Positions 1 to 64,000 of a DNA stretch of 64,000 bases are shown one piece after another. Position numbers and translations under genes: made by a program. Under the pieces are notes generated by a model. It saw nothing but the letters and a program-made list of their open reading frames with translations. It was not told the DNA's origin and did no database searches. Source of the stretch: Mesorhizobium sp. (GTDB lineage: Bacteria > Pseudomonadota > Alphaproteobacteria > Rhizobiales > Rhizobiaceae); assembly GCA_004020875.1 (NCBI GenBank), contig SAPZ01000002.1, positions 487,226-551,225 on the forward strand, written 5' to 3'. How positions within the stretch are numbered: the stretch's first letter is position 1; each line of letters begins with the position of its first letter.

Positions 1-163
1 TCGCGACGCTCATCACGCCTATGGCTACGACACCGCTGTACTGGACCATCGCATCGCGCAGGGCCATGAAGCCTTCCGGCTGCAGTGCCGAAGGCTCGGC
101 CGCCAGCCACAGGATGCTCAGCAGGGCGAGCAGCCCCCAGAATGCGATCTTGATGTGACGCAT
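1..163 (-). CDS. ferric reductase-like transmembrane protein, N-terminal fragment (cut by window edge)
   Basis: Only the first 54 codons are present; the gene runs off the left edge. The ATG at 163 opens a peptide starting MRHIKIAFWGLLALLS, which forms a hydrophobic membrane segment. It is followed by a short loop and a run reading ALRDAMVQYSGVVAIGVMS, the start of a second segment. From memory this N-terminus resembles rhizobial proteins annotated as ferric reductase-like transmembrane/FAD-binding oxidoreductases, which move electrons across the inner membrane through haem and flavin. The haem ligands and flavin domain would lie outside the window, so the family call rests on the N-terminus alone. 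Confidence 0.55.
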   Translation of the reverse strand, partial: MRHIKIAFWGLLALLSILWLAAEPSALQPEGFMALRDAMVQYSGVVAIGVMSVA

Positions 164-533
164 GGTCTTCCCTGCACGGTCAGGCCTTGTATCCAGCGCA
201 GCGCAGCGCGGACGTCATTGACATCGATCAAGCGCCGCCAAGATTTGTGCCGCGGCGCTCCGCGATTTGAGGCGAGCAGAACGGAGGCGGCCACCCTGGC
301 GCCAGATCGCACCGCGGGCAGGCTCGGCATGGTCGAGCACCACGAAATGGTGACGATCATGATCGCGCTGGACAGCACACCAACGAGCATCCTGGCGTTC
401 AGCGCGCCTTCGTCAACCGAAAGGCCGCTGGCCTGACCGCGACAGTCATCGCCAGCGCGGCCAGCGGCATCGTATAGGACGTCGCCGACCGGGGCGTAAC
501 CAATCATTCAAGCCCCTAGTCTAGGCGCATCGT
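164..533. other. 370-bp stretch with no recognisable gene
   Basis: The stretch lies between two minus-strand genes. Open frames exist on both strands, but none has recognisable motifs. The minus-strand frame contains a short hydrophobic run around 330-390, which could be debris of a small membrane protein. I cannot support a gene here. Confidence 0.4.
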
Positions 534-1157
534 TCAAAACATGATTGGGGACCGGGCACCGTTTCTGGCGTCGAATGTGTCGATGGCCTTGCGAACCGCC
601 CCGCAGAATCTTTCCAGAAGGTCCAGCTCGTTCCCCAGCCGGCGGCGCAGCGAGAAGGGCACTTCCAGCTGCGCGCCTTTCCCCGTCAATCCGCGATTGA
701 CGATGTTCGAATCCTGGATGCCCGGAAAGGGGTGATTGTCCTTTTGCGTCTGGAAGTCGGCCTCATGCAGACACCAGGCTATTTCCGAAACCAACGCGGC
801 GTCCTTGCCGCCCAGATAAACCGTCGAGAGATCGTCGCGATCCTGGCGACCGTGGACGGCGACAACGGTGGACTTCGTCCGCAACAGGTCCAGCGCGGTT
901 GCCTCGTCGAAGTTCCTGGACGTTATGTGCAGCTCCCGGTTGCTTTCCGGCATCAACCCTTCAAAGCAATACATATCGAGATCGCAGCCTGCTATCGTCT
1001 CGGTGATCAGGGAGGTGCGGGGCTCTATCTTGCCGCCATGCGGGGCCATGACGATCGCACCGCCGGTTCGCGCTCCGCGCCGGACGACGATGCGATAATC
1101 TATGTTCTCGATCTTGACGGCTTTCAGCGCCGCGAAATTGGGAAACTCGTTGTCCAT
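534..1157 (-). CDS. DUF867 / poly-gamma-glutamate hydrolase family protein
   Basis: A 207-residue protein of the family that includes YjqB and the phage poly-gamma-glutamate hydrolases (zinc-dependent, carboxypeptidase-like fold). Near residues 38-45 is APHGGKIEP, and later AVHGRQD followed by a YLGGKD segment. These match the conserved His/Glu and AxHG-type zinc-site motifs of the family. Members hydrolyse gamma-glutamyl polymers, but the physiological substrate in rhizobia is unknown. The ATG at 1157 lies 9 bases after the stop of the acyl-CoA synthetase gene on the same strand, so the two are probably co-transcribed. There is no signal peptide, so a cytoplasmic location is expected. Confidence 0.8.
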   Translation of the reverse strand: MDNEFPNFAALKAVKIENIDYRIVVRRGARTGGAIVMAPHGGKIEPRTSLITETIAGCDLDMYCFEGLMPESNRELHITSRNFDEATALDLLRTKSTVVAVHGRQDRDDLSTVYLGGKDAALVSEIAWCLHEADFQTQKDNHPFPGIQDSNIVNRGLTGKGAQLEVPFSLRRRLGNELDLLERFCGAVRKAIDTFDARNGARSPIMF

Positions 1158-1166
1158 AAAGCCGTT

Positions 1167-2933
1167 TCACGCCGTCTTCTGCGCCACCAACCCTAACTCC
1201 TGCACCATCGCCTCGCGCATCAGGAATTTCTGCGGCTTGCCGGTCACCGTCATCGGCAGTTCGGTGCGGAAGCGGATGTGGCGCGGCACCTTGTAGTGCG
1301 CGATCTGGCCGGCGCAGAAGGCCTTGATTTCCTCGACGGTCGCGATCTGGCCGGGCTTCAGCACGATCCAGGCGCAGAGTTCCTCGCCATATTTGTCGTC
1401 CGGGATACCGAAGACCTGCACTTCCTTGATTTTCGGATGGCGATAGAGGAACTCCTCGACCTCGCGCGGATAGACATTCTCGCCGCCGCGGATGACCATG
1501 TCCTTCACCCGGCCGACGATGTTGCAATAGCCTTCGGCGTCGATGGTGGCGAGGTCGCCGGTGTGCATCCAGCCATCGCCGTCGATCGCCTCGCGGGTTT
1601 TTTCGGCGTCGTCCCAATAACCCTTCATCACCGAATAGCCGCGCGTGCAGAGCTCGCCAGGTTCCCCGACCGCGACTGTTGTACCATCGGCACCGATCGC
1701 CTTCACCTCGACATGCGGGTGGACGCGGCCGACCGTGGAGACACGCTTTTCCAGCGGGTCGTTCACGCTGCTTTGGAACGAAACCGGGCTGGTCTCGGTC
1801 ATGCCATAGGCGATGGTCACCTCAGACATGTGCATGAGCGACACCACCTTCTTCATCACCTCGATCGGGCATGGCGAGCCGGCCATGATTCCGGTGCGCA
1901 GGCTGGAGAGGTCGAAGCCAGCAAAATCCGCATGGTCGAGCATGGCGACGAACATGGTCGGCACGCCATAGATGCCCGTGCAGCGCTCCTGCGCGACCGC
2001 CTTCAGGGTCGCGCCGGCATCGAAGCCCTCGCCCGGGAAAACCATGGTCGCGCCCTTCGACACGCAGCCCATCGTACCCATCGACATGCCGAAGCAATGG
2101 TAGAGCGGCACCGGGATGCAGAGCCGGTCATCGACGGTGAGTTTTATGGCCGAGGTGACGAAATTGCCGTTGTTGACGATGTTAGCGTGGGTCAGCGTCG
2201 CGCCCTTCGGCGCCCCGGTCGTGCCGGAGGTGAACTGGATGTTGATGGCATCTGCGGGCTTCAGGCTCTCCGAGATGCGGTCGAGACTGTCGTGCTCGTC
2301 GCGGCCGGCCATGGCCAGGACATCTCCGAAGTTGAACATGCCGGGCGAGTTGTCGTCGCCCATGCGAATGACGGTCTTCAGCGCCGGCAGCTTTTTTGCT
2401 TTGAGCTTGCCGGGCTCCGCCCTAGCGATCTCCGGGGCGAGCGTTTCGATCATGCCGAGATAGTCGGACGTCTTGAACTGGGCAGCCGTGACCAGCGCCT
2501 TGCAGCCGACCTTGTTAATCGCATATTCCAGCTCGGTCAGCCGATAGGCGGGGTTGATGTTGACCAGGATAAGGCCGATGCGCGCGGTGGCGTACTGCGT
2601 CACCAGCCATTCCCAGCGGTTCGGCGACCAGATGCCGACGCGGTCGCCCTTTTCCAGGCCGAGAGCCAGGAAACCGGCGGCTAGGGCGTCGACCGCATCC
2701 GAGAGCTCGCTCCAGGTGAAGCGCTTGTCCTGACCAACGAAGACGGCGGCGTCGAGCGTGGCGTATTTGCTCACCGTATCGGAGAACAGCTCCGGAATGG
2801 TCTTGTCGAGCAAAGGCACCGAGCGATCGCCCGAGACATGCGCCCTGCCGCCGGCCGGAGCAACGAAGGCGTGGCCGGCGCCGCGCGCACGCAGACTGCT
2901 GGCGTTCATGAGCTCGTCGAGTTTGATCGCCAT
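1167..2933 (-). CDS. AMP-forming acyl-CoA synthetase (FadD-like)
   Basis: A 588-residue member of the ANL superfamily, which activates a carboxylic acid with ATP and transfers it to CoA. The P-loop-like motif [10 protein letters not shown] lies near residue 233 and the GWMHTGD motif near 454. [17 protein letters not shown] hinge and a C-terminal [11 protein letters not shown] segment carrying the catalytic lysine follow. The sequence resembles the medium-chain/3-methylmercaptopropionyl-CoA ligase branch annotated as fatty-acyl-CoA synthase in rhizobia; the substrate cannot be read from sequence. The ATG at 2933 has a good GGGAGGAAA ribosome-binding site. It lies 71 bases downstream of hisG and is followed by the DUF867 gene. 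Confidence 0.88.
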
Positions 2934-3004
2934 CGCCGTTTCCTCCCGGGAGGATTGAGCCTATCAGCCCGCAGGGATGGTGGAAACCCGCCGAAGGTAG
3001 GGGA

Positions 3005-3703
3005 TCAGGCGACCAGCGCGGCCATCTTCGCGGCAATGTCGCGCAACCGCGCTTCGTCCTCCGCCCCACGAACCTTCTTCGAAGCGACCAGACAGGCCTG
3101 CGACTTGAGGATCACCCCGTCGCCCAGCACCTTCAGGTGGTTGGCGCGCAAGGTAGACCCGGTGGTGGTGATGTCGACAATGACGTCCGCCAGGCCGGCT
3201 GCCGGGGCGCCTTCGGTGGCGCCGAGGCTCTCGACGATGCGGTAGACTTGGATGCCGTGCTTGAGCGAAAAGAACTGCTGCGTCAGCCGCCAGTATTTGG
3301 TGGCGATCCGCAGCCGCCTGCCGTGGCGCTGGCGGAAATCGGCGGCGACATCGTCAAGATCGGCCATATTGTCGACATCGAGCCAGATATCCGGAACCGC
3401 GACGACGACATCGGCATGGCCGAAGCCGAGGCGGGCGACGATCTCGGCGCGCGCCTCCCAATCGGCCAGGTTCTCGCGCAGCAGATCCTCGCCGGTGATG
3501 CCGAGATCAATAGCGCCCTGCCCGATCTCGCCGGCAATTTCTGACGCAGACAGGAAGGCCACTTCGACATTGTCGAGGCCATCGATGCGGGCGCGGTATT
3601 TGCGGTCGTCCTCCGGCAAGGTGACGGCCAGGCCGGCCTTGGCCAGCACTTCGAGAGACTGTTCCTTGAGACGGCCCTTCGACGGGATCGCCAGCGTGAT
3701 CAT
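3005..3703 (-). CDS. hisG: ATP phosphoribosyltransferase, catalytic subunit (short form)
   Basis: A 232-residue short-form HisG that joins ATP and PRPP in the first step of histidine synthesis. It begins [16 protein letters not shown], the typical N-terminus. It carries a [10 protein letters not shown] segment and the PRPP-binding region [13 protein letters not shown] near residues 175-187. Short HisG lacks the C-terminal regulatory domain and needs HisZ, and hisZ is immediately upstream with a 4-base overlap (3700-3703), which supports a fixed-ratio complex. A length of about 230 is normal for the hetero-octameric form. Confidence 0.95.
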
Positions 3704-4818
3704 TGCGCCGCCTCCCGCAAAGCTTCGATCCTGTCGAGCCAGACCGAGAAGCCGACGCCAGGGATCGGCTTCTTGGCGCCAAGCAGTGTGAGCAGCCGGT
3801 CGTAGCGGCCCCCGCCGACAAGCGGGCGATCGCCTCCGTGGACAGCGATCTCGAAGACGAGGCCGGTATAATAGTCGAGCGGACGGCCGAAGGCGGCGTC
3901 GTAACGGATCTGCGCCGAGGACAGGCCATGCGCCTCGATCGCTTTGGCGCGGGCAGCGAAATTTTCCAGCGCCGGTCCCAGCGACAGGCCGGCATCGGCG
4001 GCGAATTTTTCCAGCGCCGCGGTCGCATCGCTGAGCGCGACGTCGATATCGAGGAAACCCTTCAGGGCCGAGAAGGCGTCATCGGAGAGCCGCACGCTGC
4101 GCAACTGTGCTTTCTCGATCAGCCTGCGCGCAATGTCGGCCGGCGAGCGCCCGCCGGAAGCCGACAGCCCTGCCTCCTCCATGCCTTCAGCAATGTGCGC
4201 GGCGAGGCCTTCCGCATCACCGTCGAGCACCAGCAAGGCGACGGGACCGGACAGCTGGCTGTTGCGCGGCGGGTTGGCGAGATCGGCAAGGGCTGCTTCT
4301 AGCATCGGCGCCGAGCCAAAGGCGCGGGCAAGGCGCATGCGCCAGCCGCGCGGCAGGCCAAGCGCCGCCAGAACGGCCTCGAACAAAGTCTGGTCGCCAA
4401 GCGTGATGGCGAGGCGCTGTCCAGGCAGCACCAGCGAGAGCAGCGCATGCGCGTCGGCCAGCGAGCGGGCATCGGCGGCGGCGATATCACTGTCACCGAG
4501 ATCCTCGATGCCGGCCTGGAAGAACTCGTTGCCGCCGTCACGGCGCTGGCGAAACACCTCGCCGAGATACGAGTAGCGGCGCGGCGTGCCGGCCTGGCTG
4601 GCGATATGGTCGAGGCAGACCGGAATGGTGAATTCGGGCCTGAGGCACAGCGTCTTGCCGCTCTCGCTCTCGGTCAGGAAGATGCGCCGACGCAGATCTT
4701 CGCCGGCCATGTCGAGGAACGGATCGGCGGGCTGCAGCACGGCGACCTCGACGGCGTGCGTGTCGCGGGTGGCGAAGAGTTTCGCGATGTCGGCGGCGAT
4801 GGCGGGGCGTGAGGTCAT
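3700..4818 (-). CDS. hisZ: ATP phosphoribosyltransferase, regulatory subunit
   Basis: A 372-residue HisZ, a catalytically dead paralogue of histidyl-tRNA synthetase that activates short-form HisG and gives it histidine feedback control. The class II synthetase core is visible, with [17 protein letters not shown] near residues 54-70, [12 protein letters not shown] near 84-95, and a C-terminal [15 protein letters not shown] segment. Position (between hisS and hisG, overlapping hisG by 4 bases) and length fit HisZ rather than a second HisS. Confidence 0.93.
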
Positions 4819-4837
4819 GGATAAGTTGGGCGCGAGG

Positions 4838-4995
4838 CCCCCCTCTCTGTCCTGCCGGACATCTCCCCCTCAAGGGGGGAGATCGGCAGTTCGGGCGCCG
4901 CGCCTCCTCCTGCAACGGCGAAAATTGGCGAAAGCATGCGCGACATCCAATCTCCCCCCTTGAGGGGGAGATGGCCGGCAGGCCAGAGAGGGGGG
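4838..4995. repeat. palindromic intergenic element, 49-bp arms, between hisZ and hisS
   Basis: The arms 4838-4886 and 4947-4995 are inverted copies with about 3 mismatches in 49. They flank a 60-base centre. Each arm also contains a smaller palindrome, ATCTCCCCCTCAAGGGGGGA. The element starts 1 base after the hisS stop codon and ends 20 bases before hisZ. It has the form of the mosaic repeats common between genes in Mesorhizobium. In RNA it would make a very stable hairpin between hisS and hisZ. Confidence 0.85.
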
Positions 4996-4996
4996 C

Positions 4997-6502
4997 TCAA
5001 GCGCCACCCTTCGCGCGGTCAGCGGCGTGCGCCGCCAGGATCTTCTTCACCTCGCCAACCAGATCGCCTTCGGCCACCGTCACCTGCGCCGGCCGCGCGG
5101 CGCGCCATTCGGCGTTGTCGGTGATTTCCGCCGAAAGGCGCGCGCCCTCGATCAGGTCCTTGATCTGCACCTCGCCCTTGGCGCGCTCGTCGCCGCCCTG
5201 GATGATGGCGACCGGGCTGCCGCGGCGGTCGGCATATTTGAGCTGCGCCTTCATGCCGGCGCCCCCGAGATACATTTCGGAGCGGATGCCGGCGGCGCGC
5301 AGGTCGGCGACCATCTTCTGGTAACGGCCGAGGCTTTCGGTGTCCTTGTCCATAACCAGCACGACGACCGGGGCGATGACATCGGAGGTGTCGAGCTTGC
5401 CGAGGTTCTTCAGCGCCGTCATCAACCGAGAGACGCCGATCGAAAAACCGGTCGCCGGCACCGGTTCGCCGCGGAAACGCGAGACCAGCCCGTCATAGCG
5501 CCCGCCGCCGCCGACCGAGCCGAAACGCACGATCTGGCCTTCATCATTGGGGATCTCGGCCAGCAACTCCGCCTCGAAGACCGGGCCGGTGTAGTATTCC
5601 AGGCCGCGCACGACGGAGCGATCCATCAGGACCCGGTCTTCGCCATAGCCTGCCGCCCTTACCAAAGCCTCGATCGTTGCCAGTTCGCCGACACCTTCTT
5701 GATATAGGGCGTTGGTGCCGACGCCGGCATCCTGACCGGCCTGTACATTTCTTGCCGTTGCGAGCAAAACCGCTTCGGCCTGCGCATCATTCAATCCGGC
5801 GCCCTTGGCGAAGTCGCCCTCGCCTTCCTTGCCGCCGTCCCAGCGTCCGGGACCAAGCAGGAGCCTGACGCCTTCCGGCCCGAGCTTATCGAGCTTGTCG
5901 ATGGCGCGCAGCACCGTCAGCCGGCGGCCAGCATTGTCGTCGCCGCCGAGGCCGATGGCCTCCAGCACGCCGTCGAGCACTTTGCGGTTGTTGACGCGGA
6001 TGACATAGTCGCCGCGCTTGATGCCGAGCGCTTCCATGACGTCGGCCATCATCATCGCCATTTCGGCGTCGGCGGCAACGCCCGGCGTGCCAATCGTGTC
6101 GGCGTCGAACTGCATGAACTGCCGGAAGCGGCCGGGTCCGGGCTTTTCGTTGCGGAACACCCAGCCGGAGCGATAGCTGCGGTAAGGCTTCGGCAGCTTG
6201 TCAAAGTTTTCCGCGACGAAACGCGCCGTTGGCGCGGTGAGGTCATAGCGCAGCGACAGCCACTGATCGTCGTCGTCCTGGAAGGAGAAGACGCCTTCGT
6301 TCGGCCGGTCCTGGTCAGGCAGGAATTTGCCCAGAGCATCGGTGTATTCGATCAGCGGCTGGTCGACCGGCTCGAAGCCGTAGAGCTCATAGACCGAGCG
6401 GATGGTCGCCATCATCTTCTCGACGGCGCGGATGTCCTCGGCGCTGCGGTCGGCAAAACCGCGCGGCAGCCGCGCTTTCGTCTTTTCGGATTTGTCGGCC
6501 AT
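4997..6502 (-). CDS. hisS: histidyl-tRNA synthetase
   Basis: A class II aminoacyl-tRNA synthetase that charges tRNA-His. From the ATG at 6502 it has 501 residues and begins [19 protein letters not shown]. An ATG 57 bases upstream is in frame but adds an atypical leader, so I prefer 6502. Motif 2 reads [19 protein letters not shown], the histidine-specific segment contains [14 protein letters not shown], and motif 3 contains [10 protein letters not shown]-terminal anticodon-binding domain follows. HisS from alphaproteobacteria uses a divergent tRNA identity (see the tRNA-His entry). It heads a minus-strand run hisS-hisZ-hisG. Confidence 0.95.
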
Positions 6503-6968
6503 GGGATGAGTACTCGGTGTTTCGTGGCACGCCATGGGTAGGAAATTTCCTACTTTCAAGGCGCGCGTGTCCTAACCGATGCCGATTGGTGCGGCAAGGG
6601 TTTGCAGCCTAACTCGCGATCGCCGCACCGCCCCTTATCCGCCTGCCGGCACCTTCTCCCCGTGTAGCGACGGGGAGAAGGAGGAAGTTTCGGCGCAGGC
6701 GCTACAGCTCAACGTTGGCGTCTGGCGAAACCCGCGGCGGCAGCGTCCTTCTCCCCGTGACTATATGGGGAGAAGCGCCCGGCAGGGCCTTGAGGGGCAG
6801 CGCCGAACGAGCGAAGATTAGCGTCGGTCTTGGTTTCGGTAAATTTGGCGTTCCAGCCCTCCTCTCGAAACAAACCACACCAAAAACGAAACAATTCCGC
6901 CATCGGCGCGGCATGCTGCCGACACAATCGACGACCATAAAGCGCACCGAAACAAGTGGTTCGGGGCC
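6503..6968. other. 466-bp intergenic stretch holding a palindromic mosaic repeat
   Basis: It lies between the divergent hisS start and the small plus-strand gene at 6969. The repeat at 6630-6801 takes up much of it. The remainder should hold the hisS promoter. I see no convincing gene. Confidence 0.5.
6630..6801. repeat. palindromic mosaic repeat with paired CTTCTCCCC hairpins
   Basis: The outer ends are an imperfect inverted pair: CCCCTTATCCGCCTGCCGG at the left, and at the right the complement of a GCCCGGCAGG..TTGAGGGGC run. Each side carries an inner hairpin of the form CTTCTCCCCGT...ACGGGGAGAAG, at 6653-6680 and 6748-6775. This is a different family from the 4838 element. Confidence 0.7.
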
Positions 6969-7205
6969 ATGGCGACGGCTAACGATATTATCGACAGCGG
7001 CAGATCGACCAGGCTGCGGCCTGCCGGCGGCGTTGCGCCCAAGCAGACACAGCAGCCGGCCGGACCGTTCGACGTTCCGCCGCAGAGCAGCAAGTCTACC
7101 GTGGGCGATGCGCTGGTGACAGGCCTGCTGGTTATCTATCCGACTTTCGCGGCTGTGGCTGCGATCATCGCTGGGCTGTTCCTGACCAGCGCCGGCAGCC
7201 TCTGA
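6969..7205 (+). CDS. small membrane protein of unknown function
   Basis: A 78-residue open frame from an ATG at 6969 with a weak GGGG-type ribosome-binding site. The first 45 residues are polar and proline-rich. Residues about 48-74 form one hydrophobic segment (ALVTGLLVIYPTFAAVAAII), so the product is probably a single-pass membrane protein. I do not recognise the family. The secreted-protein gene at 7232 follows after 26 bases. Confidence 0.5.
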   Translation: MATANDIIDSGRSTRLRPAGGVAPKQTQQPAGPFDVPPQSSKSTVGDALVTGLLVIYPTFAAVAAIIAGLFLTSAGSL

Positions 7206-7231
7206 CTTTAACCAATGGTCGGGGGATCATC

Positions 7232-7615
7232 ATGCATCTGCAATGTGCGTGCGCGCTTGCCGGCGCGCTGATGCTTGGCGCCACCGGCATGGCCAACGCC
7301 TGCCAGCCGGGCGATGCGCGCCTTGCCGGCCATTACTACCTGAACGGCGTCATGGAGGTCTGTTCCGAACTGCTGTTGAATAAGGACGGCAGTTTCGAGT
7401 TCGCGCTCGCCTATGGCGCCAATGATCAATACGGCAAGGGATGCTGGGTGCGGAAGGGCTCGACCGTCGAGGTCATCCCGGCCGGCCGCAGTTCCGCCTC
7501 GAGGCATCATACGCCTGACGACCGCGGCTTCAGCGGACTGGTGCTGACGGTGTCTGGCACCAGCCTGGTCTGGAACATCAACGGAAGCGGCCACGAGGGC
7601 AGGTTCGAGAAGTAG
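7232..7615 (+). CDS. secreted protein of unknown function
   Basis: A 127-residue protein with a plausible signal peptide (a hydrophobic run from residue 5 to 21 ending ...GMANA, cleavage near residue 23). The mature part has cysteines near residues 24, 43 and 70, so a disulphide in the periplasm is possible. It has the short beta-rich look of small periplasmic proteins (segments LAGHYYLNGVMEVCSELLL and FSGLVLTVSGTSLVWNING). No known domain is visible. The GGGGGATC just before the ATG is a reasonable ribosome-binding site. Confidence 0.65.
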   Translation: MHLQCACALAGALMLGATGMANACQPGDARLAGHYYLNGVMEVCSELLLNKDGSFEFALAYGANDQYGKGCWVRKGSTVEVIPAGRSSASRHHTPDDRGFSGLVLTVSGTSLVWNINGSGHEGRFEK

Positions 7616-7658
7616 CGCCTCTGCCCTTTTCCGTATGGGAAAGAAGAAAAAAAGCGCG

Positions 7659-8294
7659 CTATTTCGGCCGCGTCAGCTTCTTGCGTTCCTTCTCCACCTG
7701 CGCCCTGCAATAGCAGCCCTCGAGATGGTCGTTGACCAGGCCCATGGCCTGCATGAAGGCGTAGACCGTCGTGGGGCCGACAAAGCTCCAGCCGCGCTTC
7801 TTCAATTCCTTCGATATCCTGACCGACACGGCCGTCGTCGGATTGGCGCGCAGATGCGCCAGGTCGACGATCTCGGGCCTCTCGTCGGGACCTGGCTCGA
7901 ACTTCCAGAACCATGCGGCAAGCGAGCCGAACTCGTCGACCATCTCGCGGGCGCGTTTGGCGTTGTTGATGGTCGAGACGATCTTGCCGCGATGGCGGAT
8001 GATCCCCGCATTGCCGAGCAGGCGCTCGACATCCGCGTCGGTGAATTCCGCCACCTTGTCGAAGTCGAAGCCAGCGAAGGCTTCGCGGAAATTCTCGCGC
8101 TTGCGCAGTATGGTCAGCCACGACAGGCCCGACTGGAACCCTTCCAGGCAGATCTTCTCGAACAGCCGCCGGTCATCCGTCACCGGGCGGCCCCATTCAT
8201 GATCGTGGTAATGAAGATAGTCCGGCAGATTGCCGTGCCAGAAGCAGCGTGCCTTTCCGTCGGGGCCTTCGAGAATACCGGCATTTTCGGTCAT
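7659..8294 (-). CDS. tag: DNA-3-methyladenine glycosylase I
   Basis: A 211-residue base-excision repair enzyme that removes 3-methyladenine from DNA. Landmarks are ARCFWHGNLPDYLHYHDHEWG (the HDxEWG motif), LFEKICLEGFQSGLSWLTIL (the family core with the catalytic glutamate) and a C-terminal zinc-site segment GLVNDHLEGCYC. An upstream in-frame TTG at 8309 exists, but the ATG at 8294 gives the usual N-terminus and length. It is convergent with the secreted-protein gene. Confidence 0.93.
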   Translation of the reverse strand: MTENAGILEGPDGKARCFWHGNLPDYLHYHDHEWGRPVTDDRRLFEKICLEGFQSGLSWLTILRKRENFREAFAGFDFDKVAEFTDADVERLLGNAGIIRHRGKIVSTINNAKRAREMVDEFGSLAAWFWKFEPGPDERPEIVDLAHLRANPTTAVSVRISKELKKRGWSFVGPTTVYAFMQAMGLVNDHLEGCYCRAQVEKERKKLTRPK

Positions 8295-8506
8295 CGCGTT
8301 CAAATCCAATCGTTAATGCGCTTCAGCGCAGCTTTTACCGCGGCTTTACCAGATTCCTGAACCGGCCGGTAACCACACCAAAAGCTTTACTGACAGTTCC
8401 GCATTTTACGCATTCCGATTCATGTTTTGCTTGCCGCTGCGCGCCAAGGATCGCGAAACCGAAGGGCCCTCTCCGCCCCGGATGAGTTCGATCAAGGTGC
8501 GTTCCG

Positions 8507-9247
8507 ATGAAGACAGCGTTTTGTTCCCTGCTCGGCGCGGCGGTAATCCTTGCCGCCGGCGCCACGACCACCCTTGCCAACGACCGCTACGCCGACATGC
8601 CGCCGGTGATGGTGAGCCCCGACCTTTCGGCGCCCTGGGTGCTGCAGCTTGGCCGTGCACCGGGCATCGTGCGCCCGACCCGCAAGGCGACGCAGCCGCC
8701 GCTGCAGCGCCTGTTCCAAGCGCAACCCGACCGGCAGCGCACGGCGGCCGTGCAGCAGTCGGCCAGGCGCATGGTGATGCGGCCGCAGATCAACCCGATC
8801 TATCTGCCGCAGGAAGTGGCCTATGACGGCCCAGCGAAACCGGGCACCATCGTCATCGATACCCACCAGAACTTCCTCTATCTGGTCGAGAGGAACGGCA
8901 AGGCGCGGCGCTACGGCGTCGGCACCGGCAAGCCCGGCTTCGAATGGTCGGGCACGCACAAAATCACCGACAAGAAGGTGTGGCCGGACTGGCGCCCGCC
9001 GGCGGAGATGATCAAGCGCGAGGCGGCTAAGGGCCGTTACCTGCCGACCTATCTGGCCGGCGGCATCGAGAACCCGCTGGGCGCGCGCGCGCTCTATCTC
9101 GGCACCACCGAATACCGCATCCACGGCACCAACCAGCCCTGGACGATCGGCGGCGCGGTGTCTTCCGGCTGCATCCGCATGCGCAATGAGGACGTCGTCG
9201 ACCTTTATGAACGCGTCAATGTCGGGACCACGGTCGAGGTGATATAG
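8507..9247 (+). CDS. L,D-transpeptidase (YkuD/ErfK family), periplasmic
   Basis: A 246-residue cell-wall enzyme forming 3-3 or peptidoglycan-to-protein crosslinks. It starts with a signal peptide (MKTAFCSLLGAAVILAAG, cleavage after about residue 24). A proline/glutamine-rich stretch follows, and the YkuD domain begins near residue 108 (PGTIVIDTHQNFLYLV). The catalytic signature HGTN...SSGCIRMRN is intact, with His206, Ser220, Cys222 and Arg224. This is one of the many paralogues typical of Rhizobiales, where L,D-transpeptidation dominates polar growth. It stands alone, between tag and the region before folD. Confidence 0.92.
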   Translation: MKTAFCSLLGAAVILAAGATTTLANDRYADMPPVMVSPDLSAPWVLQLGRAPGIVRPTRKATQPPLQRLFQAQPDRQRTAAVQQSARRMVMRPQINPIYLPQEVAYDGPAKPGTIVIDTHQNFLYLVERNGKARRYGVGTGKPGFEWSGTHKITDKKVWPDWRPPAEMIKREAAKGRYLPTYLAGGIENPLGARALYLGTTEYRIHGTNQPWTIGGAVSSGCIRMRNEDVVDLYERVNVGTTVEVI

Positions 9248-9609
9248 TTTCTGCGAACCAGCCGGTTAGGCGGCGCAGCACTTTTAGTCCAGCTGTTGCC
9301 GCCAAGTCATAGTGCGATCCCGTGGGATGTGCTTAAATCGGTGTCGAAGTTTACGGGGGACGGGCCGTGTGGGGATACGGCCGGTCACGAAAGGGCAGCG
9401 CGGGCGACCGCGCTGCCCTTTTCGTTCTTGAGGTTTCTTTGACGCGTGGCGCTGCAAGTCGCCCCGAAAGCAGGCGGATTCGCTTTCGGGGCTGATTTCC
9501 CGGCGCCCCTCTGCTATTGCAGCGCCCAAATCCCGATAGTCACGCAATTCTGGATGCAACGCTGCTTACGCGATTTCCTCGAATTGCCCAGAAGGCAAAG
9601 GTGCCAGCC
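9248..9609. other. 362-bp gap between the L,D-transpeptidase gene and folD, with a hairpin region
   Basis: No gene is recognised. The middle of the gap carries a hairpin (stem GGCCGT/ACGGCC near 9364-9382) and a strong terminator at 9391-9424, which suggests a short transcript. The last ~180 bases before folD show no clear element. Confidence 0.45.
9391..9424 (+). terminator. Rho-independent terminator between the L,D-transpeptidase gene and folD
   Basis: A 13-bp perfect stem, AAGGGCAGCGCGG / CCGCGCTGCCCTT, with a GCGA tetraloop, followed by TTTTCGTTC on the plus strand. It lies about 145 bases after the transpeptidase stop, so it ends either that transcript or a separate small RNA. Confidence 0.75.
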
Positions 9610-10530
9610 ATGACCCGGACCGACGACAGCCGCTATCTGAAAGGCGGCCCGGTTGCCAAGCGCATCATCGCTTCGGTGCGCGAAGATGCCTTGATCGCGA
9701 CGGCCGAAGGTTTTCCGCCGAAGCTGGTCTCGATCACCGTCGGCGATATCGCCGCGGTTGAAGTCTATGTGCGCAACCAGCGCGCCAAGGCTGAGCTTGC
9801 CGGCATCGGCTTCGAGGAACGGCGCTTCGCCGCCGACATCACCGCCGGCGAACTGGAAGCGGCAATTCACGGCCTCAACGCCGATCCGCGCGTCACCGGC
9901 ATCATCATCCAGCGGCCGGTTCCGGGGCATATCCCGATCAAGACGCTGCAGGCCGCGGTGCATCCGCTGAAGGACGTCGAAGGCATGCACCCGGCCTCGA
10001 TCGGCAACATCGTCTACAACCAGCTCGATCTGGCGCCCTGCACGGCAGCGGCCTCGGTCGAACTGCTGAAGGAAACCGGCCTTGAGCTGAAGGGGCTGGA
10101 AGTGGTCGTCGTCGGCCATTCCGAGATCGTCGGCAAGCCGATCGCCTTCCTGCTGATGAGCGAGGGCGCGACGGTGACGGTGTGCCACCACATGACGCGC
10201 TCGGTGGCCGCGCATGCACGGCGTGCCGACGCGCTGTTCGTCGCCGTCGGCAAGCCCCGGCTGATCAAGGCCGACATGGTGAAGCCAGGGGCTTGCGTCA
10301 TCGATATCGGCATCAATTCGGAAATCGGACCGGACGGCGAAACCCGTATCGTCGGCGACGTCGACACCGACAGCGTCAAGGAAGTGGCGTCCTGGATCAC
10401 GCCGGTGCCGGGCGGCGTCGGCCCGCTGACGGTCGCGATCCTGTTGCGCAACACCATGGTCGCGCTCAACCGCCAGCGCGCACTCTACCGCGCGACCTAC
10501 GGCGTGCCGGATCAGATCGCGGCGGAGTAG
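9610..10530 (+). CDS. folD: FolD-like methylenetetrahydrofolate dehydrogenase, with altered cyclohydrolase residues
   Basis: A 306-residue FolD family protein, whose usual role is NADP-dependent oxidation of methylene-THF and hydrolysis of methenyl-THF. The fold is complete: IITQ-type QRPVP near 101-105, a Rossmann motif VVVGHSEIVGKP near 160-171, VAVGKPRLI, and the C-terminal signature SWITPVPGGVGPLT. Two active-site positions differ from the norm. The conserved Tyr-x-x-x-Lys reads Tyr53-Val-Arg-Asn-Gln57, and KDVDG reads KDVEG (Glu124). The Lys is required for cyclohydrolase in well-studied FolD/MTHFD1, while Gln there leaves dehydrogenase activity. The start at 9610 gives the standard N-terminal length. 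It is a neighbour of glcF but on the opposite strand. Confidence 0.88.
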   Translation: MTRTDDSRYLKGGPVAKRIIASVREDALIATAEGFPPKLVSITVGDIAAVEVYVRNQRAKAELAGIGFEERRFAADITAGELEAAIHGLNADPRVTGIIIQRPVPGHIPIKTLQAAVHPLKDVEGMHPASIGNIVYNQLDLAPCTAAASVELLKETGLELKGLEVVVVGHSEIVGKPIAFLLMSEGATVTVCHHMTRSVAAHARRADALFVAVGKPRLIKADMVKPGACVIDIGINSEIGPDGETRIVGDVDTDSVKEVASWITPVPGGVGPLTVAILLRNTMVALNRQRALYRATYGVPDQIAAE

Positions 10531-10536
10531 TTTCGA

Positions 10537-11862
10537 CTATTCGGCGGCGGTCAGTATCGAGTCGGAAAGGCCTTCCGGCTTCGGGCCGCCATAGGCCCAG
10601 TCCAGCAGCTTGATCGTGTGCACCACCGGCAGCCTGGCGGCGGAGGCGATCTGGGTGATGCAGCCGATGTTGCCGGTGGCGACAACTGAAGCGCCGGTCG
10701 CCTCGATGTTTTTCACCTTGCGGTCGCGCAGCTTGGAGGAAATCTCCGGCTGCAGGATGTTGTAGGTGCCGGCCGAGCCGCAGCACAGATGACCCTCGCG
10801 CGGCTCGCGCACGACGAATCCCGCCTTGGCCAGAAGCTCCTTCGGCTGGCGCGTGATCTTCTGGCCGTGCTGCATGGAGCAGGCGGAATGGTACGCGACG
10901 ACCGTGCCCGGCTTGCGCAGCGGCTCAGGCAGGTCAAGGGCAGCCAGATATTCGGTGATATCCTTGGCCAACGACGATACCCGCGCGGCCTTTTCCGCGT
11001 AGGTGGGATCAAGGCGCAGCATGAAGCCGTAATCCTTGATGGTCGTACCGCAGCCCGATGCGGTGATGACAATGGCGTCGAGCCGGCCCTGGTCAATCGC
11101 GCGCGTCCAGACGTCGACATTCCGCCTGGCCGAGGCAAGGGCCTGATCCTCGCGTCCCATGTGGTGGACGAGCGCGCCGCAGCAGCCCTCGCCTTCCGGC
11201 ACCACGACCTCGACGCCCAGTCTGGTCAGCAGCGAGATGGCGGTGTCGTTGATGGCGGGATCGAGCACCGATTGCGCGCAGCCGGTGAGGATGGCGACGC
11301 GGCCGTGCTTTGCTCCCTGCCCGGCATGCATACTAGGCAAGGCCTTTGGCGACGCTGGCGGAAGCGACGATGGGGCCAGCTTGAGCATCGCGGCGACCGG
11401 CTTCAGCGCCGGCAGTTTCTCGAACAGTCCGATGAACGGCCGGCCGAGCCCGGCCAGTTTCAGGGCCGCGCGGAAGCGGTTCGGGTAAGGCAGCACCAAG
11501 GCCAGCATGGCGCGCGTCAGCCGGTCGAGCAGCGGCCGCTTATAGGTCTGTTCGATATGGGCGCGGGCGTGGTCGACCAGATGCATGTAGTTCACGCCCG
11601 AGGGGCAGGTCGTCATGCAGGCAAGGCAGGAGAGACACCGGTCGATATGGGTGACGATCTCCTTATCCGCCGGGCGGCCGTTCTCCAGCATGTCCTTGAT
11701 GAGGTAGATGCGGCCGCGCGGCGAATCCAGCTCGTTGCCTAGCGTCACATAGGTCGGACAGGTGGCAGTGCAGAAGCCGCAATGCACGCATTTGCGCAGG
11801 ATCTTCTCCGATTCCGCGACATGCGGATCGGCAAGCTGGGCCAGGGAGAAATTGGTCTGCAC
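10537..11862 (-). CDS. glcF: glycolate oxidase iron-sulfur subunit
   Basis: A 441-residue GlcF that passes electrons from the GlcD/GlcE flavoproteins to the membrane chain. Two [4Fe-4S] ferredoxin motifs are intact: Cys25-x2-Cys28-x2-Cys31-x3-Cys35-Pro and Cys76-x2-Cys79-x2-Cys82-x3-Cys86-Pro. The C-terminal half carries two CCG domains (GCAQSVLDP...GEGCCGALVHHMG and YHSACSMQHGQ...GHLCCGSAGTY). It is last in the minus-strand operon glcD-(DUF559)-glcE-(membrane protein)-glcF and converges on folD with only 6 bases between the two stop codons. Confidence 0.95.
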   Translation of the reverse strand: MQTNFSLAQLADPHVAESEKILRKCVHCGFCTATCPTYVTLGNELDSPRGRIYLIKDMLENGRPADKEIVTHIDRCLSCLACMTTCPSGVNYMHLVDHARAHIEQTYKRPLLDRLTRAMLALVLPYPNRFRAALKLAGLGRPFIGLFEKLPALKPVAAMLKLAPSSLPPASPKALPSMHAGQGAKHGRVAILTGCAQSVLDPAINDTAISLLTRLGVEVVVPEGEGCCGALVHHMGREDQALASARRNVDVWTRAIDQGRLDAIVITASGCGTTIKDYGFMLRLDPTYAEKAARVSSLAKDITEYLAALDLPEPLRKPGTVVAYHSACSMQHGQKITRQPKELLAKAGFVVREPREGHLCCGSAGTYNILQPEISSKLRDRKVKNIEATGASVVATGNIGCITQIASAARLPVVHTIKLLDWAYGGPKPEGLSDSILTAAE

Positions 11863-11872
11863 GCAAAAATCC

Positions 11873-12262
11873 TCACTGTCCCAGAAGCCAGCTTTGCGGG
11901 TTCTTGACGGGCTGGCCGCGCTGCAGCGCCTGGATGCCCAGAATGCAGCGGGCGATAAACCAGACGGCGACGGCCAACATCAGCACGAAGCCGATCACCA
12001 GCATCATCAGGACCACCGAGATCAGCGCGTAGAGAAGGCCGATCCAGAACGTCCTGATCAGGAACGTATAGTGGCTTTCGACGAAGCCGCCGGCCTTGCC
12101 GCGGTTTATGTAGGCAAGCACGATGCCGACAATGACGGTGATGCCGATGACGAGGCTGGCGAGGTAGAGAATGTAGATGACCAGCGCGTTGGTCTGGCCC
12201 GGCTCCAGCCAGCGATCGGTCTGGCGTGGTGCGCTGCTCGATCCGAGGTCGGTATTGCTCAT
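11873..12262 (-). CDS. DUF4870-like small multipass membrane protein inside the glc operon
   Basis: A 129-residue protein with three hydrophobic segments (about residues 28-50, 68-90 and 88-110). They begin NALVIYILYLASLVIGITVIV and end with a WFIARCILGIQALQ helix, like small DUF4870/Tic20-type membrane proteins. Its start overlaps the glcE stop by 4 bases and its stop is 10 bases before glcF, so it is firmly part of the operon. Its role is unknown; a membrane anchor or partner for the glycolate oxidase complex is only an inference from position. Confidence 0.75.
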   Translation of the reverse strand: MSNTDLGSSSAPRQTDRWLEPGQTNALVIYILYLASLVIGITVIVGIVLAYINRGKAGGFVESHYTFLIRTFWIGLLYALISVVLMMLVIGFVLMLAVAVWFIARCILGIQALQRGQPVKNPQSWLLGQ

Positions 12263-13515
12263 GATGCTGCTCCCTCCGTTGATCGGGAGAGAGTAGCAGA
12301 GCCGGCGCCCGGCGCCATGCGGCCGGGGTTGAGGATATTCTTCGGATCGAACTCGGCCTTAAGCCGCGCCGACAATGCCGCCAGATGCGGCGGCTGCGGT
12401 TCGAACACCGGCAGCGCCGCGCGATGCGGAGCGGAGGCGCGCACCAGCGTTGCATGGCCGCCGCCATGCTTGCGGATCAAGCCGCGCAAGAGATTCGTCT
12501 CCGGATCATCCTCACGCATCGACAGCCACACCAGGCCGCCCTGCCAGTCATAAAAGGCATCGACCGCCGCCTGCATGCGCAGCGCCATCACCATATGATG
12601 CGCCTCGGACGGCGCCATCGAGACGCGCCAGACCGGCCGCGTGCCGCTGTCTGCGAACGGCCGGCAATCACGGATGTCGCGCCAGATCGTCTTCGACGCC
12701 TCGCCGGCGATCTCTTCCAGCGGCCCTGCCTTGGCGAGCAGCTTCCGCAGCGCCTCGATACGATAGACGACCGACGGACCAAAACCTTCGACGCGCAGCA
12801 ATGTCGCTGCATCGCTGCCGTGCTTACCGCCGGCGACCTTCGCGGCGATGCGCTCCGGCAGATGCGCGGCGCTCGACACTTCGGCGCTGGAGCCCAGTGC
12901 CAGCGCCATAGCGGCGACCGCGGCCTCGTCGAGGAGGCCGCGGATGGCCAAAGTGACTTCGGTCTCGGCGGCCGGCAGCACCTTGAACGTGACATCGGTC
13001 AGCACGGCCAGCGTACCCCAGCTGTTCGCCATCAGCTTCGAGAGGTCGTAGCCGGTGACGTTCTTGACGACGCGCCCGCCCGACTTGAAGGCCTCGCCGC
13101 GTCCCGAGACGGCGGCGACGCCAAGAATATGGTCGCGCGCGGCGCCGGCCTTCAGCCGCCGCGGACCGGACAGATTCGAGGCCAGCACACCGCCGATGGT
13201 GCCCCTGCCCGGATCGCCGCCGACCAGCGGGCCGTAATCGATTGGCTCAAACGCAAATTGCTGGCCGTTTTCCGCAAGCAGTCTTTCGATCTCGGCGAGC
13301 GGTGTGCCGGCGCGCGCCGAAAGCACCAGTTCGGCGGGCTCGTAGAGCGTTACGCCGGTGAGCTTGGACAGGTCGAGCGTATGCTCGGTCTGCAGCGGAC
13401 GGCCGATGCCGCGCTTGGAGCCGTGGCCGAGGATTTCGAGGGGCGTCTCTTCGGCTGCCGCCCATTGGACGGTGGTGAGGACCTCGGCGGTGGTGGAGGG
13501 CGTGAAGGTGGTCAT
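12259..13515 (-). CDS. glcE: glycolate oxidase FAD-binding subunit
   Basis: A 418-residue GlcE, a shorter paralogue of GlcD that forms the GlcDEF complex oxidising glycolate to glyoxylate. It begins MTTFTPSTTAEV. The FAD-binding PCMH domain contains LEILGHGSKRGIG near 30-42, LVGGDPGRGTIGGVLASN near 108-125 and GGRVVKNVTGYDLSKL near 153-168. The open frame extends upstream, but the ATG at 13515, with AGGAAAGG 6-13 bases upstream, gives the family length. The inverted-repeat arm at 13531-13588 lies directly before this ribosome-binding site. Confidence 0.93.
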   Translation of the reverse strand: MTTFTPSTTAEVLTTVQWAAAEETPLEILGHGSKRGIGRPLQTEHTLDLSKLTGVTLYEPAELVLSARAGTPLAEIERLLAENGQQFAFEPIDYGPLVGGDPGRGTIGGVLASNLSGPRRLKAGAARDHILGVAAVSGRGEAFKSGGRVVKNVTGYDLSKLMANSWGTLAVLTDVTFKVLPAAETEVTLAIRGLLDEAAVAAMALALGSSAEVSSAAHLPERIAAKVAGGKHGSDAATLLRVEGFGPSVVYRIEALRKLLAKAGPLEEIAGEASKTIWRDIRDCRPFADSGTRPVWRVSMAPSEAHHMVMALRMQAAVDAFYDWQGGLVWLSMREDDPETNLLRGLIRKHGGGHATLVRASAPHRAALPVFEPQPPHLAALSARLKAEFDPKNILNPGRMAPGAGSATLSRSTEGAAS

Positions 13516-13530
13516 TGGCGAGCGCCTTTC

Positions 13531-14082
13531 CTCGCCCCCGCAGAGCGAGGGAGAGGTGGCTCGGGCGAAGCCCGAGACGGAGAGGGGGCCATCATAGAGC
13601 GCTGTCTCCCGTCTTCCTGGCAGCAAAAACAAACCTGAGGTCGGTCGCAACGACGTCTTCAGCAAACCGCCCTTCCAGCGCTGCGAGGATCGTCTCGCAA
13701 ACGCTCCTGACATTCTTCAAAACATCGAAGCTCCAGAACCTCAGCACCGAGAAGCCTTCGCCGCGCATGAATTCGTCGCGTCGCCTATCGTATGAACTCT
13801 CCGCGTGCTGGCTGCCGTCCAGCTCCACGATCAGCTTTTGGCTTCTGCAGGCAAAATCCGCGAAATACGGGCCGATGGGCATCTGGCAAACGAATTTGTA
13901 TCCGCCCAGCTTTCTTGCCTTCAGTTCGTTCCAGAGGATCGCTTCCGCCTGATTGTCTCCGTGACGAAGTTCGCGCGCACGACAGATCTTTTCGGGCGAG
14001 CGGCGGCTTGGCTGAGAGGGCGTCCCCCTCTCCGTCTCGGGCTTTGCCCGAGCCACCTCTCCCCCGCTTTGCGGGGGCGAGG
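13531..14082. mobile_element. inverted-repeat-bounded insertion carrying a DUF559 gene within the glc operon
   Basis: The arms 13531-13588 and 14024-14082 are inverted copies of about 58 bp with roughly 4-5 mismatches. They contain nested palindromes (CTCGGGC..GCCCGAG and CCCGC..GCGGG). The 435-bp centre is filled by the DUF559 coding region. The unit sits exactly between the glcD stop and the glcE ribosome-binding site, where most GlcDEF operons have no gene. It has no transposase, so if mobile it is non-autonomous or depends on the DUF559 nuclease; that is inference. Confidence 0.55.
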
Positions 14083-14104
14083 AACTTTGATCCCGCGACC
14101 CCAT
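13592..14104 (-). CDS. DUF559 endonuclease-like protein (Vsr/PD-(D/E)XK fold)
   Basis: A 170-residue protein. Residues about 42-145 match DUF559, small proteins related to very-short-patch-repair nucleases. The core reads AEAILWNELKARKLGGYKF, then PIGPYFADFACRSQKLIVELDGSQH, in which the Asp ... Glu-x-Asp residues fit a PD-(D/E)XK site. A RRRDEFMRGEGFSVLRFW segment follows. The ATG at 14104 shares one base with the glcD stop (TGATG), so translation is probably coupled. Residues about 7-27 (SSSPPQSGGEVARAKPETER) are translated from the inverted-repeat arm, an unusual leader. Biochemical role is unknown. Confidence 0.8.
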   Translation of the reverse strand: MGSRDQSSSPPQSGGEVARAKPETERGTPSQPSRRSPEKICRARELRHGDNQAEAILWNELKARKLGGYKFVCQMPIGPYFADFACRSQKLIVELDGSQHAESSYDRRRDEFMRGEGFSVLRFWSFDVLKNVRSVCETILAALEGRFAEDVVATDLRFVFAARKTGDSAL

Positions 14105-15600
14105 CAAAACCTCGGAATATCCGGAAACGCTACCTGGCCCCGATGCACATGCATGCGCCCCAGCTCCGCACACCGGCGCAATTGCGGGAAGACCTTGCCG
14201 GGATTGAGCAGATGGTTGGGGTCGAAGGCGCATTTGACGCGCATCTGCTGGTCCAGATCGATCTGGTTGAACATTTCCGGCATCAGGTCGCGCTTCTCGA
14301 CGCCGACGCCGTGCTCGCCCGTCAGCACCCCGCCGACTTCGACGCACAGCCGCAGTATGTCGGCGCCGAAACTCTCGGCCTTGTCGAGTTCGCCCGGCAC
14401 ATTGGCGTCGTAGAGGATCAGCGGGTGCAGATTGCCGTCGCCGGCATGAAAGACATTGGCGACGCCAAGCCCGTATTTCTCGGAGAGGTCGCGCATGCCG
14501 GCGAGCACGCGCGGCAGTTCCTTGCGGGGAATGGTACCGTCCATGCAGTAATAGTCCGGCGAGATGCGACCGACCGCCGGGAAAGCCGCCTTGCGACCGG
14601 CCCAGAAGCTCAACCGCTCCTGTTCCGACTGCGAGATGCGGCAGGTGGTCGAGCCGTTCCTATAGGCGATCGCCTCGACGAGGCCGATCAAATGGTCGAC
14701 CTCGACGCTAGGCCCGTCCAACTCGACGATGAGCAGTGCCTCGACATCGAGCGGATAGCCGGCATGGACGAAATCCTCCGCCGCATGAATCGCCGGGCGG
14801 TCCATCATCTCCATGCCGCCGGGGATGATGCCGGCGCCGATGATGTCGGCGACGCACTTGCCGCCCTGTTCGCTGGTTGGGAAGCCGATCAGCAGCGCGC
14901 GCGCCGTCTCCGGCTTCTTGAGAATGCGCACGGTGACCTCGGTGACGACGCCGAGCAGGCCCTCGGAGCCGGTCATGACACCGAGCAGGTCGTAGCCCTC
15001 CTGGTCGAGATGGCTGCCGCCGAGCCTAACCACCTCACCATTCATCAGCACCATCTCGATGCCGAGTACATTGTTCGCGGTGAGGCCGTATTTGAGGCAA
15101 TGCACGCCGCCGGAATTCTCCGCGACATTGCCGCCGATCGAGCAGGCGATCTGGGAGGATGGATCGGGGGCATAGTAGAAGCCCTCCTGCTCGACGGCGG
15201 TGGTGATGCCGAGATTGGTGACGCCCGGCTGCGCGACGACGGTTCGATTGGGATAGTCGATTTGAAGGATGCGGCTGAAGCGGCTCATCACCAGGAGCAC
15301 CGCATCTTCCAGCGGCAGCGCGCCGCCGGACAGCGAAGTGCCGGAGCCGCGCGGCACGACGCGGATGTTGCGCTCGTTACAGTATTTCAGGATGCGAGAG
15401 ACCTGCGCCACCGTTTCCGGCAGCACAACCACCAGCGGCAGCTGCCGGTAGGCGGTGAGGCCATCACTTTCGAAGGCGCGCATTTCGTTCGCCGCATCGA
15501 CGACGCCCTCGCCCGGTACGATGATGCGCATATCGGCGACGATCTCAGCGCGCCGGCGTAGCGTTTCAGCATCTGGCTTGGGCATGGCTAGGCCGGACAT
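14104..15600 (-). CDS. glcD: glycolate oxidase subunit, FAD-linked
   Basis: A 498-residue FAD-dependent 2-hydroxyacid dehydrogenase of the GlcD/D-lactate dehydrogenase type. The PCMH FAD domain contains RVVPRGSGTSLSGGALP near 81-97 and SIGGNVAENSGGVHCLKYG near 155-173. The C-terminal oxidase domain has VANVFHAGDGNLHP and GGVLTGEHGVGVEKR with the conserved catalytic histidines. With GlcE and GlcF it oxidises glycolate (or D-lactate) to the 2-oxoacid. It is first in the operon. A TTGAC-TG-GTCAA site lies 13-24 bases before the start codon (15613-15624). Confidence 0.95.
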   Translation of the reverse strand: MSGLAMPKPDAETLRRRAEIVADMRIIVPGEGVVDAANEMRAFESDGLTAYRQLPLVVVLPETVAQVSRILKYCNERNIRVVPRGSGTSLSGGALPLEDAVLLVMSRFSRILQIDYPNRTVVAQPGVTNLGITTAVEQEGFYYAPDPSSQIACSIGGNVAENSGGVHCLKYGLTANNVLGIEMVLMNGEVVRLGGSHLDQEGYDLLGVMTGSEGLLGVVTEVTVRILKKPETARALLIGFPTSEQGGKCVADIIGAGIIPGGMEMMDRPAIHAAEDFVHAGYPLDVEALLIVELDGPSVEVDHLIGLVEAIAYRNGSTTCRISQSEQERLSFWAGRKAAFPAVGRISPDYYCMDGTIPRKELPRVLAGMRDLSEKYGLGVANVFHAGDGNLHPLILYDANVPGELDKAESFGADILRLCVEVGGVLTGEHGVGVEKRDLMPEMFNQIDLDQQMRVKCAFDPNHLLNPGKVFPQLRRCAELGRMHVHRGQVAFPDIPRF

Positions 15601-15607
15601 CGGTCAT

Positions 15608-15626
15608 CTCGCTTGACTGGTCAAAA
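15608..15626 (-). promoter_or_regulatory. candidate FadR/GntR operator upstream of glcD
   Basis: The segment 15613-15624 reads TTGACTGGTCAA on the plus strand, a dyad of 5-bp arms around TG. On the minus strand it gives TTTGACCAGT, the same 10-mer found before the regulator gene at 17273. FadR-family repressors bind such TGGTCA/TGACCA dyads. Confidence 0.5.
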
Positions 15627-15742
15627 TCTTTTACCAGCTTGACGGTTTTGTTGCAAACGTTGCTTTGGTCGCATCGGGCGGCGAGCGTAATGCGGAGCTT
15701 CCGCAGCGGCAATCTGCCGCTGGCGCTCTCCTCTTCGAGATA

Positions 15743-17065
15743 TTACTCGCCCGGATGCTTCGCCGGCTCGGAATGCATCTTGCGCACCCGGCGCACGCCC
15801 CACCAGACCAGCAGGATGGCGACCGGAACGGAGGCGGCGGTGACGACTTCTGGCGCGAAGGCGTGACCGAAGATCGAGGCGCCCTTGGCGACATAGCCGA
15901 TGAGGCCGACAACGTAGTATGACACGGCGGCCACGGACAGGCCTTCGACCGTTTGCTGCAGGCGCAGTTGCAGCCGGGCGCGGTTGTTCATCGACGCCAG
16001 CAGATCGCGGTTCTGCTTCTCGACATCGACATCGACCCAAGTGCGCAGCAGCGTGGTGGCGCGGGTGAGTTTTCGCGACAGATTGGCCTGGCGCTCCTCA
16101 ACCGAGCGGCAGGTGCGCATGGCCGGCGCCATGCGGCGCTGCAGGAAGCCCGCCCAGGTGTCAAAGCCCTGCACCGGCTCTTCATCCAGCGCCTCCAGTC
16201 TTTCGGTGACGATGCCGTCATAGGCGCGGCTGGCGCCGAAGCGGTAAAGGCTGGATGCGGCGTCGGCCTCGAGTTCGGCGGCGAGCTCGGTGAGATCGGC
16301 GAGCAGCGTCTGGCTGTCGCGGGTTTCTACGGCCTTCATTTCCAGCGTGGTCTGAGCCAGACGGTCCTCGATGCGGCGGGCACGGCCGGACAGCGTCAAT
16401 GCCAGCGGCAGGCCAAGCATGGCCAGCGTCCGATAGGTCTCGATGTCGATCAGCCGTTGCGACAGAGCGCCGGTGCTGGCCGGCGTCAGGCCGCGATCGA
16501 GGACCAGCATGCGGGTCAGGCCGTCGCCGTCCTGGCGGAAATCGGTGATGATGGCCGCGGCGCCCCGCTCGACCAGCGAGTAGCACAGGCTGGTCGGATC
16601 GAAGCTGGTGATCAGCCTTTCGCTCGCCTGCGTCCATTTGCGGATTTCGAGGCGGATGCCGGAGATCACCGTGCCCGGGGGCGAGAAGCCGTTGCCGAAG
16701 GGCGAATCTTCCTGCCCTCTGCCATTCTCGGCCAGCGGCCCCTCCCACAGATAAGTCGAGAATTCCGTATGCCGCTCCCAACGCAGCGAGCCCTTGCCCC
16801 ATTTCATGGCGTGGTGGCGCGCGTTGCGCTCCGGCGCGGCGATTCCCAGCCGCCTCGAAAGCTCCGAGAGCACGGCATGGTCGACCGCGGAGCCGGCCTC
16901 GGTCATGAAGGAAAGCTGGATGAGCACGCGCGGCTTTTCGACCAGCGGGTGCGGACGGGCATGGACCTCGCCAATCGCGCCGGGCCGCCCCTCATGCGCC
17001 GGAAACCCCAAGACGCTGCCTTGGGCGCGCGGCTGGAATTCGAGACTGGACATCTCGTCGGACAC
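15743..17065 (-). CDS. DUF3422 family membrane-anchored protein
   Basis: A protein of about 440 residues in the DUF3422 family, which is conserved in alpha- and betaproteobacteria and has no assigned function. The N-terminus contains HEGRPGAIGEVHARPHPLVEKPR, typical of the family. The middle is helical, with ARRIEDRLAQTTLEMKAVE and RKLTRATTLLRTWVDV segments. The C-terminus has two membrane helices (GLSVAAVSYYVVGLIGYVAKG and VVTAASVPVAILLVWWGV) before a basic tail. I chose the GTG at 17065 because it follows AGGGGGACC; an ATG at 17053 is also possible. It lies between glcD and the FadR-type regulator. Confidence 0.8.
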   Translation of the reverse strand: MSDEMSSLEFQPRAQGSVLGFPAHEGRPGAIGEVHARPHPLVEKPRVLIQLSFMTEAGSAVDHAVLSELSRRLGIAAPERNARHHAMKWGKGSLRWERHTEFSTYLWEGPLAENGRGQEDSPFGNGFSPPGTVISGIRLEIRKWTQASERLITSFDPTSLCYSLVERGAAAIITDFRQDGDGLTRMLVLDRGLTPASTGALSQRLIDIETYRTLAMLGLPLALTLSGRARRIEDRLAQTTLEMKAVETRDSQTLLADLTELAAELEADAASSLYRFGASRAYDGIVTERLEALDEEPVQGFDTWAGFLQRRMAPAMRTCRSVEERQANLSRKLTRATTLLRTWVDVDVEKQNRDLLASMNNRARLQLRLQQTVEGLSVAAVSYYVVGLIGYVAKGASIFGHAFAPEVVTAASVPVAILLVWWGVRRVRKMHSEPAKHPGE

Positions 17066-17204
17066 GGCTGGTCCCCCTGTTTTCGACCCTTCGTGCAACC
17101 CGGCCGTCTTGCGGCAATCGGCGAGACGCGTAAACAGCAAATATCAGCATCCGGCGGTGACGACGCGTGACAAGCGATCCGACCAGATCGAGCGAATTGG
17201 ATAA

Positions 17205-17224
17205 ATAATTTGACCAGTTGGTGA
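17205..17224 (+). promoter_or_regulatory. candidate operator upstream of the FadR-type regulator gene
   Basis: TTTGACCAGTTGGTGATC lies at 17207-17224, about 50 bases before the TTG start. It is a GntR-type imperfect dyad sharing the 10-mer TTTGACCAGT with the site before glcD. Autoregulation and control of lldD are likely. Confidence 0.45.
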
Positions 17225-17272
17225 TCGACGCATTAATCTGGGCGACATCCGTTCCGTTCTCCAGGCGCCCCT

Positions 17273-18076
17273 TTGAGCGACATTTTCTCCAGGATCGAGC
17301 ATTCGCGCACCGCCGACGAGGTGGTGCAGCAGATCGAGAGCCTGATCCTCGAAGGCGTTCTTCGCACCGGCGACCGGCTGCCGGGCGAACGCGAGCTGGC
17401 GCGCCAGTTCGACGTGTCGCGACCGATCCTGCGCGACGCGCTGAAGGCGCTGGAGGGACGCGGGCTGCTGACGACGCGCCCCGGCGGCGGCACGCATGTC
17501 GCCGACGTCATCGGCCAGCTCTTCACCAAACCGGTGACGGACCTCATTTCCATGCACCGCAAGGCGGTGACCGACTATCTCGAGTACCGGCGCGAGATCG
17601 AGGCGGTGGCGGCCGAGTACGCGGCACGACGCGCGACGCCGGAGGATCTTAAGCTGCTCGACCGCATCATGGCGCGCATGGACGAGGCGCACCGCACCGG
17701 CGACTTCGACGACGAGGCTGAGATCGATGTCGAGTTCCATCATGCGGTGTGCGAGTGCGCGCACAACATCATCCTGCTGCACACGTTGCGCTCCTGCTAC
17801 CGGCTGCTGTCGGAAGGCGTATTCCAGAACCGGCTTCTGGTGTTCGGCGTGCCCGGCGCGCGCGAGGCGCTGCTCGAACAGCACCGAGCGATCCACACCG
17901 CGATCAAGGCCGGCGATCCGATCGCGGCGCGCAAGGCCGCGATGGACCACATCACCTATGTCGAGCGCTCGATGGCGGAAGCCGAGCGCAGCGGCGACTG
18001 GCAGCGCGTCTCCCGGCTGAGGCTGAGACAGCGCTCCGATGCCGGCGATATCGAACCCACACGCAAACGCTCCTAA
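17273..18076 (+). CDS. lldR: FadR/GntR-family regulator with FCD domain (LldR-like)
   Basis: A 267-residue repressor-type protein. The winged-helix domain covers residues about 10-75 (LPGERELARQFDVSRPILRDALKALEGRG). The FCD effector domain covers about 95-225, with a metal-site pattern including DVEFHHAVCECAHN and LLEQHRAIHTAI histidines. The start is a TTG codon; no in-frame ATG gives the conserved N-terminus. lldD follows after 24 bases, so this is probably the lactate-responsive regulator. The shared operator suggests it may also control glcD. Confidence 0.85.
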   Translation: MSDIFSRIEHSRTADEVVQQIESLILEGVLRTGDRLPGERELARQFDVSRPILRDALKALEGRGLLTTRPGGGTHVADVIGQLFTKPVTDLISMHRKAVTDYLEYRREIEAVAAEYAARRATPEDLKLLDRIMARMDEAHRTGDFDDEAEIDVEFHHAVCECAHNIILLHTLRSCYRLLSEGVFQNRLLVFGVPGAREALLEQHRAIHTAIKAGDPIAARKAAMDHITYVERSMAEAERSGDWQRVSRLRLRQRSDAGDIEPTRKRS

Positions 18077-18100
18077 GCACAGATTTAGCGGGGACCCATC

Positions 18101-19237
18101 ATGAGCGAAATCCTCACCATCGCCGATCTCAAGGATCTGGCACGCCGCAGGGTGCCGAAGATGTTCTTCGACTATGCCGATTCCGGCGCCTGGACGGAGA
18201 GCACCTACCGGGCTAACGAAGAGGACTTTGGCAGGATAAAATTCCGCCAGCGCGTGCTGGTCGACATGAGCAATCGCTCGCTGGAATCGGCCATGATCGG
18301 CCAGAAGGTGGCGATGCCGGTGGCACTCGCGCCGACCGGACTGACTGGCATGCAGCATGCCGACGGCGAGATGTTGGCGGCACAGGCGGCGGAAGCGTTC
18401 GGCGTTCCGTTCACGCTATCGACCATGAGCATCTGCTCGATCGAGGATGTCGCCTCGGTGACCAAAAAACCGTTCTGGTTCCAGCTCTACGTGCTGCGCG
18501 ACAAGGATTTCGTGCTCAACCTGATCGATCGCGCCAAGGCGGCGAAATGCTCGGCGCTGGTGCTGACGCTCGACCTGCAGATCCTGGGACAGCGCCACAA
18601 GGACGTGCGCAACGGTCTCTCGGCGCCGCCCAAGATGACGCTTGCCAACATCATCGATCTTGCGCTGAAGCCGCGCTGGTGCCTGGGCATCGCCGGCACC
18701 CCGCGCCGTACCTTCCGCAACATCGTCGGCCACGCAAAGGGCGTGGGGGACGTCTCCTCACTATCGTCCTGGACGAATGAGCAGTTCGATCCGCACCTGT
18801 CGTGGAAGGACGTCGCCTGGATCAAGGAGCGCTGGGGCGGCAAGCTGATCCTGAAGGGCATCCTCGACAAGGAAGACGCGCTGATGGCGGCCGAGACCGG
18901 CGCCGATGCGATCGTGGTCTCCAACCATGGCGGGCGTCAGCTCGACGGCGCGCCCTCCTCGATCTCGGTGCTGGAAGAAATCGCCGATGCGGTCGGCGAC
19001 AGGATCGAAGTCCATATGGACGGCGGCATCCGCTCCGGCCAGGACGTGCTCAAGGCGCTCTGCCTCGGCGCCAAGGGCACCTATATCGGCAGGCCGTTCC
19101 TTTACGGCCTCGGCGCGATGGGCAAGGACGGCGTCACCAAAGCGCTCGAAATCATCCGCAAGGAAATGGATGTCACAATGGCGCTGTGCGGCAAGCGGCT
19201 CGTCGCCGACATGGGCAAGGAGCAGCTGCGTCGCTAG
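18101..19237 (+). CDS. lldD: FMN-dependent alpha-hydroxyacid (L-lactate) dehydrogenase
   Basis: A 378-residue member of the FMN 2-hydroxyacid dehydrogenase family, which oxidises L-lactate to pyruvate at the membrane. Landmarks are FFDYADSGAWTESTY near residues 22-36, ALAPTGLTGMQHADGE near 74-89, WFQLYVLRDK and the active-site block VVSNHGGRQLDG (His and Arg) near 271-282. It is a TIM barrel ending in GGIRSGQDVLKAL and GRPFLYGLGAMG. Glycolate oxidase activity cannot be excluded from sequence. It is in an operon with the FadR-type gene just upstream. Confidence 0.92.
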   Translation: MSEILTIADLKDLARRRVPKMFFDYADSGAWTESTYRANEEDFGRIKFRQRVLVDMSNRSLESAMIGQKVAMPVALAPTGLTGMQHADGEMLAAQAAEAFGVPFTLSTMSICSIEDVASVTKKPFWFQLYVLRDKDFVLNLIDRAKAAKCSALVLTLDLQILGQRHKDVRNGLSAPPKMTLANIIDLALKPRWCLGIAGTPRRTFRNIVGHAKGVGDVSSLSSWTNEQFDPHLSWKDVAWIKERWGGKLILKGILDKEDALMAAETGADAIVVSNHGGRQLDGAPSSISVLEEIADAVGDRIEVHMDGGIRSGQDVLKALCLGAKGTYIGRPFLYGLGAMGKDGVTKALEIIRKEMDVTMALCGKRLVADMGKEQLRR

Positions 19238-19325
19238 GTAGAGCCGAGATCGCACGGATCGGTTGCGTCGCTAGGGCGTTGTTCATCGATCGGCACTAGG
19301 CTTGGCTCAACTGTGCCGCGGGAAC

Positions 19326-20102
19326 ATGTCCACCTTGACCGAAACCGGCATCCACTACCTCGACGCACGCGGGCCGGACGGCTTGCGGCTTTACGCCATC
19401 GGCGATGTGCATGGACGCCAGGACCTGCTCGCCGCCATGCACCGACGCATCGCGAGCGAACTGGAATATGCGTCCGGATCCGACTGGCGCATCGTCCATC
19501 TCGGCGACTATGTCGACCGCGGTCCGGATTCAAAGAGCGTCATCGATTTCCTGATCGAGGCGCGCAAGCGCGATCCGCGCAACATCATGCTCGCCGGCAA
19601 CCACGATATCGGCATGCTCGAATTCCTCGCCGACGCCGAGCCGGACGGCCTGTTCATGAATTATGGCGGCATCCAGACGGCGCAGTCCTATGGCGTGGAC
19701 CTCGTCCGCGACGCCCATTGGTACGGCAAGGCGGGGACCGTCGCGCGCGGACACGCCGCGCTGGTGAAAGCGGTGCCGCGCAACCATGTCGATTTCCTGC
19801 AATCGCTGACGTTTTCGGTCAGTTTCGGCGACTTCTTCTTCTGCCATGCCGGGATAAGGCCGGGCGTGCCGCTCGACCGCCAGAACCAGCAGGACCTGAT
19901 CTGGATCCGCGATGCCTTCCACGATCACCAGGAGCTCTTTTCAAAGGTGATCGTGCACGGGCACACGCCCGTCCCGGAAGCCGAGGTGAAGGCCAACCGC
20001 GTCAATGTCGACACGCTCGCCTGGAAATCGGGGATGCTGAGCGCGCTCGCCATTAACGGCGGCGACAAGCAGATCATCGACGTGCAAGGCAAAGCGCTCT
20101 AA
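19326..20102 (+). CDS. metallophosphoesterase (PP2A/bis(5'-nucleosyl)-tetraphosphatase-like)
   Basis: A 258-residue PPP-type phosphoesterase. All metal-site blocks are present: GDVHGRQDLL near residues 23-32, GDYVDRGPDS near 59-68, GNHD near 90-93, CHAGIRPG, and the late VHGHTP. Such proteins act on protein phosphates or on dinucleoside polyphosphates; the substrate cannot be told here. I chose the ATG at 19326 over an upstream TTG. It stands alone, about 90 bases after lldD. Confidence 0.88.
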   Translation: MSTLTETGIHYLDARGPDGLRLYAIGDVHGRQDLLAAMHRRIASELEYASGSDWRIVHLGDYVDRGPDSKSVIDFLIEARKRDPRNIMLAGNHDIGMLEFLADAEPDGLFMNYGGIQTAQSYGVDLVRDAHWYGKAGTVARGHAALVKAVPRNHVDFLQSLTFSVSFGDFFFCHAGIRPGVPLDRQNQQDLIWIRDAFHDHQELFSKVIVHGHTPVPEAEVKANRVNVDTLAWKSGMLSALAINGGDKQIIDVQGKAL

Positions 20103-20142
20103 GCGCAGTCCCGGCGCGGCCTGCTTCCGATTTTGATCGGGC

Positions 20143-20283
20143 TTAGTCGAGCGAGGCGGTGACGCCGTAGCCGTCGACGGCCCGGTGGTTGGTCGCTGCG
20201 TCGGCGGCATAAATGCCAAGGCCGCAGAGCACGATGGCAGACAGCATGACAAAAGACAGGAGAGCTGCTTTCACGGACGTCAT
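20143..20283 (-). CDS. very small secreted or single-pass protein, unknown function
   Basis: A 46-codon frame with AGAG just before the ATG at 20283. The peptide begins MTSVKAALLSFVMLSAIVL and ends with a short polar tail (HRAVDGYGVTASLD). That is a signal-peptide-like hydrophobic segment plus a 20-residue mature tail. Similar tiny proteins occur in Mesorhizobium genomes, but I cannot name this one. It is convergent with the phosphoesterase gene. Confidence 0.45.
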   Translation of the reverse strand: MTSVKAALLSFVMLSAIVLCGLGIYAADAATNHRAVDGYGVTASLD

Positions 20284-20568
20284 CTCTGGTTAAGCTTTTT
20301 GCATCTGGGCACGAGGCGGTTACCAATGCGTTGAAACGATAAAATGCGTCTCAATGTTTCGACGAATTCGCGCTTCTAAGCAGATTCTGTATCGCCGGTG
20401 TGTCGGCTGGATCACACAAAAGGTTCATGGCGGTTGCACCGGCGATACAAAGCGCGCCCTCTTAGGGGAGCGGCCGGACACAAACCAAGAAAGAAGAGCG
20501 TTATCCCCAGGCGCAGGCGCTGAAGCGTGCCAATTATGCCACGCTGCGGTCGATGAGGGGTTCGACCA

Positions 20569-21267
20569 TCAGATTGTCGCCACCCAGGCGCGGGCTATCG
20601 CCAGGCCGGCGGCGTCGGCGGCGGGCCCGTTGCGGGCTATCTCGTCATCGAGCTTGCCGGCCCAATCTGGATGGCGCTCGGCGATGAGCGATGCGAAGCA
20701 ACTGCTCCAGTCGCGCGCCATCGGGGTATCCACCTCGAAATGGAACTGGAAGCCATAGGCCGCACGGCCTAGGCGGAACGCCTGGTTTTCGGCGACCACG
20801 CTGCCTGCCAGCCGCACGGCGTTTTCCGGCAGGCCGAACGTGTCGTCATGCCATTCGAAAATGGGGAAGCTCTCGGGCAAGGCGCCCAGAACCGGGTCCG
20901 ACTTCGCGTCCGGCGTCAGCGACACTTTGTGCCAGCCGAACTCGGTGGCGCCGCCGATCTGGTTCGTGCCGCCGAAGGCGCGCGCCAGAAGCTGGCTGCC
21001 GAGGCAAATGCCGAGCACCGAGCGATCCTTGTCGGCGAAATCGCGCGTCAGGTCGATCAATGCGGGAAAGTAAGGGCAAATCTGATCGTCGAGCGCGTTC
21101 TGGGCGCCGCCGAGCACGACGATCGCGTCGTGCTCGCTGCTGTCCTGCGGCAATGCTTCGCCGTGATAGGGCTTACGCAGGTCGATGTCGGCGCCGGCTT
21201 CCACGAGCGCGGCGCCGATCTGGCCAAGGCCCTCATTGTCGAAATTCTGGACGACCAAAACCCGCAT
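20569..21267 (-). CDS. class I glutamine amidotransferase-like protein
   Basis: A 232-residue stand-alone GATase1 domain (GMP-synthase-like). The nucleophile elbow GICLGSQLLA places the catalytic Cys at residue 88, and the FQFHFEVD segment supplies the His/Glu pair. Such proteins include gamma-glutamyl-polyamine hydrolases and amidotransferases with unknown partners. No synthetase partner lies next to it. It is divergent from the gene at 21354, with 86 bases between start codons. Confidence 0.85.
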   Translation of the reverse strand: MRVLVVQNFDNEGLGQIGAALVEAGADIDLRKPYHGEALPQDSSEHDAIVVLGGAQNALDDQICPYFPALIDLTRDFADKDRSVLGICLGSQLLARAFGGTNQIGGATEFGWHKVSLTPDAKSDPVLGALPESFPIFEWHDDTFGLPENAVRLAGSVVAENQAFRLGRAAYGFQFHFEVDTPMARDWSSCFASLIAERHPDWAGKLDDEIARNGPAADAAGLAIARAWVATI

Positions 21268-21353
21268 CGAAAACCTGCTGACATTAAAATGCTGTGCCGA
21301 GCGATATCATGCAGCTCGCGTTTCAGCCAAGATGCGGCTCGAGAGAGAAAGCT

Positions 21354-21998
21354 ATGCCACTGCAGAACCGGGTCGATCCCTTCGGCGTCATCCGTGCCAT
21401 GCCGGAGCGCGGCCTGTTCACCGGCAATCGCGGCATCATCCATGATCCGGAGACGAAAACGCTGCTGAAGAAGCGCTGGGCCTTGCAGGCCTGGATCATC
21501 TGCCTGTGCCAGTTTCGAAATGCGCGGCGCGAACCGATGGGCCGCAACAGGGGAGGAAAAGCCGGCTGGACCGAGTTGTTCTTCCTCGACGAGGTGACGG
21601 CATTGGCTGCGGGCCACCGGCCCTGCTTCTTCTGCCGGCGCGAGCGGGCGACCGATTTCGTGAGCCGTTTCGGCAAGGCCTTCGGCATCCCAGAGACCCG
21701 CGCGCCGATGGTCGACAAACAGCTGCACAGGGAACGGCTGGCTTCAGGCGGACAGCCGCCTCCCGTAACCGTGCCGGAGCTCAGGGACTTGCCCGATGGA
21801 GCGATGATCGCGGACGGCGACACAGCCTATGCGCTGCGTTCCGGCAGGGCACTTGAATGGTCCTTCGCGGGCTACGCCGGTCCAATCGCCTTCGATCGCT
21901 TTGCCGGACGGCCGCTGCGCGTGCTGACGCCGGCAACCACCATCGCGGTGCTGCGGCAAGGCTTTGCCCCGGCCTGGCATTCGACCGCCGATACTTGA
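21354..21998 (+). CDS. conserved protein of unknown function with a CxxC motif
   Basis: A 214-residue protein from the ATG at 21354, preceded by GAGAGAGAAA. It starts [20 protein letters not shown] and contains [35 protein letters not shown] (a CxxC pair near residues 92-95 that may bind metal) and a C-terminal [18 protein letters not shown] have the impression it is conserved in Rhizobiales without a named domain. Its stop is 31 bases before rsmE, so the two may be co-transcribed; a nucleic-acid-related role is only a guess. Confidence 0.65.
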
Positions 21999-22029
21999 CG
22001 ATACCCGTCGCCTCGCCCATTGGTCGACC

Positions 22030-22764
22030 ATGCGCGCCAACTACAAAATGCAGCGGCTGTTCGTGCCGGACGATCTTGGACCCGGCCTCGAATTCGACGC
22101 CGGACAGCAGCAAAGTCATTATCTCGCCCATGTGCTGCGGCTCGGCGAAGGCGCCGAGGTTCTTTTGTTCAATGGCCGCGACGGTGAATGGTCGGCTGCG
22201 ATTGCCGCCAGATCCAAGAAGGCGGTCCGGCTGAAAGTGCTGGAGCTACAGCGGCCGCAGCCGCCGCTGCCCGACCTCGTCTATTGCTTCGCGCCGCTGA
22301 AGCAGGGCAGGCTCGACTACCTGGTGCAGAAGGCCGTCGAGATGGGCGCCGGCATATTGCAGCCCGTCATCACCCAGCACACGCAGGTGGCAAAGCCGGG
22401 CATCGAGCGCCTGCGCGCCAATGTCGTCGAAGCGGCCGAGCAATGCGGCATACTGGCGGTGCCGGAAGTGCGCGAAGCAGAGAAGCTAGAGAGGCTGCTC
22501 GCCAGTTGGGACAGGAAGCGGCGGTTGATCTTCTGCGACGAGGACGCCTCGACCAACAATCCGCTGCCGGCCCTGCAAGCGGTAAGTGAGAAGAAACTTG
22601 CGCTTCTGGTCGGTCCGGAAGGCGGATTTTCCGAGGACGAGCGCAAGATGCTGAGGGCCTTGCCTTTCGTCACCGCCATCCCGCTCGGACCGCGCATCCT
22701 GCGCGCCGACACGGCGGCGGTGGCGGCACTTGCCGCGATCCAGGCGACGATCGGCGACTGGTAA
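22030..22764 (+). CDS. rsmE: 16S rRNA (uracil-1498-N3)-methyltransferase
   Basis: A 244-residue SPOUT-class methyltransferase that methylates U1498 in the decoding region of 16S rRNA. The N-terminal PUA-like part ([30 protein letters not shown]) covers about residues 7-60. The knotted SAM-binding domain has [13 protein letters not shown] near 195-207 and [18 protein letters not shown] near 217-234. The ATG at 22030 gives the expected start. Confidence 0.95.
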
Positions 22765-22971
22765 TCAAATCCTGTTGAGGCGTGGCTCAGGATTTTTTGC
22801 TTGATCGGCCGCGGGCATTTCGTCCATCTAGCGCCGGCGGCCGTCCGGCCTCTGCAGCACTGCGCCTCCTTTTCGTGGAGCAAAGGGCGCTGTAACACTT
22901 AAAAGACTTGCGCAGGACGTCCAGCGGAAATCGGTCCCGGTTTTCGGAAATCATGCGCACGGAGGGGCGAG

Positions 22972-24345
22972 ATGGCGCGCGACACAACCGATACCCAGCC
23001 CATCGAAGGCATCGACGAACTGGTCGGCTATCTGGCTGCCGGCAACAAGCCGCGCGACAAATGGCGCATCGGCACCGAGCACGAGAAATTCCCCTTCTAT
23101 GTCGACGGCAACGCGCCGGTGCCTTACGGCGGCGAGCGCGGCATCCGCGCCATCCTTGAAGGCATGCAGCAGAAGCTTGGCTGGGACCCGATCATGGACG
23201 CCGGCCGCATCATCGGCCTTGTCGAGCCGACGGGACAGGGCGCGATCTCGCTGGAGCCAGGCGGCCAGTTCGAGCTTTCCGGCGCGCCGCTGGAATCGAT
23301 CCACCAGACCTGTCGCGAGGGCAACGCGCATCTGGCGCAGGTGCGCGAGATCGCCGAGCCGCTCGGCATCCGCTTCCTCGGCCTCGGCGGTAGCCCGAAA
23401 TGGTCGCTGGCCGACACGCCGAAAATGCCGAAATCGCGCTACGAGATCATGACGCGATACATGCCGAAGGTCGGCACCAAGGGCCTCGACATGATGTACC
23501 GCACCTGCACGATCCAAGTGAATCTCGACTTCGAGAGCGAAACCGACATGCGCCGCAAGATGCAGGTGTCGCTGAAGCTGCAGCCGCTGTCGACGGCGCT
23601 GTTTGCCAACTCGCCCTTCACCGAAAGCCGGCCGAACGGGCTGCAGAGCTGGCGCGGCGACATCTGGCGCGACACAGACAACCAGCGTTCCGGCATGCTC
23701 GAATTCTGCTTCTCGCCCGATTTCGGCTTTGCCGACTATGTCGAATGGGCGCTCGACGTGCCGATGTATTTCGTCATCCGCGACGGCCATTATCACGACA
23801 TGACGCGCTACACCTTCCGCCAGTTCATGGCGGGCGCGGCGCACAATGAAATCCCAGACGGCCTGCCGACGATGGGCGACTGGGCAAATCACCTGTCGAC
23901 CCTGTTCCCCGACGTGCGGCTGAAGCGCTTTCTCGAAATGCGCGGCGCCGATGGCGGCCCGTGGCGGCGCATCTGCGCGCTTCCCGCCTTCTGGGTCGGG
24001 CTGCTTTATGACGAGCAGGCGCTGGACGCCGCCGAGGCGCTGACCGCAAGCTGGACCTATGGGGAAGCACTGGCGATGCGCAACACCGTGCCGGAGCTTG
24101 GCATCGCGGCGCCGTTCCGCAACGCCAGCTTGCGCGACGTCGCCCGCGACGTGCTCGCAATCTCCCGCATGGGACTGAAGAACCGCGGCAAGAAGAATCG
24201 CGACGGTTACGACGAGACGTCGTTCCTCAACACGCTGGATGAAGTCGTGTCGCGCGGCACCACCAGCGCCGAGGAGATGCTGTCGGCTTACCACACGCGC
24301 TGGGGCGGTTCGATCGAGCCCGTGTTCATGGAATATGCCTATTAA
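22972..24345 (+). CDS. gshA: glutamate-cysteine ligase (plant/alphaproteobacterial type)
   Basis: A 457-residue gamma-glutamylcysteine synthetase of the group shared by plants and alphaproteobacteria, which makes the first intermediate of glutathione. It contains KWRIGTEHEKFPFY near residues 30-43 (glutamate and metal site), GAISLEPGGQFELSG near 84-98 and MYRTCTIQVNLDFESE. A strong GGAGGGGCGAG site precedes the ATG. Length is normal. In rhizobia glutathione supports stress resistance and symbiosis. Confidence 0.94.
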   Translation: MARDTTDTQPIEGIDELVGYLAAGNKPRDKWRIGTEHEKFPFYVDGNAPVPYGGERGIRAILEGMQQKLGWDPIMDAGRIIGLVEPTGQGAISLEPGGQFELSGAPLESIHQTCREGNAHLAQVREIAEPLGIRFLGLGGSPKWSLADTPKMPKSRYEIMTRYMPKVGTKGLDMMYRTCTIQVNLDFESETDMRRKMQVSLKLQPLSTALFANSPFTESRPNGLQSWRGDIWRDTDNQRSGMLEFCFSPDFGFADYVEWALDVPMYFVIRDGHYHDMTRYTFRQFMAGAAHNEIPDGLPTMGDWANHLSTLFPDVRLKRFLEMRGADGGPWRRICALPAFWVGLLYDEQALDAAEALTASWTYGEALAMRNTVPELGIAAPFRNASLRDVARDVLAISRMGLKNRGKKNRDGYDETSFLNTLDEVVSRGTTSAEEMLSAYHTRWGGSIEPVFMEYAY

Positions 24346-24446
24346 CCGTCGGCTACTCGCTACGCGGTTGGTTGGTAAAAGCCGCTTCAATCAGTGATCG
24401 AAACGAACTAGTCTTTTCCGGCGAGGACACTGCCGGAGGAGACCCC

Positions 24447-25466
24447 ATGCCTTCCCTGTTCGACATTTTTGCCCAAGCCCAGAATGGCGCCGGCATGCAG
24501 GCGCTGGCCCAGCAATATGGGCTTTCGATGCAGCAGACGCAGGCCGCGGTCCAGGCGCTGCTGCCCGCCTTCTCGCAGGGGCTCCAGCGCAACACCGCCG
24601 ACCCCTACGGGATGGGCGCCTTCATGACAGCGATGGCGAGTGGGCAGCACGCCAAATATTTCGAGGATGCGACAAGGGCCTTTTCGCCGCAAGGCATCGA
24701 TGAGGGCAACGGCATTCTCGGCCATCTGTTCGGCTCGAAGGACCTGTCGCGCGCCGTGGCGAACCAGGCCGCGCAGGCGACGGGGCTCAGCCAGCAGGTG
24801 CTGCAGCAGATGCTGCCGGCCATGGCCTCGATGATGATGGGCGGGCTGTTCAAGCAGACCAACAATCAATTGACCGGGGGGCAGATGCAGGCCGGCGGTT
24901 TCGGCGGCACCGGCAATCCGCTCGGCGAAATCATCGAGCAGATGATGCGGCAGGGCGGTCTCGCGCCGTCACCGCAAACGCGGCAGGCGCCGGCGCCCAA
25001 TCCTTATGGCGAGAATCCGCTCGGCAAGGTGCTGCAGGACATGTTCGGCGGAGGTGCGGCGCAGCCGCAAGGTCAACCACAGCAGGCGCCCAATCCCTAT
25101 GGCGAGAACCCGCTTGGCAAGGTGCTGCAGGATATGTTCGGCGGCGGCGCGCAGTCGCAAGGCCTGCCCCAGCAGACGCAAAGCCCCTATGGCGACAATC
25201 CGCTCGGCAAAATCTTCGAGGAGATGTTGCGCCAGGGCGGCGGCTTCGGCGTGCCGGGCGGGCAGACGGCGCCGCAGCCGCAACAGCGCCAGCCGCAGCA
25301 GAGCGCGCCGCAACAGCCGCAGACCAACCCGAGCGGCCGGCCGCGAAATCCCTTCGACGACATCTTCGGCAAGATGTTCGAGACGGGCGCGCAGCAGCGC
25401 GACGAATATGAGAAGAGTGTCGGCACGATCTTCGACCAGTTCAAGCGCGACATGGATCGGCGGTAG
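24447..25466 (+). CDS. DUF937 domain protein with C-terminal tandem repeats
   Basis: A 339-residue protein. Residues 1-140 match DUF937 (LAQQYGLSMQQTQAAVQALLPAF, then GNGILGHLFGSKDLSRAVANQ), a helical family near YidB whose function is unknown. Residues about 155-290 are low in complexity. They contain four versions of a unit NPYGENPLGKVLQDMFGGG, two of them identical over 19 residues, joined by Gln/Pro-rich linkers. GGAGGAGACC lies just before the ATG at 24447. The repeats suggest slippage-driven variation in length. Confidence 0.8.
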   Translation: MPSLFDIFAQAQNGAGMQALAQQYGLSMQQTQAAVQALLPAFSQGLQRNTADPYGMGAFMTAMASGQHAKYFEDATRAFSPQGIDEGNGILGHLFGSKDLSRAVANQAAQATGLSQQVLQQMLPAMASMMMGGLFKQTNNQLTGGQMQAGGFGGTGNPLGEIIEQMMRQGGLAPSPQTRQAPAPNPYGENPLGKVLQDMFGGGAAQPQGQPQQAPNPYGENPLGKVLQDMFGGGAQSQGLPQQTQSPYGDNPLGKIFEEMLRQGGGFGVPGGQTAPQPQQRQPQQSAPQQPQTNPSGRPRNPFDDIFGKMFETGAQQRDEYEKSVGTIFDQFKRDMDRR

Positions 25467-25486
25467 GTCGCGCGCCGACCGCGAGG

Positions 25487-25651
25487 TCGTCATCCACGGG
25501 CGGAGCGACGCGAAGCGGAGCGTAGACCCGAGGATCCATGCCGTTACCTTCCCCGAAGGGTGCCGCGGAGCAGAATTCTGCACAGTTGCGGCACGTCAAG
25601 GGTCACGGCATGCCTGCGCGCTTCGCTCCTTGCTCCGCCCTAGAACGACGA
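25487..25651. repeat. palindromic intergenic repeat with GGGCGGAGC / GCTCCGCCC arms
   Basis: The left arm is about 25487-25547 and the right arm about 25600-25651. They share, in inverted orientation, GGGCGGAGC, the GCGAAGCG core and CATGCCGT(T/G)AC, with gaps. This is a third repeat family in the window, typical in layout of Mesorhizobium intergenic repeats. Confidence 0.65.
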
Positions 25652-25659
25652 ACCAAAAG

Positions 25660-25692
25660 AAAAATGCCCGGTCCTGGAGGAGGAACCGGGCA
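25660..25692 (-). terminator. terminator hairpin with CCTCCTCC loop, 3' of the DUF1127 gene
   Basis: On the minus strand TGCCCGGT...ACCGGGCA (8-bp stem, 25665-25692) encloses a loop containing CCTCCTCC. It is followed by TTTTTCTTTT, a classic Rho-independent terminator. The CCUCCUCC loop resembles the anti-Shine-Dalgarno loops of cuckoo/CcsR RNAs, which in Rhodobacter are linked to a DUF1127 gene. Confidence 0.75.
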
Positions 25693-25807
25693 ATGTGCAG
25701 GCTGGCCGGCGGGGAACCGGCAGGGAGTGTGGGAGCCTGCATGAACTTGGTCGCGCCAAGCGGCGAAAAGGTTCAGCGCGACCGGAAATCCAGGGAAAAG
25801 CCGCCCT

Positions 25808-26098
25808 TCAGCCTACCTGACGGGCAAGGTCCTCGATCGTGTCGGCGCGCTCGCTGGCGATCGCGCGCAGCTTCGCAGTCGGATCGCGGCCGAACGGCAC
25901 GGCGACGGCGACATGAAGGTCGCCGCGCGTCAGGCCGATATCTGCAAGCTCGGCGTCCGACATCTCGCCGAGGCGATAGAAGGCACGACGGTTTTTCCAG
26001 GCGCGGTAGCTGTTGGCGATAGCATTGACCACAAGCATCGCAACGGCCGGACGCGTGGTGATGCGCGGGGTCTCGGAGGCGAATTCAATCGTGGTCAT
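25808..26098 (-). CDS. DUF1127 small protein
   Basis: A 96-residue protein with a C-terminal DUF1127 (YjiS-like) helix block: YRAWKNRRAFYRLGEMSDAELADIGLTRGDL, near residues 31-61. DUF1127 proteins are small, arginine-rich and in some alphaproteobacteria bind RNA or affect RNA turnover and stress or phosphate responses. It is divergent from a VtlR/LsrB-like LysR gene. In Brucella and Agrobacterium that regulator type activates several DUF1127 genes, so direct control across 26099-26280 is likely. Confidence 0.85.
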   Translation of the reverse strand: MTTIEFASETPRITTRPAVAMLVVNAIANSYRAWKNRRAFYRLGEMSDAELADIGLTRGDLHVAVAVPFGRDPTAKLRAIASERADTIEDLARQVG

Positions 26099-26280
26099 GT
26101 CAGTCTCTCCTTCCAGGAGTCGAGCGGACGAAACCGGGCAAGCGGCGCCTTGGGAGAAGCGCCGCTACGGTTTCCATTCACATGCCTTCATGTGGACAAT
26201 GGCAATTTGCCATCGTGCGATTGATTAATCCAACGAATGTTTTTAATCTCTAGCATCAACATCAATGATAGGTTGGACCG
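26099..26280. promoter_or_regulatory. divergent control region between the DUF1127 and LysR genes
   Basis: A 182-bp region holding both promoters. It is AT-richer than its surroundings near 26195-26270 (TGATTAATCCAACGAATG and TTTTTAATCTCTAGCATC). LysR regulators normally bind T-N11-A boxes in such divergent regions; I cannot single out one box with confidence. Confidence 0.4.
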
Positions 26281-27237
26281 ATGAAAGCGCCGCTCGACCT
26301 CGATCAGTTGCAAACCTTCATCTCGATTGCCGATACAGGAAGCTTCACCCGCGCGGCCGAAGAGGTGCATCGGACACAGTCGGCCGTGTCGATGCAGATG
26401 CGGCGGCTGGAGGAGCGGATCGGCAAGCCGCTGTTCGAAAAGGACGGCCGCACCAACAAGCTGACCGAGGAGGGCGACCGGCTGCTTTCCTATGCGCGGC
26501 GGCTGATTTACCTCAACCGCGAGACCTTGGCCGCCTTCGACGACCAACGCCTCGAAGGCACGATCCGCATCGGCACGCCGGACGACTATGCCGACCGCTT
26601 CCTGCCCGAGATCATGGCACGTTTCTCGCGCTCCAACCCTCGTGTCGAGCTGACGGTCGTCTGTGAGCCGACGCCGGGGCTGGTCGAACACATCAAGCGC
26701 GGCAATCTCGATCTTGCGCTTGTCACGCATAACGACACGCGCGGCCAGTCGGAGGTGGTGCGGCGCGAGCCGCTTTTGTGGGTCACGTCGGCCAACCACG
26801 CCACGCATGAACAGGAAACCCTGCCGATGGCGTTCGGGCGGCCGAACTGCATCTGGCGGCGCGCCGCGGTCGACGTGCTCGACCGGCAGAACCGCGACTA
26901 TCGCGTGCTGTTCTCCAGCTTCTCGGCCACCGTCATCACCGCGGCCGTGCTGTCCGGCCTGGCAGTCTCGGTGCTGCCGGAATGCGCGCTCCGCCCCGGC
27001 ATGCGTGTGCTCGGCGAAGCCGACGGCTTCGGCCAATTGCCGGACTGCCGCATCGGCATCATGCGCGGCCAGACCTCGCAGCCTGAGATCGTCGACGCCT
27101 TGGCCCGTCACATCGCCGAAAGCCTCGACAACATTTCCGTGCCGGTGAGTGAAGAGGCGGGAAGCTTCGACTTCGCCGCGCTCGCCTTTGCCAAGATGAA
27201 ACGGGTCAAGGCGAACCAGATCATGCCTGGATGGTAG
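26281..27237 (+). CDS. LysR-family regulator, VtlR/LsrB type
   Basis: A 318-residue LysR protein. The N-terminal helix-turn-helix reads DLDQLQTFISIADTGSF...RAAEEVHRTQSAVSMQMRRLEERIGKPLFEKDGR. This is very close, from memory, to Brucella VtlR and Sinorhizobium LsrB. The effector domain begins near residue 95 (GTIRIGTPDDYADRFLPEI). VtlR/LsrB proteins control host interaction, stress genes, small RNAs and DUF1127 genes. The divergent DUF1127 gene is the obvious target. Its stop is 1 base from the stop of the converging GGDEF-EAL gene. Confidence 0.88.
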   Translation: MKAPLDLDQLQTFISIADTGSFTRAAEEVHRTQSAVSMQMRRLEERIGKPLFEKDGRTNKLTEEGDRLLSYARRLIYLNRETLAAFDDQRLEGTIRIGTPDDYADRFLPEIMARFSRSNPRVELTVVCEPTPGLVEHIKRGNLDLALVTHNDTRGQSEVVRREPLLWVTSANHATHEQETLPMAFGRPNCIWRRAAVDVLDRQNRDYRVLFSSFSATVITAAVLSGLAVSVLPECALRPGMRVLGEADGFGQLPDCRIGIMRGQTSQPEIVDALARHIAESLDNISVPVSEEAGSFDFAALAFAKMKRVKANQIMPGW

Positions 27238-27238
27238 A

Positions 27239-29449
27239 TCAGGCGCGAACGGCGGAACGCTCCTGGTCCGCTGACGAGATACCCGGCAAAGCAAGCAACT
27301 GGCCGGGCTCCAGCGGCGGCGACAGCAGATAGCCCTGCATCTGGTGACAGCCCATGCCGACCAGCAAGGCCTTTTGCGCGTCGGTCTCGACGCCTTCGGC
27401 GGCTACCTGGACCCTCAAGGTCCGCGCCAGCTCGATCAGCGTTTTGGCGATTGCGCGGGCGCTTTCGTCCTCGTCGAGCAGACGCACGAAGGAGCGGTCG
27501 ATCTTCAGCTTGTCGATCGCGTGGCGACGCAGATAGCTGAGGGAAGAGTAGCCGGTGCCGAAATCGTCGAGCACGATGCGCACGCCGGATTGGCGCAGTG
27601 CGGCAATCACGGTGCCGATCGTGTCATTGTGCTCGAGCAAAACGCTCTCGGTGATCTCGAGCTGCAAGCGGGATGGGTCGAGCCCGGTTTCCTTCAGGAT
27701 GCGAGCGACCTGTTCGGCAAAGCCGATATCGCGCAGCTGCATCGGCGAGATGTTGACGGCGATCCAGGGCAATCCGGTTCCGGCGGCGAAGCGGCAGGCT
27801 TCGCTCAGCGCCCATTTGCCAAGCTCGCCGATGAGGCCGCGCTCCTCGGCGATCGCGATGAATTGCGCCGCGGGCAAGGCGCCGTGCACCTCATGCCCCC
27901 AGCGGATCAGCGCTTCGGCCCCCAAAATCCGGCGGCCGTCGGCCGCGAAAACCGGCTGATAGGCGAGCTTTATGCCGCCGTCGCCATCCAGCGCCTTGCG
28001 GAGTTCCGACTCGACCTTGCGCTTGCGCAACAAGAGATCGTCCATGTCGCCGGCGAACACCTCGTAGCGGCCGCGACCGTTCTTCTTGGCCTCGTAAAGC
28101 GCGATATCGGCCTTGCGCAGCAGGTCGTCGGCATGCGTATCCGATCCGGTCGAGAGCGCGATGCCGATGCTCACGCCGACGAAGACCTGGTCGCCGATGA
28201 GCCTGAATGGCTCACGCAGCTTCGTAAGCAGCCTATCCGCGATATCTTCAGCGCTTCCGGCGTGGGGAATGTCGTGCAGGATCACAGCGAACTCGTCGCC
28301 GCCGAGCCGCGCGACGGTGTCGGCTTCTCGGATCGTGTGCTTGAGCCGCGCCGCCGTCTGGCGCACGAGCTCGTCGCCGGCCGGATGACCGAGGGTGTCG
28401 TTGATATGTTTGAAGCGATCGAGGTCGAGGTAAAGCAGCGCCACGTGGCTTCCGTCCTGGCTGGCGAAGAGCAGCATGCGCCGCAGCCGGTCCTCGAACA
28501 GCGCCCGGTTGGGCAGGCCGGTGAGCGTGTCATGGAAGGCGAGATATTGCGCCTGGTCCCGGCTGGTCTGCAGCGCGGCCGAGGCGCGGCGCAATCGGCG
28601 CAGCAGGAACACCAGAACGCCGCCAGCCACGAGCAGCGCGATCGCCAAGGCCGGAGCGATCTTGCGTACCAAGGTGAGGCCAGGTCGCAACTGATCCCAG
28701 CCGATGTAGCCCAGGATGACGCCACGAGAGTCGACCAGCGGCACGGCCGCCGGGCCAATCGGCTCGGACAACGGTATCAGGCGCGCGCCATCGAGCAGGT
28801 ATTCGGCCGCGATCTTGCCGATGACGGCATCGTTGATCAACTCGGCCGAGACATGCAGATATTCCGTGCCAGGCGCTTGGCTGACGCGATCCGTGCTCGG
28901 CATCAGCGGCATGACGCTCAGGATCGCGGGCTTCCCTTGGAGCGAAACAAGATCCTGCGCGACCATCTTGGCCGGCTGGCCGGAGGCGTCGGCCTTCGGC
29001 GGCTCAGCCAACATGCGGCGCAGCTTATCGATGGTTGGCCGCAGTTCGGGCTCATCCTCGCCGAAAGCCGACGCCGCGACGATCTTGCCCTCCCGCATGG
29101 CATGGATCGCATGGTTGGCGGCGTCGAGGATGTAAACCCGGTTGTGGCCGTAGTAGGTGTACATCCAGGTGCTGAGGTTTTCCTCGATCCAGGCCTGATT
29201 GCCGGCCCTCACATTGGTTAAGGAATCGTCCCAGACGGTCACGCTTTCCTGCTCGCGCTGGACCGCGGCAATCTGGTCGTTCAGCCCATCGGTGATGAAA
29301 ATCTTCTGACGTTCGAGCGAAGCCTCGTCGGCCTGATTGGCGGCGTAGAAGCCGAAGCCGACGACAATAGCCAAAGTGAAAGCAGCGAGCGTCAGCACGG
29401 TCAGCGTGACCTGGTGCGTCAACGGGCTGCTGTTGTGGCGTGCGCTCAT
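27239..29449 (-). CDS. membrane-bound GGDEF-EAL protein (cyclic-di-GMP cyclase/phosphodiesterase) with CHASE4-like sensor
   Basis: About 736 residues from the ATG at 29449. There is a membrane helix near residues 12-38 (VTLTVLTLAAFTLAIVVGFGF). A periplasmic CHASE4-type sensor of about 220 residues follows, then a second helix (APALAIALLVAGGVLVFLL). The GGDEF domain carries an intact RLGGDEF motif and the EAL domain an intact GAEALIRWGHE motif, with DDFGTGYSS and EGVETDAQ also present. Both catalytic sites look functional, so net activity cannot be predicted. It converges on the LysR gene and is divergent from xseA. Confidence 0.92.
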   Translation of the reverse strand: MSARHNSSPLTHQVTLTVLTLAAFTLAIVVGFGFYAANQADEASLERQKIFITDGLNDQIAAVQREQESVTVWDDSLTNVRAGNQAWIEENLSTWMYTYYGHNRVYILDAANHAIHAMREGKIVAASAFGEDEPELRPTIDKLRRMLAEPPKADASGQPAKMVAQDLVSLQGKPAILSVMPLMPSTDRVSQAPGTEYLHVSAELINDAVIGKIAAEYLLDGARLIPLSEPIGPAAVPLVDSRGVILGYIGWDQLRPGLTLVRKIAPALAIALLVAGGVLVFLLRRLRRASAALQTSRDQAQYLAFHDTLTGLPNRALFEDRLRRMLLFASQDGSHVALLYLDLDRFKHINDTLGHPAGDELVRQTAARLKHTIREADTVARLGGDEFAVILHDIPHAGSAEDIADRLLTKLREPFRLIGDQVFVGVSIGIALSTGSDTHADDLLRKADIALYEAKKNGRGRYEVFAGDMDDLLLRKRKVESELRKALDGDGGIKLAYQPVFAADGRRILGAEALIRWGHEVHGALPAAQFIAIAEERGLIGELGKWALSEACRFAAGTGLPWIAVNISPMQLRDIGFAEQVARILKETGLDPSRLQLEITESVLLEHNDTIGTVIAALRQSGVRIVLDDFGTGYSSLSYLRRHAIDKLKIDRSFVRLLDEDESARAIAKTLIELARTLRVQVAAEGVETDAQKALLVGMGCHQMQGYLLSPPLEPGQLLALPGISSADQERSAVRA

Positions 29450-29568
29450 GCGTTCCGGGCCGGCTCTCCTGCCGCCTGTCAAAGCAAATCGGGCTTAAGA
29501 TCACGTTATAATATTAGAGGAGTTTCTCCCTGCTTGACGCCAGCCGATAAGCGTTCCCCAATCCGGCG
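29450..29568. promoter_or_regulatory. divergent promoter region between the GGDEF-EAL gene and xseA
   Basis: An AT-rich core GTTATAATATTA at 29505-29516 contains a perfect TATAAT (29507-29512). It is nearly symmetrical and could serve as a -10 box for either gene. No clear -35 box is seen. Confidence 0.3.
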
Positions 29569-31134
29569 ATGAATGAAACAACGACCGAATCACGCAGCAA
29601 CGCCACCGAATACACGGTGAGTGAGATCTCCGGCGCGCTGAAGCGCACTGTCGAGGACGCCTTCGGCAATGTGCGAGTGCGCGGCGAGATTTCCGGCTAT
29701 CGCGGCCCACATTCGTCCGGCCACGCTTACTTCGCGCTGAAGGACGACCGGGCGCGGATCGATGCCGTGGTCTGGAAGACCACCATGGCGCGCCTGAAAT
29801 TCCGCCCCGAGGAGGGCATGGAGGTGATCGCCAGCGGCCGGCTGACGACCTATCCCGGCAAATCCAACTATCAGATCGTCATCGACAATCTTGAGCCGGC
29901 CGGCGCCGGCGCGCTCATGGCGCTCTTGGAAGAGCGCAAGCGCCGGTTACAGGCCGAGGGCCTGTTCGATGCCGGCCGCAAGCGGCGGCTGCCGTTCATG
30001 CCTAAAGTCATCGGTGTCGTCACCTCACCGACCGGTTCGGTGATCCGCGACATCATCCATCGCATTAAGGACCGGTTCCCGCTCCACGTGCTGGTCTGGC
30101 CGGTGCGGGTCCAGGGCGAGACGACGGCCAAGGAAGTGACCGCGGCAGTCAACGGCTTCAACGCAGTGACATGGGACGGTCCCATCCGCCAGCCCGACGT
30201 TTTGATCGTGGCGCGCGGCGGCGGCAGCCTGGAAGACCTTTGGGGCTTCAACGACGAAGGGCTGGCGCGAGCGGTGGCGGCGTCCGGCATCCCGGTGATC
30301 TCGGCCGTCGGGCACGAGACCGATACGACCCTGATCGACTTCGTCGCCGATATGCGCGCGCCGACACCGACGGGCGCGGCCGAGATCGCCGTGCCGGTCA
30401 GGGCAGATCTGGAGGCTACCTTAGCCAGCCTCGGCGCGCGGCTCAATGCCTGCGCCTCCCGGCACCTGGAGCGCAAGCGCCAGGCGGTCCGCGCCGCGGC
30501 GCGCGCGCTCCCTTCGCCCGACCAGTTGCTGGCAATGCCGCGCCGCCGCTTCGACGATGCGACCAGCCGTCTTGGTCGCGGACTGACGGTGAATATCGAG
30601 CGCAAGCGGGCAACTCTGGAGCGGCAAAGACTGACGCCGGCGACCCTTTCGAGGCGCCTCAATGAAGCGCGTACGCTGACCGGCCGGGATATCGCGCGAG
30701 CGCGGGCGGCGTTTTTCGCCATCGTGCGCGAGCGACGCGCGCGCTTCCAGCGCAATTCGACGCGCCTGTCGCCTGCGCCGATCGTCCGGCGCCAGAAGCT
30801 GCAGGCCGATGCGCTGGCCGGACTGTCGCGGCGCCAAGACCAGGCGTTGGCGCGGCGTCTCGACAGGCTGCGCGCCGCGCTGACACAGGCCGACCGGCTG
30901 CTGTCGACGCTGTCGCACAAAGCCGTGCTGGCCCGGGGTTTCGCGCTGGTCAAGGATGCCGACGGCGCCGTCATCAAGCGGGTCGTGGAGCTGGCGCCGG
31001 GCGCGGCGCTGCAGTTGGAATTCGCCGACGGCACTGCCGAGGCCATCGCCACCAGCGGCGGCGCGCGGCCGAAGCTTGCCGGGAAATCGCCCGCGAAAGC
31101 CAAGGAGCAAGGCAATCAGGGCTCGTTGTTCTGA
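29569..31134 (+). CDS. xseA: exodeoxyribonuclease VII large subunit
   Basis: A 521-residue nuclease subunit that, with XseB, degrades single-stranded DNA in repair. The OB-fold covers about residues 12-110 ([30 protein letters not shown]). The catalytic region has [18 protein letters not shown] near 147-164, [18 protein letters not shown] near 213-230 and [18 protein letters not shown] long coiled-coil Arg-rich region follows. xseB is not adjacent. A DmpA-type peptidase gene follows after 7 bases. Confidence 0.95.
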
Positions 31135-31141
31135 GGACCGC

Positions 31142-32260
31142 ATGAGCTGCCACGACCCTCATCTTCGCACGCCCTCCGGCAAGCCGCGCCTGCGCTCCTT
31201 CGGCATCGCGCTCGACGGCACGCCAGGCCGTTTCAACGCCATCACTGATGTACCGGGCGTATCGGTGGGCTACACGACGCTGATTTCGGGCGACGGTCCG
31301 CTCCGTGTCGGCAACGGCCCGGTCCGCACTGGGGTCACCGCGATCCTGCCGAGGCCGGTTCAGGAACTCGCAACGCCGGTTTTTGCCGGCGTGTTCACCC
31401 AGAATGGCAATGGCGAGCTGACAGGAACACATATCATCGAGGAGACCGGCGCCTTCAACTTCCCGGTCACCATCACCAACACGCATTCCTGCGGCGTCAC
31501 CCGCGACGCCACGCTGCGCTGGATGCACAAAGTGCTGCCGGCCGCGCTGGACACAGGCTGGGGCCTGCCAGTGGCGGCCGAGACCTATGACGGCTTCCTC
31601 AACGACATCAACGGCCATCATGTGAGCGTTGAGCATGTCGCGGCGGCGCTCGACAATGCTGCTGGCGGCGTCATCGAGGAAGGCAGTGTCGGCGGCGGCA
31701 CCGGCATGATCACCTTCGGCTTCAAGGCCGGATCCGGCACCGCCTCGCGCGTCGTCGAATGGCAGGACAGGCGCTACACGCTAGGCGTGTTCGTGCAGTC
31801 GAATTTCGGCAAAAGGCAGAATTTCACCATTCGCGGCCGGCGCATCGGGCAGGAGCTTGTCGGCCCGGCGATCCGCGAGGCGACGGCACGCGCCGAAAAG
31901 GGTTCGATCATCGCCGTCGTCGCCACCGACGCGCCGTTCCTGCCGCACCAGATGAAGCGGCTCGCCCGGCGCGTGCCGCTCGGCATCGCCATGACCGGCG
32001 GCTATGGCTATCACAGTTCGGGCGATATCTTTCTGGCGTTCTCGACCGCCAATCCGGAGGCGGCGCTTGGCGCTTCCGGGCGCATCGGACGGGCGGAGTT
32101 CATCCCGGACGTCGACATCGATCCGTTCTTCGACGCGGTCGTGCAAAGCGTCGAGGAGGCGATCCTCAACGCGGTGGTTGCCAATGAGGATATGACGGGA
32201 CGCGACGGCAATTTCGTACCGGCGCTGCCGAAGGACTGGTTGAAGCAGATGTTTGGCTAA
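31142..32260 (+). CDS. P1 family (DmpA-type) aminopeptidase
   Basis: A 372-residue N-terminal-nucleophile peptidase of the DmpA/L-aminopeptidase D-Ala-esterase family. These self-cleave before a serine to form two chains and release N-terminal residues from peptides or beta-peptides. The cleavage site is visible as EEGSVGGGTGM, with Gly181-Ser182 the expected scissile bond. NGNGELTGTHIIEE near 88-101 and NTHSCGVTRDA near 113-123 are family blocks. The ATG at 31142 is 7 bases after the xseA stop, so the genes are probably co-transcribed, though no functional link is known. Confidence 0.9.
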   Translation: MSCHDPHLRTPSGKPRLRSFGIALDGTPGRFNAITDVPGVSVGYTTLISGDGPLRVGNGPVRTGVTAILPRPVQELATPVFAGVFTQNGNGELTGTHIIEETGAFNFPVTITNTHSCGVTRDATLRWMHKVLPAALDTGWGLPVAAETYDGFLNDINGHHVSVEHVAAALDNAAGGVIEEGSVGGGTGMITFGFKAGSGTASRVVEWQDRRYTLGVFVQSNFGKRQNFTIRGRRIGQELVGPAIREATARAEKGSIIAVVATDAPFLPHQMKRLARRVPLGIAMTGGYGYHSSGDIFLAFSTANPEAALGASGRIGRAEFIPDVDIDPFFDAVVQSVEEAILNAVVANEDMTGRDGNFVPALPKDWLKQMFG

Positions 32261-32294
32261 GAGGTGTCGCCTGCCCGCGCCGGCACGGGCATTT

Positions 32295-32546
32295 TCACTC
32301 CGCCGCCTTGTCAGGCATTGCCTCGCTGCTGCCCTCTTCGGCGGCTTCCTCGAGGCGCGACGCGATCAATTCCTGGATGTCGCCGACCTCTTCCTGGATG
32401 TCCTCGAGCAGAATGCCTGCCTCGGCGGCTTTGGCGCAGCACTCCTTTGCCAGAGTCTCGGCCTGCTCGATCTTGATCGGCGAATGCTGGCATTGGACTT
32501 TCTCGCCAATCCATCCGCGCAAGAACTCGATCGCATGTTCACTCAT
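32295..32546 (-). CDS. DUF768 family small protein
   Basis: An 83-residue protein starting MSEHAIEFLRGWIGEKV, the typical DUF768 opening, with a helical second half (TLAKECCAKAAEAGILLEDIQEEVGDIQELIAS). It is acidic and predicted all-alpha. DUF768 is found chiefly in Mesorhizobium, often in many copies, and its function is unknown. GGGAAGAAG lies upstream of the ATG at 32546. The frame stays open upstream through a 21-bp tandem repeat, but that extension has no family support. Confidence 0.78.
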   Translation of the reverse strand: MSEHAIEFLRGWIGEKVQCQHSPIKIEQAETLAKECCAKAAEAGILLEDIQEEVGDIQELIASRLEEAAEEGSSEAMPDKAAE

Positions 32547-33128
32547 ACTGCTTCTTCCCTGGCGGCAAAGCCGGTTGGTAGCCATGAACGTCCGCACCCT
32601 GCAAAGGATGCGTGCCCATTCGAACCGAGTCGCCCTCGACCGGCAAGACATCTTGCCCACAGGACAGGAGAGCTTGCCCATAGGACAAGACATCTTGCCC
32701 TATGGACGCAGAGCCGCAGGAATGGAGGGGTTCGAGGTGCACGTTCAGATCATTGAGAATGATGGAATGGTGAGCCGGGATCGACGGAAGGCCGCCGTTG
32801 TTGTTTTTGCTTGCCTTTTTCTAACTTTGACAGCGCATTTGTATCACAAACCGTATCGCAGCTTCCCGGTCGATGCTGCCCTGGCCTCAGCCGGAGCAGG
32901 CGCTATATAGTGGTATCCTCATGCAATGTCGACTCGGGCTCCGCCATCCGGGCGGCTACCTCCCCAGAAGATTGCGCTCGACGGCTCTGAGATGCGTCAG
33001 CGTGGCATCGCTGGCGCCTTCGGAGGCGCGTGGCAGGACGCATCCGGGGCAGGTGCTCGCTGCAAACAGTTGGCCCCCTCTGAAAGCGAACGTATCTCCT
33101 TCACCAGCATCGGTGATCAGGGTTGGGG
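32547..33128. other. 582-bp stretch without a recognised gene; contains a 21-bp tandem repeat
   Basis: It lies upstream of the DUF768 gene and 3' of the acetyltransferase gene. Besides the repeat at 32647-32709, I see only short frames without motifs. It may be decayed sequence. Confidence 0.4.
32647..32709. repeat. three tandem 21-bp units (CTTGCCCATAGGACA type)
   Basis: The units are 32647-32667, 32668-32688 and 32689-32709, each built on (GA)CATCTTGCCCAxAGGACA with a few changes. The unit length is a multiple of three. On the minus strand, in frame with the DUF768 gene, it reads MSCPMGK-LSCPVGK-MSC. The change of unit sequence keeps the frame open. Confidence 0.75.
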
Positions 33129-33686
33129 TTAATCCGCGCCAGCCAACAATCGCAATCCGATACCTGCGTCGAGGACAAAACGCTGACAGGGTTCGTCGTC
33201 GGAAGCGTCAATGAAGCTCTCCATATGTTTGAAGCGGACCGTCGCCAGTATCCGCAACGACGCCAGATTGTGCGCCGCCGCCTCGGCCGTCACCTGTTCA
33301 AGCCTCAGAGTTTCGAAGGCGTAGCGGAGGACTTCGCGCACCGCCTCGCTGCCCAGTCCGCAGCCCCAATGCGCACGCGCCAGCACAAATCCCAACGCGG
33401 CCGCCTTGGCGCCGGTTGCGCTGAAGGACAGGGTTATCGTCCCGATCGCGTCGGATACTCCTGGTTGGTCCATGGACCATTGAATCGCCTCACCGTCAGC
33501 GAACCGCCGACGGGAGCGGGCGAACCACCTCTCGCCTGCCCTCATGTCTTCGGGAACGGGATCGCCGGCAAGAGAGGCGGATTCGACATCCGTCGCGCGC
33601 GCAAACCATGCCGGGACATCCCTTTTGCTCGGTTCTCGAAGCAGGAGTCTCGGTGTCGTGAGCTTGGGAAATCGGACTGCTTCCAT
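33129..33686 (-). CDS. GNAT-family acetyltransferase (RimJ/RimL-like)
   Basis: A 185-residue acetyl-CoA transferase. It begins MEAVRFPKLTTPRLLLREPSKRD, the usual RimJ-type opening with the TxRLxLR motif. The acetyl-CoA site region reads LGFVLARAHWGCGLGSEAVREVLRYAFE, in which WGxGLGSEA stands in for the common Q/RxxGxG/A loop. The target (protein N-terminus, antibiotic or metabolite) is unknown. The ATG at 33686 gives the family start. Confidence 0.85.
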   Translation of the reverse strand: MEAVRFPKLTTPRLLLREPSKRDVPAWFARATDVESASLAGDPVPEDMRAGERWFARSRRRFADGEAIQWSMDQPGVSDAIGTITLSFSATGAKAAALGFVLARAHWGCGLGSEAVREVLRYAFETLRLEQVTAEAAAHNLASLRILATVRFKHMESFIDASDDEPCQRFVLDAGIGLRLLAGAD

Positions 33687-33800
33687 GGAGGAGCATTGTC
33701 GACCTGAGGCGGCACGGATGCAACGGCGTCGGCAGGCCGGCGTCCAACAACCAAGCACGGCCGGTGAGCCACCGGACACCGAGAGAGCGAAACCGAAGGA

Positions 33801-35201
33801 TTATCTTGACGTGAACGGCCCGGAAAGATGATGTCTGCGCAGCAAGGTCGAGAGCCGGTTCGCCGCCTCGGCGAAGAGTTCGCCTTCCGAGAAGAGCAGC
33901 GCCTGACGTTCTTGCGCGGACGCAGCCAGAAGACGCTCCCAGAAGTCTGCCACGACGGCGCTCGCACGGGCCAAGTCGGCGGCAGCCGGCTGGTCCTCGG
34001 CGAGTACCGCCAGGTGCCGAAGAGTGATACCGCCGATACCGGGCGGGACCTTCGCACCCATATCAGCAAAACCCGGAGGTAGCGATCCTTTCAGGTTATA
34101 GATGCGGTGCTCGCAGATAGCCGCAAAGATCTGATCGACCGCCTGCTTGGCGCCCGCGACACGGGAAGGATGATCTGTGTCGGCGGCGGCGTGAGGGAGA
34201 AGCTCCAGTCGCTTGCCATATTTTTCGACAAGTCCGAGGTAAGGCAACATCGGTCCCGAAAGAGTGCCGCCGTCCCTGAACAGGTCCGCATCGATCGCCG
34301 CATGGGAAATGCGCCCTGATGCAAGCGCGCGCTCCAGCGCTGCAACATCGACCAGCTCGCCGCGATCATAGTTGATGAGCACGGCGCCTTGGTTGAGCAG
34401 GGAGAGGACGTCATCTCCGATCAGTCCGGCGTTGGCGTAGCGTTGCGCGCCGGGATCGAAGGCACCCAGCCCAAGGTGGACCGAAAGCGCGTCGGTGCCG
34501 CGCGCCGCCTCTTCCATGGTTGCGGCGTAGTCGAAGCCTTCCAGCTCGATCCATTTTTGGTGACGGGGACGCGCATGAATTGCGACCCGTATGCCGAATG
34601 CCTGGGCGAGCCTGGCGAATTCCCGGCCGATGTTGCCATAGCCGATCACGGCCAGTCTTTTGCCTTCGAGCTTCTCGGTCGGGTAATGGCGCAGGTCCTT
34701 TCCCGTATCGAACTGCCCGCCGGCGACCAGGGCGCTGAGCTTATCCACTGGCAGGTCCGGCCTGACTTTCAGCAGCGCCTTCATGGCCATCTGAGCGGTG
34801 GCGCGGCTGTTGATGCCGGGCGTGTTCATCAGAGGCGCTTCGCCGCCGTCTCCGCTGCCTCCACCCCAGGATGCCGAGCCCATATTGCCAGTGCCGGCGC
34901 CGATACGCACGCCGCCGAGGCGGAACCTGGTCTCCGCCGGAATGAAGGTCGCGGCGGCAATGACGGCGTCGTAGCAGCCGTCCCCGGTCTCTGCCAGCAA
35001 TTCGTCGCGCGTGCTCAACTGCGGCTGGTAGAAGAAATGCAGCTTGCCGGGGTCAAGGGCGCCGGACTTGGCGATGCCTGTCTGGTGGAACACGCCACCC
35101 TTGGCTTCGATGTAGGCCTTGACCTCGCTATGGTCGGGATTGCCATCAGCCCCAAACCGGAGCCCGACAAAATCGCAGATCAGAATATTGGCCGATGTCA
35201 T
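33801..35201 (-). CDS. D-isomer-specific 2-hydroxyacid dehydrogenase family protein
   Basis: A 466-residue NAD-dependent dehydrogenase related to phosphoglycerate dehydrogenase. The Rossmann motif VIGYGNIGREFARLAQAFG lies near residues 188-206. The substrate-domain arginine region INYDRGELVDVAALERAL and a late LELLPHAAADT with the catalytic His follow. It is longer than typical (330-400) and has no ACT motif that I can see. The C-terminal ~100 residues (GFADMGAKVPPGIGGI onward) are helical and unassigned. The LMNTPGINSRATAQMAMKALL segment is conserved in family members. The substrate is unknown. Confidence 0.78.
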   Translation of the reverse strand: MTSANILICDFVGLRFGADGNPDHSEVKAYIEAKGGVFHQTGIAKSGALDPGKLHFFYQPQLSTRDELLAETGDGCYDAVIAAATFIPAETRFRLGGVRIGAGTGNMGSASWGGGSGDGGEAPLMNTPGINSRATAQMAMKALLKVRPDLPVDKLSALVAGGQFDTGKDLRHYPTEKLEGKRLAVIGYGNIGREFARLAQAFGIRVAIHARPRHQKWIELEGFDYAATMEEAARGTDALSVHLGLGAFDPGAQRYANAGLIGDDVLSLLNQGAVLINYDRGELVDVAALERALASGRISHAAIDADLFRDGGTLSGPMLPYLGLVEKYGKRLELLPHAAADTDHPSRVAGAKQAVDQIFAAICEHRIYNLKGSLPPGFADMGAKVPPGIGGITLRHLAVLAEDQPAAADLARASAVVADFWERLLAASAQERQALLFSEGELFAEAANRLSTLLRRHHLSGPFTSR

Positions 35202-35524
35202 GACGCGTCGTTTCCCTGCAGCTGTCTCCAGCTACTCCAATCCATTACTAGATGGAGCGACGTGAAGCGGCATATCCGGGTCGCAAGCGAGAGATTTGCC
35301 GCAGGAGCCTGGAACCTGTCGGCTCTGAAACGACGATAGGTCGACCATCAGTCTAGTCGGCCGGAAACGGCGAGATTCCAGGTTCGACAATCTCGTTTCC
35401 CTCGGCTGTCGAAGAACGGCCCCTCTTCGACGGGTGAAAGATTGCCATCGCTGTGTACTTGGAGCGGTGCGCCTTCCATCCAGAACCGGCCACCCGCTCC
35501 AAGTCTTTCTGCTTCCTGCCAGTC
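35202..35524. other. 323-bp intergenic stretch, nothing recognised
   Basis: It lies upstream of the 2-hydroxyacid dehydrogenase gene and downstream of the PfpI-type gene. A small inverted pair CGAGATT/AATCTCG sits near 35369-35393. No gene or clear promoter can be named. Confidence 0.35.
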
Positions 35525-36118
35525 CTAGCCGTGCCGGATTTCCGTGCCGAGCACTTTCAGGCATTCCCGAATGAAGGCGGCGAGAGCCGTCCAGCCTTTG
35601 GCCGAAACCATCGTGCCGTCGACATAAGCCTCCGTGGGTGACAGGTCGATATAGGTGCCGCCGGCGAGTGTCACTTCCGGCTCGCAGGCCGCCAGTGCAC
35701 CGACCTTCTTGCCGCGCACGACGCCATCGACCGCAATCAGGATCTGCACGCCGTGGCAGATGGTGAAGATCGGTTTCTTCGTTTCGTGGAAATGGCGCAC
35801 CATGGCCTGAATGCGCTTATCGGTGCGGATATACTCCGGCCCGCGACCGCCGGCGCAATAGACGGCGTCATACTGGTCGAGCTGCTTCTCCGCGTCGGCG
35901 AACGTCTTGTTGATCAGGGCATAGTGGCCGAGCTTCTCGGTATAGGTCTGGTCGCCCTCGAAATCGTGCAGCGACGTCTTGATCACGTCGCCGGCATTCT
36001 TGTCGGGGCAAACGACGTGGACTGTGTGACCGACGGCTTCCATCGCCTGCTGATAGACAAAGATTTCGTATTCTTCGGTGAACTCACCGGTCAGCATCAG
36101 TATCTTCTTGGCTGGCAT
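35525..36118 (-). CDS. DJ-1/PfpI family protein
   Basis: A 197-residue protein of the DJ-1/PfpI superfamily, with members acting as peptidases, deglycases or hydratases. The nucleophile elbow reads IFTICHGVQIL, with Cys121 followed by His122 (CHG, PfpI style). It is preceded by AVYCAGGRGPEYI. The start KKILMLTGEFTEEYEIF gives the usual glutamate near residue 15-18. The ATG at 36118 is chosen for family length. It lies downstream of the GntR gene on the same strand, 237 bases away. Confidence 0.85.
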   Translation of the reverse strand: MPAKKILMLTGEFTEEYEIFVYQQAMEAVGHTVHVVCPDKNAGDVIKTSLHDFEGDQTYTEKLGHYALINKTFADAEKQLDQYDAVYCAGGRGPEYIRTDKRIQAMVRHFHETKKPIFTICHGVQILIAVDGVVRGKKVGALAACEPEVTLAGGTYIDLSPTEAYVDGTMVSAKGWTALAAFIRECLKVLGTEIRHG

Positions 36119-36355
36119 GACTTGTCCTTTCGATTTTGGGAATGCCAAGGCGCTGCCGCGCCCTGGCTGTCGCAAAGTTGGGTTTGCCGATTGTCAGAAG
36201 GCAGAATCCGGGAAGTAGTATTCCTTGGCACGCGACGGCGCCGCGCTGCTTGGAAAGGCCCTCGGCGCGCAGCACCGCTGGGCCAACCGGAAGACCGGCT
36301 GCGGGCGCAACAGCGCTATCTCCGTCGATGCGAGCGGCAATGGACATGGAAGCGG

Positions 36356-37054
36356 TTACCCGAAGGCGGGCAGGAGGCGGTCCCGCGAATTCTCGATGTG
36401 CACTTGCATCGCCTTCTCGGCGGCATGCGCGTCGCCTGCCGCGAATGCGGCGAGAATCGCCTCGTGCTCATCCAGCGCTTCTTCGGTGACGCGCGAGTGA
36501 TACATCAGGCGGAAGATGTGGAAATGCGTATGCTGGTGATTCAGCGTCTCGCGGATGAGCTCGTTCTGCGCGAACTCCATGATCTTGTCGTGGAAGATCG
36601 CGTCCTGCCGCGCGAAATTGGAATAGCGCAGGCGCTCGTCCTTGCCCACCCGCCGTGCCATCACGCCTGCCGCTTCCTGCAAGATCGCGAGGCGCTCTTC
36701 ATCCAGCGCCGCCGTAGCCTTGGCGGCCGCAGCGGGCTCCAACAGAAGGCGCAGTTCGTAAAGTTCATCGAACCGGCGCCGCGTGATTTGCGGGGCCGCG
36801 CGATAGCCGATCAAATGCGTCTTGACGACCAGGCCCTCGCCTTCCAACCGCCCGAGCGCTTCGCGGATAGGCGTGTGCGAAACGTCGAATTCCCTGACAA
36901 GGTTATCGACGGTAATGCGCGATCCCGGCGGAATCTTCAGCGACATCAATTGCGCGAAGATTGCTTCGTAGACATCGCCCGCCAAGCTGTTGGCGCGCTG
37001 GATGCGACCGCTTGAGCGAGCTTCGGTTTCAGCCGTCAGGTCGGGACTTTCCAT
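36356..37054 (-). CDS. GntR-family regulator with FCD domain
   Basis: A 232-residue regulator. The winged helix covers residues about 25-85 (YEAIFAQLMSLKIPPGSRITVDNLVREF..., SHTPIREALGRLEGEG). The FCD domain covers about 95-215, with histidines in RQDAIFHDKIMEFAQN and DEHEAILAAF forming the likely metal/ligand pocket. It is divergent from the Fe-type alcohol dehydrogenase operon and sits beside a perfect 14-bp palindrome at 37106-37119, so it is the probable local repressor. Confidence 0.88.
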   Translation of the reverse strand: MESPDLTAETEARSSGRIQRANSLAGDVYEAIFAQLMSLKIPPGSRITVDNLVREFDVSHTPIREALGRLEGEGLVVKTHLIGYRAAPQITRRRFDELYELRLLLEPAAAAKATAALDEERLAILQEAAGVMARRVGKDERLRYSNFARQDAIFHDKIMEFAQNELIRETLNHQHTHFHIFRLMYHSRVTEEALDEHEAILAAFAAGDAHAAEKAMQVHIENSRDRLLPAFG

Positions 37055-37099
37055 CGGTTACCTCTTGACAGGGGCAAGCCCTAACATGATGCTCCGGCC

Positions 37100-37140
37100 A
37101 ATTCAATAGGATATCCTATACGATTTTATAGAGGATACGA
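37100..37140. promoter_or_regulatory. candidate GntR operator: perfect 14-bp palindrome
   Basis: ATAGGATATCCTAT at 37106-37119 is a perfect palindrome in AT-rich sequence. A related TATAGAGGATACG follows at about 37127-37139. It lies 52 bases from the regulator start and about 155 from the dehydrogenase start. ATA(N)TAT-type dyads are usual for VanR/FadR-subfamily GntR repressors. Confidence 0.6.
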
Positions 37141-37273
37141 GCTGATGGGCTAGGAACCGTATCGCCGCACTCAACCACGCGGGTAAGAAGCCGACAAAGC
37201 ACCAGCTTCCGGGCTGAAGGCCCATTGATGAGCACGACGTTTTCCATCAGTCTCTTTCGAAAGATCGCTGTCC

Positions 37274-38500
37274 ATGATCCTTTTTGCAGCCACGCGCCTG
37301 CCGCGTGAAATCCTCTTCGGCAAGGGTCAGCGCCATGCGCTGGCTGCCATTGCCGGACGATATGGCCGGCGCGCATTCATCTGCACCGACGAACGGCTCG
37401 CCGGGACGTCAGAGTTCATCGAAATGCTCGATGGGCTGAAGGCTGCCCGGATCGACACACTCGTCCACGACCGCACCTTGCCGGATGTGCCGTGCGACAG
37501 CGTCGGCGTCTGTATCGCGGAGGCGAAGGGTTTCGAGCCGGAGATGGTGATCGGCGTCGGAGGAGGCAGTTGCCTCGACATGGCCAAATGCGCCGGGCTG
37601 CTCCTCAGCCATGGCGGCAAGCTCCAGGATTATTATGGTGAGTTCAAGGTGCCAGGCCCCACCCTTCCCCTTATCGCGGTGCCGACCACGGCTGGCACGG
37701 GCTCCGAAGTCACCCCCGTCGCGGTGATCTCCGACCCGGAGCGAACGCTGAAGGTCGGTATCTCCAGCCCGCATCTCATCGCCGCGGTGGCGTTGTGCGA
37801 TCCCGACCTGACGGCGAGTTGTCCTCCATCGCTGACAGCCATTGCCGGCGCCGACGCGCTGACGCATGCGATCGAGGCCTTCACCGCCGCAAGACGCGGT
37901 GCAGATGCCGATCTGGCGCAACGCCATGTCTTCGTCGGCAAGAGCGCGCTGACCGATCATTTCGCCCTTCTGGCGATCAAGCTCCTGGGCCGAAGCCTCG
38001 AAGCAGCCTATCGCGACGGGTCGAACGAGGACGCGCGCGCCGATGTCATGATGGGAGCGTTGGCCGCCGGCTGCGCCTTCGGCACGGCGGGAACCGCCGC
38101 CGCCCATGCGGTGCAGTATCCGGTCGGCGCGCTCACCCACACGCCGCATGGCCTGGGTGTCGCGACGATGCTTCCTTATGTGATGCGCTACAATCTGCCG
38201 GCCGCAAGCTCGGAGATCGCGGAAGTCGGAATTGCGCTTGGCCTGCCGCGCCGAGACCGCGACGCCGCTCAGTTGGCCGATGCCACAATCACGGAAGTCG
38301 CGCGACTGTTCAACGCGATCGGCATCACACGAACGCTGGCCGACCTCGGTCTCCCCGAGGACAAGATCGACTGGACGGCGGAACAGGCGCTCGGCATCGA
38401 CCGGCTGATCAAGAACAATCCCCGCCCCTTCGACCTGCCCGCGATGCAGCGTCTGGTCAGGGCTGCTTATCGTGGCGACATGCCGGCCGCGGCAATGTGA
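37274..38500 (+). CDS. iron-containing alcohol dehydrogenase (possible 4-hydroxybutyrate dehydrogenase)
   Basis: A 408-residue group III (Fe-type) alcohol dehydrogenase. The NAD region has EMVIGVGGGSCLDMAK near 90-105 and VPTTAGTGSEVTPVAV near 136-151. The metal ligands sit in GADALTHAIEAF and AAHAVQYPVGALTHTPHGLG. The family covers 4-hydroxybutyrate, maleylacetate and other alcohol/ketone pairs. The next gene is a succinate-semialdehyde dehydrogenase, which favours 4-hydroxybutyrate as substrate; that is inference from context. It is first in a three-gene plus-strand operon. Confidence 0.88.
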   Translation: MILFAATRLPREILFGKGQRHALAAIAGRYGRRAFICTDERLAGTSEFIEMLDGLKAARIDTLVHDRTLPDVPCDSVGVCIAEAKGFEPEMVIGVGGGSCLDMAKCAGLLLSHGGKLQDYYGEFKVPGPTLPLIAVPTTAGTGSEVTPVAVISDPERTLKVGISSPHLIAAVALCDPDLTASCPPSLTAIAGADALTHAIEAFTAARRGADADLAQRHVFVGKSALTDHFALLAIKLLGRSLEAAYRDGSNEDARADVMMGALAAGCAFGTAGTAAAHAVQYPVGALTHTPHGLGVATMLPYVMRYNLPAASSEIAEVGIALGLPRRDRDAAQLADATITEVARLFNAIGITRTLADLGLPEDKIDWTAEQALGIDRLIKNNPRPFDLPAMQRLVRAAYRGDMPAAAM

Positions 38501-38519
38501 GGGAAGGAGCCCGTTACCA

Positions 38520-40007
38520 ATGAACATTTCCTACCTAACATTCGATCAGGATTCCGACTTGTCCGAATACATTCCGTTCTCGCAAGGCCTTTACATCGGC
38601 GGGAAATGGCGACCCTCCTCCGACGGCCGCGTCATCGAAGTGGTCGACCCGTCGACCGAGGCTGTGATCGCCGCGGTTCCGGACGCCACGCTCGCCGACG
38701 CCGCGGCGGCGGTCGAGGCGGCGGCACAGGCAGCGACCAGCTGGCGCGAGACCCCGCCGCGCAAGCGCTCGGAGATCCTGAGGCGCTGCTTCGAGCTGAT
38801 GACCGAACGTGCAGAGACCTTGGCCACGTTGATTTCGCTGGAGAACGGCAAGGCCCTGCGCGATGCGCGCGGCGAAGTCGCCTACGCGGCCGAGTTCTTC
38901 CGCTGGAACGCCGAGGAAGCGGTTCGCATCAGCGGTGAGTTCGGCCTTGCGCCGTCGGGCGCGAACCGGATCGTGGTCGACTACCAGCCCATCGGCATTT
39001 GCGTTCTGATAACGCCGTGGAATTTCCCGGCGGCGATGGCCACGCGCAAGATCGCGCCGGCGCTTGCCGCCGGCTGCACCGTCATCCTGAAGCCGGCCAG
39101 CGAGACGCCGCTGACGGCCTACGCGCTTGCCGCCCTCTACGAGGAGGCCGGGGTGCCGCCCGGCGTCGTTAACGTCATCACCACCTCGAATCCGAGGCCG
39201 GTGACGGCGGCCATGCTGGCCGACGCGCGGGTGCGGAAGCTCTCGTTCACCGGCTCGACCGGCGTCGGTCGCTTGCTTCTCGCCGAAGCGGCGAAGCACG
39301 TGATCTCGTGTTCGATGGAACTTGGCGGTAATGCGCCGTTCATCGTGCTCGACGATGCCGATCTCGAGGCGGCACTCGACGGCGCGATGATCGCCAAGAT
39401 GCGCAATGCCGGCGAAGCGTGCACGGCAGCCAACAGGCTCTATGTCCAGGCGGGCATCCATGACGCGTTCGCGGAAGGCCTGCGCAAACGCATGGCGGCG
39501 CTCGCCATCGGCCCGGGCACGGATTCGGAGACCGAATGCGGGCCGATGATCACCAGGAAAGCCGTGGACAAGATCGATCGGCTCGTCCAGGACGCGGTCG
39601 CGCGCGGGGCGAAGGTTTTGTGCGGCGGCGCGGTCGCCGAGGGCCGAGGATTTTTCTATCCGCCCACGGTTCTGAGCGACGTGCCAGCCGACGCCGTCAT
39701 GGCTCACGAGGAGATATTCGGTCCAGTGGCACCAATCAGTCGCTTCGGGGACGAGGCGGAGGTCATCGCAAAGGCGAACGATACTGAATATGGCCTTGCG
39801 GCCTACATCTACACGCGCGACCTTGCGAAGGGCATGCGCATGGCATCGAAGATCGAGTCCGGCATGATCGCGCTCAATCGCGGCCTGATGTCGGACCCGG
39901 CCGCGCCCTTCGGCGGCGTCAAGCAGAGCGGGCTTGGGCGCGAAGGCGGGCAGAAGCACGGCATCGCCGAGTTCATGGAGGCGAAATACATCGCCGTTAC
40001 GATCTGA
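38520..40007 (+). CDS. gabD: NAD(P)-dependent succinate-semialdehyde dehydrogenase
   Basis: A 495-residue aldehyde dehydrogenase of the GabD type. It has LITPWNFPAAMATRKIAPAL near 155-174 and the FTGSTGVGRLLL cofactor loop. The catalytic glutamate sits in MELGGNAPFIVLDDADL, and the nucleophile in AGEACTAANRLYV (Cys near residue 302). PFGGVKQSGLGREGG closes the domain. It oxidises succinate semialdehyde to succinate, feeding the TCA cycle. GGGAAGGAG precedes the ATG. Its stop overlaps the next start by one base (TGATG). Confidence 0.92.
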   Translation: MNISYLTFDQDSDLSEYIPFSQGLYIGGKWRPSSDGRVIEVVDPSTEAVIAAVPDATLADAAAAVEAAAQAATSWRETPPRKRSEILRRCFELMTERAETLATLISLENGKALRDARGEVAYAAEFFRWNAEEAVRISGEFGLAPSGANRIVVDYQPIGICVLITPWNFPAAMATRKIAPALAAGCTVILKPASETPLTAYALAALYEEAGVPPGVVNVITTSNPRPVTAAMLADARVRKLSFTGSTGVGRLLLAEAAKHVISCSMELGGNAPFIVLDDADLEAALDGAMIAKMRNAGEACTAANRLYVQAGIHDAFAEGLRKRMAALAIGPGTDSETECGPMITRKAVDKIDRLVQDAVARGAKVLCGGAVAEGRGFFYPPTVLSDVPADAVMAHEEIFGPVAPISRFGDEAEVIAKANDTEYGLAAYIYTRDLAKGMRMASKIESGMIALNRGLMSDPAAPFGGVKQSGLGREGGQKHGIAEFMEAKYIAVTI

Positions 40008-40831
40008 TGAGACAGATGGCGCAAGATCCATTCCGTATTCGCGACCATGTCCCCGAGTTCGACGATATCGTCGCCGAGATCGCACGGCGCAGCGCCGAGA
40101 CCAGGGCGAAGGTTCCGATGGCCGCCGACGTGCCTTATGGACCGGACGGCACGGAAACCGTCGACCTGTTCTTCCCGCAAGGCAAACGCGATCGCCTGCC
40201 GGTGCACATGTTCATTCACGGCGGTTACTGGCGCATGTTCTCCAAGCGCGACTATTCCTACGTGGCAGACACCGTCACCAGCGCCGGGGCGATTGCCGTG
40301 ATCGTGGATTACGCGTTGATGCCGAGCGTGAGAATGGCGACTGTCGTCGATCAAATACGCCGCGCGAGACAATGGACATATGACCGCATCGCGAGCTATG
40401 GCGGCGATCCCGACCAATTGACGGTAAGTGGCCATTCCGCCGGGGCGCATCTCGCGACGATGCTCTTTAACGACAACACCCGGGCTTCAGGCATCAAAGG
40501 CGCGCTTCTGCTCGGCGGTATCTACGATCTAAGACCGTTGCAGCAGTCGTTTCTCGCGGCTGAGATCGCGATCACCGACGACGAGGTTGAGCGGTTCTCG
40601 CCGATCGATCACAGCTTCGATCCGGACGTGGCGGTCGCAGTATCCGTCGGCGCCGAGGAAACGCCGCCCTTCCACAGCCAGGCCGCCGCTTTCGCGGGGA
40701 ATCTCGAACGGCAAGGGCTGGTCGTTTCACGCACGAGCCTTGCAGGGGCCAACCACATGAGCAGCGTCCGCGACCTCGGCATCGCCGGCACAGGGGCCGC
40801 ATCATCCCTGGCTCGCCTGCTGGGCGTATGA
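40007..40831 (+). CDS. alpha/beta hydrolase (formamidase/carboxylesterase-like)
   Basis: A 274-residue serine hydrolase. The oxyanion motif HGGYWRMFSKRDY near 70-82 and the nucleophile elbow TVSGHSAGAHLATML (Ser near 145) are like kynurenine formamidases and the hormone-sensitive-lipase group. A late NHMSS histidine completes the triad. The ATG overlaps the gabD stop by one base, so it is tightly coupled with the two dehydrogenases. A role in opening a lactone or cleaving an ester to give the 4-hydroxyacid is inference from operon context. Confidence 0.85.
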   Translation: MRQMAQDPFRIRDHVPEFDDIVAEIARRSAETRAKVPMAADVPYGPDGTETVDLFFPQGKRDRLPVHMFIHGGYWRMFSKRDYSYVADTVTSAGAIAVIVDYALMPSVRMATVVDQIRRARQWTYDRIASYGGDPDQLTVSGHSAGAHLATMLFNDNTRASGIKGALLLGGIYDLRPLQQSFLAAEIAITDDEVERFSPIDHSFDPDVAVAVSVGAEETPPFHSQAAAFAGNLERQGLVVSRTSLAGANHMSSVRDLGIAGTGAASSLARLLGV

Positions 40832-40998
40832 AGGCCATATCGCCGGAAGTCGGCAGGTCCGCCTTCGTCGACATCAGCATGCACCGATATGACGCCTCGA
40901 CGGGTTCATTCAGGGGGCTCGTTGTCTGTATAAAGGACGCGCCCGCCAACGCGGCGCCGCCAACCGCTATCCCTGTCACGCATAACAGGAAACATTGA

Positions 40999-42282
40999 AT
41001 GCCGGAATTTTCATTTACGTCGTCCAGTCCCGGCGCCTGGCGTGATGCGCCATGGCACCGCGCCTGGCTCACGAAGCAGGCAGATATCCTGTTCGACCTT
41101 TTCGATCCGGCCGCCGTCAACCCGCGGGGCGGCTTCTTCGATCTCGATCCAACAGGCAAGCCGCTGCCGGGCAAAGCCGTCAGGCCAATCCACACCACTG
41201 CCCGGGCCGTCCATTGCTACGTCATCGCCAGTCTGCTCGGTCGGCCGGGAAGTGACCGCATGATCGACCATGGAATGCAGTATCTCTGGCACTGCCATCG
41301 CGATGCAAAGCATGGCGGCTACATGTGGTCGCTCGACGACGACGGGCCCAAAGACACCACCAAACAGGGTTATGGCCACGCCTTTGTGCTGCTTGCCGCG
41401 TCAAGCGCGAAGCTGGTGGGCCACCCTTTGGCCGACGGGATGCTGGCAGACGTCACGACGACCCTGAACGAGCGGTTTTGGGAAGAGCAGCACGGCGCCA
41501 TAGCCGAAGAGTTCGAGCGCGACTGGGCGCCGACGCGCGGCTATCGCGGCCAGAATTCCAACATGCACCTGACCGAGGCATTGATGGCCGCCTATGAGGC
41601 GACCGCCGATCAGGAATACCTGCGCAAGGCGGAGCGCATTGCGGACCTGATCATCAACCGCCGTGCCCGCGAGTGCGATTTTCGTGTCGCCGAGCATTTC
41701 GATGAGCAGTGGGCAATCGACCGTTCCTACAGGGCGGTCAACGAGATGTTTCGTCCGTCGGGGACGACGCCGGGTCATTGGCTCGAGTGGGCGAGGCTGG
41801 CCCTGCAGCTGTGGGTGCTGGGCGGCAAAAAGCACGACTGGATGCCGGAAGCCGCGGAGATGCTGTTTCGGCGCTCCGTGGAACTGGCATGGGATGGAAC
41901 CAAAGGCGGCTTTTTCTACACCCTCGACTGGGCTGACAAGCCGTCGTTCCGCTTCAAACCCTGGTGGCCGATTGCCGAGGCCGCGGGTGCTGCCTCATTC
42001 CTGGCGGAGCATCGCCCAAGCGCCTTCCATGAAGAATGGTACCGGCGCATCTGGAATACCATCGCCGAGGTCTATATCGACCGCGAGCATGGCGGATGGT
42101 TCGAAGAACTGGATGAGGACCTGCAGCCGGCGCATTCGCTGTTTGTCGGCAAAGCCGACTTGTACCACGCCCTTCAGGCCTGCCTGATACCGCTTTATCC
42201 GGCGCAGGGGAGCCTGACGAACATGATTCGTCAATGTTATGACGCTTCCACCGCGAAGGCTTCCATAGACGGCGACGTGTAA
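40999..42282 (+). CDS. AGE-family epimerase/isomerase (aldose-ketose type)
   Basis: A 427-residue (alpha/alpha)6-barrel protein of the N-acylglucosamine 2-epimerase family. Conserved blocks are RAVHCYVIASLLG, YGHAFVLLAASS, NSNMHLTEALMAAYEAT (the active-site His/Glu helix) and TTPGHWLEWARLALQLW (a second active-site His). It is closer in look to the YihS/mannose-isomerase branch than to true N-acetylglucosamine epimerase. The substrate is unknown. It lies 167 bases after the hydrolase gene and is followed by tRNA-His on the other strand, so it may be a separate unit. Confidence 0.87.
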   Translation: MPEFSFTSSSPGAWRDAPWHRAWLTKQADILFDLFDPAAVNPRGGFFDLDPTGKPLPGKAVRPIHTTARAVHCYVIASLLGRPGSDRMIDHGMQYLWHCHRDAKHGGYMWSLDDDGPKDTTKQGYGHAFVLLAASSAKLVGHPLADGMLADVTTTLNERFWEEQHGAIAEEFERDWAPTRGYRGQNSNMHLTEALMAAYEATADQEYLRKAERIADLIINRRARECDFRVAEHFDEQWAIDRSYRAVNEMFRPSGTTPGHWLEWARLALQLWVLGGKKHDWMPEAAEMLFRRSVELAWDGTKGGFFYTLDWADKPSFRFKPWWPIAEAAGAASFLAEHRPSAFHEEWYRRIWNTIAEVYIDREHGGWFEELDEDLQPAHSLFVGKADLYHALQACLIPLYPAQGSLTNMIRQCYDASTAKASIDGDV

Positions 42283-42492
42283 ATTCGGGTTCGAAAAGTG
42301 CGCGATTTAAGGAAATCAACACATTAGCAGGCAGGCAGCGACCAAGATCGTGCTCTTCGCGCTTTCGTACCTGCCATCCGTTTTGCACCACAATAGGGCA
42401 CAATTTGTGAGGCAAATTGCAAGCAGACACGAAGCTTACAATCGAACTGCCCGATTTAAATCGAACAACCAGCCGCTTATGCGAGAAGGTGA

Positions 42493-42569
42493 TGGTACCG
42501 TTGGCTGGGCTCGAACCAGCGACCCCCAGATCCACAATCTGGTGCTCTAACCAACTGAGCTACAACGGC
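42493..42569 (-). tRNA. tRNA-His (GTG)
   Basis: A 77-nt cloverleaf. The acceptor arm starts GCCGTTG and pairs with CAACGGT. The D arm contains AGCTCAGTTGG, the anticodon arm is CCAGA-TTGTGGA-TCTGG with GTG at 42535-42533, and the T arm contains GGTTCGAGCCC. CCA is encoded. The base before position 1 is T, not G, and the discriminator is A. This matches the unusual alphaproteobacterial tRNA-His, which lacks the G(-1) found elsewhere. Confidence 0.95.
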
Positions 42570-42910
42570 ACGCCTGCCTGAACTGGATCAAGGTGAAAGC
42601 TTCCTCTCCGTGATCCGCTCTGTCTTTCGGCGATGCGTCCAATACGGGCTATCGGATTCTAATTCAAGGCCCTTAATAAGGCAAAGGACTGTTGTCCTCG
42701 TCGGACCTGTCATAAGCAAAAGAAAAGGCCGGCGGGAGGAGGTGCCGGCCTTTTCCTGTTACGAGCCAGCGGGAGGAGGTGCTGGCTGGTCACCCCGGAA
42801 ACGGAGGGAGGAGGTTCCATTCCCGGGTATCTGATTGTTCAACCCTATCGCATAACTATTTGTCTGACGAAATGCGACGTTTTGATGCATCGCAGGGTTG
42901 TGCGAGAAAA
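42570..42910. other. gap between tRNA-His and the phasin gene, containing a CCUCCUCC-loop small RNA
   Basis: A 341-bp non-coding stretch. The three-hairpin RNA at about 42712-42835 is its main content. The section 42836-42910 holds the 3' end of the phasin transcript and probably the small RNA promoter. No protein gene is seen. Confidence 0.65.
42712..42835 (-). ncRNA. cuckoo/CcsR-type small RNA with three ACCTCCTCCC loops
   Basis: Read on the minus strand there are three hairpins in a row, each with the identical loop ACCTCCTCCC. They are 42827-42793 (CCGGG-type stem), 42787-42764 (stem AGCCAGC/GCTGGCT) and 42754-42723 (stem AAAAGGCCGGC/GCCGGCCTTTT). The last is followed by CTTTTGC and acts as terminator. 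The cuckoo RNA family of alphaproteobacteria, including Rhodobacter CcsR RNAs, is defined by CCUCCUCCC loops that can pair with Shine-Dalgarno sequences. The RNA begins about 75 bases after the phasin stop and may be processed from that transcript or have its own promoter. Confidence 0.8.
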
Positions 42911-43378
42911 TTAGGCGGCCTTGACGTCCTTCATCGCCTTCTCGAAGGCGCTCTTGATCGGCTTGGAGACATCCTCGGCCGCCTTGGTGGCTGCGGCCTG
43001 AAACTCCTTGGCCTGCTCCACGGCCATTTCGGCGCGCTTGCGCAGGAAAGCGGTCTGCAATTCGACGACTTCCGAAAGGGTCTTGGCGCCGACCAGGGCT
43101 TCAAGATGCGAGAAGCCGGCTTCGGCATTGGCGCGCAGCGCTGCGATCGTCTTGAGCGAAACGTCGCTGGAGACGGCCTTGGCGGTCTCGTAGGTCGACT
43201 CCAGAACCTTCTGGGTCTCCTCGGCGCCGGTCTTCAGCTTGGCATAGGCCTCTTTCGACTGCTCGACGCCCTTCTCGGCAAAGGCGCGGATCTGGTCGGT
43301 GGCCTTGGAAGCGTCAAAGCTCGGGAATTCAACGTTTTCGATGGTCTCGGCAGCGGTCTTCGCGGTGGTCTTGGACAT
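42911..43378 (-). CDS. phaP: phasin (PHB granule-associated protein)
   Basis: A 155-residue phasin that coats polyhydroxybutyrate granules. It starts MSKTTAKTAAETIENVEFPSF. An amphipathic helical body of the phasin_2 type follows: QIRAFAEKGVEQSKEAYAK, then SLKTIAALRANAEAGFSHL and AEMAVEQAKEFQAAA. The composition is rich in Ala, Lys and Glu, with no membrane segment. The ATG at 43378 gives the family start; the longer frame is not conserved. It is divergent from cbrA. In S. meliloti, from memory, phaP1 has the same neighbour. Confidence 0.92.
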   Translation of the reverse strand: MSKTTAKTAAETIENVEFPSFDASKATDQIRAFAEKGVEQSKEAYAKLKTGAEETQKVLESTYETAKAVSSDVSLKTIAALRANAEAGFSHLEALVGAKTLSEVVELQTAFLRKRAEMAVEQAKEFQAAATKAAEDVSKPIKSAFEKAMKDVKAA

Positions 43379-43449
43379 TTTCCAACCTTTTCGGGATAGC
43401 GGCTTTGACAGAAAGCCGTCTCGTTCATGTATGGTGGCAGTATAGAGAA

Positions 43450-43490
43450 CTTTTTTGTGCATCGCAACATCTTTGTTGCACTGCACCATA
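43450..43490. promoter_or_regulatory. candidate PhaR operator pair in the phaP promoter
   Basis: Two TGC-N3-GCA sites, TGCATCGCA (43458-43466) and TGCACTGCA (43477-43485), sit 19 bases apart, 80-107 bases upstream of the phasin start. PhaR/AniA repressors of PHB metabolism bind TGC(N3-4)GCA motifs. Repeated occurrence in the right promoter supports the call. Confidence 0.5.
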
Positions 43491-43621
43491 AAATCTTCCC
43501 TGACGGCAACCGTAACGTCAGTCCTGGGCCGTTAACCAAGAGCCCAGAGATTTCGACCTATGCAAGCCAAGGCTTGTGGACCTTCGGACCGCGGGCTTTT
43601 ATTAACAAAGCGTTAACTGAA

Positions 43622-46600
43622 ATGCCGCTCCGGAGGGTTGCCCAGCGCATGCCGCCTGAAAACTACTCCTTCCTCGACGTCGCCGTGCTCGACGCGGTGC
43701 GCCAGCGCTTTGCCGCCGGAGACGCCCTGACCATTTTGTCAGCCGACCTCGAGCAGGTGATCTGGGCGAACGGACCGGGGGCATCGGTGTTCGGCTATCC
43801 GGATATCGAGGCCATAATCGGCGCGTCGGCGCGGCTGCCGCTGATTGCCAGGCGGCAGATCATGGCGACCAGCGGTTTTCCCGAGATTGGCAACGACCGC
43901 GCCATCACGGTGAGACTGGCGACGGGCATGGTGAGCCGGGCAGTGGGTTTCCTGGCCAGCGCCGTGACGATGCCGGACGGCGAGAAGGCAATCATGCTGG
44001 CGGTGCCGGCGGCGCAGACCAGTTCACGCAGCGCCGGCGAGATTGCCAGCCGCGCCATCGGCGGTTTCACGGAGGCAGGCCATTTCATCGCCTTCATCGA
44101 CGCGCAGGGCGATGTCGAGGCGGCTTCGGACGGCTTCGCAGCGCTCGGCATCGAGCCGCGGACCCTGGCTGCGCTGGTAGCGGATGTCGCAAGCAGCGGC
44201 GACCGTGTCGTGAAGCGCCTCGTACCTGGCAGCAGCACTTCGTACCCGGCCGGTTTCGCCCGGCTCACCGACACGCGGCACCTGCTGGTGGTCATCGATG
44301 AGGACCAGCTCGACGGCGATCAAAGCGAACAGCCGGCCGCCGGCCAGGGCGATCGGACCCATGACGAGCAAGTCGCGGCGCCAGGCACCGTGGCGGCCAC
44401 GCTGTCGGGTGAAAGCCTGACCGCCGAGCCCGAACCCCGGCCGGTCCAGGACAACAGCCCCGCGCCGGCCTTGACGGCTGGCGAACAGGCCAAGCTGGTC
44501 CCGGAGCCCTCTGAAGGCGATGCACAGACTGACGCTGTAAGCCGGACCAATCATCAGGCGAATGCCGCCGAGCCCAGCCAACAGGCCGCCGGCCCCGAGG
44601 CCATGGACGTCGGCGCCGGCCACCACGACCGTTGGTATTTCAACGCCGGGGACGATGACGCCGTGCAGGCTCTACCGGCAGTGCCGGCGAAGAATGTGCC
44701 GAAGGAAGCTGTCGCGGCCGAAGGCCTGCGTCGGGGTATTGGCGAGACGGCGGCGCGCGAAACCGTCACGCCGTCGCAGCCAGCCCTGCCCCGCGCCATC
44801 GACCGCTCGGCGCCACCTTTGCGCTTCGTCTGGCGCACCGACGCCGAAGGCAAATTCAGCGCGTTGTCGCCCGAGTTCGCAGACATCGTCGGCCAGCCCG
44901 CCGCCGATGTGATCGGCCGCCGCTTCAAGGACGTCGCCACCACTTTCGGCCTCGACGTCTCGGGTGAGATCGCCGGTCTGCTCGAACGGCGCGACACCTG
45001 GTCAGGCCGATCGGTTCTGTGGCCGGTGGCCGGAACCGATCTCAAGATACCGGTCGATCTGGCGGCGTTGCCCGTCTATGGCCGCAGCCGTGCTTTCGAG
45101 GGTTTTCGCGGCTTCGGCGTCGCGCGTAGCGCCGACGCCGTGACCGATCCGGAGGCGCTCGGCATGGCGCTGGTGCCTAATGCCGCGCCTGCCGGGAGCG
45201 AGCCGTCGGTCGAGCAGCCAGCCGCAGAGCAGGCGAAGCCGGAGCAGCCAAAGCCCGAAGATCCATTCCAGGGCGAAGTGCCGGCGCTGAGCATCGTGCC
45301 GAAGCCGGAGCGGCGCTTCGCCGACAAGGTAATAAGGCTGGCCGAGCATCGTCAGTCGGCCAACGACAAGCAGCCGGGGAGCGACACGCCCGCAAGTCAG
45401 AGGAGCCTGTCGATCCTCGAGCGCAGCGCGTTCCGCGAGATCGGCGAGCGGCTGCGCAAGGATAGTTCCCTGCCTGCCGAGCCGCGCGCCGCCGAAGCCG
45501 GCAAGCAGATCGATGCGGTTGTTGCCGGCAAGGACGAGGCAACAGCGAAGGAGGCCGAGGCAAACCAGCCAACGACGCTTGAAGCGGCGCCGGACGAGAA
45601 CCCCGCGCTGGAGTCGACGCCGGCACCCGCGCCGGAAGCCTCGGAAACGGCGGACGCGAAGGCCGACGCGGAGACCGCGGAAGCACAGACCGAGGCGGAA
45701 GACCAGGAAGACTTGGCAAGGCTCGACGGTATCGATGACGCCGCCGCGACGGACGACATCGGCCGGACCGGGACGCCGGCCGCTTCCGGCTCGCTGCTCA
45801 GCTACGCCGATGGTGAGAAATCCGGGGAAGAAGCCGGCGTCGAACCTGCTTCCGAGGACAGCCAGGCAGTGGTCGCCCGTCAGGCGACCGAGCGTGCCGA
45901 TGCCGAGCCGCGGCAGCCGGACGAACGGCCCGTCGCCGAAGAGCCGGCGCGCGATGCGACGGCGGACGACGACAGCATGACCGCCGACGATTTCCGCGAT
46001 GCGGAAGACAGCGAGGATTGGGCAGACTCCGACGTCGACGCGGGGACGGCCGCGGAAGAACCGGAAACGGTAACGCCGGCGCGGCCACGGCTGAACGTGC
46101 CGCCACTCAAGCTCGCAGGCTTTGTGCCCTCCGCTTTTTCGACCGGAGAAGAAGCCAAAGCGCCCGATACGTCCATCCTCGCCAGGCTGCCGGTGCCGCT
46201 GCTCATCCATTCGGGCGACGAGCTCCATTACGCCAATGATGCCTTCCTCGAACTCACCGGCTACGATGCGTTGGAAGACCTAGTGGATGCGGGGGGCCTG
46301 GGCGCGTTGTTTGCCGATCCCTATGCCGAAGATGCCACCGCGGACGAAAGCGACCACTCGCTGAAGCTCAAGAGCTGCCAGGGTCAGGAGTTTCCGATCG
46401 AAGCCCTTCTTCGCTCCGTGCCGTGGCGGGGCGGCAAGGCGCTGATGCTGGTGGTGCGGCGCTCCGGCGAGGACGATGCGGCGCATCTCACCGCCGCCAA
46501 AGACGAACCGGCGCTGCAGCCAGACGTGCCGGAATTGAAATCGCGCATCGCCGAGATGCGCACCATCATCGACACCGCCACGGACGGCGTCGTGCTGATC

Positions 46601-47653
46601 GGCCGCGACGGCAACATCCGTTCGATCAGCCGGCCTGCGGAAGCTCTTTTCGGTTTCGACAGCGACGAGGTCGCCGGCAAACCCTTTGCCTCGCTGTTCG
46701 CCATCGAAAGCCAGCGCGCCGCGCGCGACTATCTCGCGGGCCTCTCGGAGCCGGGCGTCGCGAGCGTCTTGAATGACGGCCGCGAGGTCATCGGCCGCGA
46801 GGCGCAGGGGCGTTTCATCCCGCTGTTCATGACCATCGGCAGGCTGCCCAACGACAGCGGCTTCTGCGCCGTGGTGCGCGACATCACGCAATGGAAGCGA
46901 GCCGAGGAAGACCTGACGCAGGCACGCGCGGTTGCCGAGCGCGCCTCCTCGCAGAAGACCGATTTCCTGGCCCGCATCAGCCACGAGATCCGCACGCCGC
47001 TCAACGCCATCATCGGTTTTTCCGAGCTGATGGTGGACGAGAAATTCGGTCCGATCGCCAACGACCGCTATCGCGACTACCTGCGTGATATCAACCGGTC
47101 AGGCAATCACGTGCTCGATCTGGTCAACGATCTGCTCGACATCTCCAAGATCGAGGCCGGCCAGCAGGAGATGGATTACGAGGCGGTGTCGCTCAACGAC
47201 ACGCTGGCCGAGACTGTGGCGATGATGCAGCCGCAGGCCAATCGCGAGCGCGTCATCATCCGCTCCAGCTTCGCCTCGCGGCTGCCGGAAGTGGTGGCGG
47301 ATTTGCGAAGCGTGCGCCAGATCGCCCTCAACATCCTGTCCAACGCCATCCGCTACACCCAGGCCGGCGGCCAGGTGATCGTCTCGACCGCTTACGAAGC
47401 CTCAGGCGATGTCGTCATGCGCGTGCGCGATACTGGCATCGGCATGACTCCGGCCGAGATCGAGCAGGCGCTGAAACCGTTCAAGCAGATCAATGCGCTG
47501 AAGCGCGGACGCGGCGACGGAACGGGGCTTGGCCTGCCCCTCACCAAGGCCATGGTGGAGGCGAACCGCGCCCGCTTCGCCATCACCTCGACGCCAGGCG
47601 AAGGGACCCTGGTCGAGGTCGCCTTCCCTTCGACGCGCGTGCTTGCCGAATAA
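43622..47653 (+). CDS. cbrA: CbrA-type PAS sensor histidine kinase
   Basis: A protein of about 1343 residues with no clear membrane segment. Several PAS-like regions occur (about 30-100, 400-500, 860-950 and 970-1085, e.g. TDGVVLIGRDGNIRSIS). Between about 220-390 and 540-850 lie long acidic, Ala/Glu/Pro-rich linkers. The kinase core has SHEIRTPLNAIIGFSELM with the phospho-acceptor His1121, a NILSNAIRY N box, DTGIGM and GTGLGLPLTKAM. In S. meliloti CbrA affects the DivK/CtrA cell-cycle pathway and is needed for symbiosis. The ATG at 43622 is assumed; the frame is open further upstream. It is divergent from phaP. Confidence 0.88.
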   Translation: MPLRRVAQRMPPENYSFLDVAVLDAVRQRFAAGDALTILSADLEQVIWANGPGASVFGYPDIEAIIGASARLPLIARRQIMATSGFPEIGNDRAITVRLATGMVSRAVGFLASAVTMPDGEKAIMLAVPAAQTSSRSAGEIASRAIGGFTEAGHFIAFIDAQGDVEAASDGFAALGIEPRTLAALVADVASSGDRVVKRLVPGSSTSYPAGFARLTDTRHLLVVIDEDQLDGDQSEQPAAGQGDRTHDEQVAAPGTVAATLSGESLTAEPEPRPVQDNSPAPALTAGEQAKLVPEPSEGDAQTDAVSRTNHQANAAEPSQQAAGPEAMDVGAGHHDRWYFNAGDDDAVQALPAVPAKNVPKEAVAAEGLRRGIGETAARETVTPSQPALPRAIDRSAPPLRFVWRTDAEGKFSALSPEFADIVGQPAADVIGRRFKDVATTFGLDVSGEIAGLLERRDTWSGRSVLWPVAGTDLKIPVDLAALPVYGRSRAFEGFRGFGVARSADAVTDPEALGMALVPNAAPAGSEPSVEQPAAEQAKPEQPKPEDPFQGEVPALSIVPKPERRFADKVIRLAEHRQSANDKQPGSDTPASQRSLSILERSAFREIGERLRKDSSLPAEPRAAEAGKQIDAVVAGKDEATAKEAEANQPTTLEAAPDENPALESTPAPAPEASETADAKADAETAEAQTEAEDQEDLARLDGIDDAAATDDIGRTGTPAASGSLLSYADGEKSGEEAGVEPASEDSQAVVARQATERADAEPRQPDERPVAEEPARDATADDDSMTADDFRDAEDSEDWADSDVDAGTAAEEPETVTPARPRLNVPPLKLAGFVPSAFSTGEEAKAPDTSILARLPVPLLIHSGDELHYANDAFLELTGYDALEDLVDAGGLGALFADPYAEDATADESDHSLKLKSCQGQEFPIEALLRSVPWRGGKALMLVVRRSGEDDAAHLTAAKDEPALQPDVPELKSRIAEMRTIIDTATDGVVLIGRDGNIRSISRPAEALFGFDSDEVAGKPFASLFAIESQRAARDYLAGLSEPGVASVLNDGREVIGREAQGRFIPLFMTIGRLPNDSGFCAVVRDITQWKRAEEDLTQARAVAERASSQKTDFLARISHEIRTPLNAIIGFSELMVDEKFGPIANDRYRDYLRDINRSGNHVLDLVNDLLDISKIEAGQQEMDYEAVSLNDTLAETVAMMQPQANRERVIIRSSFASRLPEVVADLRSVRQIALNILSNAIRYTQAGGQVIVSTAYEASGDVVMRVRDTGIGMTPAEIEQALKPFKQINALKRGRGDGTGLGLPLTKAMVEANRARFAITSTPGEGTLVEVAFPSTRVLAE

Positions 47654-47674
47654 AATCGTCCTGGATCAGTTTCG

Positions 47675-47710
47675 GCCAAAGAAAAAGGCGTCCGAGAGGA
47701 CGCCTTGGAA
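47675..47710 (-). terminator. Rho-independent terminator on the minus strand, 3' of acsA2
   Basis: On the minus strand, AAGGCGTCC-TCTC-GGACGCCTT is a 9-bp stem with a 4-base loop. It is followed by TTTCTTTGG, making a TTTTTCTTT tail. It lies about 200 bases beyond the acsA2 stop and may close a separate small RNA. Confidence 0.75.
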
Positions 47711-47820
47711 AATGGGATGCTGTCACAACGGGGCTTGAGCTGAACCTCAGGGGACGAGGAACGGGATTTCTCCCTCAAGTTACACGCGACTATCGAGGTC
47801 GTCCCTTAACAAGTCCTTAC
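47690..47820 (-). ncRNA. candidate small RNA or long 3' UTR between acsA2 and cbrA
   Basis: The minus strand between the acsA2 stop and the terminator holds a potentially structured stretch, with CTTGAGGGAGAAATCCC, TCCTCGTCCCCTGAGG and CAGCTCAAGCCCC. CTTGAG and CTCAAG can pair at a distance. There is no reading frame. The composition and terminator suit a trans-acting small RNA, but its 5' end is unknown and I cannot name a family. Confidence 0.4.
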
Positions 47821-47905
47821 CGGACCGCGGAAAAATTTACGAATGTGTACCACCCGTGAAATCTAGGTAAATTCGCCGTACCGATTTCGTTAACCATCCC
47901 ATCCG

Positions 47906-49864
47906 TCAGCCCGCTAGCTGCGGCAGGTCGCGGAACAGTTCCAGCGCTTCCGGGTTTGCAAGCGCTTCCTTGTTCTTCACGGCCCGGCCGTGAACCACGT
48001 CGCGCACCGCAAGTTCGGTGATCTTGCCGGATTTCGTGCGCGGGATGTCGGTGACGGCGACGATCCTGGCCGGCACGTGACGCGGGCTGGCGCCGGAGCG
48101 GATCCTGGCGCGGATGCGCTTTTCCAAATCCTCGCTGAGGCTCACGTCGGCTGCCAGCCGCACGAACAGCACGACGCGCACGTCATTGTCGAAGTCCTGG
48201 CCGATGCAGAGCGCCTCAAGGATCTCCGGCATCTGCTCGACCTGGTTATAGATCTCGGCCGTGCCGATCCTGACGCCGCCCGGATTGAGCGTTGCGTCCG
48301 AGCGGCCGTGGATAATCATGCCGCCATGGGACGTCCATTCGGCGAAGTCGCCATGGCACCAGACATTGTCGAAACGCTCGAAATAGGCCGCGTGATACTT
48401 CTTCCCCTCCGGGTCGTTCCAGAAGCCGATCGGCATCGACGGGAAGGCCTTGGCGCAGACAAGCTCTCCCTTCTCCTGCCGGATCGGCTTGCCGTCATCA
48501 TCCCACACGTCGACCGCCAGGCCGAGACCAGGTCCCTGGATTTCCCCGGTCCAGACCGGCTCGGTCGGCACGCCGAGCACGAAGCAGGACACGATGTCGG
48601 TGCCGCCCGAGATCGAGGCCAGATGCACGTCCTTCTTGATGCTGTCATAGACGAAGCGGAAATCCTCTGGCGACAGCGGCGAGCCTGTGGAGGAGATAGT
48701 GCGCACGCTCGACAGATCGTGGCTCGCGATCGGCTTCAGACCGGCCTTGCGAACGGAATCGATGAACTTGGCCGAGGTGCCGAAGTAGGTCATCTGCTCG
48801 GCATCGGCGAAATCGAACAGCACATTGCCGTCAGGGTAGAAAGGCGAACCGTCATAAAGCAAAAGCGTAGCGCCCGAGGCGAGGCCCGAGACCAGCCAAT
48901 TCCACATCATCCAGCCGCAGGTGGTGAAATAGAACAGGCGATCGCCGTCGAGCAGGCCGGCATGCAGGCGATGCTCCTTCACGTGCTGGACCAGCGTGCC
49001 GCCGGCCGAGTGCACGATGCATTTCGGGATGCCGGTCGTGCCCGAGGAGAACAGGATGTAGAGCGGATGCGCGAAGGGTAGCCGCTCGAAGCTGACCTTC
49101 CTGGCAGCAAAGGGCGAGAGCGCCTCTTCGAGCGCGGCCGCCCTGTCGATTGTGGCGGCGACGTCCTGAGAGGTGCCGAGATAATCGACGATCAGCACCT
49201 TGCGGACGCTCGCGAGTTTCTCGGCCACGGCGCGGACCTTGTCAGCCACCTCGATCGCCTTGCCGTTGTACCAATAGCCGTCCGGCGCGATGAAGACGAC
49301 CGGTTCGATCTGGCCGAAGCGGTCGAGCACGCCCTGCTCGCCGAAATCGGGAGAGCATGATGACCAGACCGCGCCGATAGAGCTTGCCGCCAGCATCGCC
49401 GCGATCGTTTCGGGCATATTCGGCATCATGGCGGCGATGCGGTCGCCGGCCTTGACACCAAGCGATAGGAAAAGCTGCTGCAGCCGCGAGGTCAGCGCAT
49501 GGAGCTCGTTCCAGGAGAGCCTGCGCTCGACCTTGTCCTCGCCGCGAAAGACGATGGCCGGACCGTTGCCGGTTTTCTGCAAAAGGTTCTCGGCGAAGTT
49601 GAGCCTGGCGTCGGGGAAGAAGCTGGCGCCGGGCATGCGCTCGCCGTCGACAAGGTTCCGCTCACCCTTTTCGCCGACAAGATTGCAGAAATCCCAGACC
49701 AGGCTCCAGAAGGCGCCTCGATCCTCGACCGACCAGCGGTGAAGTTCCGCGTAGCTTGAGAAAGCCTCCCCGGCTTTTGCTGCCGCGGCTTTCATGAACG
49801 CGGTTAATGGCGCCGCATCGATCCGCTCCTGCGTCGGGGTCCACAAAGGTGTGTCGGCGGCCAT
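47906..49864 (-). CDS. acsA2: acetoacetate-CoA ligase (acetoacetyl-CoA synthetase)
   Basis: A 652-residue ANL-family ligase of the acetoacetyl-CoA synthetase type, using ATP to join acetoacetate and CoA. It has the family opening TPLWTPTQERIDAA, the P-loop ILFSSGTTGIPKCIVH near 268-283 and CGWMMWNWLVSGLASGATLLLYDG. GSDATLNPGGVRIGTAEIY and TKSGKITELAVRDVVHG carry the hinge and catalytic lysine. It returns acetoacetate from PHB breakdown to central metabolism, in keeping with the nearby phasin gene. The ATG at 49864 has GGAG just upstream. It is convergent with cbrA. Confidence 0.93.
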   Translation of the reverse strand: MAADTPLWTPTQERIDAAPLTAFMKAAAAKAGEAFSSYAELHRWSVEDRGAFWSLVWDFCNLVGEKGERNLVDGERMPGASFFPDARLNFAENLLQKTGNGPAIVFRGEDKVERRLSWNELHALTSRLQQLFLSLGVKAGDRIAAMMPNMPETIAAMLAASSIGAVWSSCSPDFGEQGVLDRFGQIEPVVFIAPDGYWYNGKAIEVADKVRAVAEKLASVRKVLIVDYLGTSQDVAATIDRAAALEEALSPFAARKVSFERLPFAHPLYILFSSGTTGIPKCIVHSAGGTLVQHVKEHRLHAGLLDGDRLFYFTTCGWMMWNWLVSGLASGATLLLYDGSPFYPDGNVLFDFADAEQMTYFGTSAKFIDSVRKAGLKPIASHDLSSVRTISSTGSPLSPEDFRFVYDSIKKDVHLASISGGTDIVSCFVLGVPTEPVWTGEIQGPGLGLAVDVWDDDGKPIRQEKGELVCAKAFPSMPIGFWNDPEGKKYHAAYFERFDNVWCHGDFAEWTSHGGMIIHGRSDATLNPGGVRIGTAEIYNQVEQMPEILEALCIGQDFDNDVRVVLFVRLAADVSLSEDLEKRIRARIRSGASPRHVPARIVAVTDIPRTKSGKITELAVRDVVHGRAVKNKEALANPEALELFRDLPQLAG

Positions 49865-49979
49865 GATCGCTCCTCCCAAAGTGCGTCGCGTTCGAGCCAG
49901 TTAAGCTCAACATCGCCTATGCCATCGTCCCAAAAACGGCGCGCAACCGTGGACCAGGGTCGTGTGGTTCGCTTATGCA

Positions 49980-49994
49980 TACTGCAGCGCAGCA
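49980..49994. promoter_or_regulatory. CTGC-N3-GCAG site upstream of acsA2
   Basis: CTGCAGCGCAG at 49982-49992 fits the CTGC(N3)GCAG form reported for PhaR binding. It lies about 120 bases upstream of acsA2 and about 140 upstream of the AsmA gene. One site of eight fixed bases is expected about once by chance in a window this size, so this is weak alone. Confidence 0.25.
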
Positions 49995-50128
49995 GAGCAA
50001 GATTTTGTTCGGCTGGTGCAGGACCGGCGCCAGGCAAATGCCATCGCATGGCCATAAAGACTTGAAAAGCGTCGGCGCTCGGTTACACCCGTCGGGCGAT
50101 TTGTCGGCAACGAAGCATACGGGGCGAA

Positions 50129-52009
50129 ATGCCATCATCTCTGATCCGGCGCGGGGTGTGGGCGATCGGCGTTGCCGTGCTCGTCATCGCGCTCGCGGTC
50201 GCGGCACTGCCGCTGATTGCCTCGACCCGCATCGTGCGCGACCGCATCGCTTGGGAATTGAGCGCATGGAGCGGCTTCAGGGTCACGATCGACGGCTCGC
50301 CGCGCATCGAGGTTTGGCCGAAATTCCGGGCCATCCTCAGCGACGTGACCCTGTCGCAATGGACTGAGACCGACGCGCCACCGGTGGTCGAGGCCGATCG
50401 CGTGGAAGTCAATCTCTCGGCCATGGCAGCCTTGCAGGGCGACGTCGCCTTCTCTACCGCAAGGCTGGTGCGCCCGACGATCAGGGTGCAGCGCATGGCG
50501 AGCGGCTTCTATCTGCCACCGCTTCCGAGCGGGGGGCGCATCACGCGCTCGATCGATACCGCGCGCGGTGTGGTCACCGCCAACCCGCAGAAGCCCGACC
50601 TAGGCAGATTGCCGTCCGATCCGTTCGGCACCGTCGAGTTCCGCGACGGCCGCGTCGTGACCACGACCGACGGCAAGGACACCGAGATCCTGAGCAGCCT
50701 GAGCGGCCAGGTGAATTGGGAAGCGATGAACAGCGATGCATCGGTGACCGCGACCGGGATCTGGCGCGGCGAACCCGTGCAGCTCGATTTCTCCTCGGCG
50801 AAACCGCTGGTGCTGTTTGCCGGGGGCGCCGCCCCGGTCACCCTTTCCTTCAAGGCCGCGCCAGCGACCTTCTCCTTCGACGGAACGGCCTCAATGTCGG
50901 ACAATGCCTATCTGGATGGCCAAGCCAAGTTCGCCGCGCCGTCGCTGCGGCGCGTTCTGGAGTGGTCCCAGGCCGGCCTCGCGCCGGGCGCCGCGATCGG
51001 TGCGGTCTCGGTCACCAGCAAGGTGAACGCCTCGGCGGGCCGCGCGAAATTCGAGAACACGACCGTCACGCTGAACAACAATCCGGGCATGGGGGCGCTG
51101 GATTTCTCCTTCGCCGAAGGGCGCCCGGTGATTGCCGGCACGCTCGCCTTCGACACGTTGGATCTGAGATCTTTCCTGTCGGCCTTCACGCCCGTCGCGC
51201 CCACCGGCGAGGCCGGCCCCGGCGACATCGACACCAGCTTCGCCGACCGCATCAATCTCGACCTCAGGCTGTCGGCGGCGCATGCCATGGCGGGACCGGT
51301 GCAGCTCGCCGATGTCGCGGCGACCGCGCAAGTCAAGAACGGCCTTGCTGTCTTCGACATCTCCGACGCGTCAGCCTTCAACGGCAATATCCAGAGCAGC
51401 CTGCGCTTCGACCGCAAGCCGGAGGGCACGCAGGTGGAGCTGCGACTGCTGGCGTCGGATGTGGATACGGGAGCCTTTGCCAAGGCGGCGGGAATGACAC
51501 GTCTCACGCCCGCCGGCACCGGCACGGTGTCGGTCATCCTCAAGGGACCGGGCAAGGCCTGGAACTCCATCTTCGAGAATGCCGACGGATCGTTCTCGGC
51601 GACTTTTGGGCCCGGCACGCTCAACGGGCTCGACCTGCCGGCCTTCCTCAAGCGCAACCAGCAAGGCGGCTTCTTCGCGCTCGACGACGTCGCCAATGGT
51701 TCACTGCCTATCGACGGCGCCGAGATCAAGGCAAGCATCTCGAAGGGCGTGGCGCGCCTCGACAAGGCCGAGATCAATGCGCAGAAATACAAGATCTGGC
51801 TGTCGGGCATCGCCTCCTATGCCGGGCGCGGGCTGGCGCTCTCGGGGGGCGTTGTGCCGAACGGACAGCCGGCGCAGCAGCCCCAGCAGGCCAACGGCCA
51901 GGCGGCCAGTCCGCCTCCCGCACCGCCGAACCAGTCGCTGTTCTTCGTCGGCGGCAACTGGAGCGCGCCGTTCATTTCGCCGATCGCTCCCGGCATCTCG
52001 GGCCAGTAG
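50129..52009 (+). CDS. AsmA family protein
   Basis: A 626-residue envelope protein. An N-terminal membrane anchor (GVWAIGVAVLVIALAVAALPLIA) is followed by the AsmA-type start: RIVRDRIAWELSAWSGFRVTIDG, WPKFRAILSDVTL. A long beta-rich body and the AsmA_2-like C-terminal block (GTGTVSVILKGPGKAWNSIFENADGS..) follow, with a Pro/Gln-rich patch near 575-600. AsmA-like proteins are bridge-like lipid-transport proteins spanning the periplasm and affecting outer-membrane lipid balance. It is divergent from acsA2 and convergent with the pot operon. Confidence 0.87.
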   Translation: MPSSLIRRGVWAIGVAVLVIALAVAALPLIASTRIVRDRIAWELSAWSGFRVTIDGSPRIEVWPKFRAILSDVTLSQWTETDAPPVVEADRVEVNLSAMAALQGDVAFSTARLVRPTIRVQRMASGFYLPPLPSGGRITRSIDTARGVVTANPQKPDLGRLPSDPFGTVEFRDGRVVTTTDGKDTEILSSLSGQVNWEAMNSDASVTATGIWRGEPVQLDFSSAKPLVLFAGGAAPVTLSFKAAPATFSFDGTASMSDNAYLDGQAKFAAPSLRRVLEWSQAGLAPGAAIGAVSVTSKVNASAGRAKFENTTVTLNNNPGMGALDFSFAEGRPVIAGTLAFDTLDLRSFLSAFTPVAPTGEAGPGDIDTSFADRINLDLRLSAAHAMAGPVQLADVAATAQVKNGLAVFDISDASAFNGNIQSSLRFDRKPEGTQVELRLLASDVDTGAFAKAAGMTRLTPAGTGTVSVILKGPGKAWNSIFENADGSFSATFGPGTLNGLDLPAFLKRNQQGGFFALDDVANGSLPIDGAEIKASISKGVARLDKAEINAQKYKIWLSGIASYAGRGLALSGGVVPNGQPAQQPQQANGQAASPPPAPPNQSLFFVGGNWSAPFISPIAPGISGQ

Positions 52010-52041
52010 ATTTGGGGGCGCAAAGGCCCCCGCTTCTTGAT

Positions 52042-52860
52042 TCAACCGCGCTGCGCGGCCTGCTCGTCGAGTTGGCGCTGGATCTCGCGACGCTTGTTGG
52101 CGATCGAGGCGATGATGACGCCGATCGCCACGACCGCGATCAGGATGGTGCAGGCGGCGTTGATTTCCGGCGTCACGCCGAGGCGCACCTGGCTGTAGAT
52201 CTTCATGGGCAGCGTCGTCGCGCCGGGACCCGAGGTGAAGCTCGCGATGACCAGGTCGTCGAGCGAGAGCGTGAAAGCCAGCATCCAGCCGGAGATGATC
52301 GCCGGCAGGATGACCGGCAAGGTGATCTGGAAGAAGGTCTTCACCGGCGGCGCGCCGAGATCCATCGCCGCCTCCTCGAGCGAGCGATCGAACGAGACCA
52401 GCCGCGACTGCACGACGACGGCGACGAAGCACATGGTGAAGGTGATGTGCGCGAGCGTGACCGTGAAGAAGCCGCGGTCGAGCCCGACGGCGACGAAGAG
52501 CAAGAGCAGCGAGAGGCCCGTGATGACCTCCGGCATGACCAGCGGCGCGAAAACCATGCCCGAGAACAGCACTCTCCCCCTGAAGCGCGTGTAACGTGTC
52601 AGCGTGATGGCGGCGAGCGTGCCGAGCACAGTCGCGACCGTCGCCGAGATGACGCCGACGCGCGCCGTCACCCAGGTGGCGTCCATCAGGCCCTGATTGT
52701 GGAACAGCGACACGTACCATTTGGTCGAGAAGCCGCCCCAGACGGTGACGAGCTTCGATTCGTTGAAGGAAAAGACGATCAGAAGCACGATCGGCAGATA
52801 GAGGAAGGCAAAGCCCAGCACGATCGAAGTGATGTTGAAGCGGCTCCAGGTCGAGTTCAT
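52042..52860 (-). CDS. potI: polyamine ABC transporter permease (PotI/PotC type)
   Basis: A 272-residue inner-membrane permease with six predicted helices. It has the binding-protein-dependent transport signature EEAAMDLGAPPVKTFFQITLPVILPAI (EAA loop, about residues 166-192). It works with PotH, the PotG ATPase and the PotF binding protein to import putrescine or similar polyamines. The ATG at 52860 overlaps the potH stop by 4 bases. It is last in potF-G-H-I. Confidence 0.93.
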   Translation of the reverse strand: MNSTWSRFNITSIVLGFAFLYLPIVLLIVFSFNESKLVTVWGGFSTKWYVSLFHNQGLMDATWVTARVGVISATVATVLGTLAAITLTRYTRFRGRVLFSGMVFAPLVMPEVITGLSLLLLFVAVGLDRGFFTVTLAHITFTMCFVAVVVQSRLVSFDRSLEEAAMDLGAPPVKTFFQITLPVILPAIISGWMLAFTLSLDDLVIASFTSGPGATTLPMKIYSQVRLGVTPEINAACTILIAVVAIGVIIASIANKRREIQRQLDEQAAQRG

Positions 52861-53819
52861 CTGCCCTGCTCCTGTGCCTTTGCCTGCGCCTGCTGAAAGA
52901 ACATGATCGGGATGGTCAGCACCAGAAGCAGGATGACGGCCACCGCCGAGGAGACCGGCCAATCGCGGTTGGAGAAGAATTCGTTCCAGAGCGTCTTGCC
53001 GATCATCAGCGTCTGCGAGCCGCCGAGAAGGTCAGGGATGACGAACTCGCCGACGGCCGGGATGAACACCAGCAGGCAGCCGGCGACGACACCGGGCAGC
53101 GACAGCGGGAAGGTGATCTTCCAGAAGGCGCCGATCGGCGGGCAGCCGAGATCCTCCGCGGCCTCGACCAGCGAATAATCCATCTTCTCAAGCGACGAAT
53201 AGAGCGGCAGCACCATGAACGGCAGGTAGGAGTAGACGATGCCGATGAAGATCGCCGTGTAAGTGTTCAAGATCACCAGCGGCTGGCTGATGATGTGCAG
53301 CGACATCAGCAACTGATTGAGCAACCCTTCGGGCTTGAGGATGCCGATCCAGGCATAGACGCGGATCAGGAAGGAGGTCCAGAAGGGCAGGATCACCAGC
53401 ATCAGCAAGGTCGGACGGATCGTCGCCGGCGCCCGCGCCATGCCGTAGGCGATCGGATACCCGACGATCAGGGTAAGTATCGTCGATATCGCCGCGATGA
53501 TCAGGCTCGTCACGTAGGCGTTGAAATAGAGCGCATCCTGGGTGAGCCAGGTGTAGTTGTCGAAGTTGAGCTCGCGGAAGCCGGCGAAGAATCCCGAGAT
53601 GCCGTCGCTGAAGTCGAGCACCGGCGTATAGGGTGGCATCGAGATCGCCGTCTGCGACAGCGAGATCTTGAAGACGATGATGAAGGGAATGAGGAAGAAG
53701 AACAGCAGCCAGAGATAGGGAATGATGATGACGAGGCGGCTGACGAAGCCCTTCGCCAGCCTCGCCGGCAGTGTTGTGGTTTCCGTCAATGGGGCGGCAG
53801 TCGCTGCGATATCGGTCAT
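52857..53819 (-). CDS. potH: polyamine ABC transporter permease (PotH/PotB type)
   Basis: A 320-residue permease with about six helices, starting with a long cytoplasmic leader then LVIIIPYLWLLFFFLIPFIIVF. The EAA loop reads VEAAEDLGCPPIGAFWKITFPLSLPG near 219-244. It pairs with PotI to form the channel. It lies 9 bases after potG and overlaps potI by 4 bases. Confidence 0.93.
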   Translation of the reverse strand: MTDIAATAAPLTETTTLPARLAKGFVSRLVIIIPYLWLLFFFLIPFIIVFKISLSQTAISMPPYTPVLDFSDGISGFFAGFRELNFDNYTWLTQDALYFNAYVTSLIIAAISTILTLIVGYPIAYGMARAPATIRPTLLMLVILPFWTSFLIRVYAWIGILKPEGLLNQLLMSLHIISQPLVILNTYTAIFIGIVYSYLPFMVLPLYSSLEKMDYSLVEAAEDLGCPPIGAFWKITFPLSLPGVVAGCLLVFIPAVGEFVIPDLLGGSQTLMIGKTLWNEFFSNRDWPVSSAVAVILLLVLTIPIMFFQQAQAKAQEQGR

Positions 53820-53828
53820 CTCAGCCTC

Positions 53829-54968
53829 CTACCTGGTCAACACGACGCCGGCATCGGGCCGAAAGGAGACCCAGGCGCGGTCGTTCCAGGTGAGCGGATC
53901 CTCGGTCACACGCGAGGCGTTCAGCGCGCTCGCCCGCACGATCTGCCCGTCATCGAGCTTGATGTGATAGACGGTCATGTCGCCGAGATAGGCGACGTCA
54001 TAGACCTCGCCTTCCAGCGCATTGACGGCATTAGCGGGCTTTTTCGAGGAGACCTTGATCTTTTCCGGCCGGATCGCGAAGACGATGTCGGAGCCGGCAG
54101 CGGCCTTGCCGCCATTGTCGACGACGATCTGGGCGCCGGTCGCGCCGGTGATACGCGTCGCATCTGCCGTGTGCTCGGCAACCTTGCCCTCGAACATGTT
54201 CACGTTGCCGACGAAATGCGCCACGAAACGCGAGGTCGGCGCCTCGTAGATCTCGGCGGGCGTCGCGACCTGCATGACTTCGCCCTTGTCCATGATGGCG
54301 ATGCGGTCGGCCATGGTCATGGCTTCTTCCTGGTCATGTGTGACGACGACGAAGGTGAGGCCGAGCTCCTGCTGCAGGTCCATCAGCTCGAACTGCGTTT
54401 CCTCGCGGAGCTTCTTGTCGAGCGCGCCGAGCGGTTCGTCGAGCAGCAGGACCTTGGGCCGCTTGGCGACCGAGCGCGCAAGCGCAACGCGCTGGCGCTG
54501 ACCGCCCGAGAGCTGATGCGGCTTGCGCTTGGCGAACTGCTCGAGCTTGACCAGCTTCAGCATCTCGGCGACGCGCTTTTCGATATCGGGTCCCGGCATG
54601 CCTTCCTGCTTGAGGCCGAAGGCGATGTTCTTCTCCACCGTCATATGCGGGAACAGCGCGTAGGACTGGAACATCATGTTGACCGGGCGCTTGTAGGGGG
54701 GGATGCCGCGCAGATCCTGCCCGTCAAGCAGGATGCGGCCCGCCGTCGGTTCCTCGAAGCCGGCGAGCATCCTGAGCAGGGTCGACTTGCCGCAGCCGGA
54801 AGCGCCGAGCAGAGCGAAGAATTCACGCTCGAAGATGGTCAGCGACAGATTGTTGACGGCGGTGAAGTCACCGAACTTCTTGGTGACCTTGTCGAACTGG
54901 ATATATGGCTTGGCGTTCGGGTCGTTCCATGGCGCGAAATCCCTGCGGATGCTGCCAAGCGATTTCAT
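53829..54968 (-). CDS. potG: polyamine ABC transporter ATP-binding protein
   Basis: A 379-residue ATPase. It has Walker A GASGCGKST near residues 55-63, signature LSGGQRQRVALARS near 152-165, Walker B VLLLDEPLGALD near 172-183 and an H-loop in FVVVTHDQEEAMTMAD. A C-terminal TOBE_2 domain covers about 290-370. The ATG at 54968 begins MKSLGSIRRDFAPW, giving the normal PotG length; the longer open frame upstream crosses the potF-potG hairpin and is not real. Confidence 0.94.
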   Translation of the reverse strand: MKSLGSIRRDFAPWNDPNAKPYIQFDKVTKKFGDFTAVNNLSLTIFEREFFALLGASGCGKSTLLRMLAGFEEPTAGRILLDGQDLRGIPPYKRPVNMMFQSYALFPHMTVEKNIAFGLKQEGMPGPDIEKRVAEMLKLVKLEQFAKRKPHQLSGGQRQRVALARSVAKRPKVLLLDEPLGALDKKLREETQFELMDLQQELGLTFVVVTHDQEEAMTMADRIAIMDKGEVMQVATPAEIYEAPTSRFVAHFVGNVNMFEGKVAEHTADATRITGATGAQIVVDNGGKAAAGSDIVFAIRPEKIKVSSKKPANAVNALEGEVYDVAYLGDMTVYHIKLDDGQIVRASALNASRVTEDPLTWNDRAWVSFRPDAGVVLTR

Positions 54969-55004
54969 GATCCCCACTCCGTTACTTTTTCGATTCCCCA
55001 AAAG

Positions 55005-55036
55005 AAAGTGACCCCGGCAGTTGGCTGCCGGGGTCG
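55005..55036 (-). terminator. hairpin between potF and potG (attenuator-like)
   Basis: GACCCCGGCAG/CTGCCGGGGTC (55010-55035) is an 11-bp stem. On the minus strand it is followed by ACTTTCTTTTG, a weak U tract. Placed between the binding-protein gene and the ATPase gene, it probably lowers potGHI expression or protects potF mRNA. Confidence 0.6.
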
Positions 55037-55047
55037 TGTCGCAATGC

Positions 55048-56145
55048 TTACTGACCGGTGACGATCTTGGTCCAGGTGCGCGTGATGACGCGCTGTGTCT
55101 TTGGATCATATGGCTTAACGGTATAGAGCTTCTTGATCGTCTCGGCATCTGGATAGACCGAAGTATCTTCCAGGATCGCCTTGTCGATGAACTGCTGCGA
55201 AGCCTTGTTGCCGTTGGCGTAGAGCACGTAGTTCGACGACTTGGCGATGACTTCGGGAGTCATCATGTAGTTGATGAACTCGAGCGCTTCGGCGACATGC
55301 GGCGCGTCCGCGGGGATCGCCATCTGGTCGAACCACATCTGCGCGCCTTCCTTCGGTACCGAATAGCCGATCTCGACGCCCTGCTTGGCTTCCTGGGCGC
55401 GGTTGCGCGCCTGGAAGACGTCGCCCGACCAGCCGATCGCCAGGCAGATATCGCCATTGGCCAAGGCGTTGATGTATTCGGACGAATGGAACTTGCGGAT
55501 GTAGGGGCGGACCTTGAGCAACGCTTCCTCAGCCTTGGCAATATCATCCGGCGAGGTGCTGTTGGGATCGAGGCCAAGATATTTCAGCGCCGCCGGAATG
55601 ATGTCGGCGGGAGAATCCAGCACATAGACGCCGCAATCCTTCAGCTTGGCCAGCTTGTCCGGATTGAAGAAAACATCCCAGCTGTCGATCTTGTCGGTGC
55701 CGAGCGCGGCCGTCACCTTCTTGACGTTATAGCCGAGGCCGACCGTGCCCCACATGTAGTTGACCGAATATTCGTTGCCCGGATCGTATTTGCCGGTGCG
55801 TTCGGAGATGACGTCCCACATGTTCGAGATGTTCGGCAGCTTCGACTTGTCGAGCTTCTGGAACACGCCCGCCTGGATCTGGCGCGCAAGGAAATTGGCG
55901 CTCGGCACGACGACGTCATAGCCGCTGCCGCCGGCCAGCAGCTTCGTCTCCAGGATCTCGTTGGAATCGAAGGTGTCGTAGACGACCTTGATGCCGGTCT
56001 TCTTGGTGAAGTCGTCGATGATCGAGCTATCGATATAGTCCGACCAGTTGTAGACGTTGACGACGCGGTCTTCGGCGTGGCCGCCTGCTGTGAAAAGCGT
56101 CAGAAATACCGATGTCGCCGAAAGCCATAGAGCTTTACGGATCAT
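55048..56145 (-). CDS. potF: polyamine-binding periplasmic protein
   Basis: A 365-residue type 1 extracellular binding protein. It has a signal peptide (ALWLSATSVFLTLFTAGGHA, cleavage near 24), then VVNVYNWSDYIDSSIIDDFTK, the PotF/PotD opening with Trp and Ser ligands. KVVYDTFDSNEILETKLLAGGSGYD and LAIGWSGDVFQARNRA further mark the binding site. The Asp/Trp pattern suits putrescine-type ligands. It is first gene of potF-G-H-I. Confidence 0.94.
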   Translation of the reverse strand: MIRKALWLSATSVFLTLFTAGGHAEDRVVNVYNWSDYIDSSIIDDFTKKTGIKVVYDTFDSNEILETKLLAGGSGYDVVVPSANFLARQIQAGVFQKLDKSKLPNISNMWDVISERTGKYDPGNEYSVNYMWGTVGLGYNVKKVTAALGTDKIDSWDVFFNPDKLAKLKDCGVYVLDSPADIIPAALKYLGLDPNSTSPDDIAKAEEALLKVRPYIRKFHSSEYINALANGDICLAIGWSGDVFQARNRAQEAKQGVEIGYSVPKEGAQMWFDQMAIPADAPHVAEALEFINYMMTPEVIAKSSNYVLYANGNKASQQFIDKAILEDTSVYPDAETIKKLYTVKPYDPKTQRVITRTWTKIVTGQ

Positions 56146-56592
56146 GATGTTCTCCTTTGGTGAGTGTTCCCTTGCCGGCCCGTCGCGATAGGAGCGCGGG
56201 GCGGCGTTGGTTTCAGATTATTGAGCGTTCCGGGGGGCAACAAGCGCGACCAGTCGGCGCTGCGCCGGACCGGCGGTCGGTAGTCAAAGACCTCCGGCAG
56301 CCTGCCCTTGTAAGGTGTCCGGGCAGCGTCAGCGGCGTTCGCCGTGGCGTGGGCAGAGATACGACGATGTGATCCGGCCTTAGTCAGGCCGGCAGAGACA
56401 GTTGGCAAGATACGCCTGTCTTGTTGTTGCCGTGATCGCAGCCTGCCCGGCCGGCAGCGGGGTTGTCAATGGGGAAGGCTGCCTAAAGCGCGCCGCGCTG
56501 AGAGGGATTCAGGCGACGCGCTTTAGGTCTTTGTTTTGATGCATGTCGTTCTCCCAAAACCGCTGCGCACGTTTGGGCGACATGCACTAACG
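56146..56592. other. 447-bp gap before potF, with a palindromic repeat
   Basis: It should contain the potF promoter (minus strand, from about 56150). The far part, 56481-56586, is a palindromic repeat lying directly after the transporter gene at 56593. Between them, 56210-56470, I see no motif or gene. Confidence 0.5.
56481..56586. repeat. two-part palindromic repeat (CTAAAGCGCG and TGCATGTCG arms)
   Basis: The first hairpin is CTAAAGCGCG (56483-56492) with CGCGCTTTAG (56517-56526). The second is TGCATGTCG (56540-56548) with CGACATGCA (56578-56586) and an inner CCCAAA/TTTGGG pair. I believe this motif is frequent in Mesorhizobium genomes. It is a fourth repeat family in the window. Confidence 0.75.
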
Positions 56593-57537
56593 TCAATTGG
56601 GTGACGGCAGACCGGTGATGCCGGGCCGCGCGGGCCGCGCCTGGCGTTTGAACTCCAGGCCGATATGGACGAGCAGCGCCGTGACCACGACGGCGCCGCC
56701 GATGATGGTGCGCACCGATGGCACCTCGGAATGGACGAGCCAGACCCAGATCGGCCCGAGGATCGGCTCGAAGGTGCCGAGCAGCGCCGCGATCGCCGCC
56801 GGCACCAGCCGCGCGCCCATGGCGAAGAAGGCGAGGCCAACGCCAAGGTTGATGACGCCAAAGGCGAAGAGAAAACCCATGTCGCGCGCGGACACCGCAA
56901 ATTCCGTGGCCCGGGCGGCGGCAAAGATACCGGCAACCAGCGCACCGAGACAGGTGGCCGGCACCATGCGCACATGGGAGAAGCGCCGGGTGATCACGGT
57001 CGCGAACGAAAACATCACCGCGATCAGCAGCGCCAGGCCGTCGCCGATCGGCGAGACGGCGCCGCCCAGGGATTCAGAGACCATGATGGCGACGCCGGCT
57101 ATGACCGCGGCGATGGCAATCCAGGTGGCCTGGCTCACGCGCTCGCGAAACAAAAGCCAGGCAAGCAAGGCAGCCAAAAGTGGCACGCCGGCTTGCATCA
57201 GGAGGATGTTTGCAACCGTCGTATAGGCGAGCGCGACGATAAAGCTGGTCGAGGCCGTGGCAAAGCAGAAGGCCACGCCGAGACCAGGCATGCCCATATC
57301 GCGGAACAGCCTCAACGTGCCCCGCCAGCCGTCGCGCCAGACCATGAAGGCGACGAGGAAGGCCACGGCCCAGGCCGAACGCCAGAACACGACGGTCCAG
57401 CTGTCGTCGACATGGATGAAGCGGGCGATGGTGCCGCCGAAACTCCACATCAGCGCCGAAAGGAAGACCAGCAGCATTCCGATCCGCTCCTCGCGCGGCG
57501 AGACGGCAGGCAAGGGCGGCGAGGCGGTATCGGTCAT
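56593..57537 (-). CDS. EamA/DMT family transporter
   Basis: A 314-residue inner-membrane protein with ten predicted helices in two EamA repeats. The first begins LVFLSALMWSFGGTIARFI and the second SPIGDGLALLIAVMFSFATVITRR. Members export amino acids or related metabolites; the substrate is unknown. It lies downstream of the XRE regulator gene on the same strand, 137 bases away. Confidence 0.9.
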   Translation of the reverse strand: MTDTASPPLPAVSPREERIGMLLVFLSALMWSFGGTIARFIHVDDSWTVVFWRSAWAVAFLVAFMVWRDGWRGTLRLFRDMGMPGLGVAFCFATASTSFIVALAYTTVANILLMQAGVPLLAALLAWLLFRERVSQATWIAIAAVIAGVAIMVSESLGGAVSPIGDGLALLIAVMFSFATVITRRFSHVRMVPATCLGALVAGIFAAARATEFAVSARDMGFLFAFGVINLGVGLAFFAMGARLVPAAIAALLGTFEPILGPIWVWLVHSEVPSVRTIIGGAVVVTALLVHIGLEFKRQARPARPGITGLPSPN

Positions 57538-57674
57538 GGCAGATGGCTGTCAGCGAGTTGGGTTCGACACGATGCACCAAGGACGACAAGAAACTGAGTC
57601 CCAATCGCGTAGCGCAAAGGCGTGAAACCGGCGTGATCCAGCGTCCGGCGACGCTTGGGGCACATCCGCCGCCG

Positions 57675-59117
57675 TCATCCTTGGAAATCGAAGGCGCTGA
57701 GGCCCGTCACCATCTCGTCGAGACCGAGCGGGCGCGTCACCGGTGGCTCGGCGCGGGCAAGGCAGCCGACGCGTTCGCAAAGCCGGCAGGCGGGACCTAC
57801 CGGCGTGGCGAAACCCTGGCCGGGCTTGCCGGTGGCTCCGGCCGGCAGCGCGGCACCATAGACGATCTCTTCGCGGAAGCCGATATCGCAGCCAAGCAGG
57901 AGCGCAGTGCGGCGCGGTCGTTCGGAGAAGGCGCCTTGCGGGCCCTCCAACGTGCGGGCGATGCACAGGAACTCGGCGCCGTCGGGCATCTCCACCGCCT
58001 CGACCAGGACCTGGCCCGGCTGCGAGAAGGCCGCATGGATGGGAAGCTTGGGGCAGCCGCCGCCGAAGCGGCTTTGCGGATAGCCCCGGCTGCCGGCCTT
58101 GCGGAAGCGGTTACCGGCATTGTCGACTTCCAGCATGAAGAACGGCACGCCCGCCGCGCCCTGTCGCTGCAGCATCGTCAGACGGTTGGCCGCCTGTTCG
58201 AAAGAAACGCCGAAGCGGGAACGCAAGACATCGACATCATAGCGCGCGCGAACGGCGGCGGCGTGAAAGGCCTGATAGGGCATCATCAACGCATGCGCGG
58301 CATAGCGGCCGAGCTCGAAGCGGGCGAGCCGGCGCGCCTCGTCGGTGCCGAGCCTCAGCCCCTGTATCTCGCCCGCGACGGCCACCGACATGCGCATCAG
58401 GCTCGCCTCCATGGCGACCTCACGCAGCTGATCGAAGGGCGACAGACGCTCCGACAGGAACAGGCGCTGCGAATGGCGGTCGTAGCGGCGGCGCCAGTTG
58501 GGCATGGTGGCGACCGGCAGCACCTTGACGACGATGCCGTGCTCGCGCCTCAACCAGGCCTTGAGCGCGCCGAACAGATCGTCGCCGGGCTCGAGGACCG
58601 ATGTGAAAGCCTCCGCCTCCTCCTCCAGCGCAGCAAAGTGGTTCGGCCGGCGCTCGAACACTTCGTGGACTTCGTCGGCGGGCAGGCGCGCGCCCGACAG
58701 CGCGGTCGCCCGACCCTCCTTCGCCAGGAGCTCGTTGAGGTCGGACAGACGCTCTGCCTGCTCGCGATAGGCGCGAAAGAGCTTCACCATCGCCGCCGAG
58801 GCATTGGGCGCCGTTTCGGCGAGATCGATCAGCTCCTGATCGCCAGGCAGCTCGCCGGCAAGAAGAGGATCGCTGAACGCTTCGCGCAAGGCCGCGATCG
58901 AGCCTTTTGTCTCTCCCTGCAATTCATGCGGATCGACCTTGTAGACGGAGGCCAGCTTGAGGATGAGCTGCACGGTAAGCGGCCGCTGGTTGCGCTCGAT
59001 GAGGTTGAGGTAGGAGGGCGAGATGCCCAGTCCCTCGGCCATTGCCGTCTGGGTCAACCCTCTAGCGTTGCGCAGCCGGCGCAGTCTCGGCCCGGCAAAG
59101 ATCTTCTGGTCGGCCAT
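57675..59117 (-). CDS. XRE-family regulator with IrrE-like and ScfR C-terminal domains
   Basis: A 480-residue regulator. The helix-turn-helix is at about residues 10-60 ([37 protein letters not shown]). A middle DUF955/IrrE-like region covers about 150-290 ([21 protein letters not shown]), but its zinc-peptidase HExxH motif is not evident. The C-terminal short-chain-fatty-acyl-regulator domain ends in a cysteine cluster, [15 protein letters not shown]. RamB of Corynebacterium, which represses isocitrate lyase, has the same layout. Here the gene is divergent from aceA, so control of the glyoxylate shunt is strongly suggested. The ATG at 59117 gives [12 protein letters not shown]. Confidence 0.9.
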
Positions 59118-59367
59118 CCCTTCCACTCTTGACAAGAATTTACACGCGCATCGGACCCGACGTCCACCTTGCAGATTTTACAATCATGACAAATTTACAG
59201 AGCCTGCCTGTCAATGGCAACACAGCTTTTCCTCTATTTTTGGCGCTACATGCCGGTTTCTCTGGTGTATTTCGCGCTGCAATGTAAACGATGTCACACG
59301 CAGACGTCGCGGGACATGCCTTTGCGATGCGGCGCTGAAGCAGTTTTCAAACGATCCGGAGCGACCA
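59118..59367. promoter_or_regulatory. divergent aceA control region with repeated GACAA(G)AATTTACA sites
   Basis: Near-identical direct repeats TTGACAAGAATTTACAC (59129-59145) and ATGACAAATTTACAG (59186-59200) lie between the regulator and aceA. A related ATTTTACAAT is at 59175-59184. They are close to the regulator start, suiting autoregulation as well as control of aceA. Confidence 0.5.
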
Positions 59368-60657
<1,290 letters not shown>

Positions 60658-60710
60658 CGGACAACAACCAGAGGAACGCCCGCAGGGCATCTACATCGAG
60701 GAGAAGACCA

Positions 60711-60953
60711 ATGGCATCGATAAGCCGCGTCAAGGAAAGGGCGGAAGAGCAATCGAGCGCGATGAGCGTCGACCAGCAGGCGACGATCCGCATGCTCGCC
60801 AACGATCTGCACAGGCTCAACCAGTCGGTCATGAAGGCCGTCGAGGCCGGCGTCTCGGTGGAGCTGGTGCGCTCGGCCAGGCACCATGGCGGCGACGGCA
60901 ACTGGGGTGACCTGCTGATCCCCGTGATCGTCACCCATCAGAGTCATACCTGA
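60711..60953 (+). CDS. small conserved protein downstream of aceA
   Basis: An 80-residue protein beginning MASISRVKERAEEQSSAMSV. It has a helical middle (ATIRMLANDLHRLNQSVMKAVEAGVSVEL) and the tail GGDGNWGDLLIPVIVTHQS. GAGGAG lies upstream of the ATG. I recall a similar small gene after aceA in S. meliloti, but no function is known. It is probably in the aceA transcript, which ends at the terminator 60979-61021. Confidence 0.7.
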   Translation: MASISRVKERAEEQSSAMSVDQQATIRMLANDLHRLNQSVMKAVEAGVSVELVRSARHHGGDGNWGDLLIPVIVTHQSHT

Positions 60954-60978
60954 CGTTACGTCAACAAGTCTCGGCGAA

Positions 60979-61021
60979 AGTCTCCCGCGCGTTATACGTT
61001 CGGGAGACTATTGCGTTTTTT
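60979..61021 (+). terminator. Rho-independent terminator after the aceA operon
   Basis: AGTCTCCCG (60979-60987) and CGGGAGACT (61001-61009) form a 9-bp stem. It is followed, after ATTGCG, by TTTTTT. It lies 26 bases after the small gene. Confidence 0.8.
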
Positions 61022-61179
61022 CAACTTGCCTGCGCCGCCAAGATATACCACTTGCTGCGAATACCAGAATTCCTTGCTATATTTTCGACATCGGCCGTTT
61101 CAGCTTGACACAGGAGATGATCTCAACCAATTGTCCATCAGGTTTCAACCCTGCATTGAACCGGAGTGCCCGCCCGCCG

Positions 61180-61626
61180 ATGTGCCCCGCCGATCGCAAC
61201 GATTCCAAAAGACACCTGACACCGGCAGCCCGCGCCGGCGCGATGGCGGCGGACTTCTCCAAGGTACTCGTCGTCGGAAAATCGTCAATCAACCGGGTCG
61301 TGGTGTCGAAAATCGTCGAGAAATCGGGACTGAAGCCGATCTCGGAACCGCCCGAGGCTGCCGAGAAGACGCTGGCAGGACATTTGCCCGGCGCGGTCAT
61401 CCTCGACGGCGGCCCCGACAACAGGGATTGCGACCGGCTGATGTCGGCCATCGACGCGTTGCGGCGCGTCTCCGGCAAGCCGCTGCCCGCGGTTATCCTG
61501 CTCTCAACCAGGAATGGCACACCGGAGAGCCTTGGCCTGTCGAGCCTGGTCGATGCGGTCGTAGCCAAGCCAATCACGCCCGAGAGGCTGCAACCGGTGG
61601 TCGATCGCCTGACAGGGCGCGGCTAG
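61180..61626 (+). CDS. response-regulator receiver-like protein
   Basis: A 148-residue protein with a single receiver-like domain. It reads FSKVLVVGKSSINRVVVSKIVE (beta1 lacks the usual acidic pair), AVILDGGPDNRDCDRL (probable phospho-acceptor Asp) and AVVAKPITPERL (conserved Lys-Pro). The missing acidic residues after beta1 suggest weak or absent phosphorylation. I prefer the ATG at 61180; an upstream ATG at 61117 or TTG at 61105 also keeps the frame. It may act as a partner for another kinase. Confidence 0.68.
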   Translation: MCPADRNDSKRHLTPAARAGAMAADFSKVLVVGKSSINRVVVSKIVEKSGLKPISEPPEAAEKTLAGHLPGAVILDGGPDNRDCDRLMSAIDALRRVSGKPLPAVILLSTRNGTPESLGLSSLVDAVVAKPITPERLQPVVDRLTGRG

Positions 61627-61635
61627 GTAGCGCGT

Positions 61636-62358
61636 TCAACCGGCCTTTGCGATAGCCTCGACAAGACTTGGCAACTCGCCGAGATCGGCAATCTGGCGGA
61701 AACGCGGCGCCTCGACAGGCGCCTCGGCATGTTCGACAGCCCAGGTCAGTTCGTGCGGCACATGAATGCCCCAACCGCCGGCCTCGATGGCGGGAACCAC
61801 GTCCGACTTGAGGGAATTGCCAACCATCATGCTGCTCTGCGGACCACGGCCATGGCGGCTGAAGATGCGGGCATAGGTGGCGGCGCTCTTGTCGCTGACG
61901 ATCTCGACGGCGTCGAAGAGACCACCCATTCCCGACTGCGCAAGCTTGCGCTCCTGATCGAAGAGATCGCCTTTGGTGATCAGGACCAGATGGTAGGAGC
62001 CCGCCAGCTTCTCGACCGTCTCGCGCGCATGCGGCAGGGGCTCGATCGGGTGGTTGAGCATCTCGCGGCCGGCAGCCAGGATCTCGCCGATGATCGAACC
62101 AGGCACCTCACCGCCGGTGATCTCGACCGCAGTCTCGATCATCGACAGGGTGAAGCCCTTGATGCCGAAGCCGTAAAGGGCGAGGTTGCGCCTTTCCGCC
62201 TCGAGCAGTCTTGCCGCGATATGCTCATGGTCGCCGTGCTCCGCCAGCATTGCGGCAAAGCGCTTCTCGGTCATGCGGAAGAACTGCTCGTTCTGCCACA
62301 GGGTGTCATCGGCATCGAATCCGATTGTGGTCAAATGAGAGTTGGGACCGTTCTTCAT
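61636..62358 (-). CDS. HAD superfamily hydrolase
   Basis: A 240-residue phosphatase-like protein. Motif I is GFDADDTLWQNEQF, with nucleophile Asp15 and Asp17. Motif II lies in LVLITKGD, and motif III/IV in SSMMVGNSLKSDVVPAIEAGGWG. The helical cap covers about residues 25-100. The substrate is unknown. It is divergent from the glutamine-synthetase-family gene. Confidence 0.9.
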   Translation of the reverse strand: MKNGPNSHLTTIGFDADDTLWQNEQFFRMTEKRFAAMLAEHGDHEHIAARLLEAERRNLALYGFGIKGFTLSMIETAVEITGGEVPGSIIGEILAAGREMLNHPIEPLPHARETVEKLAGSYHLVLITKGDLFDQERKLAQSGMGGLFDAVEIVSDKSAATYARIFSRHGRGPQSSMMVGNSLKSDVVPAIEAGGWGIHVPHELTWAVEHAEAPVEAPRFRQIADLGELPSLVEAIAKAG

Positions 62359-62485
62359 GACGGCCGGTGTACCTGCTGTTGCGGCGCGCCGCTAGCCTGA
62401 AGAGGGATGCCAGCTTGTCCCGCCTCCCCTTCCCTTCCCCCGCGGCGCACGGCTATAGTCCGAAATCCGCAACACAATCTGGTGA

Positions 62486-63922
62486 ATGATGCCGCCTGAG
62501 AAAAAGGAAGTCCGTCCGTCAAGCCGGGGGGGACGCGCCCGCACGCCTGCCTTCTTGAAAAACGAACGCGGTGTAAAGAACTGGAAGGAGGCCAGCGCCT
62601 GGCTCGAATGGCGCGGCATCGAGGATATTGAATGCATCACGCCGGACCAGGCCGGCGTCGCGCGCGGCAAGATGATGCCGTCGAAGAAATTCACCTCCAA
62701 CACCTCGCTGGCGCTGCCGTCGGCCGTGTTCATGACGACGATCTCGGGCGGCTATCCGGAGGACGGCAACGGCTTCCACTATCCCGAGGATGACGGCGAC
62801 CTGAAGCTGCTTCCCGATCTTTCGACGCTGACCGTCGTGCCGTGGGAAGAAGACCCGACGGCGGCGGTGATCTGCGACCTCGTACACCAGGACGGCCGAT
62901 CTGTGGAGTTCACGCCGCGCAACGTGCTGAAGCGGGTGCTTGCCGCCTATGACGAGCGCGGGCTGAAGCCGGTGGTGGCGCCTGAGATCGAATTCTACCT
63001 GGTGCGCAAGAACCCGGATCCGGACTATCCGCTGACGCCGCCCGTCGGACGCTCGGGGCGGCCGATCGGCGGCGGCGCCGGCTATTCGATCGCCGGCGTC
63101 AACGAGTTCGACGAGTTGATCGACGACATCTACCATTTCTCGGAACGGCAGGGCCTGGAGATCGACACGCTGATCCACGAGGAAGGCGCCGGCCAGCTCG
63201 AGATCAATTTGCGCCATGGCAACCCGATCGAGCTCGCTGATCAGGTGTTCATGTTCAAGCGCACCATCCGCGAGGCGGCCCTGAAGCACGAGATCTACGC
63301 CACCTTCATGGCAAAGCCGATCCAGGGGCAGCCGGGATCGGCCATGCATATCCATCAGTCTGTGGTCGACAAGAAGACCGGCAAGAACATCTTCTCGGCC
63401 GAGGACGGCTCTGAGACAGACGCTTTCTTCCATTTCATCGGCGGAATGCAGAAGCATGTGCCGAACGCGCTGGTGATGTTCGCGCCTTACGTCAATTCCT
63501 ACCGCCGGCTGACGCAACAGGCCTCGGCTCCGGTCAACAACAAATGGGGCTATGACAACCGCACCACCGCCTTCCGCGTGCCGCGCTCGGATCCGGCGGC
63601 GCGCCGCGTCGAAAACCGGATCCCGTCTTCCGACGCCAACCCCTACCTCGCGCTGGCCGCGTCGCTTGCCTGCGGGCTGATCGGCATGACCAGGAAGGTC
63701 AACGCGGAGCCTCCGGTGCTGACCACGGCCAACGCCGACGAGATTGACCTGCCGCGCAGCCTGCTGGAAGCGGTCGACCTGTTCGAGGGTGATAAGGAAC
63801 TCGCAGCCATCCTCGGCACGTCCTTCGCCGCTACTTACGCGGCGATCAAACGGGCCGAATTCGAGACCTTCATGGAGGTCATCAGCCCCTGGGAGCGGGA
63901 ATATCTGCTGCTGAATGTGTGA
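62486..63922 (+). CDS. glutamine synthetase family protein (gamma-glutamylpolyamine synthetase-like)
   Basis: A 478-residue ATP-dependent ligase. The catalytic domain has VVAPEIEFYLV near 163-173, EEGAGQLEINLRHG near 232-245, GQPGSAMHIHQSVV near 276-289 and a RRVENRIPSSDANPYLALAA block near 373-392. The early ECITPDQAGVARGKMMP segment is typical of the PuuA-like group that attaches glutamate to putrescine or other amines, rather than true GlnA. The nearby pot transporter and gabD make polyamine use plausible. The first ATG (62486) is assumed; residues 1-30 look poorly conserved. Confidence 0.85.
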   Translation: MMPPEKKEVRPSSRGGRARTPAFLKNERGVKNWKEASAWLEWRGIEDIECITPDQAGVARGKMMPSKKFTSNTSLALPSAVFMTTISGGYPEDGNGFHYPEDDGDLKLLPDLSTLTVVPWEEDPTAAVICDLVHQDGRSVEFTPRNVLKRVLAAYDERGLKPVVAPEIEFYLVRKNPDPDYPLTPPVGRSGRPIGGGAGYSIAGVNEFDELIDDIYHFSERQGLEIDTLIHEEGAGQLEINLRHGNPIELADQVFMFKRTIREAALKHEIYATFMAKPIQGQPGSAMHIHQSVVDKKTGKNIFSAEDGSETDAFFHFIGGMQKHVPNALVMFAPYVNSYRRLTQQASAPVNNKWGYDNRTTAFRVPRSDPAARRVENRIPSSDANPYLALAASLACGLIGMTRKVNAEPPVLTTANADEIDLPRSLLEAVDLFEGDKELAAILGTSFAATYAAIKRAEFETFMEVISPWEREYLLLNV

Positions 63923-63928
63923 GGAAAG

Positions 63929-63955
63929 GCAGTAGGGGAGTAGCTCCTACTGCCC
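63929..63955 (+). terminator. hairpin just after the glutamine-synthetase-family gene
   Basis: GGCAGTAGGGG / CTCCTACTGCC forms a stem with one mismatch and a short AGTAG loop. No U tract follows. Its right half is the first copy of the octamer repeat that continues to the window edge. Confidence 0.4.
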
Positions 63956-64000
63956 TACTGCCCTACTGCCCTACTGCCCTACTGCCCTACTGCCCTACTG
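63948..64000. repeat. 8-bp tandem repeat (TACTGCCC), at least 6.6 copies, cut by window edge
   Basis: TACTGCCC is repeated without error from 63948 to the end. The true length is unknown. A perfect octamer array can change copy number by slippage. Confidence 0.9.

Follow-up and report, generated by a model that had tools for sequence, protein, structure and literature searches.

An ar14-family three-hairpin RNA behind the phasin gene phaP in Mesorhizobium and related genera

RNAs of the ar14 family are described as having three hairpins whose stems vary and whose anti-Shine-Dalgarno loops are identical (PMC10746234, PMC3927594, PMC7143759; these papers, PMC10253847 and PMC5596092 are cited from excerpts). 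In S. meliloti, the three loops of NfeR1 (Smr14C2, RF02344) are redundant anti-Shine-Dalgarno seeds that pair with the translation-start region of ntrB, and the RNA is made from a dedicated sigma-70 promoter carrying an LsrB and an NtrC box (PMC10746234). SmelA075 and SmelA099 have three or four hairpins with CCUCCUCCC loops and occur in several copies per genome, with a microsynteny that is fragmented according to Reinkensmeier 2011 (PMC3927594), in whose main text the words phasin and phaP are absent. A PHB-controlling small RNA with an anti-Shine-Dalgarno loop, MmgR (ar8), is already known from S. meliloti (PMC7143759). MmgR is 77 nt long and belongs to a separate family. In Rhodobacter, the RNA RS0680a belongs with the CcsR RNAs, whose operon lies behind an RpoHI/RpoHII promoter. 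Anti-Shine-Dalgarno loops have been described for RS0680a (PMC3927594), and CcsR1-4/CIN1 of Rhodobacter sphaeroides form the 3' part of a protein-gene transcript, being co-transcribed with a DUF1127 gene (PMC10253847).

The RNA described here lies in a 64-kb stretch of Mesorhizobium DNA (the window). A sequence-only reading had proposed three successive hairpins of cuckoo/CcsR type downstream of a phasin gene and had left the strand unstated; we place the RNA on the minus strand, and the neighbouring gene upstream of it indeed matches Pfam Phasin_2. The features of the locus are as follows.

42911-43378, minus strand: phaP, phasin gene ahead of the RNA (Phasin_2, PF09361, E 2.1e-14), with the start set at 43378, where homology begins (MSKTTAK)
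42718-42833, minus strand: three-hairpin small RNA of ar14/NfeR1 type (Rfam RF02344, 69.9 bits against a cut-off of 58.8, model 1-123 complete)
42794-42827, minus strand: hairpin 1, with loop ACCUCCUCCC at 42815-42806 and the most variable stem (predicted fold)
42764-42787, minus strand: hairpin 2, with loop ACCUCCUCCC (predicted fold)
42720-42757, minus strand: hairpin 3, with loop ACCUCCUCCC and a 3' arm leading into a U-rich tail (predicted fold)
42496-42569, minus strand: tRNA-His(GTG), which anchors the phaP-RNA locus on its downstream side (Rfam)

The predicted fold of 42835-42712 has stems of 12, 7 and 14 pairs, different in sequence and each closed by an apical loop of exactly ACCUCCUCCC, as had been noticed from the sequence. 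Its minimum free energy is -58.5 kcal/mol (z -6.4), and none of 200 dinucleotide shuffles was equally stable. The 9-mer CCTCCTCCC occurs three times in the window against 0.73 expected, a count reached by 3 of 100 shuffles, and all three copies lie within a span of at most 81 bases, each inside an apical loop. The last stem had been read as a terminator, and the modelled hairpin 3 is terminator-like, being G+C-rich with a 3' arm that continues into the U-rich UUUUCUUUU; it is likely an intrinsic terminator, and probably one common to the RNA and phaP. A terminator scan of 42600-43600, which admits only loops of 3-8 bases and cannot see longer ones, reported no terminator-like site.

The match to the covariance model, a search that the sequence-only reading had suggested, identifies the RNA as a member of the known ar14 family (NfeR1/"cuckoo") and not a new kind of RNA. 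The window copy resembles NfeR1 in its length, in its three hairpins, in having CCUCCUCCC unpaired in all loops and in stems that are free to vary; some distant phaP-linked copies show the CCUCCUCCC loops only in part. It differs from NfeR1 in lying behind phaP and in having another conserved dyad upstream (TGC-N11-GCA), where a promoter scan reports no consensus promoter, and the phaP-linked RNAs of most other carrier genera lack room for an intergenic promoter altogether. The cuckoo half of the proposed type thus stands, and membership of CcsR is not supported, because a CcsR RNA shares its transcript with a DUF1127 gene and the neighbours here are phaP and tRNA-His; a motif scan of 42282-43500 shows no DUF1127-like frame, and the RNA carries three hairpins within one molecule behind a phasin host gene, unlike CcsR1-4/CIN1.

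The genome contains five ar14 matches, four of them above the cut-off, and the window copy is the one behind phaP. Two others stand in tandem behind two small DUF1127 genes and form a CIN1-like locus (L001/L002; L001 is G000:C50:51542-54663), and another (L003) sits between genes for LacI-type and TetR-type regulators. Close pairs or triplets of ar14 matches are also seen in many Mesorhizobium genomes. Within the window, the only matches at the Rfam gathering level are tRNA and ar14, a search that covers ar8 only if that family is modelled in Rfam. The phaP-linked copy could be silent, since only one of six ar14 copies in S. meliloti was reliably detected by Northern blot (PMC7143759).

The linkage to phaP extends throughout the genus. 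All 61 Mesorhizobium genomes searched have phaP, and at least one exact loop motif follows the chromosomal gene in 61/61 loci. In the main clade, the first motif lies 92-102 nt past the phaP stop codon and three exact motifs are present in 52 of 53 loci, the 53rd having two in a sequence that ends 171 nt past the stop; in eight divergent Mesorhizobium loci the number of exact motifs is between one and three and their spacing differs. No exact motif was found within 330 nt of nine phasin paralogues, which are only nine of the further phaP matches. Among the best 80 of 170 related loci, the closest of them 96% identical, 78 have three motifs and the other two stop at a contig edge; these 80 largely overlap the 61-genome set, and the place of the motifs is unchecked for L234 and L274.

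Across the family, phaP is present in 99 of 131 genomes, and in other genera an exact motif follows it in 35 of 88 loci (the nine weakest matches among 97 phaP genomes were left out, and L111 was dropped as its genome was already counted). The motif is concentrated in the loci with the closest phaP (at least 177 tblastn bits), where it is present in 33 of 40 with none exact in the other seven; the remaining 48 loci contribute two. Spacing is short in 33 of the 35, with the first motif 29-50 nt past the stop (69 and 80 nt in the other two), and the RNA as placed by Rfam starts roughly 10-30 nt past the stop (e.g. L113, L117, L121). Twenty of the 35 were given to Rfam, and 17 of these pass the ar14 cut-off. 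The truncated sequence L046 was removed from alignments.

In 31 of 37 scanned loci, some of them lacking the RNA, phaP has a tRNA-His gene as its neighbour, indicating that the locus is the same and that the RNA was gained or lost inside it. A quick tree of phaP, rooted at its midpoint, comprises 110 rows; 39 of the 53 rows of the main clade and all nine paralogues were omitted from it, and 52 of its 107 inner branches are weak. An exact motif is present in 57 of 69 rows on one side of the root and 0 of 41 on the other, and rows with a long spacer nest among short-spacer rows; L095 is labelled long-spacer there, though the first of its hairpins, whose loop has decayed, is close to phaP. The presence and absence of the RNA require 13 changes on this tree and gain or loss was therefore repeated, with the direction of change in spacer and RNA suggested, not proven. 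We found no description of a phaP-linked ar14 RNA in a literature search judged by title or abstract start, with most subscription journals outside its scope; the interest lies in the phasin linkage and the 3'-end arrangement across genera, the kind of RNA being already known.

Comparison of these loci bears on the proposal that the loops are under selection. Across 52 Mesorhizobium rows the loops never change and pairing holds in 98% of pair cells, with changes on both sides at 6 of 37 pairs against 1-3 in slid controls; hairpin 1 has 30 distinct stem sequences among these rows and hairpin 2 has three. A set of 21 rows (the window copy, three divergent members of the genus and 17 loci of other genera) was picked for three exact loops, so that loop conservation is given by construction and pairing alone is informative: 87% of cells pair against 40-60% in slid controls, and both sides have changed at 24 of 37 pairs against 7-16. 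An anti-Shine-Dalgarno RNA of the cuckoo kind is supported, with loops that stay fixed on changing stems in the main clade. The opposite pattern, stems kept with loops lost, had been named as a refutation; it occurs in the middle hairpin of L088 and L089 (divergent Mesorhizobium) and of L121 and L125 (another genus), and not in the main clade.

Two further features on the minus strand bear on how the RNA might be made.

43439-43467, minus strand: phaP promoter-like site TTGCGA-17-TATACT (promoter scan), overlapping a PhaR-type operator TGCGATGCACAA at 43455-43466
42872-42890, minus strand: dyad of 19 bp, ATGCAWCAAAASGTCGCAT, conserved in the spacer that separates the RNA from the phaP stop (dyad scan), a candidate regulator or promoter element

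The promoter scan of 42600-43600 gave two promoter-like sites against 0.2 expected; one is the phaP promoter, the sole consensus promoter upstream of the RNA on its strand, and the second lies downstream of the RNA. The region upstream of phaP is conserved in 53 aligned loci; the PhaR consensus is TGCRNYGCASMA (PMC6201568). A conserved TGC-rich stretch in these loci, TGCAGTGCAACAAAGATGTTGCGATGCACAAAA (43452-43488, minus strand), resembles a paired PhaR-type operator. In the short-spacer genera, the gap behind phaP leaves no room for a promoter, so that either the phasin mRNA ends in this RNA or a transcription start lies within the phasin coding sequence. As a sign of a promoter hidden in the end of phaP, codon entropy over the last 20 codons was compared with the rest of the gene: it is 0.45 (from nine codons that could be used) against 0.76 in the genera that bear the RNA, and 0.39 against 0.45 in Mesorhizobium, with too few codons to decide.

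We consider it probable that this ar14 member forms the 3' end of the phaP transcription unit, with anti-Shine-Dalgarno loops that act in trans and an output that tracks PHB, and that the cell may thus make the phasin gene product and the RNA together. Transcription from the phaP promoter would meet no evident terminator before the hairpins and would stop at hairpin 3, after which the RNA would be freed by processing of the phaP transcript; in Mesorhizobium, an additional supply could come from a promoter of its own at the dyad. The three ACCUCCUCCC loops would pair interchangeably with the Shine-Dalgarno regions of targets and block translation, as demonstrated for NfeR1, and by analogy with the family the phaP-linked copy would repress its targets through redundant loop seeds. 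PhaR senses PHB, and because phaP is controlled by PhaR in related bacteria, we infer that RNA output would follow PHB status.

An alternative is that in Mesorhizobium this is a stand-alone ar14 gene with its own promoter and with the dyad as a regulator site, the phaP neighbourhood reflecting synteny only, which we regard as unlikely. The main-clade spacer is some 60 nt longer than that of short-spacer genera, and the conserved dyad within it, which lies 39-57 nt ahead of the RNA, argues for independent transcription in Mesorhizobium. The dyad has a 7-5-7 architecture, and a scan that allows three mismatches recovers it from 52 of the 53 loci of the main clade. Although the 240 nt behind phaP average 73% identity across 52 genomes, the block ATGCAWCAAAASGTCGCATTT within them hardly varies; it is followed, at a position that would suit a -10 element, by an invariant T and AT (TATGAT in one subgroup), and the TGC-N11-GCA spacing is that of the NtrC motif at the nfeR1 promoter (PMC10746234). 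Against this, the scan finds no consensus sigma-70 promoter at the dyad, and the spacing TGCA-N10-GCAT differs from the TGCA-N6-GCAT of the nfeR1 LsrB box (PMC10746234). The block is absent with at most five mismatches from all eight divergent loci of the genus, all 88 other-genus loci and all nine paralogues, and so cannot drive the RNA in the divergent or the other-genus loci. A dyad regulon was rejected, as no second copy with at most two mismatches exists in the genome; five sites appear at three mismatches, against two for a reversed control. PhaR was likewise rejected as regulator of the dyad: in the window TGCGATGCATCA differs from the 12-mer consensus at one position, but orthologues do not conserve its left part. 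Three loci with another long spacer (L091, L092, L093) show by eye a CTTGTA-N17-CTAGCT-like spacing before the RNA, a possible separate promoter. For MH_s15 of M. huakuii, considered as a candidate for this RNA, no tie to the locus could be established from the excerpt (PMC5596092).

It is also conceivable, if improbable, that the structure serves solely as terminator and 3' stabiliser of the phaP mRNA, with loops that are family remnants and have no role in trans here. Hairpin 3 has the character of a terminator, and the relatives L153, L129, L142 and L088 retain such a hairpin with one or more, or all, of the loop motifs gone; however, termination does not need three identical 10-base loops, and all 52 untruncated loci of the main clade keep the motifs exact, with 30 forms of the hairpin-1 stem. 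Least probable of all, to the point that we give it little weight, is a CcsR-type RNA with loops that serve chiefly to bind a protein, for example a DUF1127 (CcaF1-like) product. A possible partner exists, since the genome has the CIN1-like locus, but the scanned surroundings of the RNA encode no such frame and the seeds of NfeR1 have been shown to act by pairing (PMC10746234).

If the phaP-linked RNA acts in trans as we favour, its targets might be sought among genes with complementary start regions, near which the sequence-only reading had already suggested looking, and one further gene of the window is relevant here.

47909-49864, minus strand: acsA2, for acetoacetate--CoA ligase (TIGR01217); the enzyme is associated with the use of PHB, and its gene lies a few kb away from phaP

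The frame singled out earlier as DUF937, a name for which NCBIfam gave no match, has GGAGGAG (7/9 bases) before its ATG at 24447, and GGGAGGAGG has no copy elsewhere in the window. The best site among 42 hand-picked window genes, six of which reach -13 kcal/mol or lower, is that of acsA2, with GGGAGGAG before the start codon (-15.5); in its orthologues (20/20 genomes) the site ranges from -8.5 to -15.5 and so varies within the genus. The sites of phaP itself (-5.3) and of a second phaC are weak. In 30 of 30 loci read from 41 genomes searched, GGGAGG stands ahead of the phaR start and GGAGGA ahead of the phaC1 start (GGGAGGA in 27 of 30), with predicted loop pairing of -10.7 to -14.2 kcal/mol. 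In 30 chosen other genomes, taking the best of several possible starts, the phaC median is -11.7 with the phaP-linked RNA and -11.2 without it (-12 or lower in 7 against 5; 15 genomes each, with one locus, L368, in which no start was found counted as 0), and the phaR median is -13.2 against -12.6 (10 against 10; 14 and 15 loci). Because complementarity barely differs with or without the RNA, there is no clear co-evolution of these sites with it, and no particular target, PHB-related or other, is supported for the phaP-linked RNA. The suggested link to PHB is strengthened as a matter of gene arrangement. As a lead only, exact GGGAGGAGG-N3-9-ATG occurs nine times in the genome against none for a reversed control; seven of the nine sites open a frame of more than 100 aa, and several of these frames, by reading without a family search, resemble sugar-transporter or carbon-metabolism genes.

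A more far-reaching version of the favoured reading, which we put forward tentatively and think somewhat doubtful, is that over one large part of the family the phasin mRNA has two functions, encoding the coat protein of the PHB granule and releasing a cuckoo-type RNA from its 3' end. As PHB accumulates, PhaR would leave the phaP promoter, and the coat and a broad anti-Shine-Dalgarno repressor would appear together, coupling carbon storage to the translation of transport and carbon-metabolism genes; a second promoter, under separate control, would later have been inserted ahead of the RNA in Mesorhizobium. A genome holds several ar14/cuckoo RNAs, of which few have a known signal; one that has become fixed after phaP in many genera can be placed in a definite metabolic setting, the storage of PHB, a process of importance in nodules. 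The favoured reading predicts that the level of the RNA should follow phaP and PhaR, and the locus provides a natural set of cases for how an RNA at a 3' end could acquire a promoter of its own.

Divergent from phaP, a 1408-aa frame at 43427-47653 on the plus strand contains PAS, HisKA and HATPase_c domains; its listed start overlaps the phaP promoter, and the true start is therefore probably further in.
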